Below, piece after piece: positions 1-64,000 of a stretch of DNA of 64,000 bases. Within the stretch, counting starts at the first letter, position 1. The number at the start of each line of letters is the position of its first letter. The notes under the pieces were generated by a model, which worked only from the letters and a program-made list of their open reading frames with translations, was not told where the DNA came from and ran no database searches. Both the position numbers and the translations under genes were made by a program. The DNA comes from Chloroflexota bacterium (GTDB lineage: Bacteria > Chloroflexota > Anaerolineae > Anaerolineales > UBA4823), in the NCBI GenBank assembly GCA_029265355.1, contig JAJUJL010000003.1, positions 1-64,000 on the forward strand, in the 5' to 3' direction.

Positions 1-116
1 CCATACCCGGCGCAGAGGCAGTGGCTGAGAGGTGAACGATTGGGTGGAGGGGGCGGGTTTTTGGCCATACCCGGCGCAGAGGCAGTGGCTGAGAGGTGAA
101 CGATTGGGTGGAGGGG
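1..116. repeat. 64-bp direct duplication
   Basis: A 52-bp segment beginning ccatacccggcgcagaggca occurs at 1-52 and again at 65-116, giving a direct duplication with a 64-bp period. The window edge cuts the left side, so there may be further copies upstream. It leads directly into the 20-bp array at 121. I see no gene in it. Confidence 0.85.
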
Positions 117-120
117 TTGG

Positions 121-508
121 CTGGGTCAAACCCGCCCCTACCGGGTCAAACCCGCCCCTACCGGGTCAAACCCGCCCCTACCGGGTCAAACCCGCCCCTA
201 CCGGGGCAAACCCGCCCCTACCGGGTCAAACCCGCCCCTACCGGATCAAACCCGCCCCTACCGGGTCAAACCCGCCCCTACCGGGTCAAACCCACCCGTA
301 TCGGGGCAAACCCGCCCCTACCGGGTCAAACCCACCCGTATCGGGGCAAACCCACCCGTATCGGGGCAAACCCACCCGTATCGGGGCAAACCCGCCCGTA
401 TCAAGGAAAATCCGACCGTACCGGGTCAAACCCGCCCGTACCGGGGCAAACCCGCCCGTACCGGGGCAAACCCGCCCCTACCGGGGCAAACCCGACCGTA
501 CCGGGGCA
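121..508. repeat. 20-bp tandem repeat array, about 19.5 units
   Basis: Nineteen full 20-bp units run from 121 to 500 in strict phase, with a partial unit to 508. The consensus is ccgggtcaaacccgccccta. Units at the HK-proximal side carry variants (cccacccgta, tcggggcaaa), and one unit at 401-420 is degenerate. Each unit contains GGGT-CAA-ACCC, a mini-hairpin. There are no spacers between units, so this is a simple tandem array. It ends 9 bp before the stop codon of the histidine kinase gene. The same CAAACCCGCCCCTAC word recurs at 11516-11530. Confidence 0.95.
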
Positions 509-516
509 TTCCGCGC

Positions 517-2343
517 CTATGCCACGGGGATGCAGAAATAGAAGGTCGAGCCTTGGCCTTCGACGCTCTGCGCCCAGATGCGTCCGGAGTGGGCTTCGAT
601 GGTGTGGCGAGCGATGGCCAGGCCCAGGCCGGTGCCGCCGGATGAGCGGGCGCGATCGGCTTTGTAGAAGCGCTCGAAGATGCGCGGCAGGTCATCGGGG
701 TGGATGCCAACGCCGGTGTCTTCGACGGTGAACAGGACTGCTGCGTTGGGCTCGCAGCCGCCCAGGGGTGCATTGGCGGCGTTCAGGCTGGACGTGTCCA
801 GCAAGCTGGCGGAAAGGATGATCTGGCCGCCGGCGGGTGTGAACTTGATGGCGTTGTGCAGCAAATTGCCCAGTACTTGCTCCAGGCGCAGGGGGTCTGC
901 CAGGATCTGCGGCAGATCTGGTGGGCAGTTGACCTTCACTTCCAGGCCGGCGCGCTCGGCCTGCAGGCGCAGGCGGTCGACGGCTGCGAGAATAATTTCG
1001 AGCGGCGAGACGGGGCGCATCTTCAAAGGGATTTTGCCGGATTCGATGCGCGCCAGTTCGAGCAGCTCATTGACCATTTGAGACAGGGCATCCACTTCGG
1101 TTTCGATGCGCTGCAGGAAGCGCCGCGCTGCTGGAGGATCATCCAATGCGCCTTCTTGCAGGGTTTCGGTGAGCGCCTTGAGCGAAGCCAGGGGAGTGCG
1201 CAGCTCGTGCGAAAGATTGGAGATGAAGTCTCTGCGGACCGTTTCCAGGTAGCGGGTGCGGGTCAAGTTTTGGAAGAAGAGGATGACGTACCCGGGATTT
1301 TCAGGCGCCATGGGCAGCGCCGCGGCTTGCAGGTAAAGACGGTTAGCGGATAACTCCAAAGGCTGGCTGTGCAGCTCGCCGCTGCTCAAGGTTTGCTGCC
1401 ACAGCTCGACGATTTGATGGTGACGCAGCGCTTCGGCCAGGGTGTTCCCCATGACGGCGGCGGCTTCCACGTTGAAGATCTGCTCTGCAATGGCATTGAG
1501 AATAACCACGCGGCCCTGTGGATCGACGATGACCACGCCATCGGACATTTCATCCAGCACCGCAGACAGCTTGGAGCGTTCGCTCTCGAGTTCCTGGATG
1601 CGGGCAGCCAGGCGGGCGGAGAGATGGTTGAAGGCGCGCGCCAGGTCAGCGATCTCGTCGGAAGTGGTTGGGTTGATACGCCCCTGGAAATCGCCGGTGG
1701 CCATGCGCCGGGCAGCTTCGGTCAACTGGCGCAGCGGTTGGGTGGTGGAGGCGGCAATCCAGAGGGCAGCCAGGCCAGCGAGCAGGCTCGCCAGCAGGGC
1801 GACGCTCACCAGGGCGCGCTGCAAGGCAGAGACATCTTGTTCGATGCGCTCCAGGGGTGCTCCAAGCCGCACATAGGCTGCTGTTTCGCCATTCACTTTG
1901 ACGGCGATAGCGTGGTAAAGGGTGTTCATGGCGGTGGTGGTAGAGAAGCGCAGGGCAGTGCCGGTACCGCTGCGCTGCGCCTGTTGGATTTCCGGGCGGT
2001 TGAGGTGGTTCTCCATCTCGCCCGGATCGCGCGCCGAGTCGCCCAGCACTATGCCGCTGGTCGAGATGATGGTCACGCGCGCATTGGTGATGGCTGCCCA
2101 ACGCTCGGCCAGTGATTGAAAGTCTGCCGCGGGCGGCTGCAACGCCCCGGGCTGGGCAGGGGGTGCGAGGTGCGGAGTGATGGCGTCGCCGATCAGGCTG
2201 GCCTGGACAGCGAGCGACGCTTGCAGGTTAGCCAGGTAGGATTGGCGGGCCTGCCTGGAGAGGTAGAGGCCGAGCCCCAGCATGCTGACCAGGATCAACA
2301 GCAAGTAGGGGATGGCGATGCGCTGTTGAATGGTGCGGAACAT
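517..2343 (-). CDS. PhoR-like sensor histidine kinase
   Basis: Membrane sensor kinase that would phosphorylate the response regulator encoded just upstream. The 608 residues show TM1 at about 10-28, an extracytoplasmic region of about 150 residues, TM2 at about 177-197, a HAMP domain (about 198-250), a PAS domain (about 255-365), a HisKA domain with phospho-acceptor His379 in NLSHELRTPL, then a HATPase domain with the N box (NLLHNAIKFTP) and G boxes (DTGVGI, GGTGLGL). This order is the PhoR/ResE/WalK arrangement. The ATG follows the regulator's TAA with no gap, so translation is probably coupled. The input signal cannot be told from sequence; phosphate or envelope stress are family precedents only. 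Confidence 0.93.
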   Translation of the reverse strand: MFRTIQQRIAIPYLLLILVSMLGLGLYLSRQARQSYLANLQASLAVQASLIGDAITPHLAPPAQPGALQPPAADFQSLAERWAAITNARVTIISTSGIVLGDSARDPGEMENHLNRPEIQQAQRSGTGTALRFSTTTAMNTLYHAIAVKVNGETAAYVRLGAPLERIEQDVSALQRALVSVALLASLLAGLAALWIAASTTQPLRQLTEAARRMATGDFQGRINPTTSDEIADLARAFNHLSARLAARIQELESERSKLSAVLDEMSDGVVIVDPQGRVVILNAIAEQIFNVEAAAVMGNTLAEALRHHQIVELWQQTLSSGELHSQPLELSANRLYLQAAALPMAPENPGYVILFFQNLTRTRYLETVRRDFISNLSHELRTPLASLKALTETLQEGALDDPPAARRFLQRIETEVDALSQMVNELLELARIESGKIPLKMRPVSPLEIILAAVDRLRLQAERAGLEVKVNCPPDLPQILADPLRLEQVLGNLLHNAIKFTPAGGQIILSASLLDTSSLNAANAPLGGCEPNAAVLFTVEDTGVGIHPDDLPRIFERFYKADRARSSGGTGLGLAIARHTIEAHSGRIWAQSVEGQGSTFYFCIPVA

Positions 2344-3042
2344 TTACCCTTCGAAGCGGTAGCCGGCGCCACGCACGGTGACGATGCGGCGCGGGGCGGC
2401 GGGGTCGGCTTCGATCTTTTCGCGCAGCCAGCGCACGTGCACATCAACGGTGCGTGAGCCGCCGCTGAATTCCCAGCCCCATACACGCTCTAAGATCAAA
2501 TCGCGCGACAGCACCTGACCGCGGTGCCGGGCGAGGAAGTGCAGAAGATCGAACTCTTTGGGTTTGAGCGCGACGGGTTTGTCGTCCACCAGCAGCTCGC
2601 GGCGGGTAAGGTCGAGCACCAGGTTGCCGAAATGCAAGCTGTTAGCGCCGCCGGGGCCGTCGATCTCTTCACGCATCATACGCACGCGGCGAAGCTGAGC
2701 TTTGACGCGCGCCAGGAATTCGCGCATGCTGAAGGGCTTGGTCAGGTAATCGTCAGCGCCCATCTCCAGGCCGATGACGCGATCGATCTCGTCATCGCGC
2801 GCGGTGAGCATCAGGATGGGTGTGCGCATCTCTTGCCTGAGGATGCGGCAGACTTCGAAACCGTCCATCTTGGGAAGCATGATATCCAGTACGATCAGGT
2901 CGGGGTGGTTGCGGCGCGCGGTTTCGATGGCGGCCAGGCCATCGCCAGCCGTGTCAACGGTGTAACCCTGGCGGGTGAGATTATAGACCAGCGTTTCTTG
3001 CAAGGAGGGTTCGTCTTCGACGACCAGAATTTTTTCACTCAT
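2344..3042 (-). CDS. OmpR/PhoB-family response regulator
   Basis: DNA-binding response regulator paired with the downstream kinase. The receiver domain (about 1-120) has the acidic cluster EDE, phospho-acceptor Asp53 in [11 protein letters not shown], and the conserved Lys in LTKPF. The C-terminal winged helix (about 135-232) contains [19 protein letters not shown] and the [13 protein letters not shown] recognition region of the PhoB/OmpR class. The ATG at 3042 is preferred over the GTG at 3045 because GGGAG lies 9 nt before it. Stop and kinase start abut as TAAATG. A TGCTATAAT extended -10 sits upstream at 3081-3089. Confidence 0.94.
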
Positions 3043-3080
3043 CACAGATCGCTCCCGGGCGAGCAGTTTTAACCGCCTTG

Positions 3081-3089
3081 ATTATAGCA
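3081..3089 (-). promoter_or_regulatory. Extended -10 promoter for the RR/HK operon
   Basis: TGCTATAAT on the minus strand is a perfect extended -10 element, about 36 nt before the regulator ATG; a start near 3074 is expected. I see no good -35, which is common with extended -10 promoters. The same TGCTATAAT recurs at 10266-10274 (plus) and 15657-15665 (minus). Confidence 0.6.
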
Positions 3090-3143
3090 TGGCGGTGGGC
3101 AGCCTATCCAGGAGCGGGGAGCAATTTCGAGGTGGAAAGGGGA

Positions 3144-3404
3144 TCAAGCGCCAGGTTGCCCAAGACCCAGCTTCTCTTTGAGCGCCAGGTTGGAGGGTTC
3201 GACCAGGATGGAGCCATCGGGGAAGACGATGGTGGGCACGCTGCGGTTGCCGTGATTGACCTGCCGAACAAACGCTTCGGCGGCTTCGTCGTGGTCGATG
3301 TCAATCCAGCAGTATTCCACTTTGTGAAAATCGAGATAGCGGCGCACGCGGCGACAGTCGCCGCACCAGTAGGTGGCGTAGATGGTGATGGGTCGCTCAG
3401 TCAT
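3144..3404 (-). CDS. Glutaredoxin-like protein (mycoredoxin type)
   Basis: Small thioredoxin-fold oxidoreductase of 86 residues. It has an N-terminal beta strand (ITIYATYWC), the redox motif C-G-D-C, a cis-Pro loop in SVPTIVF and the C-terminal NLALKEKLGL helix. The pattern IDIDHDEAAEAFV...NGNR-VPT is that of Mrx1/glutaredoxin-like proteins that reduce mycothiol or glutathione mixed disulfides, though the family motif is more often CGYC. I chose ATG 3404, not the longer 3434 frame, because GGAG lies 6 nt before it. The gene stands alone between the two-component operon and the divergent DUF72 gene. Confidence 0.85.
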   Translation of the reverse strand: MTERPITIYATYWCGDCRRVRRYLDFHKVEYCWIDIDHDEAAEAFVRQVNHGNRSVPTIVFPDGSILVEPSNLALKEKLGLGQPGA

Positions 3405-3492
3405 ATAGGGCTCCATTGGTGAACATTGTAGCAATATGGCGCGCCTGGGGGTAGTGATTTATTTCGGGTTCTGCGAGGATATTGATCATGAT

Positions 3493-3551
3493 GATGTAGG
3501 ACCGGCTGTTAGCCGGTCTAGGAGGGGCAAGCTAACAGCTTGCCCTACATC
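3493..3551. repeat. Nested palindrome (three-way-junction element)
   Basis: Outer arms GATGTAG (3493-3499) and CTACATC (3545-3551) enclose two perfect hairpins: gaccggct/agccggtc (3500-3507 with 3511-3518) and gggcaagct/agcttgccc (3525-3533 with 3537-3545). The apices GCTGTTAGC and GCTAACAGC are reverse complements of each other. The element ends 16 bp before the DUF72 start. It looks like a REP/MITE-type mobile palindrome and may also shape the 5' end of that mRNA. Confidence 0.8.
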
Positions 3552-3567
3552 GGGGTAAAATAGGCGC

Positions 3568-4386
3568 ATGGTGCGATGGTGGCTGGGGACAATGGGATAT
3601 GGCTATGCCGACTGGAACGGGCCGTTTTATCCGCAGGGGATGCCTGAACGCAGCTACCTGGGGTATTATGCCACGCGCTTCAATGCGGTGGAGCTGGATA
3701 CCACGTTTTATGGCGCACCCCGCGCGGAGGTGGTGCAGCGCTGGGCGTCAGCCGTGCCTGCCGAGTTCCGCTTTTGCTTGAAAACGCCACGGCGCATCAC
3801 TCACGAGCTGCGCCTGGTGAACGCGCTGGAGGAGATGGCGGGTTTTTTGCGCGCCGCGGCAGGGCTGGGTGAGCGCCTGGGGGCGGTGTTAATGCAGTTC
3901 CCGCCCTCGTTCGCTGCCGAAAGCCTTGCCGCGCTGGAGGCGTTCCTGGCGGGGGTGTCGGCGCTACCGGAGATGGAGACGGGCAGCGGAAGGGTGCGCC
4001 TGGCCGTTGAGTTTCGACATGCTTCGTGGTACACTGCCACGCATGCGCTGGCGGGTGTGCTGCGCGAGCAGCAGGTGGCCTGGGCGGCGACGGAATACCC
4101 CAACTTGCCGCGCCGCATCATACCAACCGCTCCATTTCTGTATGTGCGGTGGATCGGGCAGCATGGCAGTTTTGCACACCACACCCACGAACGCCTGGAT
4201 CGCTCGCAGGAATTGAGCGCATGGCTGCAGCTTTTGCAGGCGATTCCTGAAGAGGTCGAACAGGTATTTGGATTTTTCAATAACGATTACGCTGGCTTTG
4301 CGCCGGCGACCTGCCAGCGTTTTCGACTGGCGGCCGGGCTGCCGGCGCCGCCGCTCGAGCCGCCGGTGCAGGGATGCTTGTTCTGA
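3568..4386 (+). CDS. DUF72 (YecE-like) family protein
   Basis: A 272-residue TIM-barrel protein of the DUF72 family. The N terminus has the family pattern GTMGYGYADWNGPFYP, followed by YYATRFNAVELDTTFYG and FCLKTPRRITHE; the C terminus has the conserved FFNNDYAGFAP. The biochemical role of the family is not established. The start at 3568 has only a weak GGGG upstream and lies just past a cloverleaf-like palindrome. Its 3' end overlaps the longest possible reading of the next gene, but the likely ctaA start at 4404 leaves a short gap. Confidence 0.9.
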   Translation: MVRWWLGTMGYGYADWNGPFYPQGMPERSYLGYYATRFNAVELDTTFYGAPRAEVVQRWASAVPAEFRFCLKTPRRITHELRLVNALEEMAGFLRAAAGLGERLGAVLMQFPPSFAAESLAALEAFLAGVSALPEMETGSGRVRLAVEFRHASWYTATHALAGVLREQQVAWAATEYPNLPRRIIPTAPFLYVRWIGQHGSFAHHTHERLDRSQELSAWLQLLQAIPEEVEQVFGFFNNDYAGFAPATCQRFRLAAGLPAPPLEPPVQGCLF

Positions 4387-4403
4387 CAAAGAAAGGGTTG
4401 AGC

Positions 4404-7429
<3,026 letters not shown>

Positions 7430-7816
7430 CACCGATGAGGGCATCGCTGATCGGCTGTGTCGTTCGATGTGCCTGGTAGACGGAGTAGCGAGCTCTCTTG
7501 TGCATGGCATGGCTGCGCCGGAGAGATATGCTGCGCATCTGCGGAAGCGATGCGGTGTTCTCAATAACGGATGGCTTTGAGCGCGCCCGCCGTGCGCTGG
7601 TCAACAGCCACGATCCGGTAATTGCTGCGCTGGCTTGCCATGAATCCGCTGACGGCAGCGTTCTCGCCGTCCTTGCAGACGATGGAGAGCCTTCATAGGT
7701 ATGCATTCCTTGGGGATTCCGCCAAGCCCTGTAGCCTGAGCAGCCGAGCGGGAGAGCTGGCATACTCGAGGGATGTCTGGAACTGGTCGATCAAGAGTGA
7801 AGAAGAGGAGAATTCT
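7430..7816. other. 387-bp gap between ligA and the oxoamine synthase gene
   Basis: There is no recognisable gene, RNA or repeat. One short ORF with a plausible ribosome-binding site lies at 7528-7698 (listed separately). The last part carries the strong AGAAGAGGAG ribosome site of the next gene at 7801-7810. Confidence 0.6.
7528..7698 (+). CDS. Possible small ORF, unknown
   Basis: A 56-residue reading frame starting MLRICGSDAVFSITDGFERA and ending LAVLADDGEPS, with GGAG 5 nt before its ATG. The composition looks protein-like and not repetitive, but I recognise no family. It sits in an otherwise empty gap, and other frames here are also partly open, so it may be chance. Confidence 0.25.
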   Translation: MLRICGSDAVFSITDGFERARRALVNSHDPVIAALACHESADGSVLAVLADDGEPS

Positions 7817-9037
7817 ATGAATTTGGAGCATTCCGAAGATGGCATCGTGCAACGCGTGCGCGCTATGAATGAGCGCGTCGTTTCGTTTCAAGAACAGGGA
7901 TTGTACTTCTACAACCAGGCGGTGTCTGAGCTGCGCGGCGGCGCCAGGGTGCTGGTGAATGGGCGCGAGATGGGCATGTTTGCCTCGTATTCCTACCTGG
8001 GATTGATCGGTCACAAGCGCATCAACAAAGCAGCGATCGAGGCCATCGAACGCTACGGCACCGGTACGCACGGCGTGCGCACACTGGCAGGCACGCTGAC
8101 CATCCACCGCCAGCTCGAAGAGACCATCGCCGAATTCAAAGGTGCAGAGGACGCAGTGACCTACACCTCCGGTTACGCCACCAACCTGACGGTGGTATCC
8201 ACGCTGCTGGGGCGCAATGATTATGTCATTTCGGATAAGTTGAATCACGCCAGCATTGTGGATGGATGCCTGATGTCAGGGGCCAAGTTCCTGCGCTTCA
8301 AGCACAATGATATGAATTCGCTGGAGGAGCGCTTGAAGTCGGTACCCCAGGGCGCGACCAAGCTGGTGATCGCCGACTCTGTCTTCAGCATGGATGGGGA
8401 TATCATCGATTTCCCGCGCATGGTGGCGCTGTGCCAGAAATACCAGGCCTGGCTGATGATCGACGAGGCGCATTCGGTGGGGGTGCTGGGCAAGCGCGGC
8501 ACGGGCATCGAGGAGCATTTCAACATGCCGGGCACGATCGATTTCAAAATGGGCACGCTGAGCAAGACCATCCCCTCGGTGGGCGGGTACGTGGCCGGCA
8601 AGAAAGAGCTGATCCGTTACCTGCGGCATGCCAGCCGGGCGTACATTTTCTCGGCGGCGCTGCCGCCTGCGCAGGCCGCGGCAGCCAACGAGGCCTTCAA
8701 GGTGATCCTGGATGAGCCCTGGCGGGTGGAGAAGCTGGGCGCCAACGCGCGCCAGTTTATCCACGGATTGAGGAACCGCGGCTTCAACACGTTGAAGACC
8801 GAGACCGCCATCGTGCCGGTGGTGTGCGGCACGGACGAGGCGGCCTTTGCCATGACGCAGGCTGCGCAGCGCCAGGATGTTTTCGTTCTGCCGGTGGTTT
8901 CGCCGGCGGTGCCGCCAGGCCTCTCGCGCTTGCGGGCGACGGTGACTGCGGCGCACGAGCCAGCGGAGATCGAGCATGCTATGAACGTGATCGAAGCCGC
9001 CGGGCGTAAGATCGGCTTGTTGGATGGGCGAGTCTGA
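7817..9037 (+). CDS. Alpha-oxoamine synthase (BioF/KBL/SPT-like PLP enzyme)
   Basis: PLP-dependent fold-type I enzyme of 406 residues that should condense an amino acid with an acyl-CoA, releasing CO2. It shows the glycine-rich entry GTGTHGVRTLAG (about 82-92), the DEAHSVGVLG motif (Asp216, His219) and the Schiff-base Lys250 in GTLSKTIPS. Within the family it could be 2-amino-3-ketobutyrate ligase, 8-amino-7-oxononanoate synthase or a serine-palmitoyltransferase-like enzyme. The sequence alone does not decide, and no biotin genes are adjacent. ATG 7817 is fixed by AGAAGAGGAG seven nt upstream; longer frames lack support. Its end overlaps the rlmI-like gene by 14 bp. Confidence 0.88.
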   Translation: MNLEHSEDGIVQRVRAMNERVVSFQEQGLYFYNQAVSELRGGARVLVNGREMGMFASYSYLGLIGHKRINKAAIEAIERYGTGTHGVRTLAGTLTIHRQLEETIAEFKGAEDAVTYTSGYATNLTVVSTLLGRNDYVISDKLNHASIVDGCLMSGAKFLRFKHNDMNSLEERLKSVPQGATKLVIADSVFSMDGDIIDFPRMVALCQKYQAWLMIDEAHSVGVLGKRGTGIEEHFNMPGTIDFKMGTLSKTIPSVGGYVAGKKELIRYLRHASRAYIFSAALPPAQAAAANEAFKVILDEPWRVEKLGANARQFIHGLRNRGFNTLKTETAIVPVVCGTDEAAFAMTQAAQRQDVFVLPVVSPAVPPGLSRLRATVTAAHEPAEIEHAMNVIEAAGRKIGLLDGRV

Positions 9038-10247
9038 AGCATTGGGCAGCATGGCGCGCTTGTGGCTGAGGCCGGGGCGGGAAAAGTCGCTGTTGCGCCG
9101 GCACCCGTGGGTGTACTCTGGAGCTGCGGCGAAAATCGAGGGAGACCCGCTGCCGGGCGAGACGATCGAGATCATCAGCGCTGGAGGCGAGTGGCTGGCA
9201 TGGGGGGCATACAGCCCGGCCTCGCAAATCGTGGCGCGGGTGTGGAGCTGGGAGAAACCAGAGCAGCCGGGAGAGGCGTTGATAAGCCAGCGGTTGAAAG
9301 CGGCGCGTGACTTGCGTGTAGCCATGTTCAAGGACCAGGGAAATGGGCTGCCGGATGGGTTGCGGCTGGTGCACGGCGAATCGGACGGGCTGCCTGGCCT
9401 GGTGGTCGACCGCTATGGCGAGACGTTGGTGGTGCAGGTGTTATCTGCAGGGGCTGAGCGCTGGCGGGATGAGATCTGCGGCGAGCTGGTCGCGCAGCAC
9501 CGGCCGGCCACGATTTACGAGCGCTCTGACGTGGATGTGCGCCAGTTGGAGGGACTGCCGCTGCGCACAGGGGTGATGTGGGGCAGCGAGCCGCCGGAGC
9601 GGATCGAAATCGAGGAGCATGGGCGGCGTTTGCGCGTCGATGTGCGCAAGGGGCACAAGACGGGCTTTTACCTGGATCAGCGCGCCGCCCGGCGCAAGAT
9701 TTCCGCGCTGTCGAGAGATCGGGAGGTGCTGGACTGCTTCTGCTACACGGGCGGTTTCAGCCTGGCAGCGCTGGCGGGCGGGGCGCGATCGGTGTTGGCG
9801 ATGGACTCTTCGGCCGAGGCGCTGCACGAGGCTCAGCAGCATGTGAAGCTCAATGGATTGGATGAAGGGCGGGTGGAATCTTGGCAGCAGGATGTGTTCC
9901 AGGGGCTGCGCGCCCTGCGCGACCGCGGGCGCAGCTACGATTTGATCGTGCTCGATCCGCCCAAGTTCGCCGCCACCGCTGCCCAGGCGCAGCGCGCGGC
10001 GCGCGGCTACAAAGACATCAACCTTTTGGCGCTTAAACTGCTGCGCCCCGGCGGGTTGCTGGCGACTTTTTCGTGCTCTGGGGGCGTCTCCGCAGAGCTG
10101 TTCCAGAAGATTGTCGCCGGGGCGGCGCTGGATGCCCGGGTGGATGCCAGGATCGTGGACACTTTCCAACAGGACGCCGACCACCCCGTGGCGCTGAATT
10201 TCCCGGAGGGGGCATATTTGAAGGGATTGCTGCTCTGGGTCCCTTGA
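9024..10247 (+). CDS. rlmI: RlmI-like 23S rRNA (cytosine-5) methyltransferase
   Basis: A 407-residue SAM-dependent methyltransferase of the RlmI (YccW) family, which methylates a cytosine in 23S rRNA. The N-terminal PUA domain begins with the family signature RPGREKSLLRRHPWVYSG. A central domain (LRLVHGESDGLPGLVVDRYG) follows, then the Rossmann fold with VLDCFCYTGGFSLAAL, the VLDPPKF motif and the late FSCSGGV motif. An alternative ATG at 9051 (MARLWLRPG) starts closer to the homologous N terminus; neither has a strong ribosome site. The 14-bp overlap with the upstream gene suggests coupled translation. Confidence 0.9.
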   Translation: MGESEALGSMARLWLRPGREKSLLRRHPWVYSGAAAKIEGDPLPGETIEIISAGGEWLAWGAYSPASQIVARVWSWEKPEQPGEALISQRLKAARDLRVAMFKDQGNGLPDGLRLVHGESDGLPGLVVDRYGETLVVQVLSAGAERWRDEICGELVAQHRPATIYERSDVDVRQLEGLPLRTGVMWGSEPPERIEIEEHGRRLRVDVRKGHKTGFYLDQRAARRKISALSRDREVLDCFCYTGGFSLAALAGGARSVLAMDSSAEALHEAQQHVKLNGLDEGRVESWQQDVFQGLRALRDRGRSYDLIVLDPPKFAATAAQAQRAARGYKDINLLALKLLRPGGLLATFSCSGGVSAELFQKIVAGAALDARVDARIVDTFQQDADHPVALNFPEGAYLKGLLLWVP

Positions 10248-10265
10248 TGGCTTGTCTTTTGAGCA

Positions 10266-10274
10266 TGCTATAAT
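10266..10274 (+). promoter_or_regulatory. Extended -10 promoter upstream of the GNAT-ASCH gene
   Basis: TGCTATAAT is a perfect extended -10. A TTGATG 19 bp upstream (10244-10249) could act as a loosely spaced -35. A start near 10281 would give a leader of about 75 nt to ATG 10356. Confidence 0.55.
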
Positions 10275-10355
10275 GAATTGGGGTAGAGGGGTTTAGTTTT
10301 TACATTCCTTGCAGCACAGCGCCGGATCAGGCCCGGGTCGGTTTTGGAGGGCCGT

Positions 10356-11282
10356 ATGGCGACGCCTAAAATTCACCTCAAGCCGTTAGAAGAAGATTGC
10401 GTGGACGCCTTCATCCAATTATCCTGGGAGGAGGCAGGCCAGTACCTGGAGCCGGCCCTGCGCTCGTTGAACCTCGACCTGGATAGCTTCAGCCAGGCGG
10501 CGCGCCAGACTGGCAGCCTGTACGGGGTTCTGACTGGCGATGAGCTGCCGGGGAGCTGTCCGTCGGGCTACTGCTGGGTGGAGCTGCGCGGCGATACGCT
10601 CCACCTGCATGGGCTGGCTTTCTACCCGGAGCGGCGCGGGCGAGGTTTGGGGGGAATGGCGCTGGAATTGCTGGCGCGCCAGTACTGCGACCAGGCGCGG
10701 GTGATGGAGCTGGGGGTGCATGATTCCAACCGCGGGGCGCGCCGGCTGTACGAACGGCACCATTTTGTGGAAGTGCGCCGCCGGCAAGAGCTGGGCTTTG
10801 CTATTCTACAGCGGGACCTGAGGCCAGACCGCTTCTGGCAGGCTTACCTGGCAGAACTGCCCGCCGATCACCCGCACCAGCCGCTGCCGCGCCCGCCAGC
10901 CCGGTCGCTGGGGGATACGCCTGCGCTGGCGGATGAGCTGGTGGAGCTGGCAGTGGCGGGCAAGAAGACAGCGACCTCCTGGCTGTTGTGGGAACGCCAG
11001 GCGCATGGCGAGCAGCCGCCGCGGGCGGGTGATCTCAGCATTGTGACGGACGGGAGGGGCGAGCCGCGCGCCTTGCTGGAGACGGTCGAGGCGATCACCT
11101 GGCCATTCGAGCGCGTGCCGGCGGATTTTGCCCAGGATGAAGGCGAGGGCGACCGCAGCCTGGCGCAATGGCGGGAGGCGCATTGGCTTTATTTTGGGCG
11201 GGTTTGCCAGAAATTGGGGCGTGAGCCGGCGCTGGATATGCCGGTGGTGTGCGAGCGTTTCCGTGTATTGCATCCGGTGTAG
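10356..11282 (+). CDS. GNAT acetyltransferase fused to an ASCH domain
   Basis: A 308-residue two-domain protein. Residues 1-160 are a GNAT N-acetyltransferase: the LHLHGLAFYPERRGRGLGG segment is the acetyl-CoA pyrophosphate-binding loop, and SNRGARRLYERHHF is the usual C-terminal motif. Residues 190-308 match an ASCH domain (ADELVELAVAGKKTATSWL, PRAGDLSIVTDGRGEPRAL, SLAQWREAHWLYF), an RNA- or nucleotide-binding PUA-like fold. The substrate is unknown. ATG 10356 is chosen because GGAGG lies 5 nt before it; the in-frame TTG at 10344 lies within that site's flank. It is transcribed from the extended -10 at 10266. Confidence 0.85.
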   Translation: MATPKIHLKPLEEDCVDAFIQLSWEEAGQYLEPALRSLNLDLDSFSQAARQTGSLYGVLTGDELPGSCPSGYCWVELRGDTLHLHGLAFYPERRGRGLGGMALELLARQYCDQARVMELGVHDSNRGARRLYERHHFVEVRRRQELGFAILQRDLRPDRFWQAYLAELPADHPHQPLPRPPARSLGDTPALADELVELAVAGKKTATSWLLWERQAHGEQPPRAGDLSIVTDGRGEPRALLETVEAITWPFERVPADFAQDEGEGDRSLAQWREAHWLYFGRVCQKLGREPALDMPVVCERFRVLHPV

Positions 11283-11388
11283 GGGCGACCCAGGCGAGAT
11301 GAATTTGCCGCCTGGCTGGGGAGACGGGCCGCGCCATTCGCGCCACGGCGAGGGATGGACGGGTCGCCCCACCCGTACCCCCTCCCCG

Positions 11389-11428
11389 AACCCCCCCCAA
11401 AAAAATCAAAATCGGATTTTGGGGGGTT
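11389..11428. repeat. Imperfect palindrome of a dispersed C/A-rich family
   Basis: AACCCCCC...AAAA pairs with TTTTGGGGGGTT (right arm 11417-11428) around a short AT-rich loop. The context taccccctccccg...cggattttggggg is shared with 30287-30335, so these are two copies of one dispersed element. There is no T-tract of terminator type, although it lies about 100 bp after the GNAT-ASCH stop. Confidence 0.6.
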
Positions 11429-11523
11429 GGTTGTGTAGGGGGCGAGTTTTTCCCCACGGATGGCGAGGTTGAAAAGCCCGACACACGGCTCTCAGCGCTG
11501 AGGCGCCTGGCTGGCGCAAACCC

Positions 11524-11806
11524 GCCCCTACGGTGCGCGGGGATGATGATGGCGGGGGCGGGCGACCCGTATTTCGCCCGCCATGGCACGCATTGGTCTG
11601 CTCGGTTTGCCTGTAGGGTTGAATTCTTGTCTCGCGTGGGTCGCCCCTACGGTGCGCGGGGATGATGATGGCGGGGGCGGGCGACCCGTATTTCGCCCGC
11701 CATGGCACGCATTGGCCTGCACGGTTTGCCTGTAGGGTTGAATTCTTGTCTCGCGTGGGTCGCCCCTACGGTGCGGCGGGATGATGCTGGCGGGGCGGGC
11801 GACCCG
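11524..11806. repeat. 119-bp tandem repeat, about 2.4 copies
   Basis: The landmark ctacggtgcgcggggatgat starts at 11528 and 11647, and a diverged version at 11766, giving a constant 119-bp period. The first two units differ at few positions. The array stops at the TAA of the minus-strand gene at 11807. Together with the palindrome at 11389 it fills the 524-bp gap after 11282; I see no gene there. Confidence 0.9.
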
Positions 11807-12403
11807 TTACGCTTGCATCACCAGCGAATAATCGATCTTGGCGCTGGTCTCCAGGATGCCGACGGATTGGCGTTGGTCGAGCGAGTGCACCAGGGTCTGC
11901 ACCAACGAGTTGACGCCAATGTGCGCCAGCTCGGTCTCGCGCAGGCCAGTCTTGCGAGCGACTTCTTCCAGCGGGCACTGCGCCAGCAGGAAGTGCAGTT
12001 CCGGGCCAACCTGCTGGATAGTGAGCTGGGCTTTCATCGATTCGAGCACACACAGCAGAGCGCAGGCAGCCGGGTTCTCCTGCATGCGCACGGGGGGCGT
12101 CTCTTTGAACAGCCGGACCAACGCCAGGCCCAGGCGCTCGCCGAAATCTTTCATGTTGAATTCGGCTTCTGCCGGGCTGCACCATGAGCGCAGGTACATA
12201 GCGTATTCCAGCAGCATCTGGCAGAGATCTACCGAAGTGGCAGGGCCAAGCCCGTGGATCTCTCCCCAAATGCGAAAGCCAAGCTGTGGGTCCTCCCAGG
12301 CGTAAATATCGCGCTGCTCCATCTCGGAATAGTACATATCTCCGCTGGCAATGGCGTAACTGCACAGGCGAACGGGATGAATTTGGGAAGGATTGGGCGT
12401 CAT
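11807..12403 (-). CDS. Uncharacterised 198-residue protein next to a two-component system
   Basis: I do not recognise the family. The protein is soluble, with no signal peptide or TM segment. It looks like an alpha/beta N-terminal part (RLCSYAIASGDMYYSEMEQR, FRIWGEIHGLG) followed by a mainly helical region with CALLCVLESMKAQLTIQQVG and CPLEEVARKTGLRETELAHIGV. Four Cys lie in the middle and later parts. The start is placed at ATG 12403, 9 nt inside the longest frame, because GGAG lies 8 nt before it. Upstream are four 11-bp-phased TGTTAC boxes and a -10, so it is probably the direct target of the response regulator encoded at 12569-13261. Confidence 0.7.
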   Translation of the reverse strand: MTPNPSQIHPVRLCSYAIASGDMYYSEMEQRDIYAWEDPQLGFRIWGEIHGLGPATSVDLCQMLLEYAMYLRSWCSPAEAEFNMKDFGERLGLALVRLFKETPPVRMQENPAACALLCVLESMKAQLTIQQVGPELHFLLAQCPLEEVARKTGLRETELAHIGVNSLVQTLVHSLDQRQSVGILETSAKIDYSLVMQA

Positions 12404-12506
12404 CACAACCATCTCCTGTCAAAAACCGATCCAGGGATCTACCAGAGGAGATCCCATAGCTGAGGTTCGATGCATGTTGGCGGTGATGAGACGCAGTGTG
12501 GGGTTG

Positions 12507-12567
12507 TCTATACAATATGGGAATGCAGTAACAGACTCAATAACAAGCGCGTAACAGCGCGGTAACA
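12507..12567 (-). promoter_or_regulatory. PhoB-type direct-repeat operator plus -10
   Basis: Reading the minus strand, TGTTAC (12567-12562), TGTTAC (12556-12551), TGTTAT (12545-12540) and TGTTAC (12533-12528) are spaced 11, 11 and 12 bp. This is the helical phasing bound by OmpR/PhoB-family regulators. The last box overlaps the -35 position relative to TATAGA at 12512-12507, the arrangement of an activator-dependent promoter. Transcription would start near 12500 and run into the 198-residue gene. Confidence 0.7.
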
Positions 12568-12568
12568 A

Positions 12569-13261
12569 TTAATTGCCAGGCGCTTGATCGGGCAGGTTGA
12601 GCACATACCCTTCCCCAGGGACGTTTTCCAGGAGCGAGCGATCAGCAGCGATATGGGCCAGCTTGTTGCGCAGGCGATACACCAACTGCTTGAGCATCTC
12701 CTGGGTAGCGCCTCCCTGCCCCCAGACGCGAAAAACCAGGCTTTCCGCTGGCAGGATGCGCCCGGGATTTTGCATCAAGGCCTGCATCAGGCGCGTCTCC
12801 AGGCGTGTCAGGTGCGTGGGGGGATGTCCAGGCGCAACCAGCTTGCGGCGCTCGAGATGCAGGGTGAGCGATCCGACGGTGAGAGCTCCTTTAGTTTCGC
12901 CGATGGTGCGCCGGAGCAGCGAGCGGATGCGGGCGACGAGCTGGCGCGGTGAAAATGGCTTGGTGACGTATTCATCAGCGCCGGCCTCGAGCGCTGCGAC
13001 CACGTCGTCGTCGGATTGGTGCACGGTCAGCATCAGGATCGGTGTGTTAGAAACGCTGCGTATTCGTGTGCACACTTCCAGCCCATCCATGCCGGGTAGA
13101 CTCCAGTCCAGCACCAACAGGTCGGGCGCTTCGCGGGCGAACAGTTCCAGGGCGTCGGAGCCATTGTGCGCCAGGAGCGTCTCGAAGCCGGCGCGGCGCA
13201 AGGTGAACACCAGCACATCTGCCAGGGCCAGGTCATCATCGACGATCAAAATTTTGCTCAT
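12569..13261 (-). CDS. OmpR/PhoB-family response regulator
   Basis: A 230-residue DNA-binding response regulator. The receiver domain has Asp8-10 (VDDD), phospho-acceptor Asp52 (LVLDWSLPGMDG) and KPFSPRQLVARI. The winged helix includes LTRLETRLMQALMQNPGRILPAESLVFRVWG and LVYRLRNKLAHI. It is cognate to the kinase encoded upstream (13403-15649). AAGGAG precedes its ATG. Directly after its stop codon lie four phased boxes that it may bind itself. GCNTPILMLTV-type loops are normal for the family; nothing is missing from the phospho-site. Confidence 0.92.
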   Translation of the reverse strand: MSKILIVDDDLALADVLVFTLRRAGFETLLAHNGSDALELFAREAPDLLVLDWSLPGMDGLEVCTRIRSVSNTPILMLTVHQSDDDVVAALEAGADEYVTKPFSPRQLVARIRSLLRRTIGETKGALTVGSLTLHLERRKLVAPGHPPTHLTRLETRLMQALMQNPGRILPAESLVFRVWGQGGATQEMLKQLVYRLRNKLAHIAADRSLLENVPGEGYVLNLPDQAPGN

Positions 13262-13402
13262 AGCGACTCCTTCAGGGCGCGTGACTGTGTGTGCAGGAGC
13301 AGTTCAAATTGCCAGGCGTGGCTTTGGCGTGGCAGTGCATGGCGCAGGGTTCCTCGGGGCGTCTTGTGCGCAGGAGAGATTGGCGGCTGAGCACTGTCCA
13401 GC

Positions 13403-15649
13403 TTATTCAGCAACATCCCGCTCAGCAAGCGGCGCCGGGTTGCGAGGCGGAGGCGGCTGCTCAGTGAGCGGCAGGCTGAACCAGACGCGAGCGCCTCCAG
13501 CGGGGCGATTTTCAGCGCCGACCTGCCCGCCGTGCGCCTGGACGATGGCTTTGACGATCGGCAAGCCGAGGCCCATTCCCTGGGTGGAACCTGGGGATTC
13601 GCCTGGCGCGAACAACCGGCTGAACGAGTTGATCGTTTGCCCCGCGGGAAAGCCAGGGCCGCAATCCGAAACCGAAACGAGCAGGCGTGTTTCTTCGATG
13701 CTGAGCGCAATGCCAATGGCTGCGCGCTGCGGACCGTATTTGCTGGCATTGCTGATCAGGTTCACAAAAACCTGGTCGAGGCGGTCGGGATCCGCCCAAA
13801 CAGCGATTGGCTCAGGCGGGGCGTCGATCTCCAGCCATTGGGCGCGGCGCTGAAGCAAAGGGGTCATGATCTGAGCCGCCTGCTGCATGACTTCCTGGAC
13901 AACGACCCGGCGGCAGCGCAATTGGAATGCGCCGGCTTCGATCTTGGCGCTTTCCAGGATGTTGTTGACCAGCGCTTGCAAGTGCAAGGCGCTCAGCCGA
14001 GCAGCGTTTGCCAGGCTGGCAGCTTCGACGTTGTCACTATCTGCCAGCTCATCTGCCAGCAGCTCGGTGGATGCCAGGATGCTGGAGAGCGGGGTGCGGA
14101 ATTCGTGCGCCAGGTTAGCGAGATAACGGGAGCGCGCTCGCTCGATGGCTTCGTCTTCGTTGACGGCGCGCATCACCAGCACCCAGCCGCGGCGCAGTTG
14201 CGATTCTGGGTCGCCTTCCAGCCAGGCGGTGGTCATCGCCAGGGTGGTGGGGCGTTGTTTGGCGTCGAGCAGCTTCAGACGGCAGGGGATGGTGGTGTCT
14301 TCTCTCTTTGCCAGTAAGCTGGCGAGCGTCACCTCGGCACCGGGCGCGGGTGTAAAGATCTCAGCGTAGGGACGGCGAACAGCGCTGGCCAGGCTGTATC
14401 CCAAGAGCTGCTCCGCTTCGGGATTGAGCCAGGTGATGGCGCCGCTCTCGTCCAGGGTGGCGATGCCGGCAGGCACCGCATTGAGCAGCAGTGCAAAGCG
14501 GCGCGTCTCGAGCAGGGCGTGCTCGAACTGGCTGAGCAACTGTTGGCGAGAGTGATCCAGGCGGGTTGCCAGGTGGTCCAGTTCGAGCCAGCCGCTCTGC
14601 ATCGGGATGGGGTGATCGAGATTGCCGTTGCCAATTTGCTCAGCGGCGGCTGAAAGATCGCGCAGTGGCTGAATGATGCGGCGGGTGAGGGCGGCGGAAG
14701 CCAGGGAGCTACCCAGCGCCAGTAAAACGACTGAGCCGGCGTACAGGGTGAGGATGAGCTGCATCTGCTTACGGATGGCGTTGGTGGGAAGCGCCACTTC
14801 GCTCAACGCGACCAGCCGAGCCTGGCGGTCCAGCAAGGGCGCCAGGATGACGAGATAATGCTGATCCTGGTTGGCTGCTTTGGTGCAGCAGGATTGGAGG
14901 GTTTGCTCGACAAGGTGGGCTGCTTCTGGGTTCAATGGCCAATCTGGGGCGCCGGGCAGGCTGGTGGCGCGGCGCACGCCATTGACGATCAGGCTCTGCT
15001 CGAGGCCGGTGCGTTCAGCGAGGGACTGCATGAAATCCGCGTCCAGCGTTTGCAGAGTGAGCACCGTGGCCGGGCAGCGTTGGTGGTTCTCCATGGGGCT
15101 GGCGGCCAGTATGGCGAGCGAGGCAGTCCGAGGCAGGTTGACAAAGTCGGAAAAAGGGAGGCTGCGCCCGGCCAAAAGCGGCTGGACATCCTGGGGGGCG
15201 AGACTGCCCGAGCTGAGTGGGGGAGCGGAGCTGCGCAGCACGATCAGTGACTGGACGGCCAGGTCGCGGCGCAGACCGTCCAGGTAAGAAGCCAGCGCCT
15301 GGTCGTCCGGTTGGTCCAGCAAATCGCACAGCGCCGGGCGCCGAGAAATGAGCGAAATTGACCGGCGCGCGGCATCGCGCTCGGCGCTGTACAATGCCTG
15401 CGTCGCCAGGGAGGCCTGCTCCACTCGGAGCTGCATTTGCTGCTCAAAAGCCTGCCACAGCGCATAGCCTGCGGGCAGGCATCCCAACAGCATGCTGATT
15501 GCCACCAGGCTGGAAACGATACAAACGATGCGCCGGTAAATGCTTACCGGTTTGCGGTTGGGCTGCACGCGGCTGCGAATGTTCCCCCAAAGCTGGTGCG
15601 CCCTGGCGCGCCAGCCCGACTGCTGGGAGGTAACCCGTCGTTTCCCCAC
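13403..15649 (-). CDS. Sensor histidine kinase with PAS domain
   Basis: A 748-residue membrane kinase: basic N terminus (1-40), TM1 about 41-66, a large extracytoplasmic sensor of about 230 residues, TM2 about 298-320, HAMP (about 321-375), PAS (about 383-495), HisKA with His515 in NLAHEFRTPLSS, and HATPase with NLISNASKYGP, DCGPGF and GMGLGLPIV. The start codon is GTG 15649. No ribosome site lies before it, and the TGCTATAAT at 15657-15665 would put transcription start at about the GTG itself, so the mRNA is probably leaderless. A 141-bp gap without a clear site separates it from the regulator gene. Confidence 0.9.
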   Translation of the reverse strand: MGKRRVTSQQSGWRARAHQLWGNIRSRVQPNRKPVSIYRRIVCIVSSLVAISMLLGCLPAGYALWQAFEQQMQLRVEQASLATQALYSAERDAARRSISLISRRPALCDLLDQPDDQALASYLDGLRRDLAVQSLIVLRSSAPPLSSGSLAPQDVQPLLAGRSLPFSDFVNLPRTASLAILAASPMENHQRCPATVLTLQTLDADFMQSLAERTGLEQSLIVNGVRRATSLPGAPDWPLNPEAAHLVEQTLQSCCTKAANQDQHYLVILAPLLDRQARLVALSEVALPTNAIRKQMQLILTLYAGSVVLLALGSSLASAALTRRIIQPLRDLSAAAEQIGNGNLDHPIPMQSGWLELDHLATRLDHSRQQLLSQFEHALLETRRFALLLNAVPAGIATLDESGAITWLNPEAEQLLGYSLASAVRRPYAEIFTPAPGAEVTLASLLAKREDTTIPCRLKLLDAKQRPTTLAMTTAWLEGDPESQLRRGWVLVMRAVNEDEAIERARSRYLANLAHEFRTPLSSILASTELLADELADSDNVEAASLANAARLSALHLQALVNNILESAKIEAGAFQLRCRRVVVQEVMQQAAQIMTPLLQRRAQWLEIDAPPEPIAVWADPDRLDQVFVNLISNASKYGPQRAAIGIALSIEETRLLVSVSDCGPGFPAGQTINSFSRLFAPGESPGSTQGMGLGLPIVKAIVQAHGGQVGAENRPAGGARVWFSLPLTEQPPPPRNPAPLAERDVAE

Positions 15650-15656
15650 GTTTAAT

Positions 15657-15665
15657 ATTATAGCA
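15657..15665 (-). promoter_or_regulatory. Extended -10 promoter for the kinase/regulator operon
   Basis: TGCTATAAT on the minus strand ends 8 nt before the GTG start codon, so the predicted transcription start falls on or one base before that codon. No -35 is seen. Confidence 0.6.
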
Positions 15666-15697
15666 TCTTGGGATATTCACTGCTGGCGCGAAGACCG

Positions 15698-16555
15698 CTA
15701 AACCAGATTATTTTTGATAAATGAGGGCAGCCCTTTGAGAAGGCGCGTGGAGAGCGACTCCAAGGCGAGCTGCGCTCGCCAGAATGCCAGGGCTGCCATG
15801 CCATGCGCCAGGACAGCGAAGATGGGCGGGGTTTGCAGAGTGTAATACGTCCAGCACTGGCGGGTGGTGCCCCACAGCTCGAGATAGTAGCCCAGGCCTG
15901 CCCCGGCAGCAAAGATGAGCAGGCTGCGGCGCTGGTCCACGGGGGTGAGGATCAAGAAGGCGACCAGCAAGAGGGAAGCCAGCGTCAGGCTGCGGTCCAA
16001 GGTTGGGGCGGTGAAGTGCAGCATGAGGGCAAAAAAGCCACCGAAGGTGAGCCAGTAAAGCGGTGAATAGCCGCTCCTGGGCGGGGCAAGCACGTCCAGG
16101 ATGCGCACCAGGCGGTCGATAGCCAGGGAGGCGACAGGCCAGGCGGGGATGATCCACAGGGGAGGGCGCTCGTTGGTGTAGTAGGTCCACAGCGAGGTTT
16201 GTGTGCCCCAGGCTTCGATCACCAAACCGCCCAGCAAGCCAACCAAAACGATGCGGGTATCGTAGCGCAGGTCGGCGCCGGCGATGATGAGCAGCGACAT
16301 GACGGCAAAGATGTCGATCAGCAGCCAATCGATGTAGCGCCACCAGGCGCCGTTCCAGTCCACGTAGGCCAGGTAGTCTTCCGCCAGGGGCCACCAGATG
16401 TAGATGATCAGGAAGATCGTCAGCAGCAGCCCGCCCAGCAAGTAGCCGGAGGCGCGGCGCGGGCGCAGCTCGGCCCATAGGCGCTGCGTGATCGAGCCCT
16501 CCGGCGAACCCGGCGAGCGCGCTATGCCGATTGTCCCTGGCAGGGGTTTGCGCAT
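15698..16555 (-). CDS. Polytopic membrane protein with internal duplication
   Basis: A 285-residue protein with about eight predicted TM helices. I do not recognise a named family. Two halves carry the same motif: E114-A-W-G-T-x4-W-T-Y-Y-T-x3-P-P (to 132) and E226-L-W-G-T-x4-W-T-Y-Y-T-x3-P-P (to 244), 112 residues apart, so the gene arose by internal duplication. Acidic and Trp/Tyr residues near the membrane face could form a ligand site. It starts 7 bp after the stop of the P-type ATPase on the same strand, so it should share that gene's Mn2+ riboswitch; a role in divalent-metal handling is inference from this alone. Confidence 0.8.
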   Translation of the reverse strand: MRKPLPGTIGIARSPGSPEGSITQRLWAELRPRRASGYLLGGLLLTIFLIIYIWWPLAEDYLAYVDWNGAWWRYIDWLLIDIFAVMSLLIIAGADLRYDTRIVLVGLLGGLVIEAWGTQTSLWTYYTNERPPLWIIPAWPVASLAIDRLVRILDVLAPPRSGYSPLYWLTFGGFFALMLHFTAPTLDRSLTLASLLLVAFLILTPVDQRRSLLIFAAGAGLGYYLELWGTTRQCWTYYTLQTPPIFAVLAHGMAALAFWRAQLALESLSTRLLKGLPSFIKNNLV

Positions 16556-16562
16556 AGGCTAT

Positions 16563-19310
16563 TCAGTTTGCGAGACGTTTGCGCAGCCACTTGACGCTTT
16601 CGACTGCCAGGATGACCACCAGGCTGAAGAGCAGGCTGATGGCCAGCTCCGTTGGAGAAAGGGCGACCGTCTCGAAGATGTTCTGCAGGAAGGGCACATA
16701 GATCACAGCGAGCTGCAGGAGCAGGGTGAGCAGCACCGAACCGAGCATGGCGGGGTTGGAGAACAGACCGATCTCTACCAGGGTGTCGTCTTCCGAGCGA
16801 GTTGCCAGGGCGTTGCCCATTTGCGCCAGGGTGAGGGTGGTGAAGACCATCGTCTGCCAGGCTGGCATCTGGCGGTTGTACGCCCAGAGGCCCATGCCCA
16901 GGCTGACCAGGCCCATGAGCAGGCCAATCCAAAGAATATCGCGAGCCATGCCGCGCCCAAAGATGTTCTCGTTGGGTGGGTAGGGCTTGCGGCGCATGAC
17001 ATTCTTCTCGGCTTGCTCCAGGGTGAGCGCCAATCCGGGCAGGCCATCGGTGACCAGGTTGACCCACAGGATTTGCAATGGAAGCAGCGGCAGCGGCATA
17101 CCGACAAAGGGCGCCAGGAGCATCACCCAGATCTCACCCGCGTTGGAGGTCATGGTGTACTTGATGAATTTGCGAATATTGTCGTAGATGCGGCGGCCTT
17201 CACGCACCGCGGCGACAATGGTGGCGAAGTTGTCGTCCAGCAGCACCATGTCAGAGGCTTCTTTGGAGACATCTGTGCCGGTGATGCCCATAGCAACGCC
17301 GATGTCGGCTTTCTTCAGGGCGGGGGCGTCGTTCACACCATCGCCGGTCATAGCGACGATTTGGCCGCGTGATTGCAGGTTGTTGACGATGATGAGCTTG
17401 TGCTCGGGTGAAACACGGGCAAAGACAGAGGTCTCGGAGAGAACCTGCGCCAGCTCTTGAGAACTCATGCGCGTCAGCTCTTGGCCGGTGACAACATTGC
17501 CGTTTTGAGTGATGCCCAGCTCGCGGGCGATGTACAGGGCAGTCAGCGGGTGGTCGCCGGTGATCATGATGGGGCGGATGCCTGCCGTGCGGGCGGTGGC
17601 GACCGCTTCGGACACTTCGGGGCGGGCAGGGTCGATCATGCCGAACATACCGATAAACACCAGGTCATGCTCGATTTCGGGACCGGGCTGCTCGACCTGC
17701 ACTTCGATCCAGCGCAAGGCGACCCCCAGCACGCGCATGCCCGATTGCGCCATTTTTTCGTTGGCAGCCTGGATGCGCCGCAGCCAGGTTTCATCCAACG
17801 GTTGCAGCCCATCTTGCACCCACACCCGGCTGGAATGTTCCAACAAGCCATCCACAGCGCCTTTGGTGAAAGCAATGTAGTTTGCGGCGGTTTCCTGGCA
17901 GTTGAGCGCATCCAGGAACTGGGGCAGTTTGTTGCAGTCGACCTTGTGAATGGTGGTCATGCGTTTGCGATCGGAGTCAAAGGGCACTTCGGCGACGCGC
18001 GGAAGAAGCGCTTCCAGGTCGCTTTTCCACAACCCGTGACGGGCGGCAGAGACGACCAGAGCGCCTTCGGTTGGGTCGCCAATGGATGTCCACTCCTCCG
18101 GATTCTGCTCCGAAACTTCTATCTGGGCGTCATTGCACAGAGCCCCGCCGACCAGCAAGAGAGGAAAGGCGGTGCTTTGGCGGATGTTATCGGGGATCTC
18201 GACGCCGCGCTGGGCGGTGGGGCTATAAAAGCGCACGCGCGTCTCCAGATCGAGGCGATTTTCTGCCACGTCCAACACGGTAACGGTCATGCGGTTCTCG
18301 GTGAGCGTGCCGGTTTTGTCGGAGCAAATGACGGTGACAGAGCCAAGGGTTTCGACCGCGGGCAGTTTGCGGATGAGGGCGTTGCGCTTGAGCATGCGCT
18401 GTGCACCCAATGCCAGGGCGATGGTGACCACGGCGGGGAGCCCTTCGGGTACCGCCGCGACCGCCATGGAGATGGCGGTCATCACCAGGATGCGAATGTT
18501 TTCGCCGCGCAGCAGGCCAAGAATGAAAACGACGGCGACAATGCCCAGGGCTGCCAGCGCCAGGCCGCGGCCCAATTGCTCGAGGCGACGCTGCAGGGGT
18601 GTTTGCTCGGCTCCAACGGATTGGATCATTTCGGCGATGCGCCCCAGCTCGGTGTTCATGCCGGTAGCGGTCACCACCGCGGAGCCGCGCCCGTAAGTGG
18701 CGACGGTGCCCATGTAGATCATGTTGCGCCGGTCGCCGATGGGTATGTGCTCCCCTTTGACAGGGTGGGTATGCTTTTCGACCGGTTCGGATTCGCCGGT
18801 GAGCACCGATTCCTGGATGCGCAGGTTGACAGCTTCGATCAGACGGGCGTCGGCTGGCACCAGGTTGCCGGCTTCCAGCAGAATGATATCGCCGGGCACC
18901 AGCTCCCGGGCGGAGATTTCGCGGATGTGCCCGTCGCGACGCACGCGCACCCTGGGGGTAGCCATTTTCTTCAGGGCAGCCATGGCCTGCTCGGCGCGGT
19001 ATTCCTGGGTAAAGCCGAGCAGCGCATTGAGCACGACGATGATCAGCACCACGATGGCGTCGGTGTATTCGTGCAGCAGGATGGAGACAAGCGCAGCGAC
19101 GATCAAGATCACCACCATGATGCCGGTGAGCTGCTCCCAAAGGATTTTCCAGGGAGATTTGACGCCGCGATCGATCAATTCGTTGGGGCCGTGCTGTTCC
19201 AGGCGGGCAGCCGCCTCGGATTGGCTGAGGCCTGGCTCGCGGCGCGCACCAAGCTTTTGAAGGACAACCTCGATCTCATCGTGGTGCCAGTTGGTTTCCA
19301 TTTCACTCAT
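16563..19310 (-). CDS. P2A-type cation-transporting ATPase (Ca2+/Mn2+)
   Basis: A 915-residue P-type pump that exports divalent cations using ATP. It shows TGES (171-174, actuator), PEGLP in M4 (288-292), phosphorylated Asp331 in [25 protein letters not shown], and about ten TM helices. The binding residues of SERCA-type pumps are kept: Glu in M4, N-x-x-E in M5 (SNAGEIW) and N-x-x-T-D in M6 (NLVTDGLP). The start is placed at ATG 19310; a longer frame reads into the riboswitch. The upstream yybP-ykoY element points to Mn2+ as a physiological substrate, as in bacterial Mn2+-exporting P2A pumps; Ca2+ remains possible. Confidence 0.93.
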
Positions 19311-19340
19311 GCAATTACGCTCCCAATGCTGCGCGGTTTG

Positions 19341-19373
19341 AAAACAAAACCACCGCGTGAATTTTGCGGTGGT
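19341..19373 (-). terminator. Attenuator hairpin of the riboswitch
   Basis: On the minus strand ACCACCGC (19373-19366) pairs perfectly with GCGGTGGT (19356-19349) and is followed by TTTGTTTT (19348-19341), a textbook intrinsic terminator placed 30 nt before the ATPase ATG. Its first bases, ACC, are also the last bases of the aptamer's GAGACC strand, so aptamer closing and terminator formation compete. Confidence 0.85.
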
Positions 19374-19491
19374 CTCGCGAACGCCAGCGAGGTGCTCTCG
19401 CCAGGGCGCCAGGATTGCCGGGCGGCAAGGTGACATTGCACACCGTCTTGACGACAATCCTTCCTGCGGGGGCAGGCGCTACTCCCCAACC
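19371..19491 (-). promoter_or_regulatory. yybP-ykoY (Mn2+) riboswitch aptamer
   Basis: The minus strand carries GGGGAGTAGCG (19487-19477) at the 5' side and GCGAGACC (19378-19371) at the 3' side, the two most conserved blocks of this class. Between them lie GTCGTCAAGACGG and the CCGGC...CTGGCG segment of the second arm. GGTT (19491-19488) can pair with GACC to close P1. The class binds Mn2+ and commonly controls Mn2+ exporters. Overlap of P1 with the attenuator predicts that Mn2+ turns the downstream ATPase on. Confidence 0.85.
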
Positions 19492-19498
19492 AAATGAA

Positions 19499-19527
19499 AG
19501 TGTACCCTGATGGTTATTGCATGTCAA
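19499..19527 (-). promoter_or_regulatory. Sigma-70 promoter of the riboswitch-ATPase operon
   Basis: TTGACA (19527-19522), a 17-bp spacer and TACACT (19504-19499) form a near-consensus promoter. The predicted start near 19492 falls at the first base of the aptamer's P1 strand, giving a leader of about 180 nt. Confidence 0.8.
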
Positions 19528-19577
19528 GCGCAGATCAATGAGGTTCAGACAAGAGTTCGGGCAATCAGGGTAAGAGT

Positions 19578-19653
19578 GTCATCGCGAGCGATAGCGAAGC
19601 GATCTCCGCCATCATCCAGGGAATTGCCACGCCCCTGCGGGGCTTGCAATGAC
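19578..19653. repeat. REP-like element, GTCATYGCGAG...GCAATGAC family
   Basis: GTCATCGCGAGCGATAGCGA, then a GCGATCTCC block, then ATTGCCACGCCCCTGCGGGGC and TTGCAATGAC form the imperfect palindrome known as dispersed 'gagattgc...gcaatgac' repeats in many genomes. Related copies are at 22434, 45596, 47487 and 53721. The rest of the gap, to 19927, has no gene I can see; no convincing promoter for the STAND gene is visible. Confidence 0.7.
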
Positions 19654-19927
19654 CCGCGAAGTGGATGTTGTCCGAACATTTGTCCGCAGGTCAGCAGACC
19701 ACCCGGTTTTGCCACCGGTCGCTGCTGAGCGCAGCGCGGCATTATGAACGGCTTCATTGCAAGCAGTTGTGAATTTGTAACTCGATTGGGGAAATCAGGA
19801 AAGGGAATAATAGGATAATTCTAGTGTAAATTGCCTAAATAGCTGGCTCATCAGTGGATACCACAGGGTGGGTCAACGTCCTGCTGGTAAAACGCAGCCT
19901 GAATGACGGCAGAAAGGTCTTGGGAGA

Positions 19928-22408
19928 ATGTCTGCAAGTGTGGCTATGCCAGCAATCCAGGTCACCGGAAACGTGGAGGGGAGCATTGTCATCGGTGACA
20001 ACAATTTTGTCGTCAACACCAACCACGGCACCATCATTTACAAACAAGCTGCGCCGCAGGTGCGCCTGCGCGAGATGTATCCCCGGCCGCCGCGCCTGCC
20101 GCGCGGCTTCGTGGGCAGAGCCAACCTGCTGGCGGTGCTGGATGAGCGCATCGCGGGGCGGGAAGCGGTGCTGGTGCATGGCGGAGCAGGCATGGGTAAG
20201 ACCAGCCTGTTAAAGAAAGCTGCCCATGCCGAAGCCGCCCAGGCGCAGATGAATGGGGTGATCTTTCTCGAAGGCATTGATCCTGAAGGGCGCTTGCTGG
20301 CGTGGGATGACCTGCTGCAGATGCTGTTCGATGCGCTGTTCGAGTCCGATCCACACCTGAAGGTCAGCGCGGCCTCGGCGCGCACGTATCTGAGCAATAC
20401 CCAACCGCTGGTGGTGTTGGATGGTTTGCAGCTCAATGCCAGCGCGCTGGAGAGCCTGACGGACCTGTTTCCGAACGCGGCGGTGGTGATCAGCTCAGAG
20501 CGAGCGACCAGCGGTGGGGTTTTCGAGGCCATCAAGCTCAAAGCGTTGTCTGCCGATGAATCGGCGCAGCTACTGGTTTCCAAAGCGGGCTGGGCGCCGG
20601 AGAGCGCCGACCGTGCCACCATTGAACAGATCTGCAGCCTGCTGGCCGGGGTGCCACTGGCGCTGACCACGGTGGGCAACCTGGCGCGGGAGTTCGAGCT
20701 GGGGCCGGATGCGGCGCTGGCTTCACTCCGGGAAGTTCACACGCAGGAGCAGGAGCCGCTGCGGGCTGCCATCCAGCGCAGTTTTTGGCTTGCCAGTCGC
20801 CACCTAGGGGAGGATGAACTGCACATGCTGGCGATGGCAGCCGCCGCGCCGGGGATGTCTGCCAGCCGTCCCTGGCTGGAGAGCGCCTCGCCGGGCGGCG
20901 AGGCCGCCAGCCAGCGCCTGGAGAATTTACAGCTCTTGCAGGCCAACAGCCCGCGGCTGCGCATTCACCCGGAGTATATCCCGTACGCGCTCGAAAAGTT
21001 CGATCCCGAGCCAATCCGTGAGAACCTGTTGCGCTGGATCATGGATCGGCTGCAGATCCAGTCGCTGGATTTCCATTTTCAGCGCGCCGAGCTGGGCACG
21101 TTGCTGGGGCTGATGCACTGGGCGACAGCCAATGAACGCTGGCAGGACGTGATTGCCCTGGGCAGGGCGGTCGATCCTTTCCTGGCGCTGAGCGGATTGT
21201 GGTCTGCCTGGCAGGGGGCGCTGGAGCAGGCGCTCGCCGCGGCCAGGTCTGGCGGCGACCTGGCCGCCGAAGCCTGGGCGCTGCATGAGCTGGGCACGCG
21301 CGCCGCCGGGCAGGGCGAGACCACCCAGGCTGTGGACCTGTTGAGGCGCGCCTTGCAGCTCCGCCAGCGCCTGGGAGATGCGCAGGGGGCTGCCTTCACC
21401 CGGCACAACCTGGAAGCGCTCAAACCGCCGCCTGGCGGCGGTGGTGGCGATGCGCGGCCTGCGCCGCAGCCCACCCCGCGAGCCCCGTCCGGAAAACGCC
21501 TCAACGCCTTGTTGCTGTTCCTGGTGGTCTTCCCGGCTTTTATCCTGGGCACGCTGACCGGCGTGTATTACGGCTGCCGCCTGGAGATCGCTCCGGTGAT
21601 CAGCGCGCTGGCTGGCGCGCTGCAACCGGAAGACGAACGCCGAGCCATTGCGCTGTTGGAGGTGAGCGTGACCCCGACCCAGGGGGTTGTGAGCGTGGCT
21701 GGGGCGCTCCAGCCATCGCCGACTGTTAACCAGACGAGCACGCCTCTACCGAGCAGCACCAGCGTGCCCACCGCCACGTCGACCGAGACGGCGCAACCCA
21801 CCAAGACGCAGCCGCCGCCCACCGCTACAACGACGGCCATGCCGAGCGAGACGCCAACACCAACTGCCGAAACAGCCGCGAACAGTCTGCTGCTCGCCAC
21901 GGTTCTGCAGCAATCTTACTGCCGCTACGGACCCGCGGCAGCCTACTTGCCTGCCGACGATCTGTTCGCCAATGACGCACTGATGCTCAATGGGCGCAAC
22001 TACTCCGCCACCTGGCTGTATGTGCAAAACGTGAAGAGCAATCGCTACTGCTGGGTGGCGGCGTCGCAGGTGCAAAGCGCCACGGATCCCATGACGCTCG
22101 GCGTGGTGCAGACATCGCTGCCGATCAACAATGAAATCTCTCAACCGACCGGCGTGCAGGCGGCGCGCGATAAAAATACTGTGGCGATTAGCTGGAACCA
22201 GGTGCACGTGAATCTGGTGGACGCCCGCGGTTACCTGCTGGAGCTGAACGTGTGCCAGAATGGCTTGCGTTTCACGACCGTGGTGCAGACCGATGCGACC
22301 AACTACGCGGTGCAGGATGAGACCACCTGCACCGGTGCGTCGAGCGGTGTGATCTACTCAGTGAGCACGCGCGGCTACACCACGCCGGTTAAGATTACCT
22401 GGCCTTGA
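19928..22408 (+). CDS. Membrane-anchored STAND/NB-ARC ATPase with N-terminal amyloid-like motif
   Basis: 826 residues in five parts. (1) 13-36: short Gly/Asn motif GNVEGSIVIGDNN (14-26), of the kind seen in amyloid or beta-solenoid signalling motifs. (2) about 58-350: NB-ARC-type NTPase with Walker A GGAGMGKT (85-92), Walker B LVVLDGL (Asp165), sensor VVISSER and GVPLAL. (3) about 360-500: TPR-like helices (LHELGTRAAGQGETTQAVDL). (4) TM helix about 525-547. (5) a Thr/Pro linker (about 595-650), an SH3b-like domain (653-717) and an FN3-like domain (738-826), presumably outside the membrane. The next gene's C terminus repeats the motif of part 1. A role in regulated cell death or defence is inference from STAND/NLR precedent. 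GGGAGA abuts the ATG. Confidence 0.85.
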   Translation: MSASVAMPAIQVTGNVEGSIVIGDNNFVVNTNHGTIIYKQAAPQVRLREMYPRPPRLPRGFVGRANLLAVLDERIAGREAVLVHGGAGMGKTSLLKKAAHAEAAQAQMNGVIFLEGIDPEGRLLAWDDLLQMLFDALFESDPHLKVSAASARTYLSNTQPLVVLDGLQLNASALESLTDLFPNAAVVISSERATSGGVFEAIKLKALSADESAQLLVSKAGWAPESADRATIEQICSLLAGVPLALTTVGNLAREFELGPDAALASLREVHTQEQEPLRAAIQRSFWLASRHLGEDELHMLAMAAAAPGMSASRPWLESASPGGEAASQRLENLQLLQANSPRLRIHPEYIPYALEKFDPEPIRENLLRWIMDRLQIQSLDFHFQRAELGTLLGLMHWATANERWQDVIALGRAVDPFLALSGLWSAWQGALEQALAAARSGGDLAAEAWALHELGTRAAGQGETTQAVDLLRRALQLRQRLGDAQGAAFTRHNLEALKPPPGGGGGDARPAPQPTPRAPSGKRLNALLLFLVVFPAFILGTLTGVYYGCRLEIAPVISALAGALQPEDERRAIALLEVSVTPTQGVVSVAGALQPSPTVNQTSTPLPSSTSVPTATSTETAQPTKTQPPPTATTTAMPSETPTPTAETAANSLLLATVLQQSYCRYGPAAAYLPADDLFANDALMLNGRNYSATWLYVQNVKSNRYCWVAASQVQSATDPMTLGVVQTSLPINNEISQPTGVQAARDKNTVAISWNQVHVNLVDARGYLLELNVCQNGLRFTTVVQTDATNYAVQDETTCTGASSGVIYSVSTRGYTTPVKITWP

Positions 22409-22433
22409 GAGATGCCCTGTCGCTGCCGGCGGG

Positions 22434-22474
22434 GAGATTGCTTCGCTCGCGGGAGAACGCTCGCTCGCAAAGAC
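22434..22474. repeat. REP-like hairpin between STAND and effector genes
   Basis: GAGATTGCTTCGCTCGCGGG followed by AGAACGCTCGCTCGCAAAGAC is a short copy of the gagattgc...gcaatgac family. It lies in the 129-bp gap between the two genes of the putative signalling pair and could lower or separate expression of the second gene. Confidence 0.6.
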
Positions 22475-22537
22475 AGCTCGTATTAGGGCTCCTGGGCTGT
22501 GGAGCCACCTTGCATGACCGTTAGAGGAGGAAGTATC

Positions 22538-23002
22538 ATGGATCCGAACGCGATGGCTGGCGCGGCTGCCAGTTTCTTGATGCCCTACCTGGTGAAATTC
22601 GGGAAAAACCTGGCAGACCAGGCTGTGGAGAACCTGCCCGGGCAGGTGCAGAAGCTGTGGAAGATGATCCAGGCTAAGATGGAAGGCAAACCAGCGGCGC
22701 AGGGCGCGGCGCAGGAACTGGCGGAGAAACCCGACGACCCGGATAACCAGGAAGCCTTTCTGCTCCAATTGAAGAAGCTGCTCAAAGAGGACCCTGAATT
22801 CACCCAGAACCTGGAATCGCTGCTCAAGATCCTGGCGGAGTCGGAGCTGGGCAAGGATAAAGGCGTGATCAACCTGGGCAGTGGGACGGTGGCGACCGGC
22901 GGCAGCACGGCAGCCGGAGCGGGGGGCATCGCTGTGGGCGGCAACGTCGGCGGCAGCATCGTCCTGGGGAGCAACAATACGCTCAACCCGGGCGGAAAAT
23001 AA
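22538..23002 (+). CDS. Putative amyloid-motif effector, Bell-like helical domain
   Basis: A 154-residue protein. Residues 1-105 are helical: a hydrophobic, Ala-rich N terminus (MAGAAASFLMPYLVKFGKNL) followed by charged helices (QEAFLLQLKKLLKEDPEF). Residues 110-154 are Gly/Ser/Thr-rich and end with GGNVGGSIVLGSNN (134-147), matching 10 of 13 positions of the STAND protein's N-terminal motif. A helical membrane-active domain plus C-terminal amyloid motif, beside an NLR-like gene carrying the same motif, is the layout of bacterial amyloid signalling pairs (Bell-domain effectors). Function is inferred. The start is ATG 22538: GAGGAGG lies 7 nt before it, whereas the longer frame from 22499 has no support. 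Confidence 0.8.
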   Translation: MDPNAMAGAAASFLMPYLVKFGKNLADQAVENLPGQVQKLWKMIQAKMEGKPAAQGAAQELAEKPDDPDNQEAFLLQLKKLLKEDPEFTQNLESLLKILAESELGKDKGVINLGSGTVATGGSTAAGAGGIAVGGNVGGSIVLGSNNTLNPGGK

Positions 23003-23058
23003 CCTCCTGCTTCGGGCGGGGGAGGGTTGCCCTGGGCTGCTTGGCGGCGCAGGGTGTG

Positions 23059-23087
23059 TTGATACCATCCACAATCCCATCTATAAT
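23059..23087 (+). promoter_or_regulatory. Sigma-70 promoter giving a leaderless mRNA
   Basis: TTGATA (23059-23064), a 17-bp spacer and consensus TATAAT (23082-23087). The start expected 7 nt later is the A of ATG 23094 itself. No ribosome site precedes that ATG. Confidence 0.75.
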
Positions 23088-23093
23088 CATGCT

Positions 23094-24110
23094 ATGGTCA
23101 ACGGCAGCAAATTCGTCTTCGCTTTGGCTGTGATATGGCTGCTGGGCTGCCGCGGCAGCGCACGCTCGGCATCCCAGGCGCTCACACCCACTCTGCAGCA
23201 CCTGCCGCTGGTGCTGAATGGCGGGCAGGCGCCGCTGGCGGCGGGTTGCCCGGTATTACCTGCCGACCACATCTGGAACGCCCGCGTCGATCACCTGCCG
23301 CTCGACCCGAACTCGGCCGCCTACGTGGCGACCATCGGCGCTGGCGCCACGGTGCATGCCGATTTCGGCAGCGGGCTGTGGGATGGCGGGCCAATCGGTA
23401 TCCCGTGGGTGAGCGTGCCAGGTACGCAGCCAGGAGTGACGGTGAGTTTCACCTACGCGGATGAGAGCGACGGCGGGCTGTACCCGATCCCGCCGGATGC
23501 GCCGGTCGAGGGCGGCCCAAACAGCGACGGCGACCGGCACGTGCTGGTGATCGAGCGGGATAACTGTGTGCTGTACGAGCTCTATGACGCCTGGCCGCAG
23601 CAGGATGGGAGCTGGGAAGCTGGCTCGGGGGCGATCTTCGACCTCAAAGGCTACGCTCTGCGCCCGCAGGGCTGGACTTCGGCGGACGCCGCCGGGTTGG
23701 CGATCCTGCCGGGGCTGGTGCGCTACGAGGAGGTGGCCGCGGGGGAAATTCGCCACGCGCTGCGTTTCACCGCGCCGCAGACCCGCCGGGCGTATGTGTG
23801 GCCGGCGCGCCACTACGCTTCGGACCTGACCGGCATGCAGTACCCACCGATGGGGCAGCGCTTTCGCTTGAAAGCCAGCTATGATATCTCCGGGTTCTCG
23901 CCCGAAGTGCAGGTGATCCTGCGCGCGCTGAAGACCTACGGCATGATGCTGGCGGACAACGGTTCAGCGTGGTACATTTCGGGAGCGCCAGATGAGCGTT
24001 GGGACAACGACGCGCTGCACGAACTGCACCAGGTGCCCGGTGCGGCGTTCGAAGCGGTGGATGTGAGCGGGCTGATGGTGGATGAGGATTCGGGACAAGT
24101 GGTCCCGTGA
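23094..24110 (+). CDS. Secreted lipoprotein of a conserved unknown family
   Basis: A 338-residue protein with a lipoprotein signal peptide (MVNGSKFVFALAVIWLLGC, lipobox LLGC with Cys19). The mature part has family-like motifs CPVLPADHIWNARVDHLPLD, GIPWVSVPG, GDRHVLVIERDNCVLYELYD, AGLAILPGLVRY and YGMMLADNGSAWYISGAPD. I have seen this pattern in secreted proteins of unknown function in several phyla and cannot assign a reaction. The start is fixed by the signal peptide and by a promoter whose start point coincides with the ATG, so translation is probably leaderless. Longer frames overlap the preceding effector gene and are rejected. Confidence 0.85.
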   Translation: MVNGSKFVFALAVIWLLGCRGSARSASQALTPTLQHLPLVLNGGQAPLAAGCPVLPADHIWNARVDHLPLDPNSAAYVATIGAGATVHADFGSGLWDGGPIGIPWVSVPGTQPGVTVSFTYADESDGGLYPIPPDAPVEGGPNSDGDRHVLVIERDNCVLYELYDAWPQQDGSWEAGSGAIFDLKGYALRPQGWTSADAAGLAILPGLVRYEEVAAGEIRHALRFTAPQTRRAYVWPARHYASDLTGMQYPPMGQRFRLKASYDISGFSPEVQVILRALKTYGMMLADNGSAWYISGAPDERWDNDALHELHQVPGAAFEAVDVSGLMVDEDSGQVVP

Positions 24111-24154
24111 TAGATTTCAGCTACTCAGCGCCGACGGGGTGACAATTGAGGCTG

Positions 24155-25657
24155 CTAAGCCGGGCGCGAAAACGGCCTCAGGTGGCGGATGAAGTGGCGC
24201 TCCAACACCTGGGCGTAGAGCTCTTCGTGCTGCTGCAAGAGGGCTTTGAGTTGCTGGCCGTGCGCCGCCAGGGCTGAGCCAAAGGTGACATGCAGCGCCT
24301 GGCGGGCGTGGAAGTGCTCCAGCAGCTCGGGCAGGCGCTCATCGGGCAGCGAGTCGACCTGCGGCAAGGACTCCAATGCAGCGGAGACGTGGTAGGTGCG
24401 GCGGTCTTCCGGGTAACGCTGCAACGCCAGGCGGTAAACCTGGCGGAAGAAGCCCGGCTCGACCCGGGCGGCGACGCGCAGCGCTTCCAGGTAGGAGGTG
24501 CCGGCGGTTTTGAGGTGCGCCAGGCCACGCGTGGCGACCATGAACAGGGTGTACAGGCTGAACTTGTCCGAGCCAGAGTGCAGGGAGAGCTTGTAAGGGC
24601 CGAGGGCGCGGGCGATGGCGGCGTGCACTTCCAGGTCGGTCGCGATGGCGTCCAGGTCGCCCATCATGCCGGCGGGGGAGAGGTACTCGACGCCTTTCTC
24701 GAAGCGCCCGACGTAGCGCGGCGCCAGGGAGACCCATCGAACGCCGAGGCGCTTCAGCTCCAGGGCGATGAAGGCGTGCTCGGCGTGGGTGGTGGGCGTC
24801 TCGGTCTCGTCCACGGAGACTTCCAGCTCGAAGGGGAGGCCTTCGGCGCGCAGCGCCTGGTACATGCGGCGCACGTGGGCGATGGCGGCGCCGTACTTGA
24901 CCGCGGCGCGCAGCGCAGCTTCCTCGCCGATGGCCAGGCGTGCATCTTCCAACTCGATGGCGCGCCCCTGGTACAGCTCGAGCAAACTCCTGGGATCGCT
25001 TTCCAGCGTCTCCCAGGGCAGGGAGGCGAGCTTGCGCTGCAGCTCAGCAACGCTGTCTTGATCGGCAGCGCTGTCCACGTAAGCGCCGGGGTCGATGGTG
25101 AAGAAGGAATAACCTGCCTGGGCGCACAGGTGGATGTCTTCCGGGGTTTTCAGGTGATCGGCGTCGGCGCCGAGCGGGCCGCGCCAGCCGCCCTGGAAGG
25201 CGCCCCAGGTGGCGTCATCCAACACGATTTGCGGTGTGCGCCCGGTGCGGGCGGTTTCGCGCATCGACTGCTGGGCGAAGATGGGCAGCGGCGGCGGGGC
25301 GTTCACGGCGTGAAAGGCGCGCACGTGACCCGGGGTGGCGAGTCCCAGCCGGTCGCCGGCGCCAGCGGAGGTGCGCAGGCCGAGCAGCGCGGGTTGCAGG
25401 TGCGGCAGGGCGCGGCGCAGGGCGGCGGCGTTGGCCGGGGAGAGCGGGCAGAGCTTGACCAGCAGGCCATCGGTCAGCGGCTCGGGCTGCCCTTCGAAGC
25501 TGTCCAGGATGGCCTGCCCGGCGGGGGCGGCGATGGCCAGGCGCTTGCCGGAGGCGAGGCGCAGCAGCGCCAGAGCGGCGGAGTCGAGCGCGATGAGCGA
25601 AGCGGGGTAAAGAGAGGCGTCGAAGCGTTGCTGGAGGAGGAAGGCAGGTGTGGACAT
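24155..25657 (-). CDS. uxaE: Tagaturonate epimerase (UxaE family)
   Basis: A 500-residue enzyme matching the UxaE family (D-tagaturonate/D-fructuronate C3 epimerase), which lets galacturonate enter the glucuronate route. Recognised segments are RLGLATPGHVRAFH, FAQQSMRE, DHLKTPEDIHLCAQAGYSFFTIDPG, SVDETETPTTHAEH and LSLHSGSDKFSLY, with His, Asp and Glu residues suited to a metal site. It lies 19 bp after uxaC and is the last gene of the minus-strand catabolic block. Pairing of UxaC with UxaE is the known uronate route first described in Thermotoga; a fructuronate reductase is not obvious here, unless the nearby Gfo/Idh or aldo/keto reductase serves. Confidence 0.83.
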   Translation of the reverse strand: MSTPAFLLQQRFDASLYPASLIALDSAALALLRLASGKRLAIAAPAGQAILDSFEGQPEPLTDGLLVKLCPLSPANAAALRRALPHLQPALLGLRTSAGAGDRLGLATPGHVRAFHAVNAPPPLPIFAQQSMRETARTGRTPQIVLDDATWGAFQGGWRGPLGADADHLKTPEDIHLCAQAGYSFFTIDPGAYVDSAADQDSVAELQRKLASLPWETLESDPRSLLELYQGRAIELEDARLAIGEEAALRAAVKYGAAIAHVRRMYQALRAEGLPFELEVSVDETETPTTHAEHAFIALELKRLGVRWVSLAPRYVGRFEKGVEYLSPAGMMGDLDAIATDLEVHAAIARALGPYKLSLHSGSDKFSLYTLFMVATRGLAHLKTAGTSYLEALRVAARVEPGFFRQVYRLALQRYPEDRRTYHVSAALESLPQVDSLPDERLPELLEHFHARQALHVTFGSALAAHGQQLKALLQQHEELYAQVLERHFIRHLRPFSRPA

Positions 25658-25676
25658 AGGGACTCGCTCAGGAGAT

Positions 25677-27101
25677 CTATAACCGGTACACTTCTTTCGC
25701 CAGGCCGTAAGCCAGGGCGTGCATGGCCTGGTGGGCGTCGTCCAGGTCGAGGATGTGGCGGGCGACCAGGCCGGCCAGCCAGTTGGCGCTGGCGCGGCGC
25801 CAGACGTCGTGGCGAGCGGGGATGGAGCAGAAGGCGCGGGTATCGTCGTTGAAGCCGGCGGTGTTGTAGATGCCGGCAGTCTCGACCACGCGGTCGAAAT
25901 AGCGGCGCATGCCGTTCAGGCTGTCGAAGAACCACCAGGGTGGGCCCAGGCGCAGGGCGGGATAGTGCCCGGCGAGCGGCGCCCGCTCGCGGGAGTAGGC
26001 GCTTTCGTCCAGGGTGAAGAGCACCAGGCGGAAAGACGGGTGGGCGCCGTAGGCATCCAGGAGCGGCTTGAGGTTGCGGGTGTACTCGGTCTGCACGGGG
26101 ATGTCGGCGCCTTTATCGGGACCGAAATTGGCGAAGAGGCTGGGGTTGTGATTGCGCAGCGAGCCGGGGTGAAGCTGCATCACCAGGCCATCTTCGATGC
26201 TCATGCGCGCCATTTCCATCAGCATGTGGGCGGTGAAGCGGGCGGCGTCGTCGGCGGTCGCCTGGCCGCGCAGGGCTTTCTCGAAGAGGGCGCTGGCCTC
26301 GGCGTCTGAGAGGCGCCCGGTGCAGGGCGTCAATGCGGCGTGATCGGTGGCGACCGCGCCCATCTGTTTGAAGAACTGACGGCGCTGCTCCAGGGCGGCG
26401 ATGAAAGCTTTGTAATCGTGGATGGCGATGCCGCTGGCAGCCTCCAGCGCGCTGAGGTTCCGCCGCCAGGCGGGGTCGTCCAGGTTGACCACGCCATCCG
26501 GGCGGAAGGTGGGGAGTAAGCGCCCATCAAAACCGGACTGGCGGGCTGCGGTGTGATGTTCCAGGTTATCCCAGGCGGCGTCGGTGGTGCACAGCGTTTC
26601 AATGTTGAAGCGCTCATACAGGGCGCGCGGGCGATACTCGGGCTGGGACAGGCAGCCTGCGATTTGATCGTAGATCGCTTGAGCGCTCAGGGCGGTCAAC
26701 TTGCGGCGCACACCGAAAAGCTCGTACAGCTCATGCGCCAGCCAGGTGCCGGTGGGTGTTCCCTGGAAGAGGTGGAACTTCTCGGCGAAGCGTTGCCAGA
26801 TGCGGCGGTGGTCGCTCTCCACCGGTGCGCCATCCAGGCGCGGCACTCCCAGGTCTTCCAGCGGCACGCCCTGGGAATACAGCATGCGGAAGACGTAGTG
26901 GTCGGGGATGATCAGCAAATCCACCGGCGAGCCGAAGGCGTATGCGGGGTCAGAGAGCAGGCGCGGATCGACGTGCCCGTGTGGGCAGACGAGCGGCAGG
27001 CGGGAGGCGGGCTCATACAGCTCGCGGGCCAGCTGCCGAACAGTGGGGTCGGGGTCGAAGAAGCGGTCGGGAGAAAGCTCCCAGGCAGGGGATTGGGTCA
27101 T
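25677..27101 (-). CDS. uxaC: Uronate isomerase
   Basis: A 474-residue amidohydrolase-superfamily enzyme converting glucuronate to fructuronate and galacturonate to tagaturonate. Family marks: N-terminal DPDPTVRQLARELYEP, metal-site HGHVDPRLL, DHYVFRMLYSQG, MQLHPGSLRNHN, and the C-terminal FNDDTRAFCSIPARHDVWRR with WLAGLVARHILD. Length matches the family (about 470). The ATG at 27101 is taken from family alignment; the much longer open frame upstream is antisense noise over the next gene. The UroD-like gene ends 4 bp before it, so the two are surely co-transcribed. Confidence 0.93.
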   Translation of the reverse strand: MTQSPAWELSPDRFFDPDPTVRQLARELYEPASRLPLVCPHGHVDPRLLSDPAYAFGSPVDLLIIPDHYVFRMLYSQGVPLEDLGVPRLDGAPVESDHRRIWQRFAEKFHLFQGTPTGTWLAHELYELFGVRRKLTALSAQAIYDQIAGCLSQPEYRPRALYERFNIETLCTTDAAWDNLEHHTAARQSGFDGRLLPTFRPDGVVNLDDPAWRRNLSALEAASGIAIHDYKAFIAALEQRRQFFKQMGAVATDHAALTPCTGRLSDAEASALFEKALRGQATADDAARFTAHMLMEMARMSIEDGLVMQLHPGSLRNHNPSLFANFGPDKGADIPVQTEYTRNLKPLLDAYGAHPSFRLVLFTLDESAYSRERAPLAGHYPALRLGPPWWFFDSLNGMRRYFDRVVETAGIYNTAGFNDDTRAFCSIPARHDVWRRASANWLAGLVARHILDLDDAHQAMHALAYGLAKEVYRL

Positions 27102-27105
27102 GGCG

Positions 27106-28260
27106 TTATCTCGTGTAGTTTCCATAGGTGTGCAGAGCCTGGTACATGGCGAGCAAATTTTCGGGCGGCACATCGGCCTGGATGTTGTGCACGGTGTTGA
27201 AGACGAAACCGCCGCCCGGGGCGAGCGCTTCGATGTTGCGCAAGACGTCATCGCGCACCTGCTGGGGCGCGCCGTGCGGCAGAGTTTCCTGGGTATCCAC
27301 GCCGCCGCCCCAGAAGACGATGTCCTTGCCAAAATCGCGCTTGAGCTCGGCTGGTTGCATGCCAGCGGCGCGCACGTGCACGGGATTGAGGATCTGCACG
27401 CCGATCTCGATGAAGTCTGGGATGAGCGGGCGCACGTTGCCGCAGGAGTGGAAAAAGATGTAAACGTGGGGGGCAAGCTGGCGAATGCGGGCAAAGACCT
27501 GCCGCCAGCGCGGCTTGAGCAGTTGGCGATACATGCGCGGCGAGATGAGCTGAGAGGCCTGCGTACCGTAATCGTCAGCGCCAGTGACCACGTCCACCAG
27601 GTCGCCGAGGCGGGGCAGCGCCATCTCCCAGAAATTGAGCTTGAGCTCGGTGAGCCGATCGAAGAGGGCTTCGGCGCGCGCTGGCTCGGAGGCCATCGCC
27701 ATCAGGATGGTTTCCATGCCGACGATGCGCTGGGACATCTCGAAGATGCCGGCGAAAGGATCCTTGAGCACCACGGCGTAACCGGCGTCGCGGTAGGATT
27801 GGGCAAGCGGGCGCAACCCGGCGATGCGCTGAGGGTCGGAAAAATCGGGCCAGGGGTGGCGGGCGATATCGGCAGGTGTGAAATCAGCGCCGAGCGGCGT
27901 CTCCCAGACCGAGAAGTACAAGCCATCCGGAGCGGGGCGGCGGTGGGTGATGCCCCACTCGTCGTGATAGGTGTAGTAATCGCCTTGCAGCGTTTCGTGG
28001 ACGTTCCAGTTGTGTGAATTGCGCGGGAACAAGCCGCGCACATCCACGCCCAATTTTTGGATCACATCATCGGCGGGCAAGGCCAGGCCCTGGATGGCGT
28101 CGCAGATATGGGGCGACTCATCCGGCAGGCCCAGCGCCTGGCGCAAGCCCTGGTAGGCAACGCGGTGGATGCCGGTGACCTGGGTGCTGCCCAGGTCGAG
28201 GGGCACGCGGTCGGGCTCGCGGTGCTGCAAGGCGGTCAGGAGGCGTTGGCGTGAATTCAT
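27106..28260 (-). CDS. UroD-like (MtaA/CmuA superfamily) protein
   Basis: A 384-residue TIM-barrel protein of the uroporphyrinogen decarboxylase superfamily. The N terminus MNSRQRLLTALQHREPDRVPLDLG is typical of the methyltransferase-like branch. FFHSCGNVRPLI gives the His-x-Cys of the zinc site, but the later Cys of MtaA is replaced by Gly-rich VFWGGGVDTQ. True heme UroD is unlikely given its place inside a sugar operon. Members near sugar genes may act as methyl- or one-carbon transferases; the substrate is unknown. Its start overlaps the Gfo/Idh stop by ATGA (28257-28260), and uxaC follows after 4 bp. Confidence 0.85.
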   Translation of the reverse strand: MNSRQRLLTALQHREPDRVPLDLGSTQVTGIHRVAYQGLRQALGLPDESPHICDAIQGLALPADDVIQKLGVDVRGLFPRNSHNWNVHETLQGDYYTYHDEWGITHRRPAPDGLYFSVWETPLGADFTPADIARHPWPDFSDPQRIAGLRPLAQSYRDAGYAVVLKDPFAGIFEMSQRIVGMETILMAMASEPARAEALFDRLTELKLNFWEMALPRLGDLVDVVTGADDYGTQASQLISPRMYRQLLKPRWRQVFARIRQLAPHVYIFFHSCGNVRPLIPDFIEIGVQILNPVHVRAAGMQPAELKRDFGKDIVFWGGGVDTQETLPHGAPQQVRDDVLRNIEALAPGGGFVFNTVHNIQADVPPENLLAMYQALHTYGNYTR

Positions 28261-29282
28261 CGATTTTCTTCCTCCTGGAGAGCGGGATTGGAAAATTGCT
28301 GGCGGTAAGCGTGGAGGATCTGGTCGATCACCCAGGTGGTGCGCAGAGCGCTCTCGCCGGTGCTGGGGCAGCGGCCTGCGCCGTTCAACTCGGCGACGAT
28401 GGTCTCGATGAGCGGCTGTTGCACGTGGATGGGGTTGGGGATGTGGAATTGCTGTACGCCGGAAGCAGTGGTCAGCTCGATGGGGTCTTCGCTGAAGGTG
28501 GGGAAGCGGAGGCTGCCGTTCTCGCCGACAATCTCGGTCAGATCGCGAACGGCGGAGAGGGAGTAGCACCACAGGCCGGTGGAGATCACACCGGATTGGT
28601 GCTGCCAGGCAGCCGAGACAGCGTCTTCGATTTCGTATAGGCCGGTCTGGGAGGCCGCGCAGCCTGAAGCGGCGACGACTGGTCCGAAAAAGAAATCCAG
28701 CAGGTCGAGCAGATGGCAGGCCATATCGACAAACACGCCGCCGAAAGCGACTTCGCGGCGCAGGCGCCAGGGTAAGTTGCCTGGATCGGGGGCGGGGGGC
28801 AGGGGTTGGGAAAGGACGGTTTGCGTGTAGCGAACATTGCCGATGGCGCCGGAATCGAGCAGTTGTTTGACTTTCATGAAACGTGGCAGCGCCCGGCGGT
28901 AATAGGCGACAAAGAGCGGCACGCCTGCTGCGCGGCAGGCTGCCAGCATGGCGCGCCCCTCCTGAGCGGTGCGCGCCAGGGGTTTTTCGACGTAGACGGG
29001 CTTCCTGGCGCGGGCGGCCATGCGGGTGTATTCCAGGTGGGCGTCTGGCGGTGTGGCGATGTAGATGGCGTCCACCTGTGGGTCGTCGATCAACGCCTGG
29101 GCGTCGGTGTACCAGGCAGGCACGCCGTGGCGCGCGGCGTAGTCCTGAGCTTTCTCCGCCTGGCGGCACATGACCGCCTGGAGGGCGGAGCCAGGTGCTT
29201 TTTGAAAGGCGGGACCGGATTTGACCTCGGTGACCACGCCGCAGGCGATCATACCCCAGCGGAGGGTTTCATGCTCCATCAT
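28257..29282 (-). CDS. Gfo/Idh/MocA-family oxidoreductase
   Basis: A 341-residue NAD(P)-dependent sugar dehydrogenase. It has the N-terminal Rossmann fold (GMIACGVVTEVKSGPAF, an unusual GxxxCG), IYIATPPDAHLEYT, and the EKPLA motif (YVEKPLART) that carries the catalytic Lys, followed by the C-terminal alpha/beta substrate domain (FGGVFVDMACHLLDLLDF, with the conserved Asp and His). Possible roles are uronate reduction or oxidation, or redox handling of modified sugars. A second ATG 3 nt inside is equally likely as start. It overlaps the aldo/keto reductase by 14 bp and the UroD-like gene by 4 bp. Confidence 0.9.
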   Translation of the reverse strand: MMEHETLRWGMIACGVVTEVKSGPAFQKAPGSALQAVMCRQAEKAQDYAARHGVPAWYTDAQALIDDPQVDAIYIATPPDAHLEYTRMAARARKPVYVEKPLARTAQEGRAMLAACRAAGVPLFVAYYRRALPRFMKVKQLLDSGAIGNVRYTQTVLSQPLPPAPDPGNLPWRLRREVAFGGVFVDMACHLLDLLDFFFGPVVAASGCAASQTGLYEIEDAVSAAWQHQSGVISTGLWCYSLSAVRDLTEIVGENGSLRFPTFSEDPIELTTASGVQQFHIPNPIHVQQPLIETIVAELNGAGRCPSTGESALRTTWVIDQILHAYRQQFSNPALQEEENR

Positions 29283-30282
29283 GAATACGCGCTTTCATCC
29301 ATTCATTAGAATTGTAGAAGTCTGAGACGGCGTTGCCGGGGTGCACCAGGGCGTCGAACACAGGGATATCGGCGGGGTCAAAGCTGCGTTCGAGCACACC
29401 CAGGGCGTCTTCGAGCTGCGCCAGGGTGCGGGGGCCGATGATGGGAGCGGTGACGCCAGGCTGGTCTTTGAGCCAGAGCAGGGCGAGCTGAGAGGCGCTC
29501 AGGCCACGCTCGGCTGCCAGGTGCACGATCTGCTCGCCGACCTGCAGGCCGCGGCGGGTGAGGCGATCACGCACCACGCCGCCCCAGCGCCCGGCGCGTG
29601 AGTCGAGCGGGGGCGCTGCCTGACCAGCGTAGCGCCCGGCCAGGATGCCCATCGCCAGCGGCGACCAGGGCAAGACAGCCAGGCCGTGCTGCTGGCAGAG
29701 CGGGATGATCTCGTTTTCGGCGCGGCGATCGAGCAGATTGTAGGGCGGTTGCTCGCTGATGTAGCGCGCCAGGCTCTGCTGCTGGCTGATGGCGAGCCCT
29801 TCCATGATTTTCCAGGCTGGGAAGGTGGAGGTGCCGATGTAGCGCACTTTGCCGGCGCGCACCAGGTCATCCAGGGCGCGCAGGACTTCGTCCTGGGGCA
29901 GGTTGGCGGGCGGTGGGCGGTGGAGCTGATACAGGTCGATATGGTCGGTCTGCAGGCGGCGCAGGGAGTCTTCGCAGGCGCGCAGGATGTGCAGGCGGCT
30001 CAAGCCTTCGTCGTTTGGGCCGTCGCCGACGCGATTGTAGACTTTGGTCGCCAGGACGACTTTGTCCCGCAAGGAGGATTGGCGCAGCGCCTGGCCCAAG
30101 ATGCGCTCGGATTCGCCCCGGTTGTAGGAGTTGGCGGTGTCTACCAGGTTGATGCCGGCGTCGATGGCGCGCTGCAGGATGGCGAGGGCGTCGCTTTCCG
30201 GTGTGGGGTCGCCGAAGTTCATGGTGCCGAGGGCGAGGGGGGCGACGCGCACGCCGGTGCGACCGAGCAGGCGGTAGATCAT
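29269..30282 (-). CDS. Aldo/keto reductase
   Basis: A 337-residue (alpha/beta)8 NADPH-dependent oxidoreductase. The catalytic tetrad is visible: Asp in NLVDTANSYNRGES, Tyr in the same segment, Lys in VLATKVYN, His in DLYQLHRPP. The NADPH-binding C-terminal GPRTLAQLEDALG is also present. The sequence resembles AKR groups of the YhdN/IolS kind that reduce sugars or aldehydes. It is the first gene after a 226-bp gap in the operon; no strong promoter is visible in that gap, which holds a dispersed palindrome. Confidence 0.92.
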   Translation of the reverse strand: MIYRLLGRTGVRVAPLALGTMNFGDPTPESDALAILQRAIDAGINLVDTANSYNRGESERILGQALRQSSLRDKVVLATKVYNRVGDGPNDEGLSRLHILRACEDSLRRLQTDHIDLYQLHRPPPANLPQDEVLRALDDLVRAGKVRYIGTSTFPAWKIMEGLAISQQQSLARYISEQPPYNLLDRRAENEIIPLCQQHGLAVLPWSPLAMGILAGRYAGQAAPPLDSRAGRWGGVVRDRLTRRGLQVGEQIVHLAAERGLSASQLALLWLKDQPGVTAPIIGPRTLAQLEDALGVLERSFDPADIPVFDALVHPGNAVSDFYNSNEWMKARIHDGA

Positions 30283-30286
30283 GAGT

Positions 30287-30335
30287 ACCCCCTCCCCGCC
30301 CTCCCCAAAAATCCCAAAGGCGGATTTTGGGGGAG
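30287..30335. repeat. Dispersed palindrome, second copy
   Basis: ctccccaaaaatcc (30301-30314) pairs with ggattttgggggag (30322-30335) with one mismatch. With its left flank taccccctccccg it matches the element at 11377-11428. It lacks a T-tract, so a mobile or structural repeat is likelier than a terminator. The rest of the 30283-30508 gap is featureless. Confidence 0.65.
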
Positions 30336-30508
30336 GAAGCTAGTGGGCGGCGCCCAGGCTGCAAGAGGCGGATCTTGGGGCGAGTTTATACCTGCCATCC
30401 ACGAATGGGAGAGACGAATGCACGCCTGGCTGGGCGGGGTAGCCGCTCTCGCCTGGTTGAGGCAGGGTAAGGGAGAAGTGCATGGCGAGCTCGGTCGGCT
30501 GTACATTG

Positions 30509-31621
30509 CTACGCTCCGTATTTGCGGTATTTCTCCACCACTTCGGACATGGCGAAGATGTTGTCGTCGGGTGTGCCGTAATCCATGTTGATGCAGCACA
30601 CGCCGGCCTGTTCCAGGGGACCCGCCGCCAGCAGCAGCCTTTCGGTATCCGCGGCGATCTCCTGAGGGGTGCAGGTGAGCATGCGCACGGGGCTGAGACG
30701 GAGGTTAAAGAAGGCGTTTGGCAGGAGCTGCCGGCAGGCAGCCACATCGGAGCCCCAGCCGACATCGACGAAGGCAGGGTTCAGTTCAGCGTAGGCGGCG
30801 GCGTATTTTTCCAGGTTGCCGCCGCAGTGGTGGATGCCGAAGGGCGCCAGGGCTTCTGCCATGCGCTTCTCGACGGGCAGGTGGAGCTGGCGGTAGATGT
30901 GCGGCGAGATCATTGGCACCGAACAGTTGGCGTGCAGGAAGATGCATTCGTCCACCTGCGCCACCATGCGGTTGACCGAGATCGAGCAGCTCCCGGTGCG
31001 CTGGCGAACATAAGTAGCCACTTCAATGATCAGGTTGGCGATCAACTCCAGCAGGCGTGCCGCGCGCTGCGGCTGCAGGAACATATCGCTGAACAATTCC
31101 TGGCCATAGAGATGGTAAGCGGCGTTGAGCAGGCCATCCGTGTTCAAGTCGCCAACCAGGCGGGGTTGCCCCTGGCGCCCGTTGCTGCGATGATTGTGTT
31201 CTGCCTCCAGGGCGTCCATCTGGGCGATGAGCTGCTTCATCGGCCAGGCGCTGTGGAAGTCGGGGATGGCGAAATCTTCCACTTGCTGCGGTGTGAGATG
31301 CAGAGGATAAGGCTGAGGCGCGGCGTCGGCAGAGAACCGGATTTTTGCGCCCAGCAAGGCAGGGATAACAAAGCCCCCGGCCACGTGCTGCGAGCCGATG
31401 ATGGGGCGCGGCTGCGGCTCGGCTTCGCCCAGTCCAAGCTCGCCAAAACGTTGGTGAAGCATGCGGCGCATGACAATATCGGCCTGCTGGCGCGTCTCGA
31501 TGTCCAGGTAGAAAGGCTCATCGAAGGAGATGCCCGCGGTGCGGTGCCACCAATGCGGATTGAAGACCAGCTCTAGGGGCAAGAAGCGCCTGGCATGCAC
31601 GGGTTGGGAGGCGGGGCTCAT
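30509..31621 (-). CDS. Second UroD-like protein
   Basis: A 370-residue member of the uroporphyrinogen decarboxylase superfamily, only distantly like the one at 27106. HANCSVPMISPHIYRQLHLP and FGIHHCGGNLEKYA occupy the barrel positions of the catalytic and metal site, keeping a His-Cys pair. CTPQEIAADTERLLLAAG and NMDYGTPDDNIFAM form the usual C-terminal end. The start at 31621 overlaps the NagB stop (ATGA), so it is translated with the amino-sugar genes. Two UroD-like genes in one sugar operon suggest a heterologous function such as demethylation of sugars, which is speculation. Confidence 0.8.
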   Translation of the reverse strand: MSPASQPVHARRFLPLELVFNPHWWHRTAGISFDEPFYLDIETRQQADIVMRRMLHQRFGELGLGEAEPQPRPIIGSQHVAGGFVIPALLGAKIRFSADAAPQPYPLHLTPQQVEDFAIPDFHSAWPMKQLIAQMDALEAEHNHRSNGRQGQPRLVGDLNTDGLLNAAYHLYGQELFSDMFLQPQRAARLLELIANLIIEVATYVRQRTGSCSISVNRMVAQVDECIFLHANCSVPMISPHIYRQLHLPVEKRMAEALAPFGIHHCGGNLEKYAAAYAELNPAFVDVGWGSDVAACRQLLPNAFFNLRLSPVRMLTCTPQEIAADTERLLLAAGPLEQAGVCCINMDYGTPDDNIFAMSEVVEKYRKYGA

Positions 31622-32430
31622 GGCTGCATCTCGGAAAGGGTGGTGTGCGGAAAGGCGAGAGCAGCGGAATCGCGATCCAGGTACAGGCGGGCGTGAGCGG
31701 CGCGGCGCAGGATACTGCCGGGACACTCTGGCTCGATGGGGCCGAACAGGGCGCGCTGGACTGCCACTGCCTTGCGCGCTTCAGGGACGATGGCGAGCAC
31801 CCGCCTGGCAGCTAACAGGGCGGGAATGGTCAGGGTGATGGCGTGGGTGGGCACGGAGTCCAGGTCGGGGAAATGCCCTTCGCCTACCTGCTGGCGGCGA
31901 GAAGCCTGGTCGAGCCTGACCACTTTGACCCAGGCAGGATCATCGAAATCGGCGTAGGGCGGATCGTTGAATGCCAGGTGACCGTTCTCGCCGTAGCCCA
32001 GGGCGCACAGGTCGGCGGGGTGCTCGCGCAACAGCCGGGCGTATTCCCAACAGATCTGCTCTGGGGGCGCGCCACGGCTCGGTACTGGATAGAAAGCGCC
32101 AGCGGGAGGGCGCAGGTGGTGCAAAAAGTGGCGGTGCAGAAAGCGGGGAAAGCTGGCTGGGTGATCGGGAGGCAGGTTGAGATACTCATCCATGTGAAAG
32201 ATATGCACCCGTGACCAATCGATGTCCTGGAGATGACGCAAAGATTCCAGGAAGGTGAGTTGGGAATTGCCCGTGGCCAGGATGATATTGGCGGCGCGGC
32301 GTTCATCGATGGCCTGGAGGATGATTTGCGCAGCGTCTTGGGCGGCCGCCTGCCCCAGCTCGGCGTTGGATTGGAAGACTTCGACAGGCAGCGCTTCGAT
32401 CTGGGTAGAGAAAATCGGTTCGGGTCTCAT
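31618..32430 (-). CDS. nagB: Glucosamine-6-phosphate deaminase
   Basis: A 270-residue enzyme that converts glucosamine 6-phosphate to fructose 6-phosphate and ammonia. Family marks: LATGNSQLTFLESL (phosphate loop, usually GSTP-like), the active-site FHMDEYLNLP, CALGYGENGHLAFNDPP with the catalytic Asp/His region, THAITLTIPALLAARRVLAIV and the C-terminal hexose-6-phosphate contacts. The usual TGxTP loop reads ATGNSQ here, as in the NagB-like branch of sugar isomerases, so substrate specificity may be shifted. It lies 15 bp after nagA, with which it forms the normal GlcNAc-6-phosphate route. Confidence 0.87.
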   Translation of the reverse strand: MRPEPIFSTQIEALPVEVFQSNAELGQAAAQDAAQIILQAIDERRAANIILATGNSQLTFLESLRHLQDIDWSRVHIFHMDEYLNLPPDHPASFPRFLHRHFLHHLRPPAGAFYPVPSRGAPPEQICWEYARLLREHPADLCALGYGENGHLAFNDPPYADFDDPAWVKVVRLDQASRRQQVGEGHFPDLDSVPTHAITLTIPALLAARRVLAIVPEARKAVAVQRALFGPIEPECPGSILRRAAHARLYLDRDSAALAFPHTTLSEMQP

Positions 32431-32445
32431 CGGTATGCTCGATTT

Positions 32446-33693
32446 CTAGTTGTTACGCGAGTACACCCACTGGCCGGCGATCATGGTGCGCCAGGTGGTG
32501 AAATCTGCGTCAAAAATGGCGATATCGGCGTCTTTGCCATTGGCCAGGCTGCCCTTGCGCGCCTGGATACCCAGCACTTGCGCCGGGTTGCGTGAAACGC
32601 AGTTGATGGCTTCGTGGACGGGCATGCCCACCTGGTCGATCAGAACGGGGATCATCTGGTTGAGCAGCGTGGTGCTGCCGGCGAAAGCGGAGCGGTCGAG
32701 CATCATGCCCACGCCATCGGCGACTTCGTAAGTTTTAGCGCCCATCGAGAAGCGCGAGCCCTCCGGCAAACCCGCGCCGTTGGTGGCGTCGGAGACCACG
32801 CACAGCCGCTGGGCGCCGATGCTGCGGTAAGCCAGCTTCATCAGCGTGGGCGGCAAGTGGCGGTTATCGGCGATCATTTCGACGCTCAAGCCATCGTGCA
32901 CCAGGGCGGTCTCTAGCAAGCCGGGTTTGCGCCACGGACCTTCGCGCACGGTGGTGGACATGGCGCTGAAGAGATGGGTGACATGGCGCAGACCGAGGCG
33001 CATGGCGGCAAGCACCTGCTCCTCTTTGGCGGTGGTGTGTCCCGCGGCGGGGATGATGCCGTTTTCCACGAGGCGCTGCACCAGCTCCAACGCGCCGGGC
33101 AGCTCGGGCGCTAAAACGAAGATGCGCAGCACGTCTTTGTAGGCCAGCAGGGGGTGGTAGGAGCCATCCTCGGGCAGGCGCAGCGCGCTGGGGTCGAGCG
33201 CGCCGCACTGCGCTGGGTGGGTGTAGGGGCTCTCCAGGTGGGCGCCGAGCACCTGCGCGCCAGGGCGAGGCGGCGGGGTACCGCCGGGCGGCGGGGTACC
33301 GCCGGGCGGCGGGGTACCGCCGGGCGCAGACATCCAAGCGCGGATGAAGTCCAGGTCTTGCATCAGCTCGATCAGGGGCACCGGCGCCAGGGTGGCGAGC
33401 AGGGCGGTGACGCCGCGCCGGGCATTCTCGACGGTGATGGCAGCGAAGGCTTCCTCATCGGGTTCGTTGAAGGAATGCCCCAGCGCGCCGTGGGTGTGCA
33501 GGTCGATCAGGCCGGGGGTGATCCAACGCCCGCCCACGTCCATGCGCTCAACGGCGGCGGGCAGCTCCTTGAGCGGCAGCAGCGCAGCAATCCGGTCGCC
33601 AGAAACGATCAGCGCCAGGTCGCTGCGCACCCCCTCCGGCAGCACAAGATTGCCATTTACCAGCGCCAGCGTGTTGGGCGGGATGCGGCTCAT
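32446..33693 (-). CDS. nagA: N-acetylglucosamine-6-phosphate deacetylase
   Basis: A 415-residue amidohydrolase removing acetate from GlcNAc-6-phosphate. Visible are DLHTHGALGH (metal motif), GAHLESPYTHP with the metal-ligand Glu, AAGHTTAKEEQ and THLFSAMS (His ligands), and VSDATNGAGLPEG with the catalytic Asp. A run of three PGGTPP hexapeptides (encoded 33269-33322) is inserted just before the GAHLES strand and is not typical of the family. ATG 33693 is preferred because AAGGAGG precedes it by 5 nt. Its start overlaps the sulfatase stop by ATGA. Confidence 0.92.
   Translation of the reverse strand: MSRIPPNTLALVNGNLVLPEGVRSDLALIVSGDRIAALLPLKELPAAVERMDVGGRWITPGLIDLHTHGALGHSFNEPDEEAFAAITVENARRGVTALLATLAPVPLIELMQDLDFIRAWMSAPGGTPPPGGTPPPGGTPPPRPGAQVLGAHLESPYTHPAQCGALDPSALRLPEDGSYHPLLAYKDVLRIFVLAPELPGALELVQRLVENGIIPAAGHTTAKEEQVLAAMRLGLRHVTHLFSAMSTTVREGPWRKPGLLETALVHDGLSVEMIADNRHLPPTLMKLAYRSIGAQRLCVVSDATNGAGLPEGSRFSMGAKTYEVADGVGMMLDRSAFAGSTTLLNQMIPVLIDQVGMPVHEAINCVSRNPAQVLGIQARKGSLANGKDADIAIFDADFTTWRTMIAGQWVYSRNN
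33269..33322 (-). repeat. 18-bp in-frame triplication inside nagA
   Basis: Three perfect copies of an 18-bp unit (ggcggcggggtaccgccg on the plus strand) encode (PGGTPP)3. The unit is nearly self-complementary around GGTACC. A multiple of three keeps the frame, so copy-number change would alter only the loop length. Confidence 0.95.
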
Positions 33694-35192
33694 CGGGCCT
33701 CCTTTTTGGGTAAACCGGACTGCGGGCCGAGCGGGGCGAAGCGGAACATGGCGTATTCGGCCTCGGTCATGTTGTAATCGCCGGTGGTGTGCATCACCTG
33801 CCACATGCGGGCTGCCATTTCTTCGATCAGCGAGCGATAGCGCGGGTCAGCGGCGCGATTCTCCATCTCGTGGGGGTCTTCCGACAAGTTGTAGAACTCA
33901 TCCTGGTCGAAACCGTTGAACACATATTTGAAGTTCTCCCACCACAACACGCGCTGGGTGTAAAAAAAGCGCTGCCCGTGGCACTCGGCGAAGTGCTGCG
34001 AATCCCAGTCGAAGGCCTGCCCTTGCCACTCTGCCGAGATGAGCGGCAAGAGCGAGCGCCCCACACAGGGGAGCTGCCTGCCCGTATCGCCCTGGCAGTG
34101 GTACGCTTCGCCGGTCAACAGCGGCAGCATGGAAGCGGCCAGATCGAGCTGGCTGACGCGCTGGTTGATGACCAGCCCGGCAGGAATGCCGGGGCCGCTG
34201 AGGATGAGCGGCACGCGGTAAGCCTGCTCGAAAGCCGGGACGCCCTTGAGCATCAGGCGATGAGCGCCCAGGTAATCGCCATGATCGGAGACAAAGATGA
34301 CCAGGGTGTTCTCGAATTGGCCGGTGTCGCGCAGCGCCTGCAGGATGCGTCCCACCTGGTCGTCGATCAGCGTGCAGAAGGCGTGGTAGCTGGCGATGGC
34401 GCGAGCGAAGTGCTCCCATTCCAGGTTGCGCCACACGCCCTGCAGCCGGCGGTAGATCGCGGGGCGATCTGCCAGGGTGTCGTGGAAGCTGGGCGGGATG
34501 GGCACCGAAGCCGGGTCGCAACGGGCGGCGTACTCCTGGGGCACGATGTACGGGTCATGCGGGGCAAGCGTGGAAAGCACCAACGCCCAGGGTTGGTTGT
34601 CCGGGCGCTGCGCCTGGCGCTGGATGAAATCGATGCCGCGCGAGTACAGGTGGTATTCCAGCGTGGCTTCCACGGGCTCGGGGCGCACGCCGCTGAGCAC
34701 GAAGGGTCGGTAGCCTGTGTGCTCGACCTGCACGGTGTCCCGCGGCGGGGCGGGCTTTTCGGGGAACCCCAGTTCGAGGCGGTAGCGGCGGTAGCCCTGG
34801 TAGGCGTCCTCTTCGGTCTCGTACTCGCTGAAACCGAATTTTTCCAGGCGCAAGCTGCGCTCGATGTGCCACTTGCCGTAGTAGGCGGTGGTGTAACCAC
34901 TGCGTTGCAGGTCTCGGCTCCAGAAGGGCAGCCCGTCTTTCAAATTGGCGCGGTAGGCTTCCACCGTGTGCGGGTTGTCCACCATCCCGTGGTTGTGGGG
35001 AAGCAGGCCGGTGAACAGGCTGGCGCGAGCTGGGGCGCAGATGGGATTGGGAGCGTAGCAATTGGCGAAGCGCACTCCAGATTGCGCCAGGGCAGCCAGG
35101 TTGGGCAGCGGGAAAGGGGACTGCGGCTCGAGGGTGGCTGCCTGCTGTTGGTCGGTGATGAGAAAGAGCAGGTTTGGCATCCGCTCAGACAT
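33690..35192 (-). CDS. Type I sulfatase
   Basis: A 500-residue formylglycine sulfatase. The sulfatase signature C52-A-P-A-R (in [12 protein letters not shown]) supplies the Cys to be converted to formylglycine. The metal site includes LLFLITDQQ and [13 protein letters not shown], and [10 protein letters not shown] carries a substrate Lys and His. There is no signal peptide, so the enzyme should act inside the cell on imported oligosaccharides. Between transporter genes (8-bp overlap with the ATPase gene) and nagA, it suggests that the substrate is a sulfated amino sugar. No sulfatase-maturating enzyme is in this window. Confidence 0.92.
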
Positions 35193-36228
35193 GGGACACA
35201 GCTCCGGGAAGGGACAGTTCGGCGGCGCGGTGGCAGCTCACGAAATGATCGGGTGCGATCTCCTCCAGTTGGGGCGACTCCTGTCGGCAGCGCTCCACGG
35301 CGAACTGACAGCGGGGGTGAAAGTAGCAGCCAGAGGGCGGGTTGGCGGGCGAGGCCACCTCGCCGGGCAGCTCCTGGATAGCCGTGCGGCGCTGTGGGTC
35401 GGGCACGGGCACGGCAGCCAGCAGGGCGGCGGTGTAGGGGTGGCGCGGGGCGGCAAACAGTTCCAGGGTGGGGGCGGTCTCAACAATCTTGCCAACGTAC
35501 ATGACGCACACCCGGTCAGAGATGTGCTTGACCACGCTCAGATCATGGGCGACGAACAGGTAGGTGAGCGAGAGCGCCTCCTGCAGCTCCAGCATCAGGT
35601 TGAGCACCTGGGCTTGCACGGAGACATCCAGGGCGGAGACCGGCTCGTCGGCGACCACCAGGCGCGGGCGCAAGGCCAGGGCGCGGGCGATGCCGATGCG
35701 CTGTCGCTGCCCGCCGGAGAAGGCGTGCGGGTAACGCTGCATGTACTCGGGGCGCAGACCGACCAGGCGCAGCAGCTCGGCGACTTTTTCGGTGCGCTCG
35801 GCGCGCGAGCGCATGCCGTGCACATAGAGCGGCTCGCTGACGATGTCGAAGATGGTCATGCGCGGGTTGAGCGAGGCGAAGGGGTCCTGGAAGATCATCT
35901 GCATCTGGGGGCGGAAGCGCGCCAGGCCGCGGCGATCGAGCTTTGCCAGGTCGGTGACGGTTCCGTCCGCTTCCCGGAAAAGAATCTCACCGCTGGTGGG
36001 GGTGAGGGCGCGCAGGATGCAGCGCGAGGCGGTGGTCTTGCCGCAACCCGACTCGCCGACCAGGCCGAGCGTCTCGCCCTGGCGCACGAAAAAGCTGACA
36101 TCATCCACCGCGCGCACCTGGTTGACCACCTTGCGCATCAAGCCTTTGTAAATGGGGAAGTACTTCTTCAGGTGGCGCACTTCCAATAAAACCTGGCGGG
36201 GTGAGGAGGCCGGCTTGGGGGTGGTCAT
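35185..36228 (-). CDS. Opp/Dpp-type ABC transporter ATPase (F subunit)
   Basis: A 347-residue ATPase energising import. Walker [11 protein letters not shown]-loop [11 protein letters not shown], signature [15 protein letters not shown], Walker [13 protein letters not shown], and switch His in [10 protein letters not shown]. The C-terminal extension has the family's oligopeptide-transporter region, with Cys residues ([15 protein letters not shown]) that in OppD/OppF-type proteins form a Cys-rich cluster. It is paired with the D-type ATPase gene (ATGA overlap at 36225-36228). In this setting oligosaccharides are a likelier cargo than peptides, as for some family 5 systems; that is inference. 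Confidence 0.93.
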
Positions 36229-37286
36229 GCCGTCACCTCCTGCGACTGGTAAAGGAAGCAGGAGGCCAGGTGATCCTTACCCACTGCCAGCAGCTCGGGC
36301 GCGGCGCTGTCACACACGCCGCGGATAAATTGGGTGCAACGCGGGTGAAAAGGGCAACCCTTCGGGCGGTTGAATGGGTGCGGGATCGAGCCGCTGATGG
36401 TGGGCAACCTGACCCGCGGTGTAGACTGCACGCTGGGGATCGATTTGAGCAGCGCCTGGGTATAGGGGTGACGGGGGTTAGCGAAGATCTCGTTCACCGG
36501 CCCTTGCTCCATCACTCGCCCCAGGTACATCACCACCACGTAGTGCGCCATCTGGGCGATGACGCCCAGGTCGTGAGTGATGAAGATGATGGCGGTGTCT
36601 TTCTCGCGCTGCAGGTCGCGCAGCAGGCGCAAGATCTGCGCCTGGGTGGTGACGTCGATGGCGGTGGTGGGCTCGTCGGCGATGAGCAGGCGCGGATTGC
36701 AGGAGAGCGCCATGGCGATGATGGCGCGCTGGCGCAAACCGCCAGAGAGCTCCCAGGAGTAGGCGTCAATGCGCTGCTCGGGCATGGAGATGCCCACGGC
36801 GCGAAAGGCGTCGATTGCCCTCTGGCGCGCTTCAGCTTTGCTGACCTTGTTGTGCAGCAGGATGGCCTCCATGATCTGGGAGCCGACGGTGTGCACCGGG
36901 CTGAAGGCCGCCATGGGTTCCTGTGGGATCAGGGCAATCTCGGCGCCGCGGATCTTGCGCATCAGCTTGCTGTTGGGGTGGAGCCTGGTGAGATCGAGCA
37001 GCTCTTCGGCGCTGTTGGGGCCTCCGGTGTCCAGGTCGGGACGCCCGGCGCGACGCACGCGGAGCTGCACCTTGCCGGAAACGATCTTGCCGCCCGGCTC
37101 GAGAATCTGCAGAATGGCTTTCATGGTGACGCTTTTGCCGCAGCCGGACTCGCCGACGATGCCGACCACCTGCCCGGGGTAGACATCGAAGCTGACTCCG
37201 TCAACCGCCTTGACCACGCCTTCGTCCATGTAGAAATAGGCTTTGAGATCTTGCACACTGAGAAGAGGAAAAGCGGGTGGGTGCAT
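36225..37286 (-). CDS. Opp/Dpp-type ABC transporter ATPase (D subunit)
   Basis: A 353-residue ATPase partner of the F subunit. Walker [11 protein letters not shown]-loop [12 protein letters not shown], signature [17 protein letters not shown] (a slightly altered LSGGL), Walker [13 protein letters not shown], and [11 protein letters not shown]. The C-terminal Cys-rich tail ([15 protein letters not shown]) is present. The start at ATG 37286 follows the family; the longer frame covers oppC in the wrong frame. It sits 8 bp after the C-type permease gene. Confidence 0.93.
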
Positions 37287-37294
37287 GGCGTCCT

Positions 37295-38476
37295 CTAATG
37301 GCTGTATGGGTCGGCGGCGTCGCGCAGGCCATCGCCCACCAGGTTGAAGGCCAGCACGGCGATGATCACCGCCAGGCCAGGGATCATCAGCCAGGGCGCC
37401 AGGGCCAGGGTCTGGATGTTCTGAGCTTCCTGGAGCATTACCCCCCAACTGATGGCGGGCGGGCGCAGGCCGAGGCCGAGGAAGCTGAGCGAAGTCTCGG
37501 TGACGATCATCACCGGGATGGCCAGCGTGCTGGTGGCGATGATGTGGCTGGTAAAGGTGGGGATCATGTGGTGCAGGATGATGCGCCAGCGGCTGGCTCC
37601 GGCCAGCTCGGCTGCCAGGACGAAGTCTTCCTCGCGCAGGGAGAGGAAGCGACCGCGCACCTCGCGGCCCAGGGTGGTCCAGCCGCGCAGCGCCAGGATG
37701 ATGGAAATGGCGAAGAAAACACGCTCCGGCGACCAGGTGCGCGGCAGGGCGGCGGTGAGCGCCAGCCAGATGGGGATGGTGGGCAGCGATTGCAGCAGCT
37801 CGATCAGGCGCTGGATGAACATATCGGTGAGGCCGCCCAGGTAGCCGGAGACGCCGCCCAGCAGCAGGCCCAACACCACGCTGAGGATCACGGAGATCAT
37901 ACCGATGGTCATCGAAATGCGCGTGGCATACGCCAGGCGCGACCACTGGTCGCGCCCCAGGCGATCGGTGCCCAGCAGGTGGATGCGATTGGCGTCTTCG
38001 GGATTGAGGGCAGTGACCAGGTGCAGGTTGGCCTCGAATCGCCCAAAAAGCTGGTAAGTGTAACCGGCTGAGAAAAATCGCAGGTAAACCTTCTGGGTAT
38101 CGTCGGTTGTCCAAACCATGCGCAGGGTGACCGGGTCGCGCTTGCCGATGACGGCCGGCACCCACGGGCGCAATTTGCCTTCATCGAACCAGTGGATGCG
38201 CTGGATTGGGATGAAGGCTAGCTTGGCGTCGGTGGTTTCGGGGTCCATGGTGCTGAAGAAATCCGGCGCCAGCACAATGGTGAAGAGGAAGATCAAAAGC
38301 ACAGCGCTGAAGACGGCCAGCTTATTCTTGCGGAAGCGCCACCACACCAGGGTCCAGTTGGAAGCGACCGAGACGCGCTCCTCTTCCTGGGAGGTGATCA
38401 ACAGGGCGTCATCCAGGGCGGCTGGCTCGCTTAGGGGAGTGCTGGGTGTGGCTGGAGTGGGGTTCCCGGTGTTCAT
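37295..38476 (-). CDS. Opp/Dpp-type ABC transporter permease (C subunit)
   Basis: A 393-residue inner-membrane permease with a long cytoplasmic N terminus (about 1-45), TM1 about 48-70, an extracytoplasmic insertion of about 100 residues containing a WTTDDTQKVYLRFFSAGY segment, then five TM helices. HLLGTDRLGRDQWSRL and the coupling EAA loop (EDFVLAAELAGASRWRIILHHMIP) are standard OppC marks. The insertion between TM1 and the GTDxxGRD motif is long for the family. The start overlaps the B-subunit stop (ATGA at 38473-38476). Confidence 0.92.
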   Translation of the reverse strand: MNTGNPTPATPSTPLSEPAALDDALLITSQEEERVSVASNWTLVWWRFRKNKLAVFSAVLLIFLFTIVLAPDFFSTMDPETTDAKLAFIPIQRIHWFDEGKLRPWVPAVIGKRDPVTLRMVWTTDDTQKVYLRFFSAGYTYQLFGRFEANLHLVTALNPEDANRIHLLGTDRLGRDQWSRLAYATRISMTIGMISVILSVVLGLLLGGVSGYLGGLTDMFIQRLIELLQSLPTIPIWLALTAALPRTWSPERVFFAISIILALRGWTTLGREVRGRFLSLREEDFVLAAELAGASRWRIILHHMIPTFTSHIIATSTLAIPVMIVTETSLSFLGLGLRPPAISWGVMLQEAQNIQTLALAPWLMIPGLAVIIAVLAFNLVGDGLRDAADPYSH

Positions 38477-39468
38477 GCGCCCACCTTCTCCATGCGGATG
38501 CGCGGGTCGAGCCAGGCGATGAGGATGTCGGAAATGAGCGTGCCCAGGATCGCCAGGAAGCAGTAAATGAGCAGGATGCTGCCCGCCAGGTACATATCCT
38601 GGGAAATCAAAGCGCGCAAGAGCAGCGGCCCGATGTTTTGCAGGTTCATGACCGTGGCAACAATCAGGCTGCCGGAGAAAAGCTCCGGCAAGTACCAGCC
38701 AATGGTGGAAGCCAGGGGGTTGATCGCCAGGCGCACCGGGTACTTCATCACCAGTTGCCATTCGGAAAGGCCGCGCGCCCGCCCAGCCACCATGTAGGGC
38801 TTGTTCAGCTCATCCAGCAGGTTGGCGCGCATGATGCGCGTCAGGCGGGCTGTGCCGGCCACGCCGATGATGATCATGGGCAGCCAAATGTGCTTGAGCA
38901 GATCAGCGACCTTCGCCAGGCTCCAGGGAGCTTGCTCGAACTCCCGCGAGAATAAGCCGGTCACCGATAGACCGAAGTAGGAGAACGCCCACCACATCAG
39001 AACCAATGCCAGCATGAAGTTGGGCGTGGCGACGCCAATGTAGTTGACCACGGTGACGATGTAGTCGAGCAGCGAGTTGCGGTGGGTGGCGGAGTAGATG
39101 CCGATTGGCACGGCGATCACCCAGGTGAAGACGAAGGACAGCAGCGCCAGCAGCACCGTCAGACCAAGGCGCTCAGCGATCAGCTCGGCGTTGGGTCGCT
39201 GGTACTCGAGCGACAAGCCCAGGTTGCCGCTGAGCAGGTTTCCCATCCAGCGCAGGTATTGGATATGCACGGGCTTGTCGAGGCCGTATTGAGCTTTGAG
39301 CATATCGATCAGTTCCTGGTCGAGGGAGGAGCCGGAGGAGGCCAGGGAGGCGATGTAGGAGGTGAGAAAGTCGCCGGGCGGCGCCTGCACCAGGGCAAAG
39401 ACCAGGATGGAAAAGATGAATAATAAGACCGGTATCAGCAGAAGGCGTTGGAGGATATACCTGAGCAT
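38473..39468 (-). CDS. Opp/Dpp-type ABC transporter permease (B subunit)
   Basis: A 331-residue permease with six TM helices. The N terminus MLRYILQRLLLIPVLLFIFS, the YGLDKPVHIQYLRWMGNLLSGNLG segment and the EAA coupling loop (NKPYMVAGRARGLSEWQLVMKYPVR) are OppB hallmarks. The start at 39468 is chosen over 39492 because AAGGA lies 7 nt before it and the protein then begins at the canonical position. It is separated from the binding-protein gene by a perfect 14-bp hairpin, a common device for lowering permease expression relative to the binding protein. Confidence 0.93.
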   Translation of the reverse strand: MLRYILQRLLLIPVLLFIFSILVFALVQAPPGDFLTSYIASLASSGSSLDQELIDMLKAQYGLDKPVHIQYLRWMGNLLSGNLGLSLEYQRPNAELIAERLGLTVLLALLSFVFTWVIAVPIGIYSATHRNSLLDYIVTVVNYIGVATPNFMLALVLMWWAFSYFGLSVTGLFSREFEQAPWSLAKVADLLKHIWLPMIIIGVAGTARLTRIMRANLLDELNKPYMVAGRARGLSEWQLVMKYPVRLAINPLASTIGWYLPELFSGSLIVATVMNLQNIGPLLLRALISQDMYLAGSILLIYCFLAILGTLISDILIAWLDPRIRMEKVGA

Positions 39469-39482
39469 GGCGGTCCTTTTTC

Positions 39483-39517
39483 GTAGGGGCACGCCGCGGC
39501 TACCGGCGTGCCCCTAC
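39483..39517. repeat. Perfect 14-bp inverted repeat between binding protein and permease
   Basis: gtaggggcacgccg (39483-39496) and cggcgtgcccctac (39504-39517) are exact inverted repeats around a 7-nt loop. There is no T-tract. In the mRNA it would form a strong stem downstream of the binding-protein gene, which could protect that part of the transcript from 3' decay. The GTAGGGGC/GCCCCTAC ends resemble those of other palindromes in the window. Confidence 0.85.
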
Positions 39518-39538
39518 GGGGATGTGAACGGGAGAAGC

Positions 39539-41599
39539 TTACGGCGCGAAGTAGAACTGCTCGGGGTTGGCGTTGCCAGGCGTGCGCAACGGCCAATCGT
39601 TGCCGAGGGTAGTGGGCACATTGCGCAGCGCGTTGTTGATCACTACCACGCCCTGGACAAGCGGGGTAAGACCGACGGTGCCGATCTCGTAGCACTGGTC
39701 AACCCACAGTTTGAACAGCTCCTGGGCGAGCTTGACACGCTCTTCATCGCCAACCGTCTTACCGGTGTCGATGATCTCGACGATGCGCTTGATCTCGGGC
39801 GTCGGCTCAACGCCTTCCTTGCCGCCGGTCTGCAACCATTGGCGCATGAGCGGGGCAAAGGCGAGGCCAGGCTGGGAGCGCGGGTCGAACTTGGGCGCGC
39901 CGGTGAAGGGGAAGCCGGTGGTATCTTCGTTCCAGATCTCGGTGACGATCTCGTTGGCATCGCGCATTTCGAAGTGGGCGGCGCGCTCGCGTACCTGGAC
40001 GATGGTGCGCACGCCGACCGCCTGCCAGTTGGCCGCCACCAGTTGGGCGACATCGGGCCAGTTGGCGAAGGCTGGCACAACTGAAATCTCGATGCTGAAG
40101 GGTTTGCCGTCTTTGTTGAGGCGGAAGCCTTCGGCGTCGCGCTGGGTCAGGCCGATGCTGTCCAGCAAGGCGTTGGCCTGGTCGGGGTCGTACTCGGTGT
40201 ATTTCTTGGCGTACTCGTCGCCGGGATAGTAGGGATGCCAGGGAGCTGGCACGGGCTGACGGGCCTCGCCCAGGCCCAGGAAGACGGCTTCTTTGATCTG
40301 CTCGCGGTCAATGGCGTACGAGAGGGCGACGCGGAAGTCGCGCGTTTGCAGCAGCTCAGCCACGATGGGGTCTTTGTTGTAAGTCTGGTTGAACATGATG
40401 ATGGCGTCCGAGCCGCCGAAGGTGGGCCAGGTGAGCACTTTGTACTTGCCCGCCAGCTCGTTCTCCTTGAGCACGGGGTAGTTGGCCATGATCATGTGGC
40501 GTTCCTGCATGTCCAGCTCGCCAGCGATGGCGGCCAGGTTGAGCGCCTGGGTATCCTGGAAGAATTTGAACTGGATCTCATCGATGTAGGGAAGCTGGTT
40601 GCCGGCTTCATCCACACCGACGAAGTAGGGATTGCGCTTGAGGATCAGCACTTCGTCGCTGACGCGCGTCTCGGGCTTCCAGGCTGCCATGACCGGCCGG
40701 TCGGGATTCTCCGCCGGGTTCTTGCGGGTGGCGAACAGCTCGCCCCAGGTCTGGAAACCGGCCTCCGCGACCATCTTATTCAGCTCGTCGGCGTTGGCGT
40801 ACTTGATGTGGAATTGCTCCAGGTAGTGGCGCGGCAGGAACACGGCGTAGGATTTGTCGCCGCCGTCCTGGTTGGCGAGCTCCATCATCAAGGTGGTGTT
40901 GGGAGAAGCATAGGTCCAGGTGACGGTGTAGTCGTCAACCTTGGAAACCACCGCGGGCGAGCCGTCGGGGTTGCGCATCCAGCGCGGGATGGTCGGGGTC
41001 AGATCGGTGTTGAGCAGCACATCTTCGTACCAGAACAGGATGTCGTCGGCGGTGAAGGGCTCGCCATCCGACCATTTGGCGCCTTTGCGCATGTGGATCG
41101 TCCAGGTGGTGAAATCATCGGACGATTCCCACGACTCGATCAGGCGCGGCACCACTTGGGAGCCATCCGGCGAGTAGCGCACCAGGCCGTCGTAGACCAC
41201 GCGCACATAGTTGTTGTAGTCCGAGGGGCCAATGAAGCCGCGGCGCAGCACGCCGCCGTACACGCCCACACTCTCGGTGACGGGAATGACCAGGGGGTTT
41301 TCGGGCAGGCGCTCATCCACGGGCGGCAGTTCGCCCTTGGCGACCAGCTCCGCCAGCATGGGGGCTTCTTGATACTTGCTGACTGGCTCGGGTGGTTTGG
41401 TTGGCTCGGGAACAGCGGTGGGTTCGGGAGCCTTGGTGGGCTCTGCAGCGGGCTGCTCGGGGGCTTTGGTGGGCTCCGCCTGGGGAGCTTGGGTGGCAGC
41501 CGGTTGGGTGGGCGTGGGGGCGCAGGCGCTGAGCAAGATCGAGAACAGCACCAAGAAACCCACCAGGTTGCGAAGGAGTGCTTGTTTGTGGTTTTTCAT
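39539..41599 (-). CDS. Family 5 extracellular solute-binding lipoprotein
   Basis: A 686-residue binding protein feeding the Opp-type permease. The lipoprotein signal ends LLSAC with Cys26; a Pro/Thr/Glu/Lys-rich tether (about 27-75, repeated EPTKAPE/PTKPPEP) follows. The mature domain shows the family 5 signature region: GGVLRRGFIGPSDYNNYVRV, MRKGAKWSDGEPFTADDILFWYEDV and VALSYAIDREQIKEAVFLG. At more than 600 residues it is at the large end, as in sugar-oligomer-binding members. It is the first structural gene after the LacI gene, with inverted repeats at 41655-41707 upstream. Confidence 0.92.
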   Translation of the reverse strand: MKNHKQALLRNLVGFLVLFSILLSACAPTPTQPAATQAPQAEPTKAPEQPAAEPTKAPEPTAVPEPTKPPEPVSKYQEAPMLAELVAKGELPPVDERLPENPLVIPVTESVGVYGGVLRRGFIGPSDYNNYVRVVYDGLVRYSPDGSQVVPRLIESWESSDDFTTWTIHMRKGAKWSDGEPFTADDILFWYEDVLLNTDLTPTIPRWMRNPDGSPAVVSKVDDYTVTWTYASPNTTLMMELANQDGGDKSYAVFLPRHYLEQFHIKYANADELNKMVAEAGFQTWGELFATRKNPAENPDRPVMAAWKPETRVSDEVLILKRNPYFVGVDEAGNQLPYIDEIQFKFFQDTQALNLAAIAGELDMQERHMIMANYPVLKENELAGKYKVLTWPTFGGSDAIIMFNQTYNKDPIVAELLQTRDFRVALSYAIDREQIKEAVFLGLGEARQPVPAPWHPYYPGDEYAKKYTEYDPDQANALLDSIGLTQRDAEGFRLNKDGKPFSIEISVVPAFANWPDVAQLVAANWQAVGVRTIVQVRERAAHFEMRDANEIVTEIWNEDTTGFPFTGAPKFDPRSQPGLAFAPLMRQWLQTGGKEGVEPTPEIKRIVEIIDTGKTVGDEERVKLAQELFKLWVDQCYEIGTVGLTPLVQGVVVINNALRNVPTTLGNDWPLRTPGNANPEQFYFAP

Positions 41600-41654
41600 C
41601 TCTATCTAGTCTCCATCCAAGTATGAGTGATCGGAAATGGGTTGCGGCGAGGTT

Positions 41655-41707
41655 GGCGCTCGAGCGCCTCGCTCGCCTGGCGCAGCGTGTTGCAAGCAAC
41701 CACGCTG
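41655..41707. promoter_or_regulatory. Candidate operator palindromes upstream of the transporter operon
   Basis: GGCGCTCGAGCGCC (41655-41668) is a perfect 14-bp palindrome. cagcgt-gttgcaagcaac-c-acgctg (41683-41707) is a two-part inverted repeat with one bulged base. Both lie in the 183-bp space between the LacI-family gene and the binding-protein gene. Either could be an operator of the regulator; the first has the even-length, central-CG-type symmetry of LacI-family sites. Neither resembles the hexamer operator at 42850. Confidence 0.5.
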
Positions 41708-41782
41708 TTAGAGAAGATTTATCTTTCCCGCTGGAGGCCTCCTTTCTGAAATTGCGCAGGTTTCTGGCTTGGACATCGTCAG

Positions 41783-42796
41783 TTAAGGCGCACTGTGGCG
41801 GATGATCAGCTCGACCGGCAGCACCTGGTGCTCGCAGCCGCCGGGGCAACCCTGCATACGCTGGATGAGCACTTCGACGGCGCGAGAACCAAGCACGAGA
41901 CGCGGCGAACGGCAGGTGGTCAGGCTGGGGGAGACCAGGGCGGCTAAGGGAATATCATCGTAACCGACCACCGCCAGGTCATGCGGCACAGCGCGGTGCA
42001 CCCGGCTGCTGGCATGCAGGGCGCCCACCGCCACCAGGTCGTTGTAGCAGAACAGGGCGGTCAGCTCGGGGTGCGCTTCCAGCAACTGGCCGGCGGCTTG
42101 CTGTCCTCCCTCGACCGAGGGATGGCAGGGCGCGATCCAGCCGGGGTGGAAGTCAATCCCGTGGGATTGCATGGCGCGCTGGTAGCCAAGCAACCGCCCG
42201 CGCCCGCTGAAGGATGTGGGCGGACCTGCCAGAAAGCCGATAGCTGTGTGACCACGCGAAAGCAAGTGGCGAACCGCCAGCTCTGCGCCGCCCGTTTCGT
42301 CGATGATCACGCTGTCGACGGCCGCATCCTGCTCGGGCTGGGTTAATCGGCGGTTGATCAGTACCGCCGCGGGCAGCCTGGCGATGATTTCGAGCAGCGA
42401 ATCTTCCTCCAGGCGTGAGCTGCACAGGATGAGTCCGTCGACGCGTTTTTCTTCGAAGGATTGGATCAGCCCCAGTTCGCGCTGGGGGTCTTCCTCGGTG
42501 TTGCCCAGGAAGACGTGATAGCCATGCTGATGGGCGAGTTGTTCGACGCCGCGCGTGACTTCTGAGAAGAATGGATTGGTGATGTCGGGAACGACTAATC
42601 CCAGGGTGAGGGTGCGTTGGGTTGCCAGGCTGCGAGCGATGCCTGAAGGACGGTAGCCAAGCGACTTGATCACTTCCAGGATGTGCAAGCGGGTTGCATG
42701 GCTGATGCCGTCTTTGCCGTTGACAGCCCTGGAAACGGTCATGATCGAAACGCCAGCCTGGCGGGCGACTTCCGCCATGGTGATGCGGTTGGACAA
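41783..42796 (-). CDS. LacI-family transcriptional regulator
   Basis: A 337-residue repressor. The HTH reads ITMAEVARQAGVSIMTVSRAVN, followed by the hinge-helix region (YRPSGIARSLATQRT) and a periplasmic-binding-protein-like sugar domain (LGLVVPDITNPFFSEVTRGVE, HDLAVVGYDDIPLAALVSP). The start codon is TTG 42796, supported by GGGAGG 6 nt upstream; an internal ATG at 42778 would cut into the HTH. The regulator should sense a breakdown product of the locus and control the downstream operon and itself (operator at 42850-42869). Confidence 0.93.
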   Translation of the reverse strand: MSNRITMAEVARQAGVSIMTVSRAVNGKDGISHATRLHILEVIKSLGYRPSGIARSLATQRTLTLGLVVPDITNPFFSEVTRGVEQLAHQHGYHVFLGNTEEDPQRELGLIQSFEEKRVDGLILCSSRLEEDSLLEIIARLPAAVLINRRLTQPEQDAAVDSVIIDETGGAELAVRHLLSRGHTAIGFLAGPPTSFSGRGRLLGYQRAMQSHGIDFHPGWIAPCHPSVEGGQQAAGQLLEAHPELTALFCYNDLVAVGALHASSRVHRAVPHDLAVVGYDDIPLAALVSPSLTTCRSPRLVLGSRAVEVLIQRMQGCPGGCEHQVLPVELIIRHSAP

Positions 42797-42849
42797 GCAA
42801 GACCTCCCAGAATGTGCAGTCCGAGTGAACCCGCGACGAGCGCGTTATC

Positions 42850-42899
42850 GCTAACGTTAACGCTAACGTAAGGATACAAGAAATGTAGAGGCATGTCAA
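42850..42899 (-). promoter_or_regulatory. LacI-gene promoter with overlapping hexamer operator
   Basis: TTGACA (42899-42894), a 17-bp spacer and TATCCT (42876-42871) form a good promoter. Immediately downstream, over the expected start near 42864, lie GCTAAC-GTTAAC-GCTAAC in tandem (plus strand 42850-42867), containing the palindromes TAACGTTA and CGTTAACG. This placement suggests autorepression. Confidence 0.7.
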
Positions 42900-43310
42900 G
42901 TTAAAGTATCGTAACACCTGATATTCTCGTCACAAGGTGAGGCTCCGCTTCGGGAGAGGGAAGATGTAGCTCCACCTGTCAGCCGGACAGGGAGGGTCAG
43001 TGTGCACCACACGGATTTGAACGTGGGGTTGTGGGTACGGAGCCGAGATGCCGTGGCGCAGGTTGCGAGCCTGTAGCTGACAACCAGAAACGAAAATAGA
43101 TATACAATACTAACAACGGCTAACAATGGATTTGCATCACGGACTCTCCGGCTGGAGATAAACCATTGAACCGCAAAGGCGCTAAGTTTTTCACAATCGC
43201 TGAGACATGATGTGGATCGATCTTGTTTTATGTCTCTTGGCGACTTTGCGGCTTCGTGTTTTTTTCTGAACCCGCTGATAAACCCTGTCTCGTAATTAAG
43301 GAGCTACCGG
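42900..43310. other. Gap between lacI promoter and the divergent MFS gene
   Basis: No gene is convincing. A candidate promoter for the MFS gene is CTGACA (43077-43082), 18 bp, TATACA (43101-43106). A further GCTAAC word at 43120-43125 matches the operator hexamer. A nested inverted repeat occupies 43171-43251. The middle part (about 42940-43075) has short complementary segments, such as CCTGTC/GACAGG, but no RNA family I can name. Confidence 0.5.
43171..43251. repeat. Nested inverted repeat, CCGCAAAGGCGC family
   Basis: Outer arms ccgcaaag (43171-43178) and ctttgcgg (43244-43251) and inner arms gagacat (43202-43208) and atgtctc (43230-43236) form a nested stem. A diverged relative with gcaaaggcgc and ggctttgc words lies at about 53815-53910. 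It is typical of dispersed non-coding palindromes. Confidence 0.65.
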
Positions 43311-44759
43311 ATGAACAATGAAGCGCCGCGCCTGGGGTGGTTCGACCTGGTCAGCATCAACATCTTCTGGCTGGGGTTGAATATCCGCAACAACGCCGTG
43401 GGGGCGGTGTTCATGCCCTACCTGGTAGACCTGTTCGTGCGCGATGAGGTGCAGAACACGGCGCTGGGGGCAATGCGCACCGCTGGGCTGGTGATTGCCT
43501 TGCTGGCGCAACCTTTTTTTGGCTTGCTTTCGGATCGCTCCACCTCGCGCTGGGGAAGGCGCAGGCCGTTCATCTTCACAGGGGTGCTGCTGGACCTGGT
43601 ATTCATCGCCGCGCTGGCGGTGGTGACGGGATACTGGCAGCTACTGGTGGTGGTGCTGCTGCTGCAGTTCACTTCGAACATATCGCATGGAGCGCTGCAA
43701 GGATTGATCCCCGACCTGGTTCCCGAGAAACAGCGCGGCGTGGCGTCTTCGCTCAAGTCGATCTTCGAGCTGCTGCCCTTGATCCTGGTGGGGCTGATGA
43801 TCTCGCCGCTGGTGGGAGCAGGGCGCTTCTCGCTGGCGGTGGCGGTTTGCGGCGCTCTGCTGCTGCTGGCGATGCTGCTGACGATGTGGCTGGTGCGCGA
43901 GAAGCCGCTGGAAGCGCCCCCTGAGATCGAGATGAAGCCAGCGATGCTGCGCGTGCTGGGCATGCTGGCAGGCCTGGCGGCGGGGGCGGCAGTGGGCCTG
44001 CTGGCAGGAGCTTTGCTGGGCGGGTTGGGCGGTTTAATCGCCTGGCCATTGGCTGGAAAACAGGTCGCCTGGCAGGTGGCGTACAGCCTGGGCGGTGTGA
44101 GCGCCATGGCAGCGGCGGTGGTAGCCGGGGTGTGGGCTGGGCTGTGGGCAGTGCTGGGAAAAGAGACCCGCCAGCGACCATCCTTCGGCTGGTGGGTGGT
44201 CAACCGGCTGATGTTCATGGCAGCGATCACTTCGATCCAGGGTTTTGCGCCGTTCTTCCTGCGCTACGCCTTTGGCATCTCGCCGGAAGAAGCGGCGGGG
44301 CGCACCGGAACGTTGATCACGCTGGTGGGCCTCTTCACGCTGGCCTCTGCGCTGCCGGCGGGCTGGCTCTCGGATCGCTACGGGCAGCGGCGCATGGGGG
44401 CAATCGGTGGTGGGCTGGCGGCCGCGGGCGTGGCGGTGCTGCTGGTGACGATTTGGACGCCGAGCATGAGCCTGATTTACATTGCTGGGATAATCCTGGG
44501 CATCGCTACCGGTCTGTTTGTGACGGTTAACTGGGCGCTGGGCACGCGGCTGGCGCCCTCCGAGCAGGCCGGGCGCTACCTGGGGGCCTCTAACCTGGCG
44601 GGCGCCGGGGCGGGGATGGTGGGAGCGGGCATCGGCGGGCCGGTGGCGGACCTGCTGAACGCCACGCTGCCGGGACTGGGTTATTTCGTGGTGTTTGCCG
44701 GGTATGGCGTGCTGTTTCTGCTGAGCATCGCCAGCCTGGCCGGGGTGAGGGAGCGCTGA
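43311..44759 (+). CDS. MFS sugar transporter (GPH/SUT-like)
   Basis: A 482-residue membrane carrier with 12 TM helices. The loop 2-3 motif DRSTSRWGRRRPF and its counterpart in the second half (GWLSDRYGQRRM) are standard MFS marks, and the first motif resembles that of GPH-type and sucrose symporters. A central cytoplasmic/TM insertion rich in Gly and Ala (about 205-275) adds two hydrophobic segments. AAGGAG precedes the ATG. It is divergent from the LacI gene and may serve the same sugars; that link rests on position and a shared GCTAAC word only. Confidence 0.88.
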   Translation: MNNEAPRLGWFDLVSINIFWLGLNIRNNAVGAVFMPYLVDLFVRDEVQNTALGAMRTAGLVIALLAQPFFGLLSDRSTSRWGRRRPFIFTGVLLDLVFIAALAVVTGYWQLLVVVLLLQFTSNISHGALQGLIPDLVPEKQRGVASSLKSIFELLPLILVGLMISPLVGAGRFSLAVAVCGALLLLAMLLTMWLVREKPLEAPPEIEMKPAMLRVLGMLAGLAAGAAVGLLAGALLGGLGGLIAWPLAGKQVAWQVAYSLGGVSAMAAAVVAGVWAGLWAVLGKETRQRPSFGWWVVNRLMFMAAITSIQGFAPFFLRYAFGISPEEAAGRTGTLITLVGLFTLASALPAGWLSDRYGQRRMGAIGGGLAAAGVAVLLVTIWTPSMSLIYIAGIILGIATGLFVTVNWALGTRLAPSEQAGRYLGASNLAGAGAGMVGAGIGGPVADLLNATLPGLGYFVVFAGYGVLFLLSIASLAGVRER

Positions 44760-44800
44760 GCGGGCAGCGGGGGTATGGCGTCCCAGGCCGCGAGCTGGGA

Positions 44801-45511
44801 ATGCTGCTGTGGAGCGCGCTGAAGGGCAGGCAGCGCAGCTTCGGCGAGGATGCTCGCCAGGCGCTGGCGAGGCACAAGGTCGCTCTGCGGGTATCAAATG
44901 AAGCCAACGCGCCGCAGGCAGGCCCGGCGGTGGTGTGTGTGAACCACTACCAGCGCCCTGGCTTCGGCGCCTGGTGGATTGCCATAGCGATCTCGGCGGT
45001 CTTGCCAGAGGAGGTGCATTGGGTGATGACCTCCGCCTGGACGGACATGGGCAGGCCTGGCGACCGGATCAAGGCGCGCATTTCAGAGCGCTTGTTTCCG
45101 CGCCTGGCGGCGGTGTACGGTTTCATCACCATGCCCCCGATGCCGCCGCGCCCGCATGAGGTGGCGGCGCGAGCGCGGGCGGTGCGCCGGGTGCTGGCGC
45201 TGGTGAAAAGCGAGCCGAGTGTGATCATTGGGCTGGCGCCGGAGGGGATGGACAACCCGGCCGGCGGCCTGATGCGCCCGCCGCCGGGGGTGGGTCGCTT
45301 CTTGCTGCACCTGACGGAACTGGGCTGCGCCATTCACCCGGTGGGTTTTTTCGAGGATGAGACCGGGCTGGCGCTGAGCTTTGGTCCCGCCGTGCAACTG
45401 GATCACCCGACAGGGTTGGCTGGAGAAGCCCTGGATCGCTGGACAGCGGAGCTTGTGATGCGCGCCATCGCGGCAGAGTTGCCGGAGGGACTGCACGGGG
45501 AGTTTCGATAA
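44801..45511 (+). CDS. PlsC-like acyltransferase, atypical
   Basis: A 236-residue protein similar to 1-acyl-glycerol-phosphate acyltransferases. CVNHYQRPGFGAWW stands at the NHxxxxD position, but the Asp is replaced, with Phe/Gly at that site. APEGMDNPAGGLMRPPPGVG corresponds to the glycerophosphate-binding EGxR-like motif (EGM here). It may therefore be a variant or inactive member. No signal peptide; amphipathic N terminus (MLLWSALKGRQRSFG). It lies 41 bp after the MFS gene in the same direction. Confidence 0.7.
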   Translation: MLLWSALKGRQRSFGEDARQALARHKVALRVSNEANAPQAGPAVVCVNHYQRPGFGAWWIAIAISAVLPEEVHWVMTSAWTDMGRPGDRIKARISERLFPRLAAVYGFITMPPMPPRPHEVAARARAVRRVLALVKSEPSVIIGLAPEGMDNPAGGLMRPPPGVGRFLLHLTELGCAIHPVGFFEDETGLALSFGPAVQLDHPTGLAGEALDRWTAELVMRAIAAELPEGLHGEFR

Positions 45512-45557
45512 AGAAATTAGGGCGCAATAAAAGGGGTTTTTTGTCCAATTGATAATC

Positions 45558-45637
45558 TGCTCGCATGATGTGGCTCACACAAAATGACCTGATGGGAGAT
45601 TGCCACGACCAGCACAATACGCTGGTCTCGCAATGAC
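45558..45637. repeat. REP-like element, copy with conserved 35-bp left flank
   Basis: A left flank (ctgctcgcatgatgtggctc..., 45558-45592) precedes GAGATTGCCAC, GACCAGC (45607-45613), GCTGGTC (45621-45627) and GCAATGAC (to 45637). The flank and palindrome recur at 47448-47627 and 53681-53779, each time upstream of a plus-strand gene. Confidence 0.8.
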
Positions 45638-45809
45638 CGAGAAGATCAAATGAGGGAGTGGATGCGCGCGCTATCAGATATAATGTATAAGATAGATAAC
45701 TCACTCACTATATGCGCCGCCTGCCGCCAATAGTCAACTAGAATACACAAACAACGCTCACACATGAAAATCGATTTCTCGATTTGCACCTTCATTTGGA
45801 GGAACTTCC

Positions 45810-46250
45810 ATGCAAATCAATCAGGCTTCCTTCTGGAAAGTCGCCTGGACGGATTACGCCGCCTCGCTGGGGATGCTGGGGCCGGTGACGGTGCTGTTGG
45901 TGACGGTCATCATGTTATTGTTTGGCGAGGGGATTGATACCCTGTGGTTGTATTTGACGATTGGCATGTGCCTGGCAGGGCCGTTGCTCAGCCTGTGGCG
46001 CTACAGCCTGATTGCAGGGGTGCTGGGTGAGGGGATCGAGGTAGATGGGCATGTGACACGCATTTCGTTCTTTCGCGGGCGCGGGCGGGTGTACTACCTT
46101 TACACTTTCCAGGGGGAGCGCTTCGAGGGCAGCAATGCCGTGCAGCAAAACGGGTACACGCGCAAGCTGGAGATCGGTCTGCCGGTGAAGGTGGTGGTGG
46201 ACCGCGAGAAACCGAAGAAAGCCTTTATCAAGCAGCTTTACCAGGGATAA
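45810..46250 (+). CDS. Small membrane protein, DUF3592-like
   Basis: A 146-residue protein with two TM helices (about 18-40 and 45-65) and a C-terminal beta-rich domain (VDGHVTRISFFRGRGRVYYL, YTRKLEIGLPVKVVVDREKP) of the DUF3592 kind. Function unknown. GGAGG lies 7 nt before the ATG. The following gene starts 1 bp after its stop, so the two are co-transcribed. A TATAAT at 45679-45684 could be part of its promoter, but no -35 matches. Confidence 0.75.
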   Translation: MQINQASFWKVAWTDYAASLGMLGPVTVLLVTVIMLLFGEGIDTLWLYLTIGMCLAGPLLSLWRYSLIAGVLGEGIEVDGHVTRISFFRGRGRVYYLYTFQGERFEGSNAVQQNGYTRKLEIGLPVKVVVDREKPKKAFIKQLYQG

Positions 46251-46251
46251 G

Positions 46252-46770
46252 ATGGAAATCGAGTTCGGCGGGAAATACACTCAGGACCAGGTGCGGCAGG
46301 CTGTGCGCCTGCTGAGCAGGCCGCGCGGCTGGGGGTGGGTGCGACGGTTGGCTGGACCGATGTTGTTCCTGTTCACGTTGGGCCTGTTGGGGTATGCGTG
46401 GATCAGCGGCGAGGGGGTGAGACCCTACAGCCTGGTGCGCGCTGGTACGCTGCTCTTGCTGGCGGGTTATTACAGCGCCTCGCCTTACCTGAGCGCCAGG
46501 CAGCTGGAGAAGCAACTCTGGAAGGTTTTAGACGTGCAGGGTGCGCAGCGGGGCATTGCCGATGGGCGGGGCGTTGCCTGGCAGGGCTTGCTGTATGCCG
46601 GCGAAACCGGTTGGGAGAAATTCGCTCGCATACGAGCGGATGATACGCTGCTGGCGTTGATCACCGAAGAGGGCACATTGCACATCTTTCCGCGGGCGTT
46701 CTTCCACTCCGCTGAAGATTGGGAGCGCTTCCGCAAGCTGGTGCAACAGCGGGTCAAGGCGATCCAATGA
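46252..46770 (+). CDS. YcxB-like membrane protein
   Basis: A 172-residue protein with two TM helices (about 32-50 and 60-80) and a C-terminal PH-like beta domain typical of YcxB-like proteins: GVAWQGLLYAGETGWEKFARIRADDTLLALIT and HIFPRAFFHSAEDWERFRKLV. Function unknown. It is the second gene of a two-gene unit that ends in a strong terminator at 46781-46816. Confidence 0.8.
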   Translation: MEIEFGGKYTQDQVRQAVRLLSRPRGWGWVRRLAGPMLFLFTLGLLGYAWISGEGVRPYSLVRAGTLLLLAGYYSASPYLSARQLEKQLWKVLDVQGAQRGIADGRGVAWQGLLYAGETGWEKFARIRADDTLLALITEEGTLHIFPRAFFHSAEDWERFRKLVQQRVKAIQ

Positions 46771-46780
46771 GCAATGAGCA

Positions 46781-46816
46781 GACCCCAAAGGTTTTCGAAG
46801 CCTTTGGGGTCTTTTT
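46781..46816 (+). terminator. Intrinsic terminator
   Basis: GACCCCAAAGG (46781-46791) and CCTTTGGGGTC (46801-46811) form an 11-bp perfect stem, followed by TTTTT. It terminates the plus-strand unit ending at 46770. The convergent tmRNA gene ends at 46820; on its strand the stem is not followed by a T-tract. Confidence 0.9.
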
Positions 46817-46819
46817 CCA

Positions 46820-47216
46820 GGTGGAGATGGCGGGACTCGAACCCGCGTCCGAAAGATTCGACCGCGAACATCTACGAGCGTAGCCGGGCGTTGTTGTCGC
46901 TGGGAGGCCCACGCGCGGCGAAGGGCATCTCCCAACCAGCCGCTGGAGCCCGAAAGCCCCTCTTTCGCATGCTACGCGGCGATCACATGCGGCACTCTGG
47001 CTTTGTTGCGCCCGCTCCCGCGACCGGTCAGAGGGCGGTGTGGGGGGACGCCGGCTCACTCAGGAGCCGGACCGGTCCTTCACTCGCTTATGCAGCGAGA
47101 GGAAGAGCGGCGTAGTTAGTGCGGTTGGCACTTGTGTTTTGCGCTGATTTCACGTGCTCGGCGCCTCACGGCTCGCAGTCCGGGGCCAGCCTCTCCCGTC
47201 GAAGCCTGTCATCCCC
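46820..47216 (-). ncRNA. ssrA: tmRNA (SsrA)
   Basis: One-piece tmRNA of about 397 nt. The 5' end reads GGGGATGACAGGCTTCGACG and the 3' end GGTTCGAGTCCCGCCATCTCC-A. GGGGATG pairs with CATCTCC as the acceptor stem with one G-U, and the TTCGAGTC T-loop is present. The tag frame (47129-47088) encodes ANRTNYAALPLAA and stops with TAA. Only ACC, not ACCA, is encoded at the 3' end (next base T), so CCA must be completed after transcription. It rescues stalled ribosomes. Antisense ORFs over it are spurious. Confidence 0.97.
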
Positions 47217-47227
47217 GTTGCACGTTG

Positions 47228-47256
47228 ATTATAACCCGAGTTCGGGATAACGGAAA
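47228..47256 (-). promoter_or_regulatory. tmRNA promoter
   Basis: Consensus TATAAT (47233-47228) lies 12 bp before the mature 5' end, with TTTCCG 17 bp upstream as a weak -35. Start near 47221 would leave a short 5' trailer for RNase P. Confidence 0.65.
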
Positions 47257-47265
47257 GAGTGTTTT

Positions 47266-47324
47266 GAGGGCTGTTGTGGACGGCGAAGCCGCCCACAACA
47301 GCCCTCAATTCCTGATGAGGAATT
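47266..47324. repeat. Long hairpin plus short palindrome
   Basis: gagggctgttgtgg (47266-47279) and ccacaacagccctc (47293-47306) are perfect inverted repeats with an inner CGGC-GAA-GCCG. aattcc/ggaatt (47307-47324) forms a second small stem. There is no T-tract. Between this and the REP copy at 47448 I see nothing else. Confidence 0.8.
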
Positions 47325-47447
47325 AAACGTTTTCACCTTGCATTCTTGTAAGGTGCCCCCATTGCCCGTAACCAATTCGCTGCTCTCGACACTACAGAAC
47401 TAGATATGAGAGTTTTCACATAAATGAATACTTTGCCATGTGACAAG

Positions 47448-47627
47448 CTGCTCGCACGATGTGGTCCACGCAAAATGATCTGCTAGGAGATTGCTACGAC
47501 CAGGGCTGAAGAAAGCGCTTCAGCACCAGGCGGGTAAAAAAACACCCGACGCTGGTCTACTCATGACATATCTCTCATTCCCAGAACGGATGACGCTTCC
47601 AGCGTCATGGAAACATCTCGCAATGAC
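47448..47627. repeat. REP-like element, expanded copy
   Basis: Same left flank as at 45558 (ctgctcgcacgatgtggtcc), GAGATTGCTACGACCAG, then three extra hairpins (GCTGAAG/CTTCAGC, CGGGT/ACCCG, ATGACGCT/AGCGTCAT) before CTCGCAATGAC. The inserted stems make this copy about 180 bp. It ends 27 bp before the cytochrome start codon. Confidence 0.8.
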
Positions 47628-47654
47628 AGCTAAGATCAAAAAAAGGAGAATGCA

Positions 47655-49208
47655 ATGAATGCAAGAGATCAACTGCGCAAAATGGCCAGAAAGCACGCCT
47701 GGCTGATCCTGGCGCTGGTCGGGCTGCTGGCAATGGGCTGGAGCGCAGCGCTGGCGCAAACGCCGGCAGGCAACCCCGATCCGGTCGCGCCGCTGCTCAC
47801 GGTCAAGCTGTTTCTGCCCATGGTGAACCAACCCTTGTCTGCCAGCAATGCGCTGCTGGTGGAGCACCAGGGCGAGACGTTAGTATATGAGAACGGTTCG
47901 TCATGCGCAACCTGCCACGCTGGTGAAGCGCAAGATGCTTACCACTCCAATCATTACCAATGGGCGGGCAAGCTGGGCAGCATCAACGATTTCTGCGGCT
48001 ACCCCGATATCAACTGGATCAGCAAGATGACCAACCTGCTTGGGGAGCAGGTGGATGGTGGGTGCTCGACCTGCCACGCCGGCATGGGTGCCAAGCCAGG
48101 CGCGGCGGGCGTGGAAAACGTGGACTGCCTGATGTGCCACTCGAAAGACTACAAGCGCTCGGTGCAGAGCGTGAACGGCAGCCTGCGCTTTGTTCCCACG
48201 CCCGGGAAAGTGACAGTGCGCACACCGGGACGCGAGGAATGCCTGCGCTGCCACATCGGCGCTGGCGGCGGGCCAAACAACAAGCGCGGCGACCTGGAAC
48301 CGGCGCACATCGACCCGCCTTCGGCAGATTTCGACGTACACATGGCTTCGCAGGCAAAGGGTGGCGCTGGACTGGTGTGCATCGACTGTCACGTGACGCA
48401 GGATCACAAGATTGGTGGGCGCGGCGCCGACCTGCGCATCGATGAGGGCGGGCCGATGAAGCGCTGCGCCGACTGCCACGGCGGCGCGCCGCACACTGAC
48501 GGCGACCTCAATCGCCACACGCAGCGCGTGGCGTGCGAGTCGTGCCACATCCCGGCATTTGCTCGCATCCAGTCCACGGATATGTTCCGCGATTTCCGCG
48601 CTTCGGAAGTGGATCATCTGAAGAACCTGTATGAGCCGGCGCTGACCCGCCAGGCAAATGTGACGCCGGTGTACGCTTTCTGGAATGGAAGCACCATCTT
48701 CTATAATTATGGCAGCCCGGCAAACAACGGCACGGTGCTGGCTTCGCCAAAGGGCGGTGTGACGGATGCAATTGCGAAATTGTTCCCCTTCAAGCTGCAT
48801 CACGCGATGCAGGCCCATGATCCCGCGACCGGGCAGCTCATCCCGCTCAAGATGGGCATCCTGTTCCAGACCGGCGACACTGACCGGGCGATTCGCCAGG
48901 GCGCAGCGGACGCCGGGTTGTCGCTGAGCCAGGGCTATGATTTCGTGGAGACCAGCCGCTACATGGGCATTTTCCACGAGGTGGCGCCCGCTGACCAGGC
49001 GCTGAGCTGCAGCGCCTGCCACGATGCTAACCCGCCGCGCGTGGATTTCACCGCTTTGGGTTACACGCCCAACAGCACGCGCAACGGTAAGCCCCTGTGC
49101 GCCTCGTGCCATGGTTCGAAGACGCTGAACGATTTCTACAAGCTGCACGATAAGCATGTCGGCGATAAGAACATCGCCTGCAGCGAGTGCCACAGCTTTT
49201 CAAGGTAA
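47655..49208 (+). CDS. Secreted decaheme c-type cytochrome
   Basis: A 517-residue exported protein with a signal peptide (TM-like 15-30, cleavage about AALA-Q34/35) and ten CxxCH heme-binding motifs: CATCH, CSTCH, CLMCH, CLRCH, CIDCH, CADCH, CESCH, CSACH, CASCH, CSECH. It resembles multiheme cytochromes of the tetrathionate-reductase/octaheme and related groups (long N-terminal spacer, then paired hemes). It probably carries electrons outside the membrane, for respiration on external or periplasmic acceptors. GGAG lies 6 nt before the ATG. It is followed directly by a 20-bp perfect hairpin. No partner quinol oxidase is adjacent. Confidence 0.92.
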   Translation: MNARDQLRKMARKHAWLILALVGLLAMGWSAALAQTPAGNPDPVAPLLTVKLFLPMVNQPLSASNALLVEHQGETLVYENGSSCATCHAGEAQDAYHSNHYQWAGKLGSINDFCGYPDINWISKMTNLLGEQVDGGCSTCHAGMGAKPGAAGVENVDCLMCHSKDYKRSVQSVNGSLRFVPTPGKVTVRTPGREECLRCHIGAGGGPNNKRGDLEPAHIDPPSADFDVHMASQAKGGAGLVCIDCHVTQDHKIGGRGADLRIDEGGPMKRCADCHGGAPHTDGDLNRHTQRVACESCHIPAFARIQSTDMFRDFRASEVDHLKNLYEPALTRQANVTPVYAFWNGSTIFYNYGSPANNGTVLASPKGGVTDAIAKLFPFKLHHAMQAHDPATGQLIPLKMGILFQTGDTDRAIRQGAADAGLSLSQGYDFVETSRYMGIFHEVAPADQALSCSACHDANPPRVDFTALGYTPNSTRNGKPLCASCHGSKTLNDFYKLHDKHVGDKNIACSECHSFSR

Positions 49209-49212
49209 GGCG

Positions 49213-49255
49213 ATGGGGTTGCCGGAGATGGCTGTGCCATCTCCGGCAACCCCAT
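49213..49255. repeat. 20-bp perfect hairpin after the cytochrome gene
   Basis: atggggttgccggagatggc (49213-49232) and its exact reverse complement (49236-49255) flank a TGT loop. It begins 4 bp after the stop codon. No T-tract follows, so it may be an mRNA-stabilising or Rho-assisted end, or a mobile palindrome, and not a classical terminator. Confidence 0.85.
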
Positions 49256-49351
49256 AATGGTTAAGATTTCGTAAGTTTGGGGGCTTTAGGCTATTCACAG
49301 GGGGCGATTCAGCATAGAATTAACTTTTGCTTGTGATGAAGGGTGCATTCT

Positions 49352-50125
49352 ATGCTGATCCAGACGGTCCAAAATTCCCGCAACGGGCGCGCGATCGCAC
49401 TGCCGCAGCCGCTGCCTTGCCCACCGGGCTGCAGCGGCGAGCCGCTTATCCGCCTGCGCAAGGTGGTCAAACGCTACCGCACGCCAGCGGGCGATTTTCC
49501 GGCGCTGAAGGGCATCGACCTGGACGTGTATCCTGGCGAATTCGTGGGCATCATCGGGCGCTCGGGGGCGGGCAAGACCACGCTGGTCAATGTGCTGACG
49601 GGAGTGGACCATCCCAGCGAAGGCGAGGTGTGGATCGGGGATGTGCCGGTGCACAGCCTATCAGAGAATCGCCTGGCGCTGTGGCGCGGTCGGACGTTGG
49701 GAATCATCTACCAATCGTTCTACCTGATGCCCTCGATCAGCCTGTTGCACAACGTGATGCTGCCGATGGATGTGTGCGGACTGTACCGGCGCGGGCAGAG
49801 CGAGCAGCGCGCCATGGAACTGCTGCGCATGGTGGAACTGGAAGACCACGCCCACAAGCTGCCCTCCGCCATTTCTGGCGGGCAACAGCAGCGGGTGGCG
49901 ATCGCCCGCGCCCTGGCGAACGACCCCGACCTGCTGGTGGCGGATGAGCCCACCGGGCGACTGGATTCGGGCACGGCTGAGACGATCTTCGAGGTGTTCT
50001 CACGGCTGATCGAGCAAGGGAAGACAATTTTGATGGTCACCCACGATCTCAGCCTGGCTTCCAGGGTGCGCCGAGTGATCCGCCTGGTGGATGGTCAGAT
50101 CGCGGAGGACAGCAATGGACTCTGA
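49352..50125 (+). CDS. ABC transporter ATPase (LolD/MacB type)
   Basis: A 257-residue ATPase. Walker [11 protein letters not shown]-loop [19 protein letters not shown], signature [15 protein letters not shown], Walker [14 protein letters not shown], and switch His MVTHDLSLA. This set is typical of the MacB/LolD/FtsE subfamily that works with FtsX-domain permeases. The signature ISGGQQQR is intact. ATG 49352 (with GAAGGG upstream) is preferred over GTG 49343. Its end overlaps the next ATPase start by 11 bp, and the permease and two adaptors follow, making an efflux-type cassette. Confidence 0.92.
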
Positions 50126-51266
50126 ACAGGCCCGTACCTGGCAAGTGCAGCGCTTTGCGCAGCGGCAACGCTTTCTACCGTCGCACACCTGCCAGGAAGA
50201 GTCCCTGATCCAGATGAAGGAGATCGTCAAGGTCTTCGAGAACGCAGCCGGCAAATTCACCGCGCTGAAGGGTGTAACGGCTTGTTTCGACGCTGGGGAA
50301 TTCGTCAGTATCGTGGGCAAGTCGGGCAGCGGCAAGTCGACGCTGGTGAACATGCTGACCGGCATCGATCACCCCACCAGCGGCAGCGTGCGCGTGGGCG
50401 ATACCTACATCCACCAGATGAGTGAGAACGATATGTCGCTGTGGCGAGGCGCCAACCTGGGCATTGTGTTCCAGTTTTTTCAACTGGTGCCCACGCTGAC
50501 GCTGCTGGAAAATGTGATGCTGCCGATGGTGTTGGTGGAGCGCATACCGGCGGCGGAGCGCGAGACACGCGCCCAGGCGTTGCTGGAGATGGTGGGCCTG
50601 GGGGCGGTGGCTGAAAAGTTGCCCGCCGCCGTCTCGGGTGGTCAGCAGCAATCGGCTGCTATCGCCCGGGCGCTGGCGAACGACCCACCGATCTTGATCG
50701 CCGACGAACCGACCGGCAACCTGGATACGCGCTCTGCTGATGAGGTTTTCGACCTGTTCACCCGGCTGATCGAGCAGGGCAAGACGATCTTGATGGTGAC
50801 ACACGACCCGCAACTGGCGCGGCGCACGACGCGCACACTGCTGCTCTCCGACGGTGAGCTGATCAACCCGTGGATCGCGGCCGCTTTTCCGGAGATGGGT
50901 CACTCGCAGCTCTTGTGGCTGACCCACCAGATGAAGCCGGCGGTATTGGGCAGGGGGGCGAGGCTCTCCAACCTGGAGATGGCGCCCGGGTTGCTGGTGG
51001 TGAGCGGCGGCGAGCTGGTGATCGGCGACGCCAGGCATGGCGAGCGTGAAATCCAATTGGAAGCCGGCGCTTTCTTGTGCGCGGAAGACCTGCACACGAT
51101 TGCGGAGCAGGGGCTGCAGGTCTCCGCTGGCGCAGCGCATGGCTGTGAGCTGCTGGCGTTGGACGAGGCGGCTTTCAGCGCGTGGCTGCAGCATGACCGC
51201 GCTGCTGAAGCCGGGTTGGAGCGCTGCGGCAGCGATTTTAACCTGCGCTGGGGGATGGGGGTATGA
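50115..51266 (+). CDS. ABC transporter ATPase with C-terminal CNB-like domain
   Basis: A 383-residue protein. Residues about 30-260 are a second LolD/MacB-type ATPase (Walker [11 protein letters not shown]-loop [16 protein letters not shown], Walker [22 protein letters not shown]). The signature reads [15 protein letters not shown], with Ser in place of the usual Arg. Residues about 275-383 form an extension with the pattern of a cyclic-nucleotide-binding or cupin-like beta roll ([48 protein letters not shown]). This could sense a ligand and gate transport. ATG 50115 has GGAGG before it. It overlaps the permease gene by ATGA. Confidence 0.87.
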
Positions 51267-53680
51267 GGCTGCGTCCCAGGCTGCAAAAGGTGCTTTCCGA
51301 CCTGGCTGGCAACCGCCAACGCTCGCTGCTGGTGCTGGCCTCGATTGCGGTTGGCCTGTTTGCCATCGGGGTGATCACCACCATCTACGTGGTTGGCCCG
51401 GACGACATGCGCAGCGGTTACGCCGCCACCAATCCGCCGAACATCGCGGTGCAGGCGCTGCTGTTCGACCGCTGCGCGCCGGAGCACATCGCTCAAACTC
51501 CGGGTGTGCGCCAGGTGGAGGCTGTGCGTTACGCCAGCACGCGCCTGCAGACCGGGCCGAACGACTGGGCAGCCATCGACCTGCGCACTGCCAAAGATCT
51601 GGCCAACCTGCAAATCGGTACGGTGACGGTGGTGAACGGCAAATGGCCGCCGGGAGAACGCGAGATCGTCATCGACCAGTACAAGCTGCCGGATACCAAC
51701 GCCGAGGTCGGCGATATGATCGAACTGGAGACGCCTTCGGGCAAAACCAAGGCGGTGCGTTTGGTGGGCGTGATCCAGGACCTGGGGATCGGCGCTTTTC
51801 GCGGCGCGGGTGGCTTTTTCAACGCCCCCATCCAGGGCTTCGTCACCCAGGAGACATTGGAATGGCTGGAGCAGCCGCAGCCAAAGCGCTACAATACGCT
51901 GCTGCTGACGGTGCAAGGCGATGACCAGGACGAGGTTTACCTGGAGAGCGTCGCCCAGCAGGTGCGCGAGGAGCTCGAGCGCTGCAATGTGCAGGTGATT
52001 TCGGTGGCGACGCGCAGCTCGACCGAGCACCCCAACTTGTTCCTGTCCCAGGCGATCCTGGCGGTGCTGCTGGTGATTGGCCTGCTGGTGGCTTTTCTGA
52101 GCGGATTTTTAATCACCAACACGCTGCAGGCGATCATGAACCAGCAGGTGCAGCAGATCGGCATACTGAAAACTGTCGGGGCGCGTCGCTACCAGGTGAT
52201 GGGCATCTACCTGCTGCTCAGTTTGCTGTTTGGGGCGCTGGCTTTTGTGATCGCCGCGCCGTTAGCGCCGCAGGTTGCCTTCCCGGTGATCGATTTCCTG
52301 ACCGTGCAAATGAATTATATTTTTTACGGTCCGAGGCTGGTGCCAGAGGCGGTGATCGCCCAGGCGGTGTTGGCTGTGCTGCTGCCGGTGAGCGCGGCGC
52401 TGCTCCCCGTCTGGCAGGGCGCCAATATCAGCGTGCAGGAGGCGCTGAGCGGCTTGAGCCAGCGCAACCCGCCCAACCAGGGCTGGTTGGACCGCAAGCT
52501 GAGCGGGCTGAGACGACGCTCGCTGTTGTTGGTGGTGTCGCTGCGCAACACTTTCCGTCGCAAGGGGCGCTTGCTGCTGACGCTGGTGACGCTGACGCTG
52601 GGCGGGGCGGTGTTCATTGCCACGTTCAGCGTGCGCGTTTCACTGTTGGATTATGTCAACCAGATCGTGCAGTACTTCCTGGCAGATGTCAATATCACTC
52701 TGGACCGGGCCTACCGCATCGAAGAGATCGAAGGTCTGATCCGGCAGGTGCCAGGGGTAAAGCAAGTCGAAGGCTGGATGTTCGCCCGCACAGAGATCGT
52801 GCTGGCGGATGGTTCGGTGGGTGAGAGCGTCTCATTGCTGGCGCCGCCGGCTGCCAGCCCTTTGGTGAAGCCCATCCTGGTGGCGGGGCGCTGGTTGCAG
52901 CCCGGCGACCGCAACGCTATCGCCTTGAGCGAGCTGTTCAAAGACGCCTTCCCCGACCTGGAGGTCGGCGATACGCTCAGGTTGCGGGTGGAGGATAAAG
53001 AGACCGATTGGGTGGTGGTGGGATTTTTCCAATTGGCGGGCAAAGTGAGCGGTTATTCCGCCTACACCAGCTATGAGTACCTGTCTGAGCTGCTCAACCA
53101 GCCGGGCAGGGCGGTGGCGTTTCGGGTGGTTTCTCAAAGCCCGAACCTGAACAACCTGGAGCAAGAAGCCCTGGGGCAGGCGGTGGAAGCGCATCTCAGC
53201 CGCAACGGCATACGCGTGGTGGATATGACCACCGGCAAGCACTTGCTCAAGACGGCGACCGACGGCTTCGACGTGTTGACTTCATTCTTGCTGTTCCTGG
53301 CGATCCTGACCGCGCTGACCGGCAGCATCGGGCTGACTGGAGCGATGAGTTTGAACGTGATGGAGCGCACGCGCGAGATCGGTATTTTGCGGGCGATCGG
53401 CGCTTCGGACAAGGCGCTGATGCGCATTGTTCTAACGGAGGGGGCGTTGATTGGGATGATGAGCTGGGTTTTGTCATCGCTGGCGGCGTTTCCGATCAGC
53501 GAACTGATGTCGGACAGCATCAGCCAGTCGATGTTCGGTGGACCAGCAAATTTCGGTTTTTCACCGATTGGGTATGTGCTGTGGTTGGTCGCGGTATCGG
53601 CGTTGGCGGTGGTCGCCAGCGTGATGCCGGCGCGCAACGCAACGCGTTTGACCATTCGTGAGGTGCTATCTTATGAATGA
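51263..53680 (+). CDS. ABC transporter permease with two FtsX domains
   Basis: An 805-residue permease of the MacB/LolC/FtsX group. TM1 about 22-44 and a periplasmic domain are followed by a first three-helix FtsX unit (about 265-385, QQIGILKTVGARRYQVMGIYLL), a second periplasmic domain after another TM (about 440-460) and a second FtsX unit (about 680-800, REIGILRAIGASDKALMRIVLTEG, ending MPARNATRLTIREVLSYE). The EIGILRAIGA motif contacts the ATPase. The two-half structure matches a full exporter core or a large lipid/peptide extruder. Substrate unknown; the HlyD-like adaptors suggest export. Confidence 0.92.
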   Translation: MRLRPRLQKVLSDLAGNRQRSLLVLASIAVGLFAIGVITTIYVVGPDDMRSGYAATNPPNIAVQALLFDRCAPEHIAQTPGVRQVEAVRYASTRLQTGPNDWAAIDLRTAKDLANLQIGTVTVVNGKWPPGEREIVIDQYKLPDTNAEVGDMIELETPSGKTKAVRLVGVIQDLGIGAFRGAGGFFNAPIQGFVTQETLEWLEQPQPKRYNTLLLTVQGDDQDEVYLESVAQQVREELERCNVQVISVATRSSTEHPNLFLSQAILAVLLVIGLLVAFLSGFLITNTLQAIMNQQVQQIGILKTVGARRYQVMGIYLLLSLLFGALAFVIAAPLAPQVAFPVIDFLTVQMNYIFYGPRLVPEAVIAQAVLAVLLPVSAALLPVWQGANISVQEALSGLSQRNPPNQGWLDRKLSGLRRRSLLLVVSLRNTFRRKGRLLLTLVTLTLGGAVFIATFSVRVSLLDYVNQIVQYFLADVNITLDRAYRIEEIEGLIRQVPGVKQVEGWMFARTEIVLADGSVGESVSLLAPPAASPLVKPILVAGRWLQPGDRNAIALSELFKDAFPDLEVGDTLRLRVEDKETDWVVVGFFQLAGKVSGYSAYTSYEYLSELLNQPGRAVAFRVVSQSPNLNNLEQEALGQAVEAHLSRNGIRVVDMTTGKHLLKTATDGFDVLTSFLLFLAILTALTGSIGLTGAMSLNVMERTREIGILRAIGASDKALMRIVLTEGALIGMMSWVLSSLAAFPISELMSDSISQSMFGGPANFGFSPIGYVLWLVAVSALAVVASVMPARNATRLTIREVLSYE

Positions 53681-53779
53681 GCTCCTCGCACTTCGTTGGC
53701 CATGCAAAATGACCTGAGCGGAGATTGCCACGACCAGCACAGGCGGGTAAAAACCACCCGACGCTGGTCTTGCAATGAC
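53681..53779. repeat. REP-like element, third flanked copy
   Basis: Left flank gctcctcgcacttcgttggc (53681 on), cgcaaaatgacctg-like spacer, then GAGATTGCC, GACCAGC, CGGGT/ACCCG stem, GCTGGTC and GCAATGAC (to 53779). It matches 45558-45637 and 47448-47627 and again precedes a plus-strand start, here that of the first adaptor gene. Confidence 0.8.
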
Positions 53780-53856
53780 AGCCAAGGTTAAAAAAAATAA
53801 AAAAAGACTCACTGCAAAGGCGCGCTGGCGCTTAGTTCAACCCAGGGATAAAGAAA

Positions 53857-55077
53857 ATGGCGAATCAGGTGTGGCAAAAAATTGATTTATCTAAGGCTTT
53901 GCATCTTCGCGATCTCCGCGGCTTCGCGGCCTATTTTGCTGTGCTCACGCTGCTGCTGAGCGCCTGCCAGGCGGTGGCGCCGGCGGCAGCCACGCCCACG
54001 GCGGTGCCGACCGTGGCGGGCGACACTTCGCTGTCGGTGGAGGGCAAGCTCTTGCCGGCGCGGGATGCCACGCTGGCTTTCAACCTTGGCGGCACGATCG
54101 GTGAGGTGTTGGTGGAAGAGGGGCAGCAGGTTCAGGAGGGGCAAGCGCTGGCGCGGCTGACGCAAACCGAACGACTGGCTTCGGCGGTCGCTGCAGCCGA
54201 GTTGGAGGTGGTCAATGCGCGCCAGGCGCGCCAGGATTTGCTGGATAGGGCAGCGGTGCGCACCGCTGCCGCTCAGCAGGCGGTTGCCACCGCCCGAGAC
54301 CGCGTGCGGGATGCCGAGCGCTACTTGAACAACCTGGAGGCGGGCGGGAAGCAGACGGACATCGACGAGGTGCGCGCCAACCTGGTGCTGCTCAAAGATC
54401 GCCTGGACAAGGCGAAAGAGGATTTTGAGCAGTATGCCGGTAAGCCGGAGGACAACCTGATGCGCGCCACTTACCAATCGCGATTGGCGCAGGTGCAGCG
54501 CCAATATGACGATTTGACGCGGTTGTTGAACAACCTGGAAGGCCCCGCGACCGGGCTGGACCTGGAGATCGCCCGGGCAAACCTGGCCCTGGCGCAAGCT
54601 GAGCTGGCTCTGAGAGAGCAAGAGTACCAGGATGTGCAAGCTGGCCCAGACCCGCAAGACCTGGAGCTGGCGGAGGCGCGCCTGGCCGCGGCGCAGGCGA
54701 GCCTGGTGGCCGCCCAGGCTGCGCTGGACGACGCCGAGCTGCGCGCCCCATTCAGCGGAACGGTGGTGCGGCTGGATATCAAGCCGGGCGAGGTCGCAGT
54801 TCCCGGGCTGCCAGCGGTGGTGTTGGCGGATTTTTCATCCTGGAAAGTGGAGACCACCGATCTGAACGAGATGGATTTGCCCCGGGTGAGCGAGGGGATG
54901 GCCGTGGTGGTGCAGCCGGATGCGCTGCCCGAGCTGGCGCTGGCAGGTCGCTTGGATGAAATCAGCCAGTACGCGGTGGAGCGCTTTGGCGATGTGACCT
55001 ACATTGCCACGATCACCTTGCTGGAGAGCGACCCGCGCCTGCGCTGGGGTATGACGGTGCAGGTGGTCATCGAGTGA
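53857..55077 (+). CDS. HlyD-family efflux adaptor lipoprotein
   Basis: A 406-residue periplasmic or surface adaptor. A lipobox LLSAC gives Cys37, after an unusually long N terminus. Lipoyl/biotinyl-like half motifs (AFNLGGTIGEVLVEEGQQVQEGQALARL and LRAPFSGTVVRLDIKPGEVAVPG) flank a long coiled coil (about 100-290), and a C-terminal beta-barrel (VETTDLNEMDLPRVSEGMAVVVQ) follows. This is the adaptor of MacA/HlyD-type exporters and should link the permease to outer parts of the envelope. The first 25 codons seem derived from a dispersed repeat (see findings), so the true start could be different. Confidence 0.88.
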   Translation: MANQVWQKIDLSKALHLRDLRGFAAYFAVLTLLLSACQAVAPAAATPTAVPTVAGDTSLSVEGKLLPARDATLAFNLGGTIGEVLVEEGQQVQEGQALARLTQTERLASAVAAAELEVVNARQARQDLLDRAAVRTAAAQQAVATARDRVRDAERYLNNLEAGGKQTDIDEVRANLVLLKDRLDKAKEDFEQYAGKPEDNLMRATYQSRLAQVQRQYDDLTRLLNNLEGPATGLDLEIARANLALAQAELALREQEYQDVQAGPDPQDLELAEARLAAAQASLVAAQAALDDAELRAPFSGTVVRLDIKPGEVAVPGLPAVVLADFSSWKVETTDLNEMDLPRVSEGMAVVVQPDALPELALAGRLDEISQYAVERFGDVTYIATITLLESDPRLRWGMTVQVVIE

Positions 55078-55084
55078 GGTGTGG

Positions 55085-56389
55085 ATGAAGTCTAGGCGCC
55101 TGTCGCTGCTGGCAATCACTGCCTGCCTGCTTTTGGGTGTGTTCCCACTGCAGGCAGAGACTGTGGCACAACAATCAGGCCGCCGCGCTGGCCTGGAATG
55201 GCTGCCAGGGCGGGTAAAGCAGTCGCCTGGGACGGCGCGCCTCCCTGCGGGAGGGGTTGTGGCAAGCGCTTCACCCCGACAGGATGGGCATGGCATCATC
55301 GAGGCGAAGGGACGCGTGCAGCCGGCGGAATTTGTCGCGCTCTCCTCTGCCCAAAGCGGCAGGATCGAAGCGGTGCTGGTGCAGCGCGGCGCGCTGGTGC
55401 AGCGCGACCAGGAAGTGATGCGCATGGAGGGCAGCGAGCAGGCTGCGGCGCAACTGGCTGCGGCGCAGGTGGAGGTTTTGCTAGCGGAACAGGCGTTGGA
55501 TGAATTGCAGCGTCGCTGGCCGGTGCAGCGCGCCGAGGTCGAGCTAGAAATCGCCCAGCTCCAGCGCCAGGCAGCGCTGGCGCAAGACCGGTTGGACGGG
55601 CTGCTGGCGCCGGCAGACGCTGACCGCCTGGGGCAGGCGCGCGCCAATCTGCGCCTGGCGTTGCACCAGCTCGAAACGGCGCAGAACGACCTGCGCAAAG
55701 CGCAGAAACGGTATGACAACCAGAAGAGCCTGATCTGGTATTTCATCAATCAGCGGACAGTCAGGCTGCACCTGGCGCAGCTCGAAGGCGCCGTGGCGCT
55801 TGCGCAGCGGCGCTATGATGATGCGGTGGAGAAACTGGACAAGCTCCAATCGCCGCCGGATGCGGTGGATGTGGCCGTGGCCAGGGCCGAACTGCAAGCC
55901 GCGCAGAGCCGCCTGGTCGATGCGCAGCGGCGGCTGTCGGAGCTGAGGGATGGTCCCCGCCAGGACGAGTTGGAGCTGGCGCGTCAGCGGTTGCAGAGCG
56001 CCCAGGCGGCGCAGCTCGCTGCCCAGGAAGCGCTGGATGCGCTGACCTTGAAAGCGCCGTTCGATGGCGTGGTGGTTGAAGTTCGTGTTGAGGCAGGAGA
56101 ATGGTTGGTTGCCGGGCAGGAAGCGGCGCTGCTGGCAAACTTCTCCGCCTGGGAGGTGCAAGCCATGGATGTGGCAGAGGCTACCGCGGCAGGCTTGCAG
56201 ACCGGCGCACCGGTGATCGTGCGCCTGGATGCTTACCCCGAGATCGAGTTGCGCGGGCGCATCGAGCAGGTGGATTGGATTTCGCGTGAGGAAGATGGCG
56301 AGGTCTTTTATCCACTGCGGGTGAGCATCCTCGAAGCTGAGCCGCGCCTGCGGTGGGGGTTGACGGCGCGGCTGGAAATACTCCCCTGA
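55085..56389 (+). CDS. Second HlyD-family efflux adaptor
   Basis: A 434-residue secreted adaptor, paralogous to the preceding one. A signal peptide (KSRRLSLLAITACLLLGVFPLQA) is followed by a low-complexity linker, the first lipoyl half (VALSSAQSGRIEAVLVQRGALVQRDQEVMRM), a long coiled coil (about 110-310), the second half (LKAPFDGVVVEVRVEAGEWLVAGQ) and a barrel domain. ATG 55085 is preferred over GTG 55079 because GAGGTG lies 4-9 nt upstream. It begins 7 bp after the first adaptor's stop; two adaptors beside one permease suggest a heteromeric or alternating assembly. Confidence 0.88.
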   Translation: MKSRRLSLLAITACLLLGVFPLQAETVAQQSGRRAGLEWLPGRVKQSPGTARLPAGGVVASASPRQDGHGIIEAKGRVQPAEFVALSSAQSGRIEAVLVQRGALVQRDQEVMRMEGSEQAAAQLAAAQVEVLLAEQALDELQRRWPVQRAEVELEIAQLQRQAALAQDRLDGLLAPADADRLGQARANLRLALHQLETAQNDLRKAQKRYDNQKSLIWYFINQRTVRLHLAQLEGAVALAQRRYDDAVEKLDKLQSPPDAVDVAVARAELQAAQSRLVDAQRRLSELRDGPRQDELELARQRLQSAQAAQLAAQEALDALTLKAPFDGVVVEVRVEAGEWLVAGQEAALLANFSAWEVQAMDVAEATAAGLQTGAPVIVRLDAYPEIELRGRIEQVDWISREEDGEVFYPLRVSILEAEPRLRWGLTARLEILP

Positions 56390-56493
56390 GACAGGTATGT
56401 TATACTGAGGTGCAACTTTTTGCCCCAGGCGGGGTTTTTGTAGATGAAGATCCCGCCTGCCGGCGCAGCTTTTCGCCAAAGCAGGAGAGATCA

Positions 56494-57060
56494 GTGGAAG
56501 AATGGAGCGATGAAGCCATTCTGCAGCGTGCGTCGCAGGGCGATATTGACGCCTTTGGGGTGCTGTACGAGCGCTACGTAGGGCGTATCTTCAACTATGT
56601 CTACTACCGCACGGGCAGCGCTTCAGACGCCGAAGACCTGACGGCGCGCGTGTTCTTTCGGGCGATGCGCCACATTGGCACTTACACCAACCGCGGCCTG
56701 CCCTTATCGGCGTGGCTGTACCGCATCGCTCACAACCTGGTGGCGAACTGGCACCGGGATAACAGCCGGCGGAAGGAGATCCCGTTAGATGAAGCGATCA
56801 GTTTCCGCACGACGGTTGAGCACCCGGAGAGCAGCCTGGTTGATATGGAAGAGCGCGAGCGCCTGCTGAGAGTGATCCGCTGCCTGCCGGAAGATCGGCA
56901 GCAGCTCCTGATCCTTAAATTTGTTGACCACCTCTCGAACGCCGAGATCGCGCAGATCATGGGCAAGACCGAGGGGGCGGTCAAGAGCCTGTACCACCGC
57001 ACACTGCTGTCGCTGCGCAACGAGTACCACCTGGCGCTGTCCGATGCGGACAGCGAGTGA
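56494..57060 (+). CDS. ECF-type RNA polymerase sigma factor
   Basis: A 188-residue sigma-70 family protein of the ECF group. Region 2 (DAFGVLYERYVGRIFNYVYYRTG...AEDLTARVFFRAM) and region 4 (LPEDRQQLLILKFVDHLSNAEIAQIMGKTEGAVKSLYHRTLLSLR) are complete, and the linker is short, so it lacks region 3. The start is GTG 56494: AGGAGA lies 6 nt before it, and the longer frame from 56353 only overlaps the adaptor gene. A small membrane protein follows and may be its anti-sigma. Target promoters are unknown. Confidence 0.92.
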   Translation: MEEWSDEAILQRASQGDIDAFGVLYERYVGRIFNYVYYRTGSASDAEDLTARVFFRAMRHIGTYTNRGLPLSAWLYRIAHNLVANWHRDNSRRKEIPLDEAISFRTTVEHPESSLVDMEERERLLRVIRCLPEDRQQLLILKFVDHLSNAEIAQIMGKTEGAVKSLYHRTLLSLRNEYHLALSDADSE

Positions 57061-57110
57061 GCGGATGCAGAGTGGTTGATCGCTGGCAGGTGAGTCAAAC
57101 GAGGGAAGCT

Positions 57111-57401
57111 ATGTCGAGACAAAGGTATGAAGAAGAAAATGAAATGAAGGATCTGGAAGTGCACCTGGAGAGCGCACTGGCGCCGGTGAACCCACGGGCA
57201 GAGTTCATTCGCGCTTTGGAAGACACGCTGGCGCGCGGGGCGAACCTGGATGATTTTCGAGGCGATGTGCGGCGCGCCATCGGATTTGGCTTCACAGCGG
57301 CGGTGGGATTGCTGGGGGGCGTCCTGGCGCTGGCAGTGGGCGTGCGCGCCATCATCGCGCTGTTCAACCTGTTCGGTTATGGTGGATTGAGACGCTCGTA
57401 G
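57111..57401 (+). CDS. Small membrane protein, possible anti-sigma partner
   Basis: A 96-residue protein: an N-terminal soluble part with the motif LAPVNPRAEFIRALEDTLARG, common near the membrane-proximal side of Chloroflexota anti-sigma-type proteins, and one TM helix (about 62-87, GFTAAVGLLGGVLALAVGVRAII). It has no recognisable zinc-binding (ZAS) motif. GAGGG precedes ATG 57111. It starts 50 bp after the ECF sigma gene and ends before a terminator, so the two form one unit; the anti-sigma role is inference. Confidence 0.7.
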   Translation: MSRQRYEEENEMKDLEVHLESALAPVNPRAEFIRALEDTLARGANLDDFRGDVRRAIGFGFTAAVGLLGGVLALAVGVRAIIALFNLFGYGGLRRS

Positions 57402-57450
57402 GATCGAGAGGTCGGCGAGAGCGCCTGGCGGGGGGGCGTGAGACAATCGA

Positions 57451-57471
57451 GGGCCGCACAGGCCCTTTTTT
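57451..57471 (+). terminator. Intrinsic terminator
   Basis: GGGCC (57451-57455), a 5-nt loop, GGCCC (57461-57465) and TTTTTT (57466-57471). It ends the sigma-factor unit 50 bp after its last stop codon. Confidence 0.85.
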
Positions 57472-57693
57472 ATCGAGAAGTGGGGAATCGCAACGCCAGG
57501 GGTGACGAATAACACTTGACGCAGGGGCGTGGATGTGCAAAATAGAATAGAATTCGGAGCATGACAGGTGGGGTGGGGCGCGCCTTAACCAGCGCGAAGA
57601 GCCTGGCAGGCTGGTGGGCAGAGAGGCTTTGCCTCGCTGTGCAGGACTGTAAGAATTGGCACGCAATTTGCAACACACCGGGTGGGAGATCCT

Positions 57694-58371
57694 ATGGGAA
57701 GCAAAGTGAAAATCATAGTCAAAGATGATGAAGAGAAGGATGATTCCAATAGCTTTGGAAAGGTGCTGCTGCGTTTGATCATCTGGGGATTAATCATCCT
57801 GATCTTCATCGCTGCGTTGATGACCGGTTTTGCTGGAGAGTCTATATGGGCGTCGATTCTAGAGCAAACCCCACCGACGCAAGATATGGGCGGTGGTATG
57901 GGAGGCCAGCCGCAAACGGAGTCGGGTATGTCTGAACCAACCAGTACCGTCGCACCGGCCAGTGATGAGAATCCCTCTCAGCAGCCGATACCAGCGGTGA
58001 TCTTGCAGCCCACAGCTTGGGTTTACCCCGCTCCTCCACAGCCCGCTCCCACTCAGCCTGCCCTGCCATCTCCAACCACCTCGGTGATGGAAGGCGCTTG
58101 CCCTTATTTTGACGGAGCTGTAATACTCGTAGAATTAAACAGCAGCGGATTTAGTCCCACCTGCTTCAGCATTGCTGCATGGCAACGCCTGAGTATTACC
58201 AACCGGTTGGATGCAACAGTCCAGCTTTCGATACGAGATCACTCGATGCAGCTCGGAGCGGGGCAGAGCGGGGAATTCTCTGAGCCATTGGGGAGCCTGC
58301 TAATACCTGGAGCTAATGATCTGATCGCTGACCAGTATGGGGTTGCACAGATCTGGCTGGTGGTGCGCTAG
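57694..58371 (+). CDS. Membrane-anchored protein with cupredoxin-like C-terminal domain
   Basis: A 225-residue protein. An acidic cytoplasmic start (GSKVKIIVKDDEEKDDSN), one TM helix (about 25-47, LLRLIIWGLIILIFIAALM), a Pro/Thr/Gln-rich stalk (about 60-135) and a C-terminal beta domain (VELNSSGFSPTCFSIAAWQR, LSITNRLDATVQLSIRDHSM) resembling cupredoxins. A complete Cys/His/Met copper site is not evident. GGGAG lies 6 nt before ATG 57694. Codon choice is less GC-biased than the neighbours', with many A/T third positions, so it may be acquired. No clear operon partner. Confidence 0.65.
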   Translation: MGSKVKIIVKDDEEKDDSNSFGKVLLRLIIWGLIILIFIAALMTGFAGESIWASILEQTPPTQDMGGGMGGQPQTESGMSEPTSTVAPASDENPSQQPIPAVILQPTAWVYPAPPQPAPTQPALPSPTTSVMEGACPYFDGAVILVELNSSGFSPTCFSIAAWQRLSITNRLDATVQLSIRDHSMQLGAGQSGEFSEPLGSLLIPGANDLIADQYGVAQIWLVVR

Positions 58372-58415
58372 CGGAGCGTTGGCAATTCCGGATGGCGGGA
58401 TTGCGCAATGGGCGC

Positions 58416-59183
58416 TCACTCCGACAAATTGCCCGGTTTCAGATAGCGCATATTCAAATGGGGGCGAATTTCGTCGTTCACCGCGTCCTTGAGCAGGTTG
58501 CCGGAAACATGCATCAGCGTATCGCCAAAGTCGCTGTCGATGCCCATGCTCGCCAGGCAGGGGAAATGGTGGTGAAGCAGCCCGGCTTTTTCGGCGGCTT
58601 CGTCCACGGGCAGCCCTGCCAGGCCCTGGGCGACGAAACGGGCGCAGCCGCACACGGCATCGCGCTGCACCTGGGCTGATAGGATGGTGTGGGTGGAGTC
58701 GTCGACCTGGATTTGAAGCCTGGGTCGCCCGAAGTAGCGGGCAAATTCGGCGATGCGCTCATCCTGGTAGGCGACTTTCTGGCGGCGCGCCAGCCAGTAT
58801 TCGTCCTCGGTCAGCGAACAGAGCGGTTTGGGGGTGGCGCAGACGATGTTCATGCGCTCCAGCCAGCCGCGCAATTGTCGCGCCAGGCCGCGCGGCAACC
58901 AGGATTCGTTGTCCACGGGCGCCAGCACGGCTTTGGCGCCGGTCATGCTGGCGATTTCCGGTAGCAGCTCGGCGACTCCCTTGACTTCGGCGAAGGAGAC
59001 CAGCAGATCGCATGCCGGCAGTTCAGGGGGCAGGAAATCTTCCGGGTAGTCAATCACCAGGGGGAAGCGATCGGGCGCCTTCCAGGTTTCCAGATGCCAT
59101 GTGGATGGGGCGTGCTGGCGAACGTTGTCAATGTGGCGCAGTCCATAATCGCCTGTGTAAACGAAGAGAATGCGCATATTCAT
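58416..59183 (-). CDS. DUF166-family protein
   Basis: A 255-residue soluble protein of the DUF166 family: MRILFVYTGDYGLRHIDNVR, PLVIDYPEDFLPPELPACDLLV, AKAVLAPVDNESWLPRGLARQL, and Cys-rich NIVCATPKPLCSLTED. A late CGCARFVAQGLAGLP segment adds a third Cys cluster, which may bind a metal or Fe-S. Function of the family is not established. It is the last gene of the minus-strand unit beginning at the Crp/Fnr box and overlaps the NnrS-like gene by ATGA (59180-59183). Confidence 0.8.
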   Translation of the reverse strand: MNMRILFVYTGDYGLRHIDNVRQHAPSTWHLETWKAPDRFPLVIDYPEDFLPPELPACDLLVSFAEVKGVAELLPEIASMTGAKAVLAPVDNESWLPRGLARQLRGWLERMNIVCATPKPLCSLTEDEYWLARRQKVAYQDERIAEFARYFGRPRLQIQVDDSTHTILSAQVQRDAVCGCARFVAQGLAGLPVDEAAEKAGLLHHHFPCLASMGIDSDFGDTLMHVSGNLLKDAVNDEIRPHLNMRYLKPGNLSE

Positions 59184-60298
59184 TCGGTGGGCTCCCAGGC
59201 GGTGGCTGGCTCGCTGCGGGCTGAGGCGCGGCGACCGGCCAGGATCGTCGCTGCGGTGATTGCCAGGAAGAGCAGCAAGGCGATGCCATTGAGCAGGCCG
59301 CCCCAGCGGCGTAGCCAGGCTACCAGCAGCAGGTCGCCGCTGACGCGCATCAGCAAGGACAGGTGCAGCAGCGCCAGGTGGGTGTAGAACCAGGGGGTGA
59401 AGCGGATGGGTAGGCCAAGCACCGCCGGGAAGATGATCGGGGCATGACCAAAGATCATCGAGATGATGAAACCGACCAGGATGGTGTGCAAGACAGCGTC
59501 GTAGTACAGGCCGGCTGCGACAGGGCCATGAATGACCTGCAGCAGTCCGCCGAGCGTCAACCAGGCGTAGCCGGAGAGCAGGCAGATGGCGGCGAAGCGC
59601 GGCAGGCCGGGTTTGTGGATGGTGCGGCGGGCGATGTCCCAGCGCAGCAGCCACGCCCCCAACGCCAGCCAGGCTGCGCCGACGAGGCGCACGCCAGCAG
59701 CAGGGTTCCACAGGCTGGTGGCCAGGCCTGACAATGCGAGCAGGACGACGAGCTTGAACAGGTTGGCTGCCAGGTTGGGCAGGCGCGTGATGCGCCCCAA
59801 CTCGAGCCGCTCACCAGCCACGGTGAGCACCAGAAAAGCGATCCACCAATGCGCCACCTGGGAGATGGGTTGTCCCAGCCACCACAGCAGGTTGCCAGAG
59901 AGCCAGGTCAGCGCGCCCAGCGCCATGCTGGCGGTGTACGTTGCCAGGTGGGTGCGCAGAATGACGATGAAGATCAAAACGAGCGCCAGGCTGCCTGACA
60001 GGAAGAGCGTGGCAGCGAGGGAGGTTGGCGCGCCCAGCAGGATGAGCAAGCCACCGGCGACGGAGAACCCTGGCGCCAGGTACATCCACGGCTTGCGCAG
60101 GGCCACGGCGCGCTCCAACGAGACCAGCGCGCCGAGAAAACCCGAGATCATCAACGGGCCATGCCCCAGCGGCAAACTGCGCTGCAGGGCAGGCCAGCTC
60201 CAGCCGATGCGCAGCCAGCCGCCCCAAATGGCTGCCAGCAAGGCGAGCAGAGCCAGCCCGAGGAGAGGAAAGCGCAGCCGCATCAGCAAGCCAGTCAC
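59180..60298 (-). CDS. NnrS-like polytopic membrane protein
   Basis: A 372-residue protein with about 12 TM helices. The conserved Gly/His motifs GHGPLMISGFLGALVSLERA and LHTILVGFIISMIFGHAPII fit NnrS-type proteins, heme/copper membrane proteins tied to nitric oxide stress and denitrification. The start is GTG 60298, with GAGG 4 nt before it; the cupin gene ends 6 bp upstream. Being in a unit controlled by a Crp/Fnr-type box supports a role under low oxygen or NO. The NnrS assignment is by motif pattern, not by a search. Confidence 0.75.
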   Translation of the reverse strand: MTGLLMRLRFPLLGLALLALLAAIWGGWLRIGWSWPALQRSLPLGHGPLMISGFLGALVSLERAVALRKPWMYLAPGFSVAGGLLILLGAPTSLAATLFLSGSLALVLIFIVILRTHLATYTASMALGALTWLSGNLLWWLGQPISQVAHWWIAFLVLTVAGERLELGRITRLPNLAANLFKLVVLLALSGLATSLWNPAAGVRLVGAAWLALGAWLLRWDIARRTIHKPGLPRFAAICLLSGYAWLTLGGLLQVIHGPVAAGLYYDAVLHTILVGFIISMIFGHAPIIFPAVLGLPIRFTPWFYTHLALLHLSLLMRVSGDLLLVAWLRRWGGLLNGIALLLFLAITAATILAGRRASARSEPATAWEPTE

Positions 60299-60304
60299 CT
60301 GGCC

Positions 60305-60637
60305 TCACTCTTTCCCACCAAGCATCAACAGCAGCATGGTGACGGGCTGGTGGGCAAAGATGCTGTGCGGAAGGTTGGCGGGCATGTACGCCCAGCTTCC
60401 AGGCCCGGCTTCGTGGGTTTGGTCGCCCAGGGTCAGGCGCGCCTTGCCTTGCAGGATGTGCAGGATGGCGGGAACGGAGGCGGTGTGCTCGGATAATTCT
60501 TGTCCAGGGGCAAAGGCAAACAAGATGGCTTTGTTTTGCCCGGCGCGCAGGAAGGTGCGGCTGACAATGCTATCAACCGGCGCATCACCGAGCAACTCCT
60601 GGAGATTGGGCGTAAAGAACAGTTCGTTGGCGCTCAT
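60305..60637 (-). CDS. Cupin-domain protein
   Basis: A 110-residue single cupin. The two motifs are FAPGQELSEHTASVPAILHILQG (with the GxxxxxH...H-like metal ligands) and GPGSWAYMPANLPHSIFA (His ligand). It probably binds one divalent metal; the ligand or reaction is unknown. AAGGA precedes ATG 60637. In anaerobic and nitrosative clusters, such cupins often lie beside DUF1858 and NnrS genes, as here. Confidence 0.85.
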   Translation of the reverse strand: MSANELFFTPNLQELLGDAPVDSIVSRTFLRAGQNKAILFAFAPGQELSEHTASVPAILHILQGKARLTLGDQTHEAGPGSWAYMPANLPHSIFAHQPVTMLLLMLGGKE

Positions 60638-60679
60638 GATTTTTCCTTGAAAAATTGATTGTCGGGTTGCCGTTTGAGC

Positions 60680-60904
60680 TTAGGCAGGTGGGTGATCCAT
60701 GTCGAGCGCAGCGTGCAACTCCTGGAGGAAGGGCTGCTCCGGCAAGTGATAGATGCGCAGCGCATCGCCCAGGGTTTCGAAGGGCGACATCTGGCAGCCG
60801 AGACAGTTCATGCGGTACTTCAGGAAGACCGGCGCGGCTTCGGGGTGCTGCTCCAGCAGCTCGGCGACGATCATCTCCAGGGGTTGGAAGGATTGGCTGA
60901 TCAT
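60680..60904 (-). CDS. DUF1858-domain protein
   Basis: A 74-residue protein of the DUF1858 family. The pattern EMIVAELLEQHPEAAPVFLKY followed by RMNCLGCQMSPFETLGDAL is characteristic; Cys34 and Cys37 form a C-x-x-C. Related domains sit beside hybrid-cluster or Fe-S proteins in anaerobes. The start is ATG 60904; an upstream TTG at 60922 is less likely. It is the first gene behind the promoter with the Crp/Fnr box. Confidence 0.85.
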   Translation of the reverse strand: MISQSFQPLEMIVAELLEQHPEAAPVFLKYRMNCLGCQMSPFETLGDALRIYHLPEQPFLQELHAALDMDHPPA

Positions 60905-60940
60905 GCAGATACTCTTTACCAAAGCGTGGTTTTCGGTTTA

Positions 60941-60983
60941 AGGATAACAAAGTATTCTGGTGCGCACTTTGCGCCAGCGCAAA
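60941..60983 (-). promoter_or_regulatory. Crp/Fnr-type box at -41.5 of a promoter
   Basis: The inverted repeat TTGCG-CCAG-CGCAA (60969-60982, extended to TTTGCGC/GCGCAAA) has the geometry of Crp/Fnr-family sites (TTGnn-N4-nnCAA). TATCCT at 60946-60941 is a -10; the start would be 60934, and the box centre lies 41.5 bp upstream, the class II activation distance. The -35 (AAGTGC) is poor, as expected when an activator is needed. Confidence 0.75.
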
Positions 60984-61005
60984 AAGCAGCGACCAGGAGC
61001 GGGAA

Positions 61006-61752
61006 TCACACCTGTGAGTCCGAAGGTTTCTCGCTGGGCGGGGGATGGGGAGCTGGCAGGTCTTCGGCAATGGTCACCAAGCCGTGAGGGAAGCGAATGA
61101 GGATGCGCTCTCTGCCAGCGGAGATGATGCCGCGCTCCTCCCATTGACTGAGCGTGCGCGAGACGGTGAACAGGGTGGTGCCCGTCATTTCGGCCAGGTC
61201 CTGGCGCGAGACGGGCAGGTCGATCAGCACGCCCTGCTCTGTTTTGCGACCAGCCTGGCGCGCCAGGCGCAGCAGGCCGCGCGCGATGCGGCGCTCGACG
61301 CGCTCGGTGGTCAGCTCGCGCAGGCGATCCTGGAATTCGATCATGCGCTGCGAAAGCTCCTGCAGGGCATTGAGGGCGATCTGCGGGCAGCCGATCATCA
61401 GATGGTGCAGGTCACGGCGCGACCAGGAGAGCACCAGCGCGCTGCCAATCGCCTGGGCGCTCACCGGGTAGCGCTGCGCTTCGAGCAGGGAGATGACAGC
61501 GATTGCCTGTCCCGGTGAAACCAGGCCCATGTTGATCTGAGCGCCCTCTGGGGTGAGCTGGAGCAGCCGCAAACGCCCCTCCGCCAGGACGTAGACGCGC
61601 TCGGCGGGGTCGTCTTGATAAAAGACAAATTCTCCCTCCTGGTAGTGGGCGGCGACAGCGTAAGCCATGACGCTGCGCAGAGCCGGCGTGTCCAGGTTGT
61701 GAAAGATGTCTGCCTGGGCGATGACTGCCAGGTGTTCAGCGTGTGCGGTCAT
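61006..61752 (-). CDS. Crp/Fnr-family transcriptional regulator
   Basis: A 248-residue regulator: cNMP-binding-like beta roll (about 1-130), dimer helix (about 130-165), HTH (about 170-230, RQDLAEMTGTTLFTVSRTLSQWEERG). It has no N-terminal Cys cluster, so it is not an oxygen-sensing Fe-S FNR; a heme/NO-sensing DNR type or a cAMP type is possible. In the recognition helix the FNR/CRP Glu (ETxxR) is replaced by Phe (FTVSR). Its gene ends 23 bp before a box of TTGCG-N4-CGCAA form. The start overlaps the HEPN-like gene by ATGA. Confidence 0.9.
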   Translation of the reverse strand: MTAHAEHLAVIAQADIFHNLDTPALRSVMAYAVAAHYQEGEFVFYQDDPAERVYVLAEGRLRLLQLTPEGAQINMGLVSPGQAIAVISLLEAQRYPVSAQAIGSALVLSWSRRDLHHLMIGCPQIALNALQELSQRMIEFQDRLRELTTERVERRIARGLLRLARQAGRKTEQGVLIDLPVSRQDLAEMTGTTLFTVSRTLSQWEERGIISAGRERILIRFPHGLVTIAEDLPAPHPPPSEKPSDSQV

Positions 61753-62093
61753 CGAGAGCCACCATCTCCCAGAAGTTGGACAGCCAGCCAGCGCGCCTCG
61801 GCAATCAGATCGGCTTCGACGGGCAGGGTATGTTCGGGCGTGATGCGCACCAGGAAGTGTTCAGCGACTTGACGGACTTGCTCGGGTACATCGGGCAGAG
61901 CCGCCAGGCGGCGCAGGTTGTCATAGGCGCTGGGACCCAGTGATGATAGGCCGCGCTGGCGAAAGTAGGCGCTGACCGCCAGGCCAGCCGCGCGGCGCGC
62001 ACAAACCCGCGCCATGCCTTCGTTTTTGGCGGCGCGAGCCGATTCGGCGCGTTCCAGCTCCCTCTGGAAGCGTTGGTATTCACCGTCATCCAT
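61749..62093 (-). CDS. Small helical protein, HEPN-like
   Basis: A 114-residue all-helical protein. EYQRFQRELERAESARAAKNEG-type N terminus and CARRAAGLAVSAYFRQRGL resemble HEPN-type proteins (helix pairs with ARRAxGLAVxAYL). I do not see the Rx4-6H ribonuclease motif, so a catalytic HEPN toxin is not supported. Function unknown. It overlaps the Crp/Fnr gene by 4 bp (ATGA) and starts 9 bp after the diguanylate cyclase stop, so all three should be co-transcribed. Confidence 0.65.
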   Translation of the reverse strand: MDDGEYQRFQRELERAESARAAKNEGMARVCARRAAGLAVSAYFRQRGLSSLGPSAYDNLRRLAALPDVPEQVRQVAEHFLVRITPEHTLPVEADLIAEARWLAVQLLGDGGSR

Positions 62094-62102
62094 AAGTTGA
62101 TT

Positions 62103-64000
62103 TTAACCGATTTCGACGCAATCTTTGCCGCGCTGCTTGGCCCGGTACAAAGACTGGTCAGCCTGGGCGAAGAGCGCTTCCAGGTTGGTTGTCCGCTCTG
62201 TCACCAATGTCACGCCGATGCTGAGGCTGGTTTGCAGGATGCAGTTATTGTAGCGGATATACAACTGGCGCACGCGACTGGCTAACCGCTCTGCGACCTC
62301 CAAGGCGGTGGGCAGGTCGGTTTCCGGGAGCATGATAAAGAATTCGTCGCCGCCGTAACGGCCGAGGAGATCAATGCTGCGCAGATTGGCTTCCAGGCAG
62401 CGCGCCACCTGGCGGAGCACCTGGTCGCCGCAGGGATGACCGTAGGTATCGTTGACGCGCTTGAAATCGTCGATATCTGCCATGATAGCGGCCAGGGGGT
62501 GTTTGAAACGGTGAGCGCGTGTCACTTCACGCTCGCCCACCTCGACCAGGCCGCGGCGGTTGTAGAGAGAAGTCAGCTCATCGGTGATCGCCTGCCGTTG
62601 GATCTGGGCGTGCAAGCGGGCATTTTGCAAAGCAGCGGCGGCGGTCGTCGCCAGGGCTCCCAAGAGGGCGCGATCGGCTTCGTTGAAAGCCTCCAGCCTG
62701 GAGGTGCTCAACACGAGCACACCCAGGGGTCTGGCGTCATTGTACAGGGGGGCGATCAAGACCGGCGTCGGCCTGTCTTGTTCGTTGCTGGCGGCATGGA
62801 CCAGGAGCGGCTGGCGGCTGGCGATGGCTTGCCGAAAAGGAGCTTCCAGTTCGGCTGCCGGAACAAATGAGATGCGTTGATCCTGGAAAGCGGTGGCGGC
62901 GCGCAGCTCCAACTCGCCGGTGTTGGCTGAGAGCAAGCGGATCTCGCCTTTCTCAGCCGATGGGATGGCGGTTTTGGCGGCGTCCAGTATTGCGCCCAGC
63001 AGCGATTCCAGATCCAGGGTGGTCAATAAGGCCGAGGTGGCGTGGTTGAGCGCGTCCAGCTCCCTGGCGCGCTGTGTCTGAAGCAAGTAGAGTTGGGCGC
63101 TCTCCAGGCTGAGCGAGATACGGTTGGCGACATCCTGCAAGAATAGAAGGCCGTCGTTTTTGAGGAAAGGAGATTTGCCATGATCCAGCAGAGTGATCAC
63201 GCTGGACACCTGGCCTTGCAGGGTAAGCGGGAGGAGCAGAATCTCGTTCAACGGCGCGTTGCTTGCCTCGGCGGGCAAGCCGGCGCTTGCTGGAGATAAG
63301 ACCTGTGGGGAGGTACTTTGAAAGACCTGAGCGATGGAGGAGGTGGGGTCGTTCAACCTTTCCGAAAAAGCCACCAGGAGAGCTGTGTTTTCAACGCCGC
63401 CAGCGAAACGAGCTTCGATCAGTTCGACCTGGCGCGTTCGCGGGTAGCGTGTGTGCAACAGACAGCTTGCGCCGGTTTTTTCGCACAGGTAGCCGGCTAT
63501 CGCCTCATAAATCGCGGAGGGATTGAAACCCGCCTCCATCAGGCAGCGACTCAGGCCAGCCAGTAAGTCTGCGCGCCAGGCAGCAGCCTGTATGCGATGC
63601 TCTTCGTTGCGCTGGATGGTGACATCGCGAACCAGGGTGATGACCCGCACGGCCTGGTCATCCTGGATGATGGGGATCAAATAGGTTTGGGTGAACACAT
63701 CCCCTTCGGGGAGCGAAAAGTGTTCTTCATATATGCGTGATTGGCGCGTGCTAAAGGCGCGCGCACATTCCTGGGCCAGGGCGGGGGAGAAAAAGTGGAA
63801 CAAGGAGAACAGGCGGGCGCCAACCGGCTCGACGCCGGGTGTGAGCTTTTCTACCCAGCGCCGCATGGCGCGGTTGCACAGCAAGATGGTCAGGTCGCGA
63901 TCGGTCACCAAAAGGCCGTCTTCAATGGCGTCGATGGTCGTCTGGTAGAGCGTGCTGGAGGAGCGCAACGCTGTCTCAGCTTCCTTGAGCTCGGTAATGT
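62103..64000 (-). CDS. Diguanylate cyclase with PAS and GAF domains (5' end outside window)
   Basis: The reading frame stays open to the last base of the window (ITELKEAETALRSSS...), so the N terminus lies outside; the TTG at 63968 is not a real start. Visible: coiled-coil segment, PAS domain (TLYQTTIDAIEDGLLVTDRDLTILLCN onward), a first GAF-like domain, a second GAF domain (HATSALLTTLDLESLLGAILDAAKTAIP), and a C-terminal GGDEF domain with RYGGDEFFIML. The inhibitory I-site RxxD (RSID) lies 5 residues before GGDEF. It makes cyclic di-GMP in response to an unknown cue. No EAL domain follows. Confidence 0.93.
   Translation of the reverse strand, partial: ITELKEAETALRSSSTLYQTTIDAIEDGLLVTDRDLTILLCNRAMRRWVEKLTPGVEPVGARLFSLFHFFSPALAQECARAFSTRQSRIYEEHFSLPEGDVFTQTYLIPIIQDDQAVRVITLVRDVTIQRNEEHRIQAAAWRADLLAGLSRCLMEAGFNPSAIYEAIAGYLCEKTGASCLLHTRYPRTRQVELIEARFAGGVENTALLVAFSERLNDPTSSIAQVFQSTSPQVLSPASAGLPAEASNAPLNEILLLPLTLQGQVSSVITLLDHGKSPFLKNDGLLFLQDVANRISLSLESAQLYLLQTQRARELDALNHATSALLTTLDLESLLGAILDAAKTAIPSAEKGEIRLLSANTGELELRAATAFQDQRISFVPAAELEAPFRQAIASRQPLLVHAASNEQDRPTPVLIAPLYNDARPLGVLVLSTSRLEAFNEADRALLGALATTAAAALQNARLHAQIQRQAITDELTSLYNRRGLVEVGEREVTRAHRFKHPLAAIMADIDDFKRVNDTYGHPCGDQVLRQVARCLEANLRSIDLLGRYGGDEFFIMLPETDLPTALEVAERLASRVRQLYIRYNNCILQTSLSIGVTLVTERTTNLEALFAQADQSLYRAKQRGKDCVEIG

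Follow-up and report, generated by a model that had tools for sequence, protein, structure and literature searches.

A phased array of four hexamers in the window, by which we mean the whole 64,000-nucleotide stretch of Chloroflexota DNA analyzed here, is real and conserved and, as judged from sequence comparison, most probably an activating operator; in this genome it appears to be dedicated to one gene. The genes and boxes follow each other on the minus strand in the order sensor kinase, response regulator, four boxes and orphan gene. Very probably, the array serves as operator for the response regulator whose gene immediately precedes it, and belongs to an orphan-gene promoter that depends on an activator. 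The features of the locus are:

13403..15649, minus strand: sensor histidine kinase (HAMP, PAS, HisKA and HATPase_c domains), presumed partner of the response regulator
12569..13261, minus strand: response regulator of 230 amino acids (Response_reg and Trans_reg_C domains) with helix EMLKQLVYRLRNKL, presumed to bind the array
12562..12567, minus strand: box 1, TGTTAC; TGTTAC or TGTAAC in all six loci that pair regulator and orphan gene
12551..12556, minus strand: box 2, TGTTAC, at +11; TGTGAC in relative G057 and TGTAAC in relative G003
12540..12545, minus strand: box 3, TGTTAT, at +22; degenerate in relatives
12535..12540, minus strand: putative weak -35-like TTGAGT, lying between boxes 3 and 4 and separated from TATTGT by 17 bp
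12528..12533, minus strand: box 4, TGTTAC, at +34; CGTTAC in G057 and TGTGAC in G003
12512..12517, minus strand: probable -10, TATTGT, exactly 10 nt past box 4, where TAnnnT occurs in 16 of 19 class-wide arrays
12507..12512, minus strand: TATAGA, taken for the -10 in an earlier note on this DNA; 15 nt past box 4, an offset that is not conserved
12413..12417, minus strand: AGGAG, Shine-Dalgarno-like in sequence, for the ATG at 12403
11807..12403, minus strand: predicted target, the orphan gene, with 198 amino acids when counted from ATG 12403; it has a predicted V4R/Bet3-like fold and matches no family of Pfam or NCBIfam

Read along the minus strand, the array is TGTTAC CGCGC TGTTAC GCGCT TGTTAT TGAGTC TGTTAC. 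Its half-sites are arranged head to tail with start-to-start steps of 11, 11 and 12 bp, as in operators of the PhoB/WalR type, and box 1 begins 1 nt past the stop codon of the response regulator gene. A three-box pattern with up to two mismatches matched once in the window, against a mean of 0.00 over 100 shuffles. The source genome (5.05 Mb, 64 contigs) contained two overlapping exact matches to TGTTAY-N5-TGTTAY, both inside the array, against one for the reversed control, and boxes 1, 2 and 4 combined (19 fixed bases, up to three mismatches) matched this genome at the array only, with no match for the control. A looser search with two mismatches gave three extra places and two control matches; these additional sites were discarded as chance.

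The coordinates and the shuffle and genome controls thus confirm what the earlier note had described, i.e., four TGTTAC/TGTTAT direct repeats in steps of 11, 11 and 12 bp just past the stop codon of an OmpR/PhoB-family regulator. The note had further expected the array to yield a searchable regulon motif, and had stated that a lack of phased copies before other genes would count against its proposal. The comparison establishes that the array is unique in this genome, found once in 5.05 Mb, so no internal regulon backs the motif. The outcome of the proposed genome scan is accordingly divided: a single site was present here, which partly goes against the note, but copies of the array precede other genes in other genomes of the class.

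Searches for homologs of the orphan gene were positive in 8 of 101 relatives, in 4 of the 396 class genomes and in 7 of 38 genomes of the family; these counts overlap and include the window's genome, and together they comprise 11 distinct homologs. The relatives named here are Anaerolineales and other Chloroflexi MAGs. A locus search with the single orphan sequence found nothing, and a search with the orphan alignment returned six loci, all in genomes already found. Six of the homologs (in the window, G031, G057, G013, G003 and G028) are preceded by the same kinase-regulator pair, the gene order of which is retained in the five relatives.

In all six regulator-orphan pairs, boxes stand at offsets 0, 11 and 34. 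The three-box scores range from 15 to 18 out of 18, and in each of the six intergenic regions (156-282 nt) not one of 5000 dinucleotide shuffles matched the score of that region. Individual boxes deviate in G057 and G003, as listed above, and the third box (offset 22) reads TGTTAT, GGCGAT, GACAAT, TGCTAT, GGTGCT and TGCTAT across the six loci. The array begins 16-66 nt past the regulator stop codon in the five relatives. It was absent before the five orphan homologs that have no response regulator in the fetched stretch (G030, G035, G387, G344 and G308), where the best three-box score within 400 nt upstream was 9-12 of 18; 100 nt of the G344 stretch were masked. The boxes and their conservation are established by this comparison. 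The restriction of the array to loci where regulator and orphan gene adjoin, together with a joint change of box and helix in two sister loci described below, favors the earlier prediction that the regulator acts on the adjacent orphan gene.

When seven relatives were searched for TGTTAC pairs with up to one mismatch, 33 places were obtained, and the reversed control gave a higher count in all seven genomes. We inspected by eye the 30 places for which loci were available. Four of these were the orphan promoters of G031, G013, G028 and G057, and among the other 26 one third box was noticed, before an HdrA-like gene in G003 (L024). The start codon lies too near to this box for a -10. Also among the 26, an intergenic TGTTATTGATTTGTTAC pair is common to L038 (G035) and L045 (G030), both of which hold the orphan gene without an adjoining regulator.

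For the wider class, 396 genomes were searched with the pattern TGTTAC-N5-TGTTAC-N17-TGTTAC, allowing at most one mismatch and including no -10. There were 23 matches in 16 genomes, the window's genome included, and two for the reversed control. Short repeats are easily picked out by eye, and the boxes might on that account be chance or structural repeats without regulatory use; such a reading is already contradicted by the existing data, i.e., by the shuffle and whole-genome controls, the conservation and the 23 versus 2 class-wide matches, and its probability is negligible. Matches in the other genomes amounted to 22 arrays; 21 were fetched, representing 19 loci and 19 distinct arrays, and one at a contig end was omitted.

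The distance from the array to the -10 is fixed. TAnnnT stands exactly 10 nt past the last box in 16 of the 19 distinct class-wide arrays and in five of the six regulator-orphan promoters, the sixth having TATAAA at that place, and any other offset from 0 to 30 was occupied by TAnnnT in at most two of the 19. Because the -10 was absent from the search pattern, this N10 spacing, which the comparison establishes, speaks independently for the arrays being promoters. A PhoB/WalR-type operator likewise covers the -35 region and keeps a constant distance to the -10, and together with the 11/11/12 steps this arrangement supports the PhoB-type geometry that had been suggested for this site.

From the spacing in the class-wide arrays and the relatives, the -10 in the window was set at TATTGT, 12517-12512. 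The proposal of TATAGA as -10 with box 4 at -35 holds only insofar as TATAGA is present (12512-12507). TAnnnT at the corresponding offset of 15 was found in just two of the 19 class-wide arrays and in none of the six regulator-orphan promoters, and the likelier -10 is TATTGT, 5 bp upstream, so that box 4 falls between the -35 and -10 positions. As a -10, TATTGT matches at four of six positions. A sigma-70 scan reported no promoter, which agrees weakly with an activator-dependent promoter, since shuffled sequences themselves average just 0.3 predictions.

Genes behind the class-wide arrays were examined with family scans. In 6 of the 19 fetched loci, pst-like genes (PstS-, PstA- or PstB-like) follow the array, all of them scoring below curated cut-offs. 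SsuE, SsuD, an SsuA-family protein and ATP sulfurylase scored over cut-off, and ABC transporters and solute-binding proteins were also found. An assignment of the targets to sulfur assimilation was dropped, as the scans found pst-like genes too. Because the PstS, PstA and PstB matches are below cut-off and the targets are mixed, we limit the claim to general nutrient uptake.

In six genomes (loci L102, L103, L110, L115, L117 and L118), the first gene behind the array encodes an MshEN-type protein of about 320-340 amino acids; the N-terminal MshEN domain was confirmed in L102 and L117, and the remaining four were judged from sequence likeness. Locus L110 (G328) has arrays at 5674 and 6903 on its reverse strand, before MshEN-like and pstS-like genes of one gene run. 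With six arrays, one of which precedes SsuE/SsuD genes for sulfonate use, genome G418 (L104-L108) is the strongest candidate for a genuine regulon of several genes.

The response regulator is a member of the OmpR/PhoB family, with both domains over cut-off (PF00072, 109.8 bits; PF00486, 58.7 bits), and belongs to none of the named subfamilies tested. Its scores were below the cut-offs of the PhoB equivalog TIGR02154 (169.9 vs 296.2 bits) and of WalR/YycF NF040534 (147.5 vs 340 bits). The best family match, MtrA NF040689, was likewise under cut-off (185.9 vs 300 bits), and no cut-off was exceeded among the best 25 families. The clade of this regulator seems undescribed, and a literature search of titles and abstracts found no earlier description of such an operator in Chloroflexota.

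When 14 OmpR-type regulators of the window's genome were aligned through the helix, MLKQLVYRLR occurred only in the window's regulator. All 15 aligned regulators beside or near arrays, the window's included, have the helix, the other 14 being 48-67% identical to the window's. For 8 of the 21 fetched arrays, the same strand encodes a response regulator no more than about 1.2 kb upstream. The first survey had chosen regulators by a helix-like pattern and was therefore repeated with a receiver pattern only. At 19 loci outside the window's genome this found a response regulator in 11, of which 10 carry MLKQL[VI]YRLR; the exception is L119 (G349), with the helix QVVKVTVSRLR. Adding the window and the five relatives, the helix is present in 16 of 17 array-locus regulators. 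A regulator of the clade was missing from the fetched locus (4-13 kb) of nine of the 21 fetched arrays, namely L101, L104, L105, L107, L108, L109, L112, L113 and L119.

At the level of whole genomes, the MLKQL helix was found in 11 of the 15 class-wide array genomes searched, a comparison that is partly circular because profile A3 holds the regulators of nine of these 15. Among 15 genomes without arrays, three gave no match at E 1e-60 and 12 had best matches without the MLKQL helix, two of which (G111 and G113) were sister regulators over 275 bits. The six array genomes outside profile A3 (G414, G116, G451, G346, G466 and G349) were evenly divided: two have the MLKQL helix, two have a sister regulator of the R type as best match, and two have neither. 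Nothing in G346 matched at E 1e-60, and matches in G349 reached at most 211 bits.

Two sister regulators have the helix ALRQLVRRLR, with tyrosine changed to arginine, and arrays of altered hexamers lie 10-20 nt past their own genes. These read TGTCAC-TGTCAC-TATAGC-TGTCAT-N10-TACGCT at L177 and TATCAC-TATCAC-TATCAC-TGTCAT-N10-TATCAT at L162. Near the genes of three more sister regulators (G113, G116 and G111), no phased array was found. At the helix position that matches the tyrosine of the window's regulator, PhoB presumably has arginine. An association of helix and box is established by these comparisons. We regard it as an evenly balanced proposition that the clade has its own operator code, in which MLKQL[VI]YRLR reads TGTTAC and ALRQLVRRLR reads TGTCAC or TATCAC in a fixed layout 0/11/22/34-N10-(-10), with a role in nutrient uptake (phosphate, sulfur) elsewhere and redeployment to an operon of a V4R-fold sensor and a formate transporter in the window's lineage. 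The natural variants of helix and box provide a direct test set for the specificity of OmpR-family regulators.

The array could alternatively be used by another regulator, an OmpR-type paralog or a global factor, with the neighboring regulator being incidental. At least 13 more OmpR-type regulators are encoded in the genome, WalR-type regulators generally suit TGTTAC-like half-sites, and nine of the 21 class-wide arrays lack a regulator of the clade in the fetched locus. However, none of the 13 aligned paralogs has the MLKQL-YRLR helix, the array accompanies regulator and orphan gene jointly in all six loci, and its sequence shifts with the helix of the neighboring regulator in the two sister loci. 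A global factor would also be expected at more than one site in 5 Mb. We therefore consider use by another regulator very unlikely and retain the adjacent response regulator as the probable binder.

How the promoter may work can be modeled on known systems. The WalR/VicR consensus is TGTWAH-N5-TGTWAH (PMC4168254), and boxes 1-2 and 2-3 match it exactly. The array differs from WalR/VicR (YycF) sites in having more half-sites, a fixed N10 to the -10 and one site found in the genome, and its regulator is under the WalR cut-off. The pho box is described as two 11-nt direct repeat units, the E. coli box holding CTGTCAT (PMC4415409), and PhoB sites overlap the -35 (PMC3348028). The array shares with the E. 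coli PhoB system the head-to-tail 11-nt repeats, the -35 overlap and a -10 shortly downstream, and the pst-like genes behind class-wide arrays add to this likeness. It differs from the pho box in the hexamer (TGTTAC versus CTGTCAT), the four half-sites, the weak third one and the 12-bp last step, and the regulator differs from PhoB in the helix MLKQLVYRLR and in its sub-threshold PhoB score. With a half-site that fits WalR/VicR and a layout that fits PhoB, the array would work like a PhoB/WalR operator.

The phosphorylated regulator would bind head to tail as two dimers, the first on boxes 1-2 with their 11-bp step and the second on the weak box 3 and the strong box 4 with their 12-bp step. 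This would place the downstream subunits over the poor -35 region, at a distance of 10 bp from the -10 TATTGT, and the regulator would recruit sigma-70 polymerase in the manner of PhoB at its pho boxes. Transcription may start near 12505, giving a leader of about 100 nt ahead of the ATG at 12403. Binding of the regulator, its phosphorylation, activation rather than repression and the identity of the signal are what we infer from the comparison. The orphan gene can now be predicted to be the one target of an identified sensor-regulator pair, and the locus offers a promoter model for Chloroflexota that is precise to the base. The genes for regulator, kinase and orphan could also be read as a single transcript. 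Autoregulation of the kinase-regulator pair was rejected, as no TGTWAH or 10-of-12 pair was found in the 700-800 nt around or upstream of the kinase start in any of the six loci.

A regulator bound to the array might instead repress, by blocking polymerase at -35 to -10 or by acting as a roadblock to read-through from the regulator gene. According to PMC4168254, direct-repeat binders occupy sites upstream of the -35 at genes that they regulate positively and sites over the promoter at genes that they regulate negatively, a rule that, applied to this array, would fit repression. In the window the array moreover abuts the regulator stop codon. In the five relatives, however, it starts 16-66 nt beyond that stop, and the fixed 10-nt gap between box and -10 in 16 of 19 class-wide arrays is expected for contact with polymerase, not for occlusion. 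In E. coli, PhoB activates from sites that overlap the -35 (PMC3348028), and in other genomes the arrays precede nutrient-uptake genes. Repression is thus unlikely, and activation is the reading that we prefer.

The longest frame of the orphan gene starts at 12412 and encodes 201 amino acids; the 198-residue gene assumed in the earlier note fits the ATG at 12403, with AGGAG at 12417-12413. Pfam searches of seven members of the orphan family gave no match to V4R, TRAPP or XylR_N, and the window protein had no Pfam match at E values up to 5. The sole Pfam matches among the seven were Smaco_capsid (0.012) and DUF4932 (0.032), in one member each. A predicted model of the orphan protein (pLDDT 84.5) aligned with human TPC6 (Z 12.1, rmsd 3.9, 136 residues aligned) and with the MopR sensor (Z 9.2, rmsd 4.9, 144 aligned), and overall with TRAPP, MopR, DmpR and PoxR chains at Z scores of about 8-12. 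The lowest Foldseek E-values were to designed proteins, with low TM-scores. The fold reading is based on the TRAPP and MopR-type rows, and absence from the structure list was not taken as exclusion.

The orphan product is predicted from its model to have a V4R/Bet3-like fold, a fold that by itself shows no function. This fold serves small-molecule binding. Going by its model, the orphan may share it with V4R/Bet3 (TRAPP) proteins and the phenol-sensor domains of MopR, DmpR and PoxR, from which it differs by additional strands at the N-terminus; neither a DNA-binding nor an AAA domain was found in it.

The neighborhood of the orphan gene in relatives points toward a signal from formate or C1 metabolism. 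FocA follows the orphan in G057, G013 and G003, i.e., in three of the five regulator-orphan loci with a continuing contig. Its score exceeds the TIGR04060 cut-off in G013 and G003, and the G057 protein reaches 268.1 of the required 290.1 bits. The G057 locus also has CODH/ACS-associated genes (a corrinoid protein and RACo). In G030, a distant orphan homolog without a regulator adjoins NuoE/NuoF-like and molybdopterin formate-dehydrogenase-like genes, and the neighbors of the G035 orphan are similar to these in sequence. Because FocA lies next to the orphan in three relatives, our best guess for the signal is formate or C1 metabolism. The FocA-like gene of the window's genome (contig C49; 285.3 of 290.1 bits) lies elsewhere and has no array. 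This genome also has homologs of the formate dehydrogenase alpha subunit, with 2 of 16 matches over cut-off. One such homolog, at G000:C46:272230-274323, contains a single in-frame TGA, possibly a selenocysteine codon.

Several tandem repeats were observed in the window. At 11523-11807, a tandem array of 2.4 copies of a 119-bp unit (96% matches) lies directly downstream of the orphan gene and reaches its stop codon. A 20-bp unit, GGGTCAAACCCGCCCCTACC, occurs in 19 head-to-tail copies with 90% matches at 123-505, and a perfect 18-bp tandem repeat of 3.2 copies is located at 33269-33326.

Follow-up and report, generated by a model that had tools for sequence, protein, structure and literature searches.

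The gene at 19928–22408 (+ strand) of the stretch of Chloroflexota DNA analyzed here, 64,000 nucleotides in length and henceforth the window, encodes an 826-residue protein that we interpret, with a probability of roughly 55%, as a single-pass transmembrane receptor of the NLR-like type, one that detects events in the envelope on the outer side and recruits a motif-matched effector on the inner side. The architecture of this protein, the family-wide presence of a transmembrane (TM) helix, the exchange of the outer modules and the occurrence of motif-sharing neighbors were all computed in this work. For nearly every microbial NLR, the activating signal has yet to be identified (PMC7889193). If the sensor is located outside and the NLR switch inside, bacteria would gain a surface immune receptor; moreover, an external sensor would make the trigger testable, since the ectodomain can be expressed alone for a ligand search.

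The STAND core and its exchangeable ectodomains

The receptor is encoded by an uninterrupted open reading frame. Its STAND NTPase core (20087–20689, + strand), supported by Pfam, conserved alignment columns and the structural model, matches NB-ARC at 25.5 bits against a cutoff of 23.5, with homologues reaching 46 bits, and contains Walker A (G88, G90, K91, T92) and Walker B (D165) residues whose columns are invariant or near-invariant across the family. Toward the C-terminus lie helical, TPR-like repeats (residues 360–497; 21005–21418, + strand), which are detected by TPR_12 and TPR_10 only below threshold, form helix pairs in the model and include a W..HxxGTR anchor conserved across the family. 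In the full-length AlphaFold2 model, built with a 40-row alignment, the core (residues 36–497) is mostly predicted at pLDDT 90+, and structure comparison places it nearest to 6mfv (STAND-TPR), Apaf-1, NRC2, and CED-4. The product qualifies on both counts, namely as a STAND NTPase of the NB-ARC clade and as one endowed with C-terminal superstructure-forming repeats. Comparison of the receptor with the PADLOC models identified no known defense system, the P-loop matches obtained being weak throughout (E 0.003 or worse); an NCBIfam scan gave only weak or generic matches, and Rfam and repeat scans at the receptor locus returned nothing of note. A dispersed repeat of about 120 bp (CATCGCGAGCGATAGCGAAGCGATCTCC...) is located at 19560–19680, just upstream of the receptor gene; it matches about 42 sites genome-wide, the majority at 74–92% identity.

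The C-terminal part of the protein consists of a Thr/Pro/Ser-rich stalk (residues 579–652; 21662–21883, + strand), disordered in the model and of a type present in most family members, that leads to two predicted extracytoplasmic domains, an SH3b domain (residues 653–718; 21884–22081, + strand) and an FN3 domain (residues 732–826; 22121–22405, + strand). Because a Pfam search with the window receptor alone left both domains below threshold, their identification depended on a scan of homologues and on structure. Among 22 homologues, SH3_3 was detected in two (best E 5.6e-5) and fn3 in one (0.015). The full-length AlphaFold2 model renders residues 656–826 as all-beta at pLDDT of about 95, and the ectodomain modeled alone reaches a mean pLDDT of 94.8. 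Comparison of the latter model using VIA-align aligned the SH3b part with 9a7d (YrvJ) at Z 10.7 over 68 residues and with the endolysin phiSM101 (4krt) at Z 10.2 and 1.6 A over 65 residues (model positions 5–70, that is, residues 653–718), and the FN3 part (model positions 84–178, residues 732–826), which was also matched by Foldseek, with many FN3 domains at Z of about 10–11. A sequence search of the PDB with the ectodomain profile retrieved nothing convincing. As judged from these models, the ectodomain meets the definitions of an SH3b fold and of an FN3 beta-sandwich. The first-pass annotation of this region (21490–22408, or residues about 521–826), which proposed a Thr/Pro linker followed by SH3b at 653–717 and FN3 at 738–826, was accurate to within a few residues, and the search that it suggested for the same C-terminal layout on other STAND proteins found SH3b+FN3 again in three loci (L103, L104, L129).

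Several features of this module are of the kind associated with the exterior of the cell. The four ectodomain cysteines (665, 708, 776, and 801) are conserved, residues 1–524 hold a single cysteine, and 15 of the 17 family ectodomains that contain cysteines have an even number of them, as expected for disulfides outside the cell. Furthermore, the SH3b+FN3 module is found in two stand-alone proteins of the same genome (42 and 36% identity), both of which start with a lipoprotein signal (LAGC and ALAC, respectively) and a Thr/Pro stalk, and a lipobox is present in most of the SH3b+FN3 homologues from related genomes (L016 is truncated at the end of its contig; L007 and L024 are ambiguous). Such uncharacterized SH3b+FN3 lipoproteins, mostly ending in KHGY..P..IPWP, are widespread in the taxonomic order to which the window belongs (L002, L003, L007–L027).

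Homologues of the receptor were sought in 396 genomes of the class, using a profile restricted to the STAND-TPR core and truncated ahead of the TM helix. The scores split into a tight group at 208–683 bits and a distant group at 143 bits or less. In GTDB genomes, the family is represented in Chloroflexota, in filamentous Cyanobacteria (Nostoc, Fischerella, Scytonema, and others), in one member of Armatimonadota and in two Thermoleophilaceae (Thermoleophilia), and these members again combine a TM helix with external-type tails.

Beyond the TM helix, the family members carry a broad variety of modules: SH3b+FN3 (the window, L045/L103, L104, L129); LamG+PAN (L011, L038); LysM (L014, which came from a separate search, and L050); FN3/Ig (L039, L040, L048, L051, L053); HYDIN/ASH plus CARDB (L041, L042, L044); DUF7507 (L043, L128); a PD40 propeller (L047); a beta-helix (L006); NPCBM-like sandwiches (L046 and relatives); and an FGE domain (L133). 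The PAN, LysM, HYDIN/ASH, DUF7507, PD40, and fn3 assignments were confirmed with Pfam, and those of the beta-helix, FGE, NPCBM-like, and CARDB modules come from reading the sequences. The L133 ectodomain resembles the FGE-sulfatase (CLec-like) domain, a fold in which DGRs generate diversity in other STAND systems. At least 14 changes of module class, the classes being partly assigned by eye, are implied by a 42-core tree, and the row nearest to the core of the window receptor by tree path bears a beta-helix rather than SH3b+FN3. That the outer modules are exchanged while the core stays constant suggests that selection acts on the sensing specificity.

The main rival to this reading is that the ectodomain is merely a wall tether, which pins an otherwise ordinary cytosolic NLR at the membrane while the TPR repeats sense a ligand inside the cell, for instance a phage protein. 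In favor of this view, SH3b and LysM classically serve to anchor proteins to the wall, and an ectodomain is almost absent from two members, L052 and L049, the latter of which lies at a contig edge. However, several of the folds that take the place of the module across the family (FGE, the PD40 propeller, LamG+PAN, the beta-helix) do not anchor proteins to the wall, and such replacement fits changing ligands better than it fits a simple anchor. Moreover, the TPR end is among the best-conserved parts of the core in the family alignment, the opposite of what would be anticipated for a fast-evolving ligand sensor. Thus, we consider tethering to be unlikely, albeit still to be reckoned with, and retain the interpretation of the ectodomain as the sensor.

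The N-terminal motif and motif-sharing neighbors

Near its N-terminus, the receptor contains a motif, GNVEGSIVIGDNN (residues 14–26; 19967–20005, + strand), that resembles amyloid-signaling motifs and occupies a conserved position across the family. A matching motif, GNVGGSIVLGSNN (22940–22978, + strand), is located at the C-terminus of the product of the next gene (22538–23002, + strand), a predicted helical protein of 154 amino acids with a hydrophobic N-terminal segment, which is a putative effector or adaptor as far as its sequence alone can tell. The motifs were recognized by eye and with a regular expression, and in all six frames of the 64 kb the pattern occurs only twice, at 19967 and 22940. 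A short motif on the N-terminus of an NLR and a similar one in an adjacent gene are the hallmark of the BASS/BELL systems, and by sequence this pair conforms to it; the motif-sharing neighbor is real; that the N-terminal motif is an amyloid one, that it forms amyloid and that it templates the partner are inferred.

A motif-sharing gene or an orthologue of the partner is found nearby in 10 of 21 receptor loci, so that about half lack a recognizable motif-sharing neighbor. Besides the window itself, orthologues of the window partner adjoin receptors in L100, L103, L104, and L114 (with one gene between in L114), and in L095, L109, L110, and L113 the neighbor is a different small protein, hydrophobic toward its C-terminus. 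The receptor and partner motifs are more alike within loci than when re-paired (a score as high as that observed arises in 58 of 40320 permutations, without correction for relatedness). The partner domain is an unnamed effector or adaptor domain without a Pfam model. In seven other proteins (L074, L083, L084, L088, L092, L078, L090), it precedes a NACHT or NB-ARC NTPase on the same chain, which indicates that it belongs to STAND signaling.

In one locus, a gene located directly after a TM-STAND receptor (L097:7225–8418) encodes a caspase (Peptidase_C14, 67.9 bits) in which the His and Cys segments, SGHG and LLDCCHAG, are both present. This protein carries a C-terminal motif, VDGGVSGQVGVGDGQ, and a zinc ribbon, and the L097 receptor itself has N-terminal zinc ribbons, so that both zinc ribbon and motif are common to receptor and effector. 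The presence of a caspase among the motif-sharing partners provides a link to cell death in multicellular bacteria. Next to receptors of the HYDIN/ASH type, two loci (L098:1063–3564 and L102:1194–3563) encode a conserved protein of about 800 amino acids without a Pfam match, beside which a protein-kinase-like gene is also present; this protein might be a further component. These and other neighbors lacking the motif were inspected and set aside.

The same neighborhoods bear on the possibility that the receptor responds to envelope stress or cell contact, with gene regulation or development, and not death, as the output. The occurrence of family members in filamentous Cyanobacteria and in Chloroflexota would accommodate such a role, as would the precedent of the STAND proteins of the maltose system, which are transcription regulators and one of which (8bob) is also among the fold matches of the core. 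Nevertheless, no DNA-binding domain was found with Pfam in the receptor or the scanned partners, and neither the caspase nor the fusion of the partner domain to NACHT/NB-ARC proteins is readily reconciled with a regulatory output, which we regard as rather improbable compared with killing or arrest of the cell.

The transmembrane helix and the orientation of the receptor

The TM helix (residues 525–548; 21500–21571, + strand) coincides with the sole hydropathy maximum of the receptor (residues 525–546, KD19 2.44; the next peak is at 1.67). Taken by itself, this maximum is suggestive but not decisive, because 38 of 2000 shuffles of the whole protein reach it (p about 0.02). The comparison of homologues is what makes the assignment solid: in a count that covered 20 loci of the tight group, the window included, and 11 distant ones, a TM helix was present at the same place in 20/20, even though the sequence there is not conserved, compared to 0/11 of the more distant STAND proteins, in which none follows the repeats. 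The helix was also identified in the members from Cyanobacteria, Armatimonadota, and Thermoleophilia, with a weaker hydrophobic stretch (KD 1.1–1.8) and proline-rich tails in those from Fischerella and Scytonema. In the AlphaFold2 model, the helix stands isolated between two disordered segments (residues 505–524 and 579–652), with a short helical piece after it, and is itself predicted at pLDDT of only about 50–65. An artifact, whether a helix buried in a soluble repeat and mistaken for a TM segment or a C-terminal region added by chance fusion or assembly error, is extremely improbable, since only the moderate significance of the single-sequence hydropathy leaves room for it, against the isolation of the helix in the model, its retention in 20/20 homologues and the recurrence of the SH3b+FN3 fusion in other genomes (L103, L104, L129).

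With respect to orientation, no hydrophobic signal sequence was found ahead of the STAND core, which moreover requires cytosolic ATP; hence, the core is placed on the inside. The K/R residues flanking the helix are biased in the same sense, with 113 on the N-side and 68 on the C-side across 35 members and an N-side excess in 24 of these. The initial reading of the sequence had placed a TM helix at residues 525–547, after the TPR-like region, with the NTPase and the motif inside and the C-terminal domains outside. The first of these inferences is borne out by the hydropathy peak, the 20/20 conservation and the structure prediction proposed as a check, in which the helix lies outside the soluble repeat and is not packed in it; the second is strongly supported by the isolated helix, the lack of a signal sequence, the K/R bias, the lipoprotein homologues, the external-type modules and the even cysteine counts, although the topology in vivo is inferred from computation only. 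To our knowledge, nearly all known relatives of NLRs and Apaf-1 do not cross the membrane. By the same computational evidence, the family does not fit the canonical definition of a soluble cytosolic NLR, given that all 20 close homologues possess the TM helix and most have external-type modules.

Proposed mechanism and relation to known systems

We propose that the Thr/Pro stalk presents the SH3b+FN3 module outside the cytoplasmic membrane, where it would bind or monitor wall or surface material. A change outside, such as ligand binding, clustering or loss of wall contact, would be relayed by the TM helix to the TPR-STAND core, which is inferred to exchange nucleotide and oligomerize in the manner of Apaf-1 and CED-4. 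Once clustered, the N-terminal motifs could recruit the 22538–23002 product, a small helical protein with inferred effector or adaptor activity, and template its matching motif; in relatives, this role would fall to another small helical protein or to a caspase. The likely outcome, again an inference, would be cell killing or arrest, that is, defense or colony-level control. Given that the SH3b domains of endolysins and amidases bind the cell wall, natural candidate signals for this member can be inferred to be wall fragments, wall loss or lysin attack; phage adsorption, wall damage and neighboring cells all remain possibilities for the trigger, none of them demonstrated. Thus, the gene product may be a surface-triggered cell-death or defense receptor, there being no experimental data on anti-phage protection. 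More tentatively, and with the odds slightly against us, we hypothesize that the family as a whole is the bacterial counterpart of surface pattern-recognition receptors, in which exchangeable external sensors of about ten fold types would detect phage attachment, lysin attack, wall damage or neighbors, and the NB-ARC switch would nucleate motif-matched effectors, including caspases, in multicellular bacteria.

Among the known systems, the closest parallel is with the NLR-associated bacterial amyloid signalosomes, with their BASS motifs and BELL effectors (PMC7889193, PMC8086366), which likewise couple a short motif at the N-terminus of an NLR to an adjacent small protein with a matching motif that, in BELL proteins as in the window partner, is located at the C-terminus. 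The window receptor differs in the addition of a TM helix and an exchangeable ectodomain after the repeats, a layout that we did not find in the BASS/BELL literature (PMC7889193, PMC8086366), and its motif has no BASS family assignment. Predicted external domains past a TM helix, variable C-terminal parts and often multicellular hosts are shared with the iSTAND, GAP1-N2, and EACC1 conflict systems of multicellular bacteria, components of which have wall-binding domains beyond the TM helix (PMC7159879), and with the TRADD-N systems, which include an extracellular-type CHASE2 domain (PMC8195603). In these systems, however, the external domain resides on vWA, GTPase-associated or other components and not directly on an NB-ARC STAND receptor. 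In the DGR-diversified STAND system of Thiohalocapsa PB-PSB1, the predicted location of the NACHT and CLec domains is the cytoplasm for one target and the periplasm for the other (PMC10907252); the family member L133 also appears to contain an FGE/CLec-like domain, but no single protein with the NTPase inside and the sensor outside has been described for that system. More generally, we found in the open-access literature, to which the search was confined so that absence is no proof, no STAND/NB-ARC protein combining a TM helix and an exchangeable external sensor on one chain.

The fold of the NB-ARC core is shared with Apaf-1, CED-4, and plant NRC-type NLRs (1z6t, 3lqq, 8rfh). Unlike the window receptor, all these proteins are cytosolic and lack a TM helix or an extracellular part. 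Toll-like receptors and plant receptor kinases couple external recognition via a TM segment to internal immune signaling. The logic of the window receptor is the same but the intracellular part is unrelated, so that the correspondence is one of analogy only.
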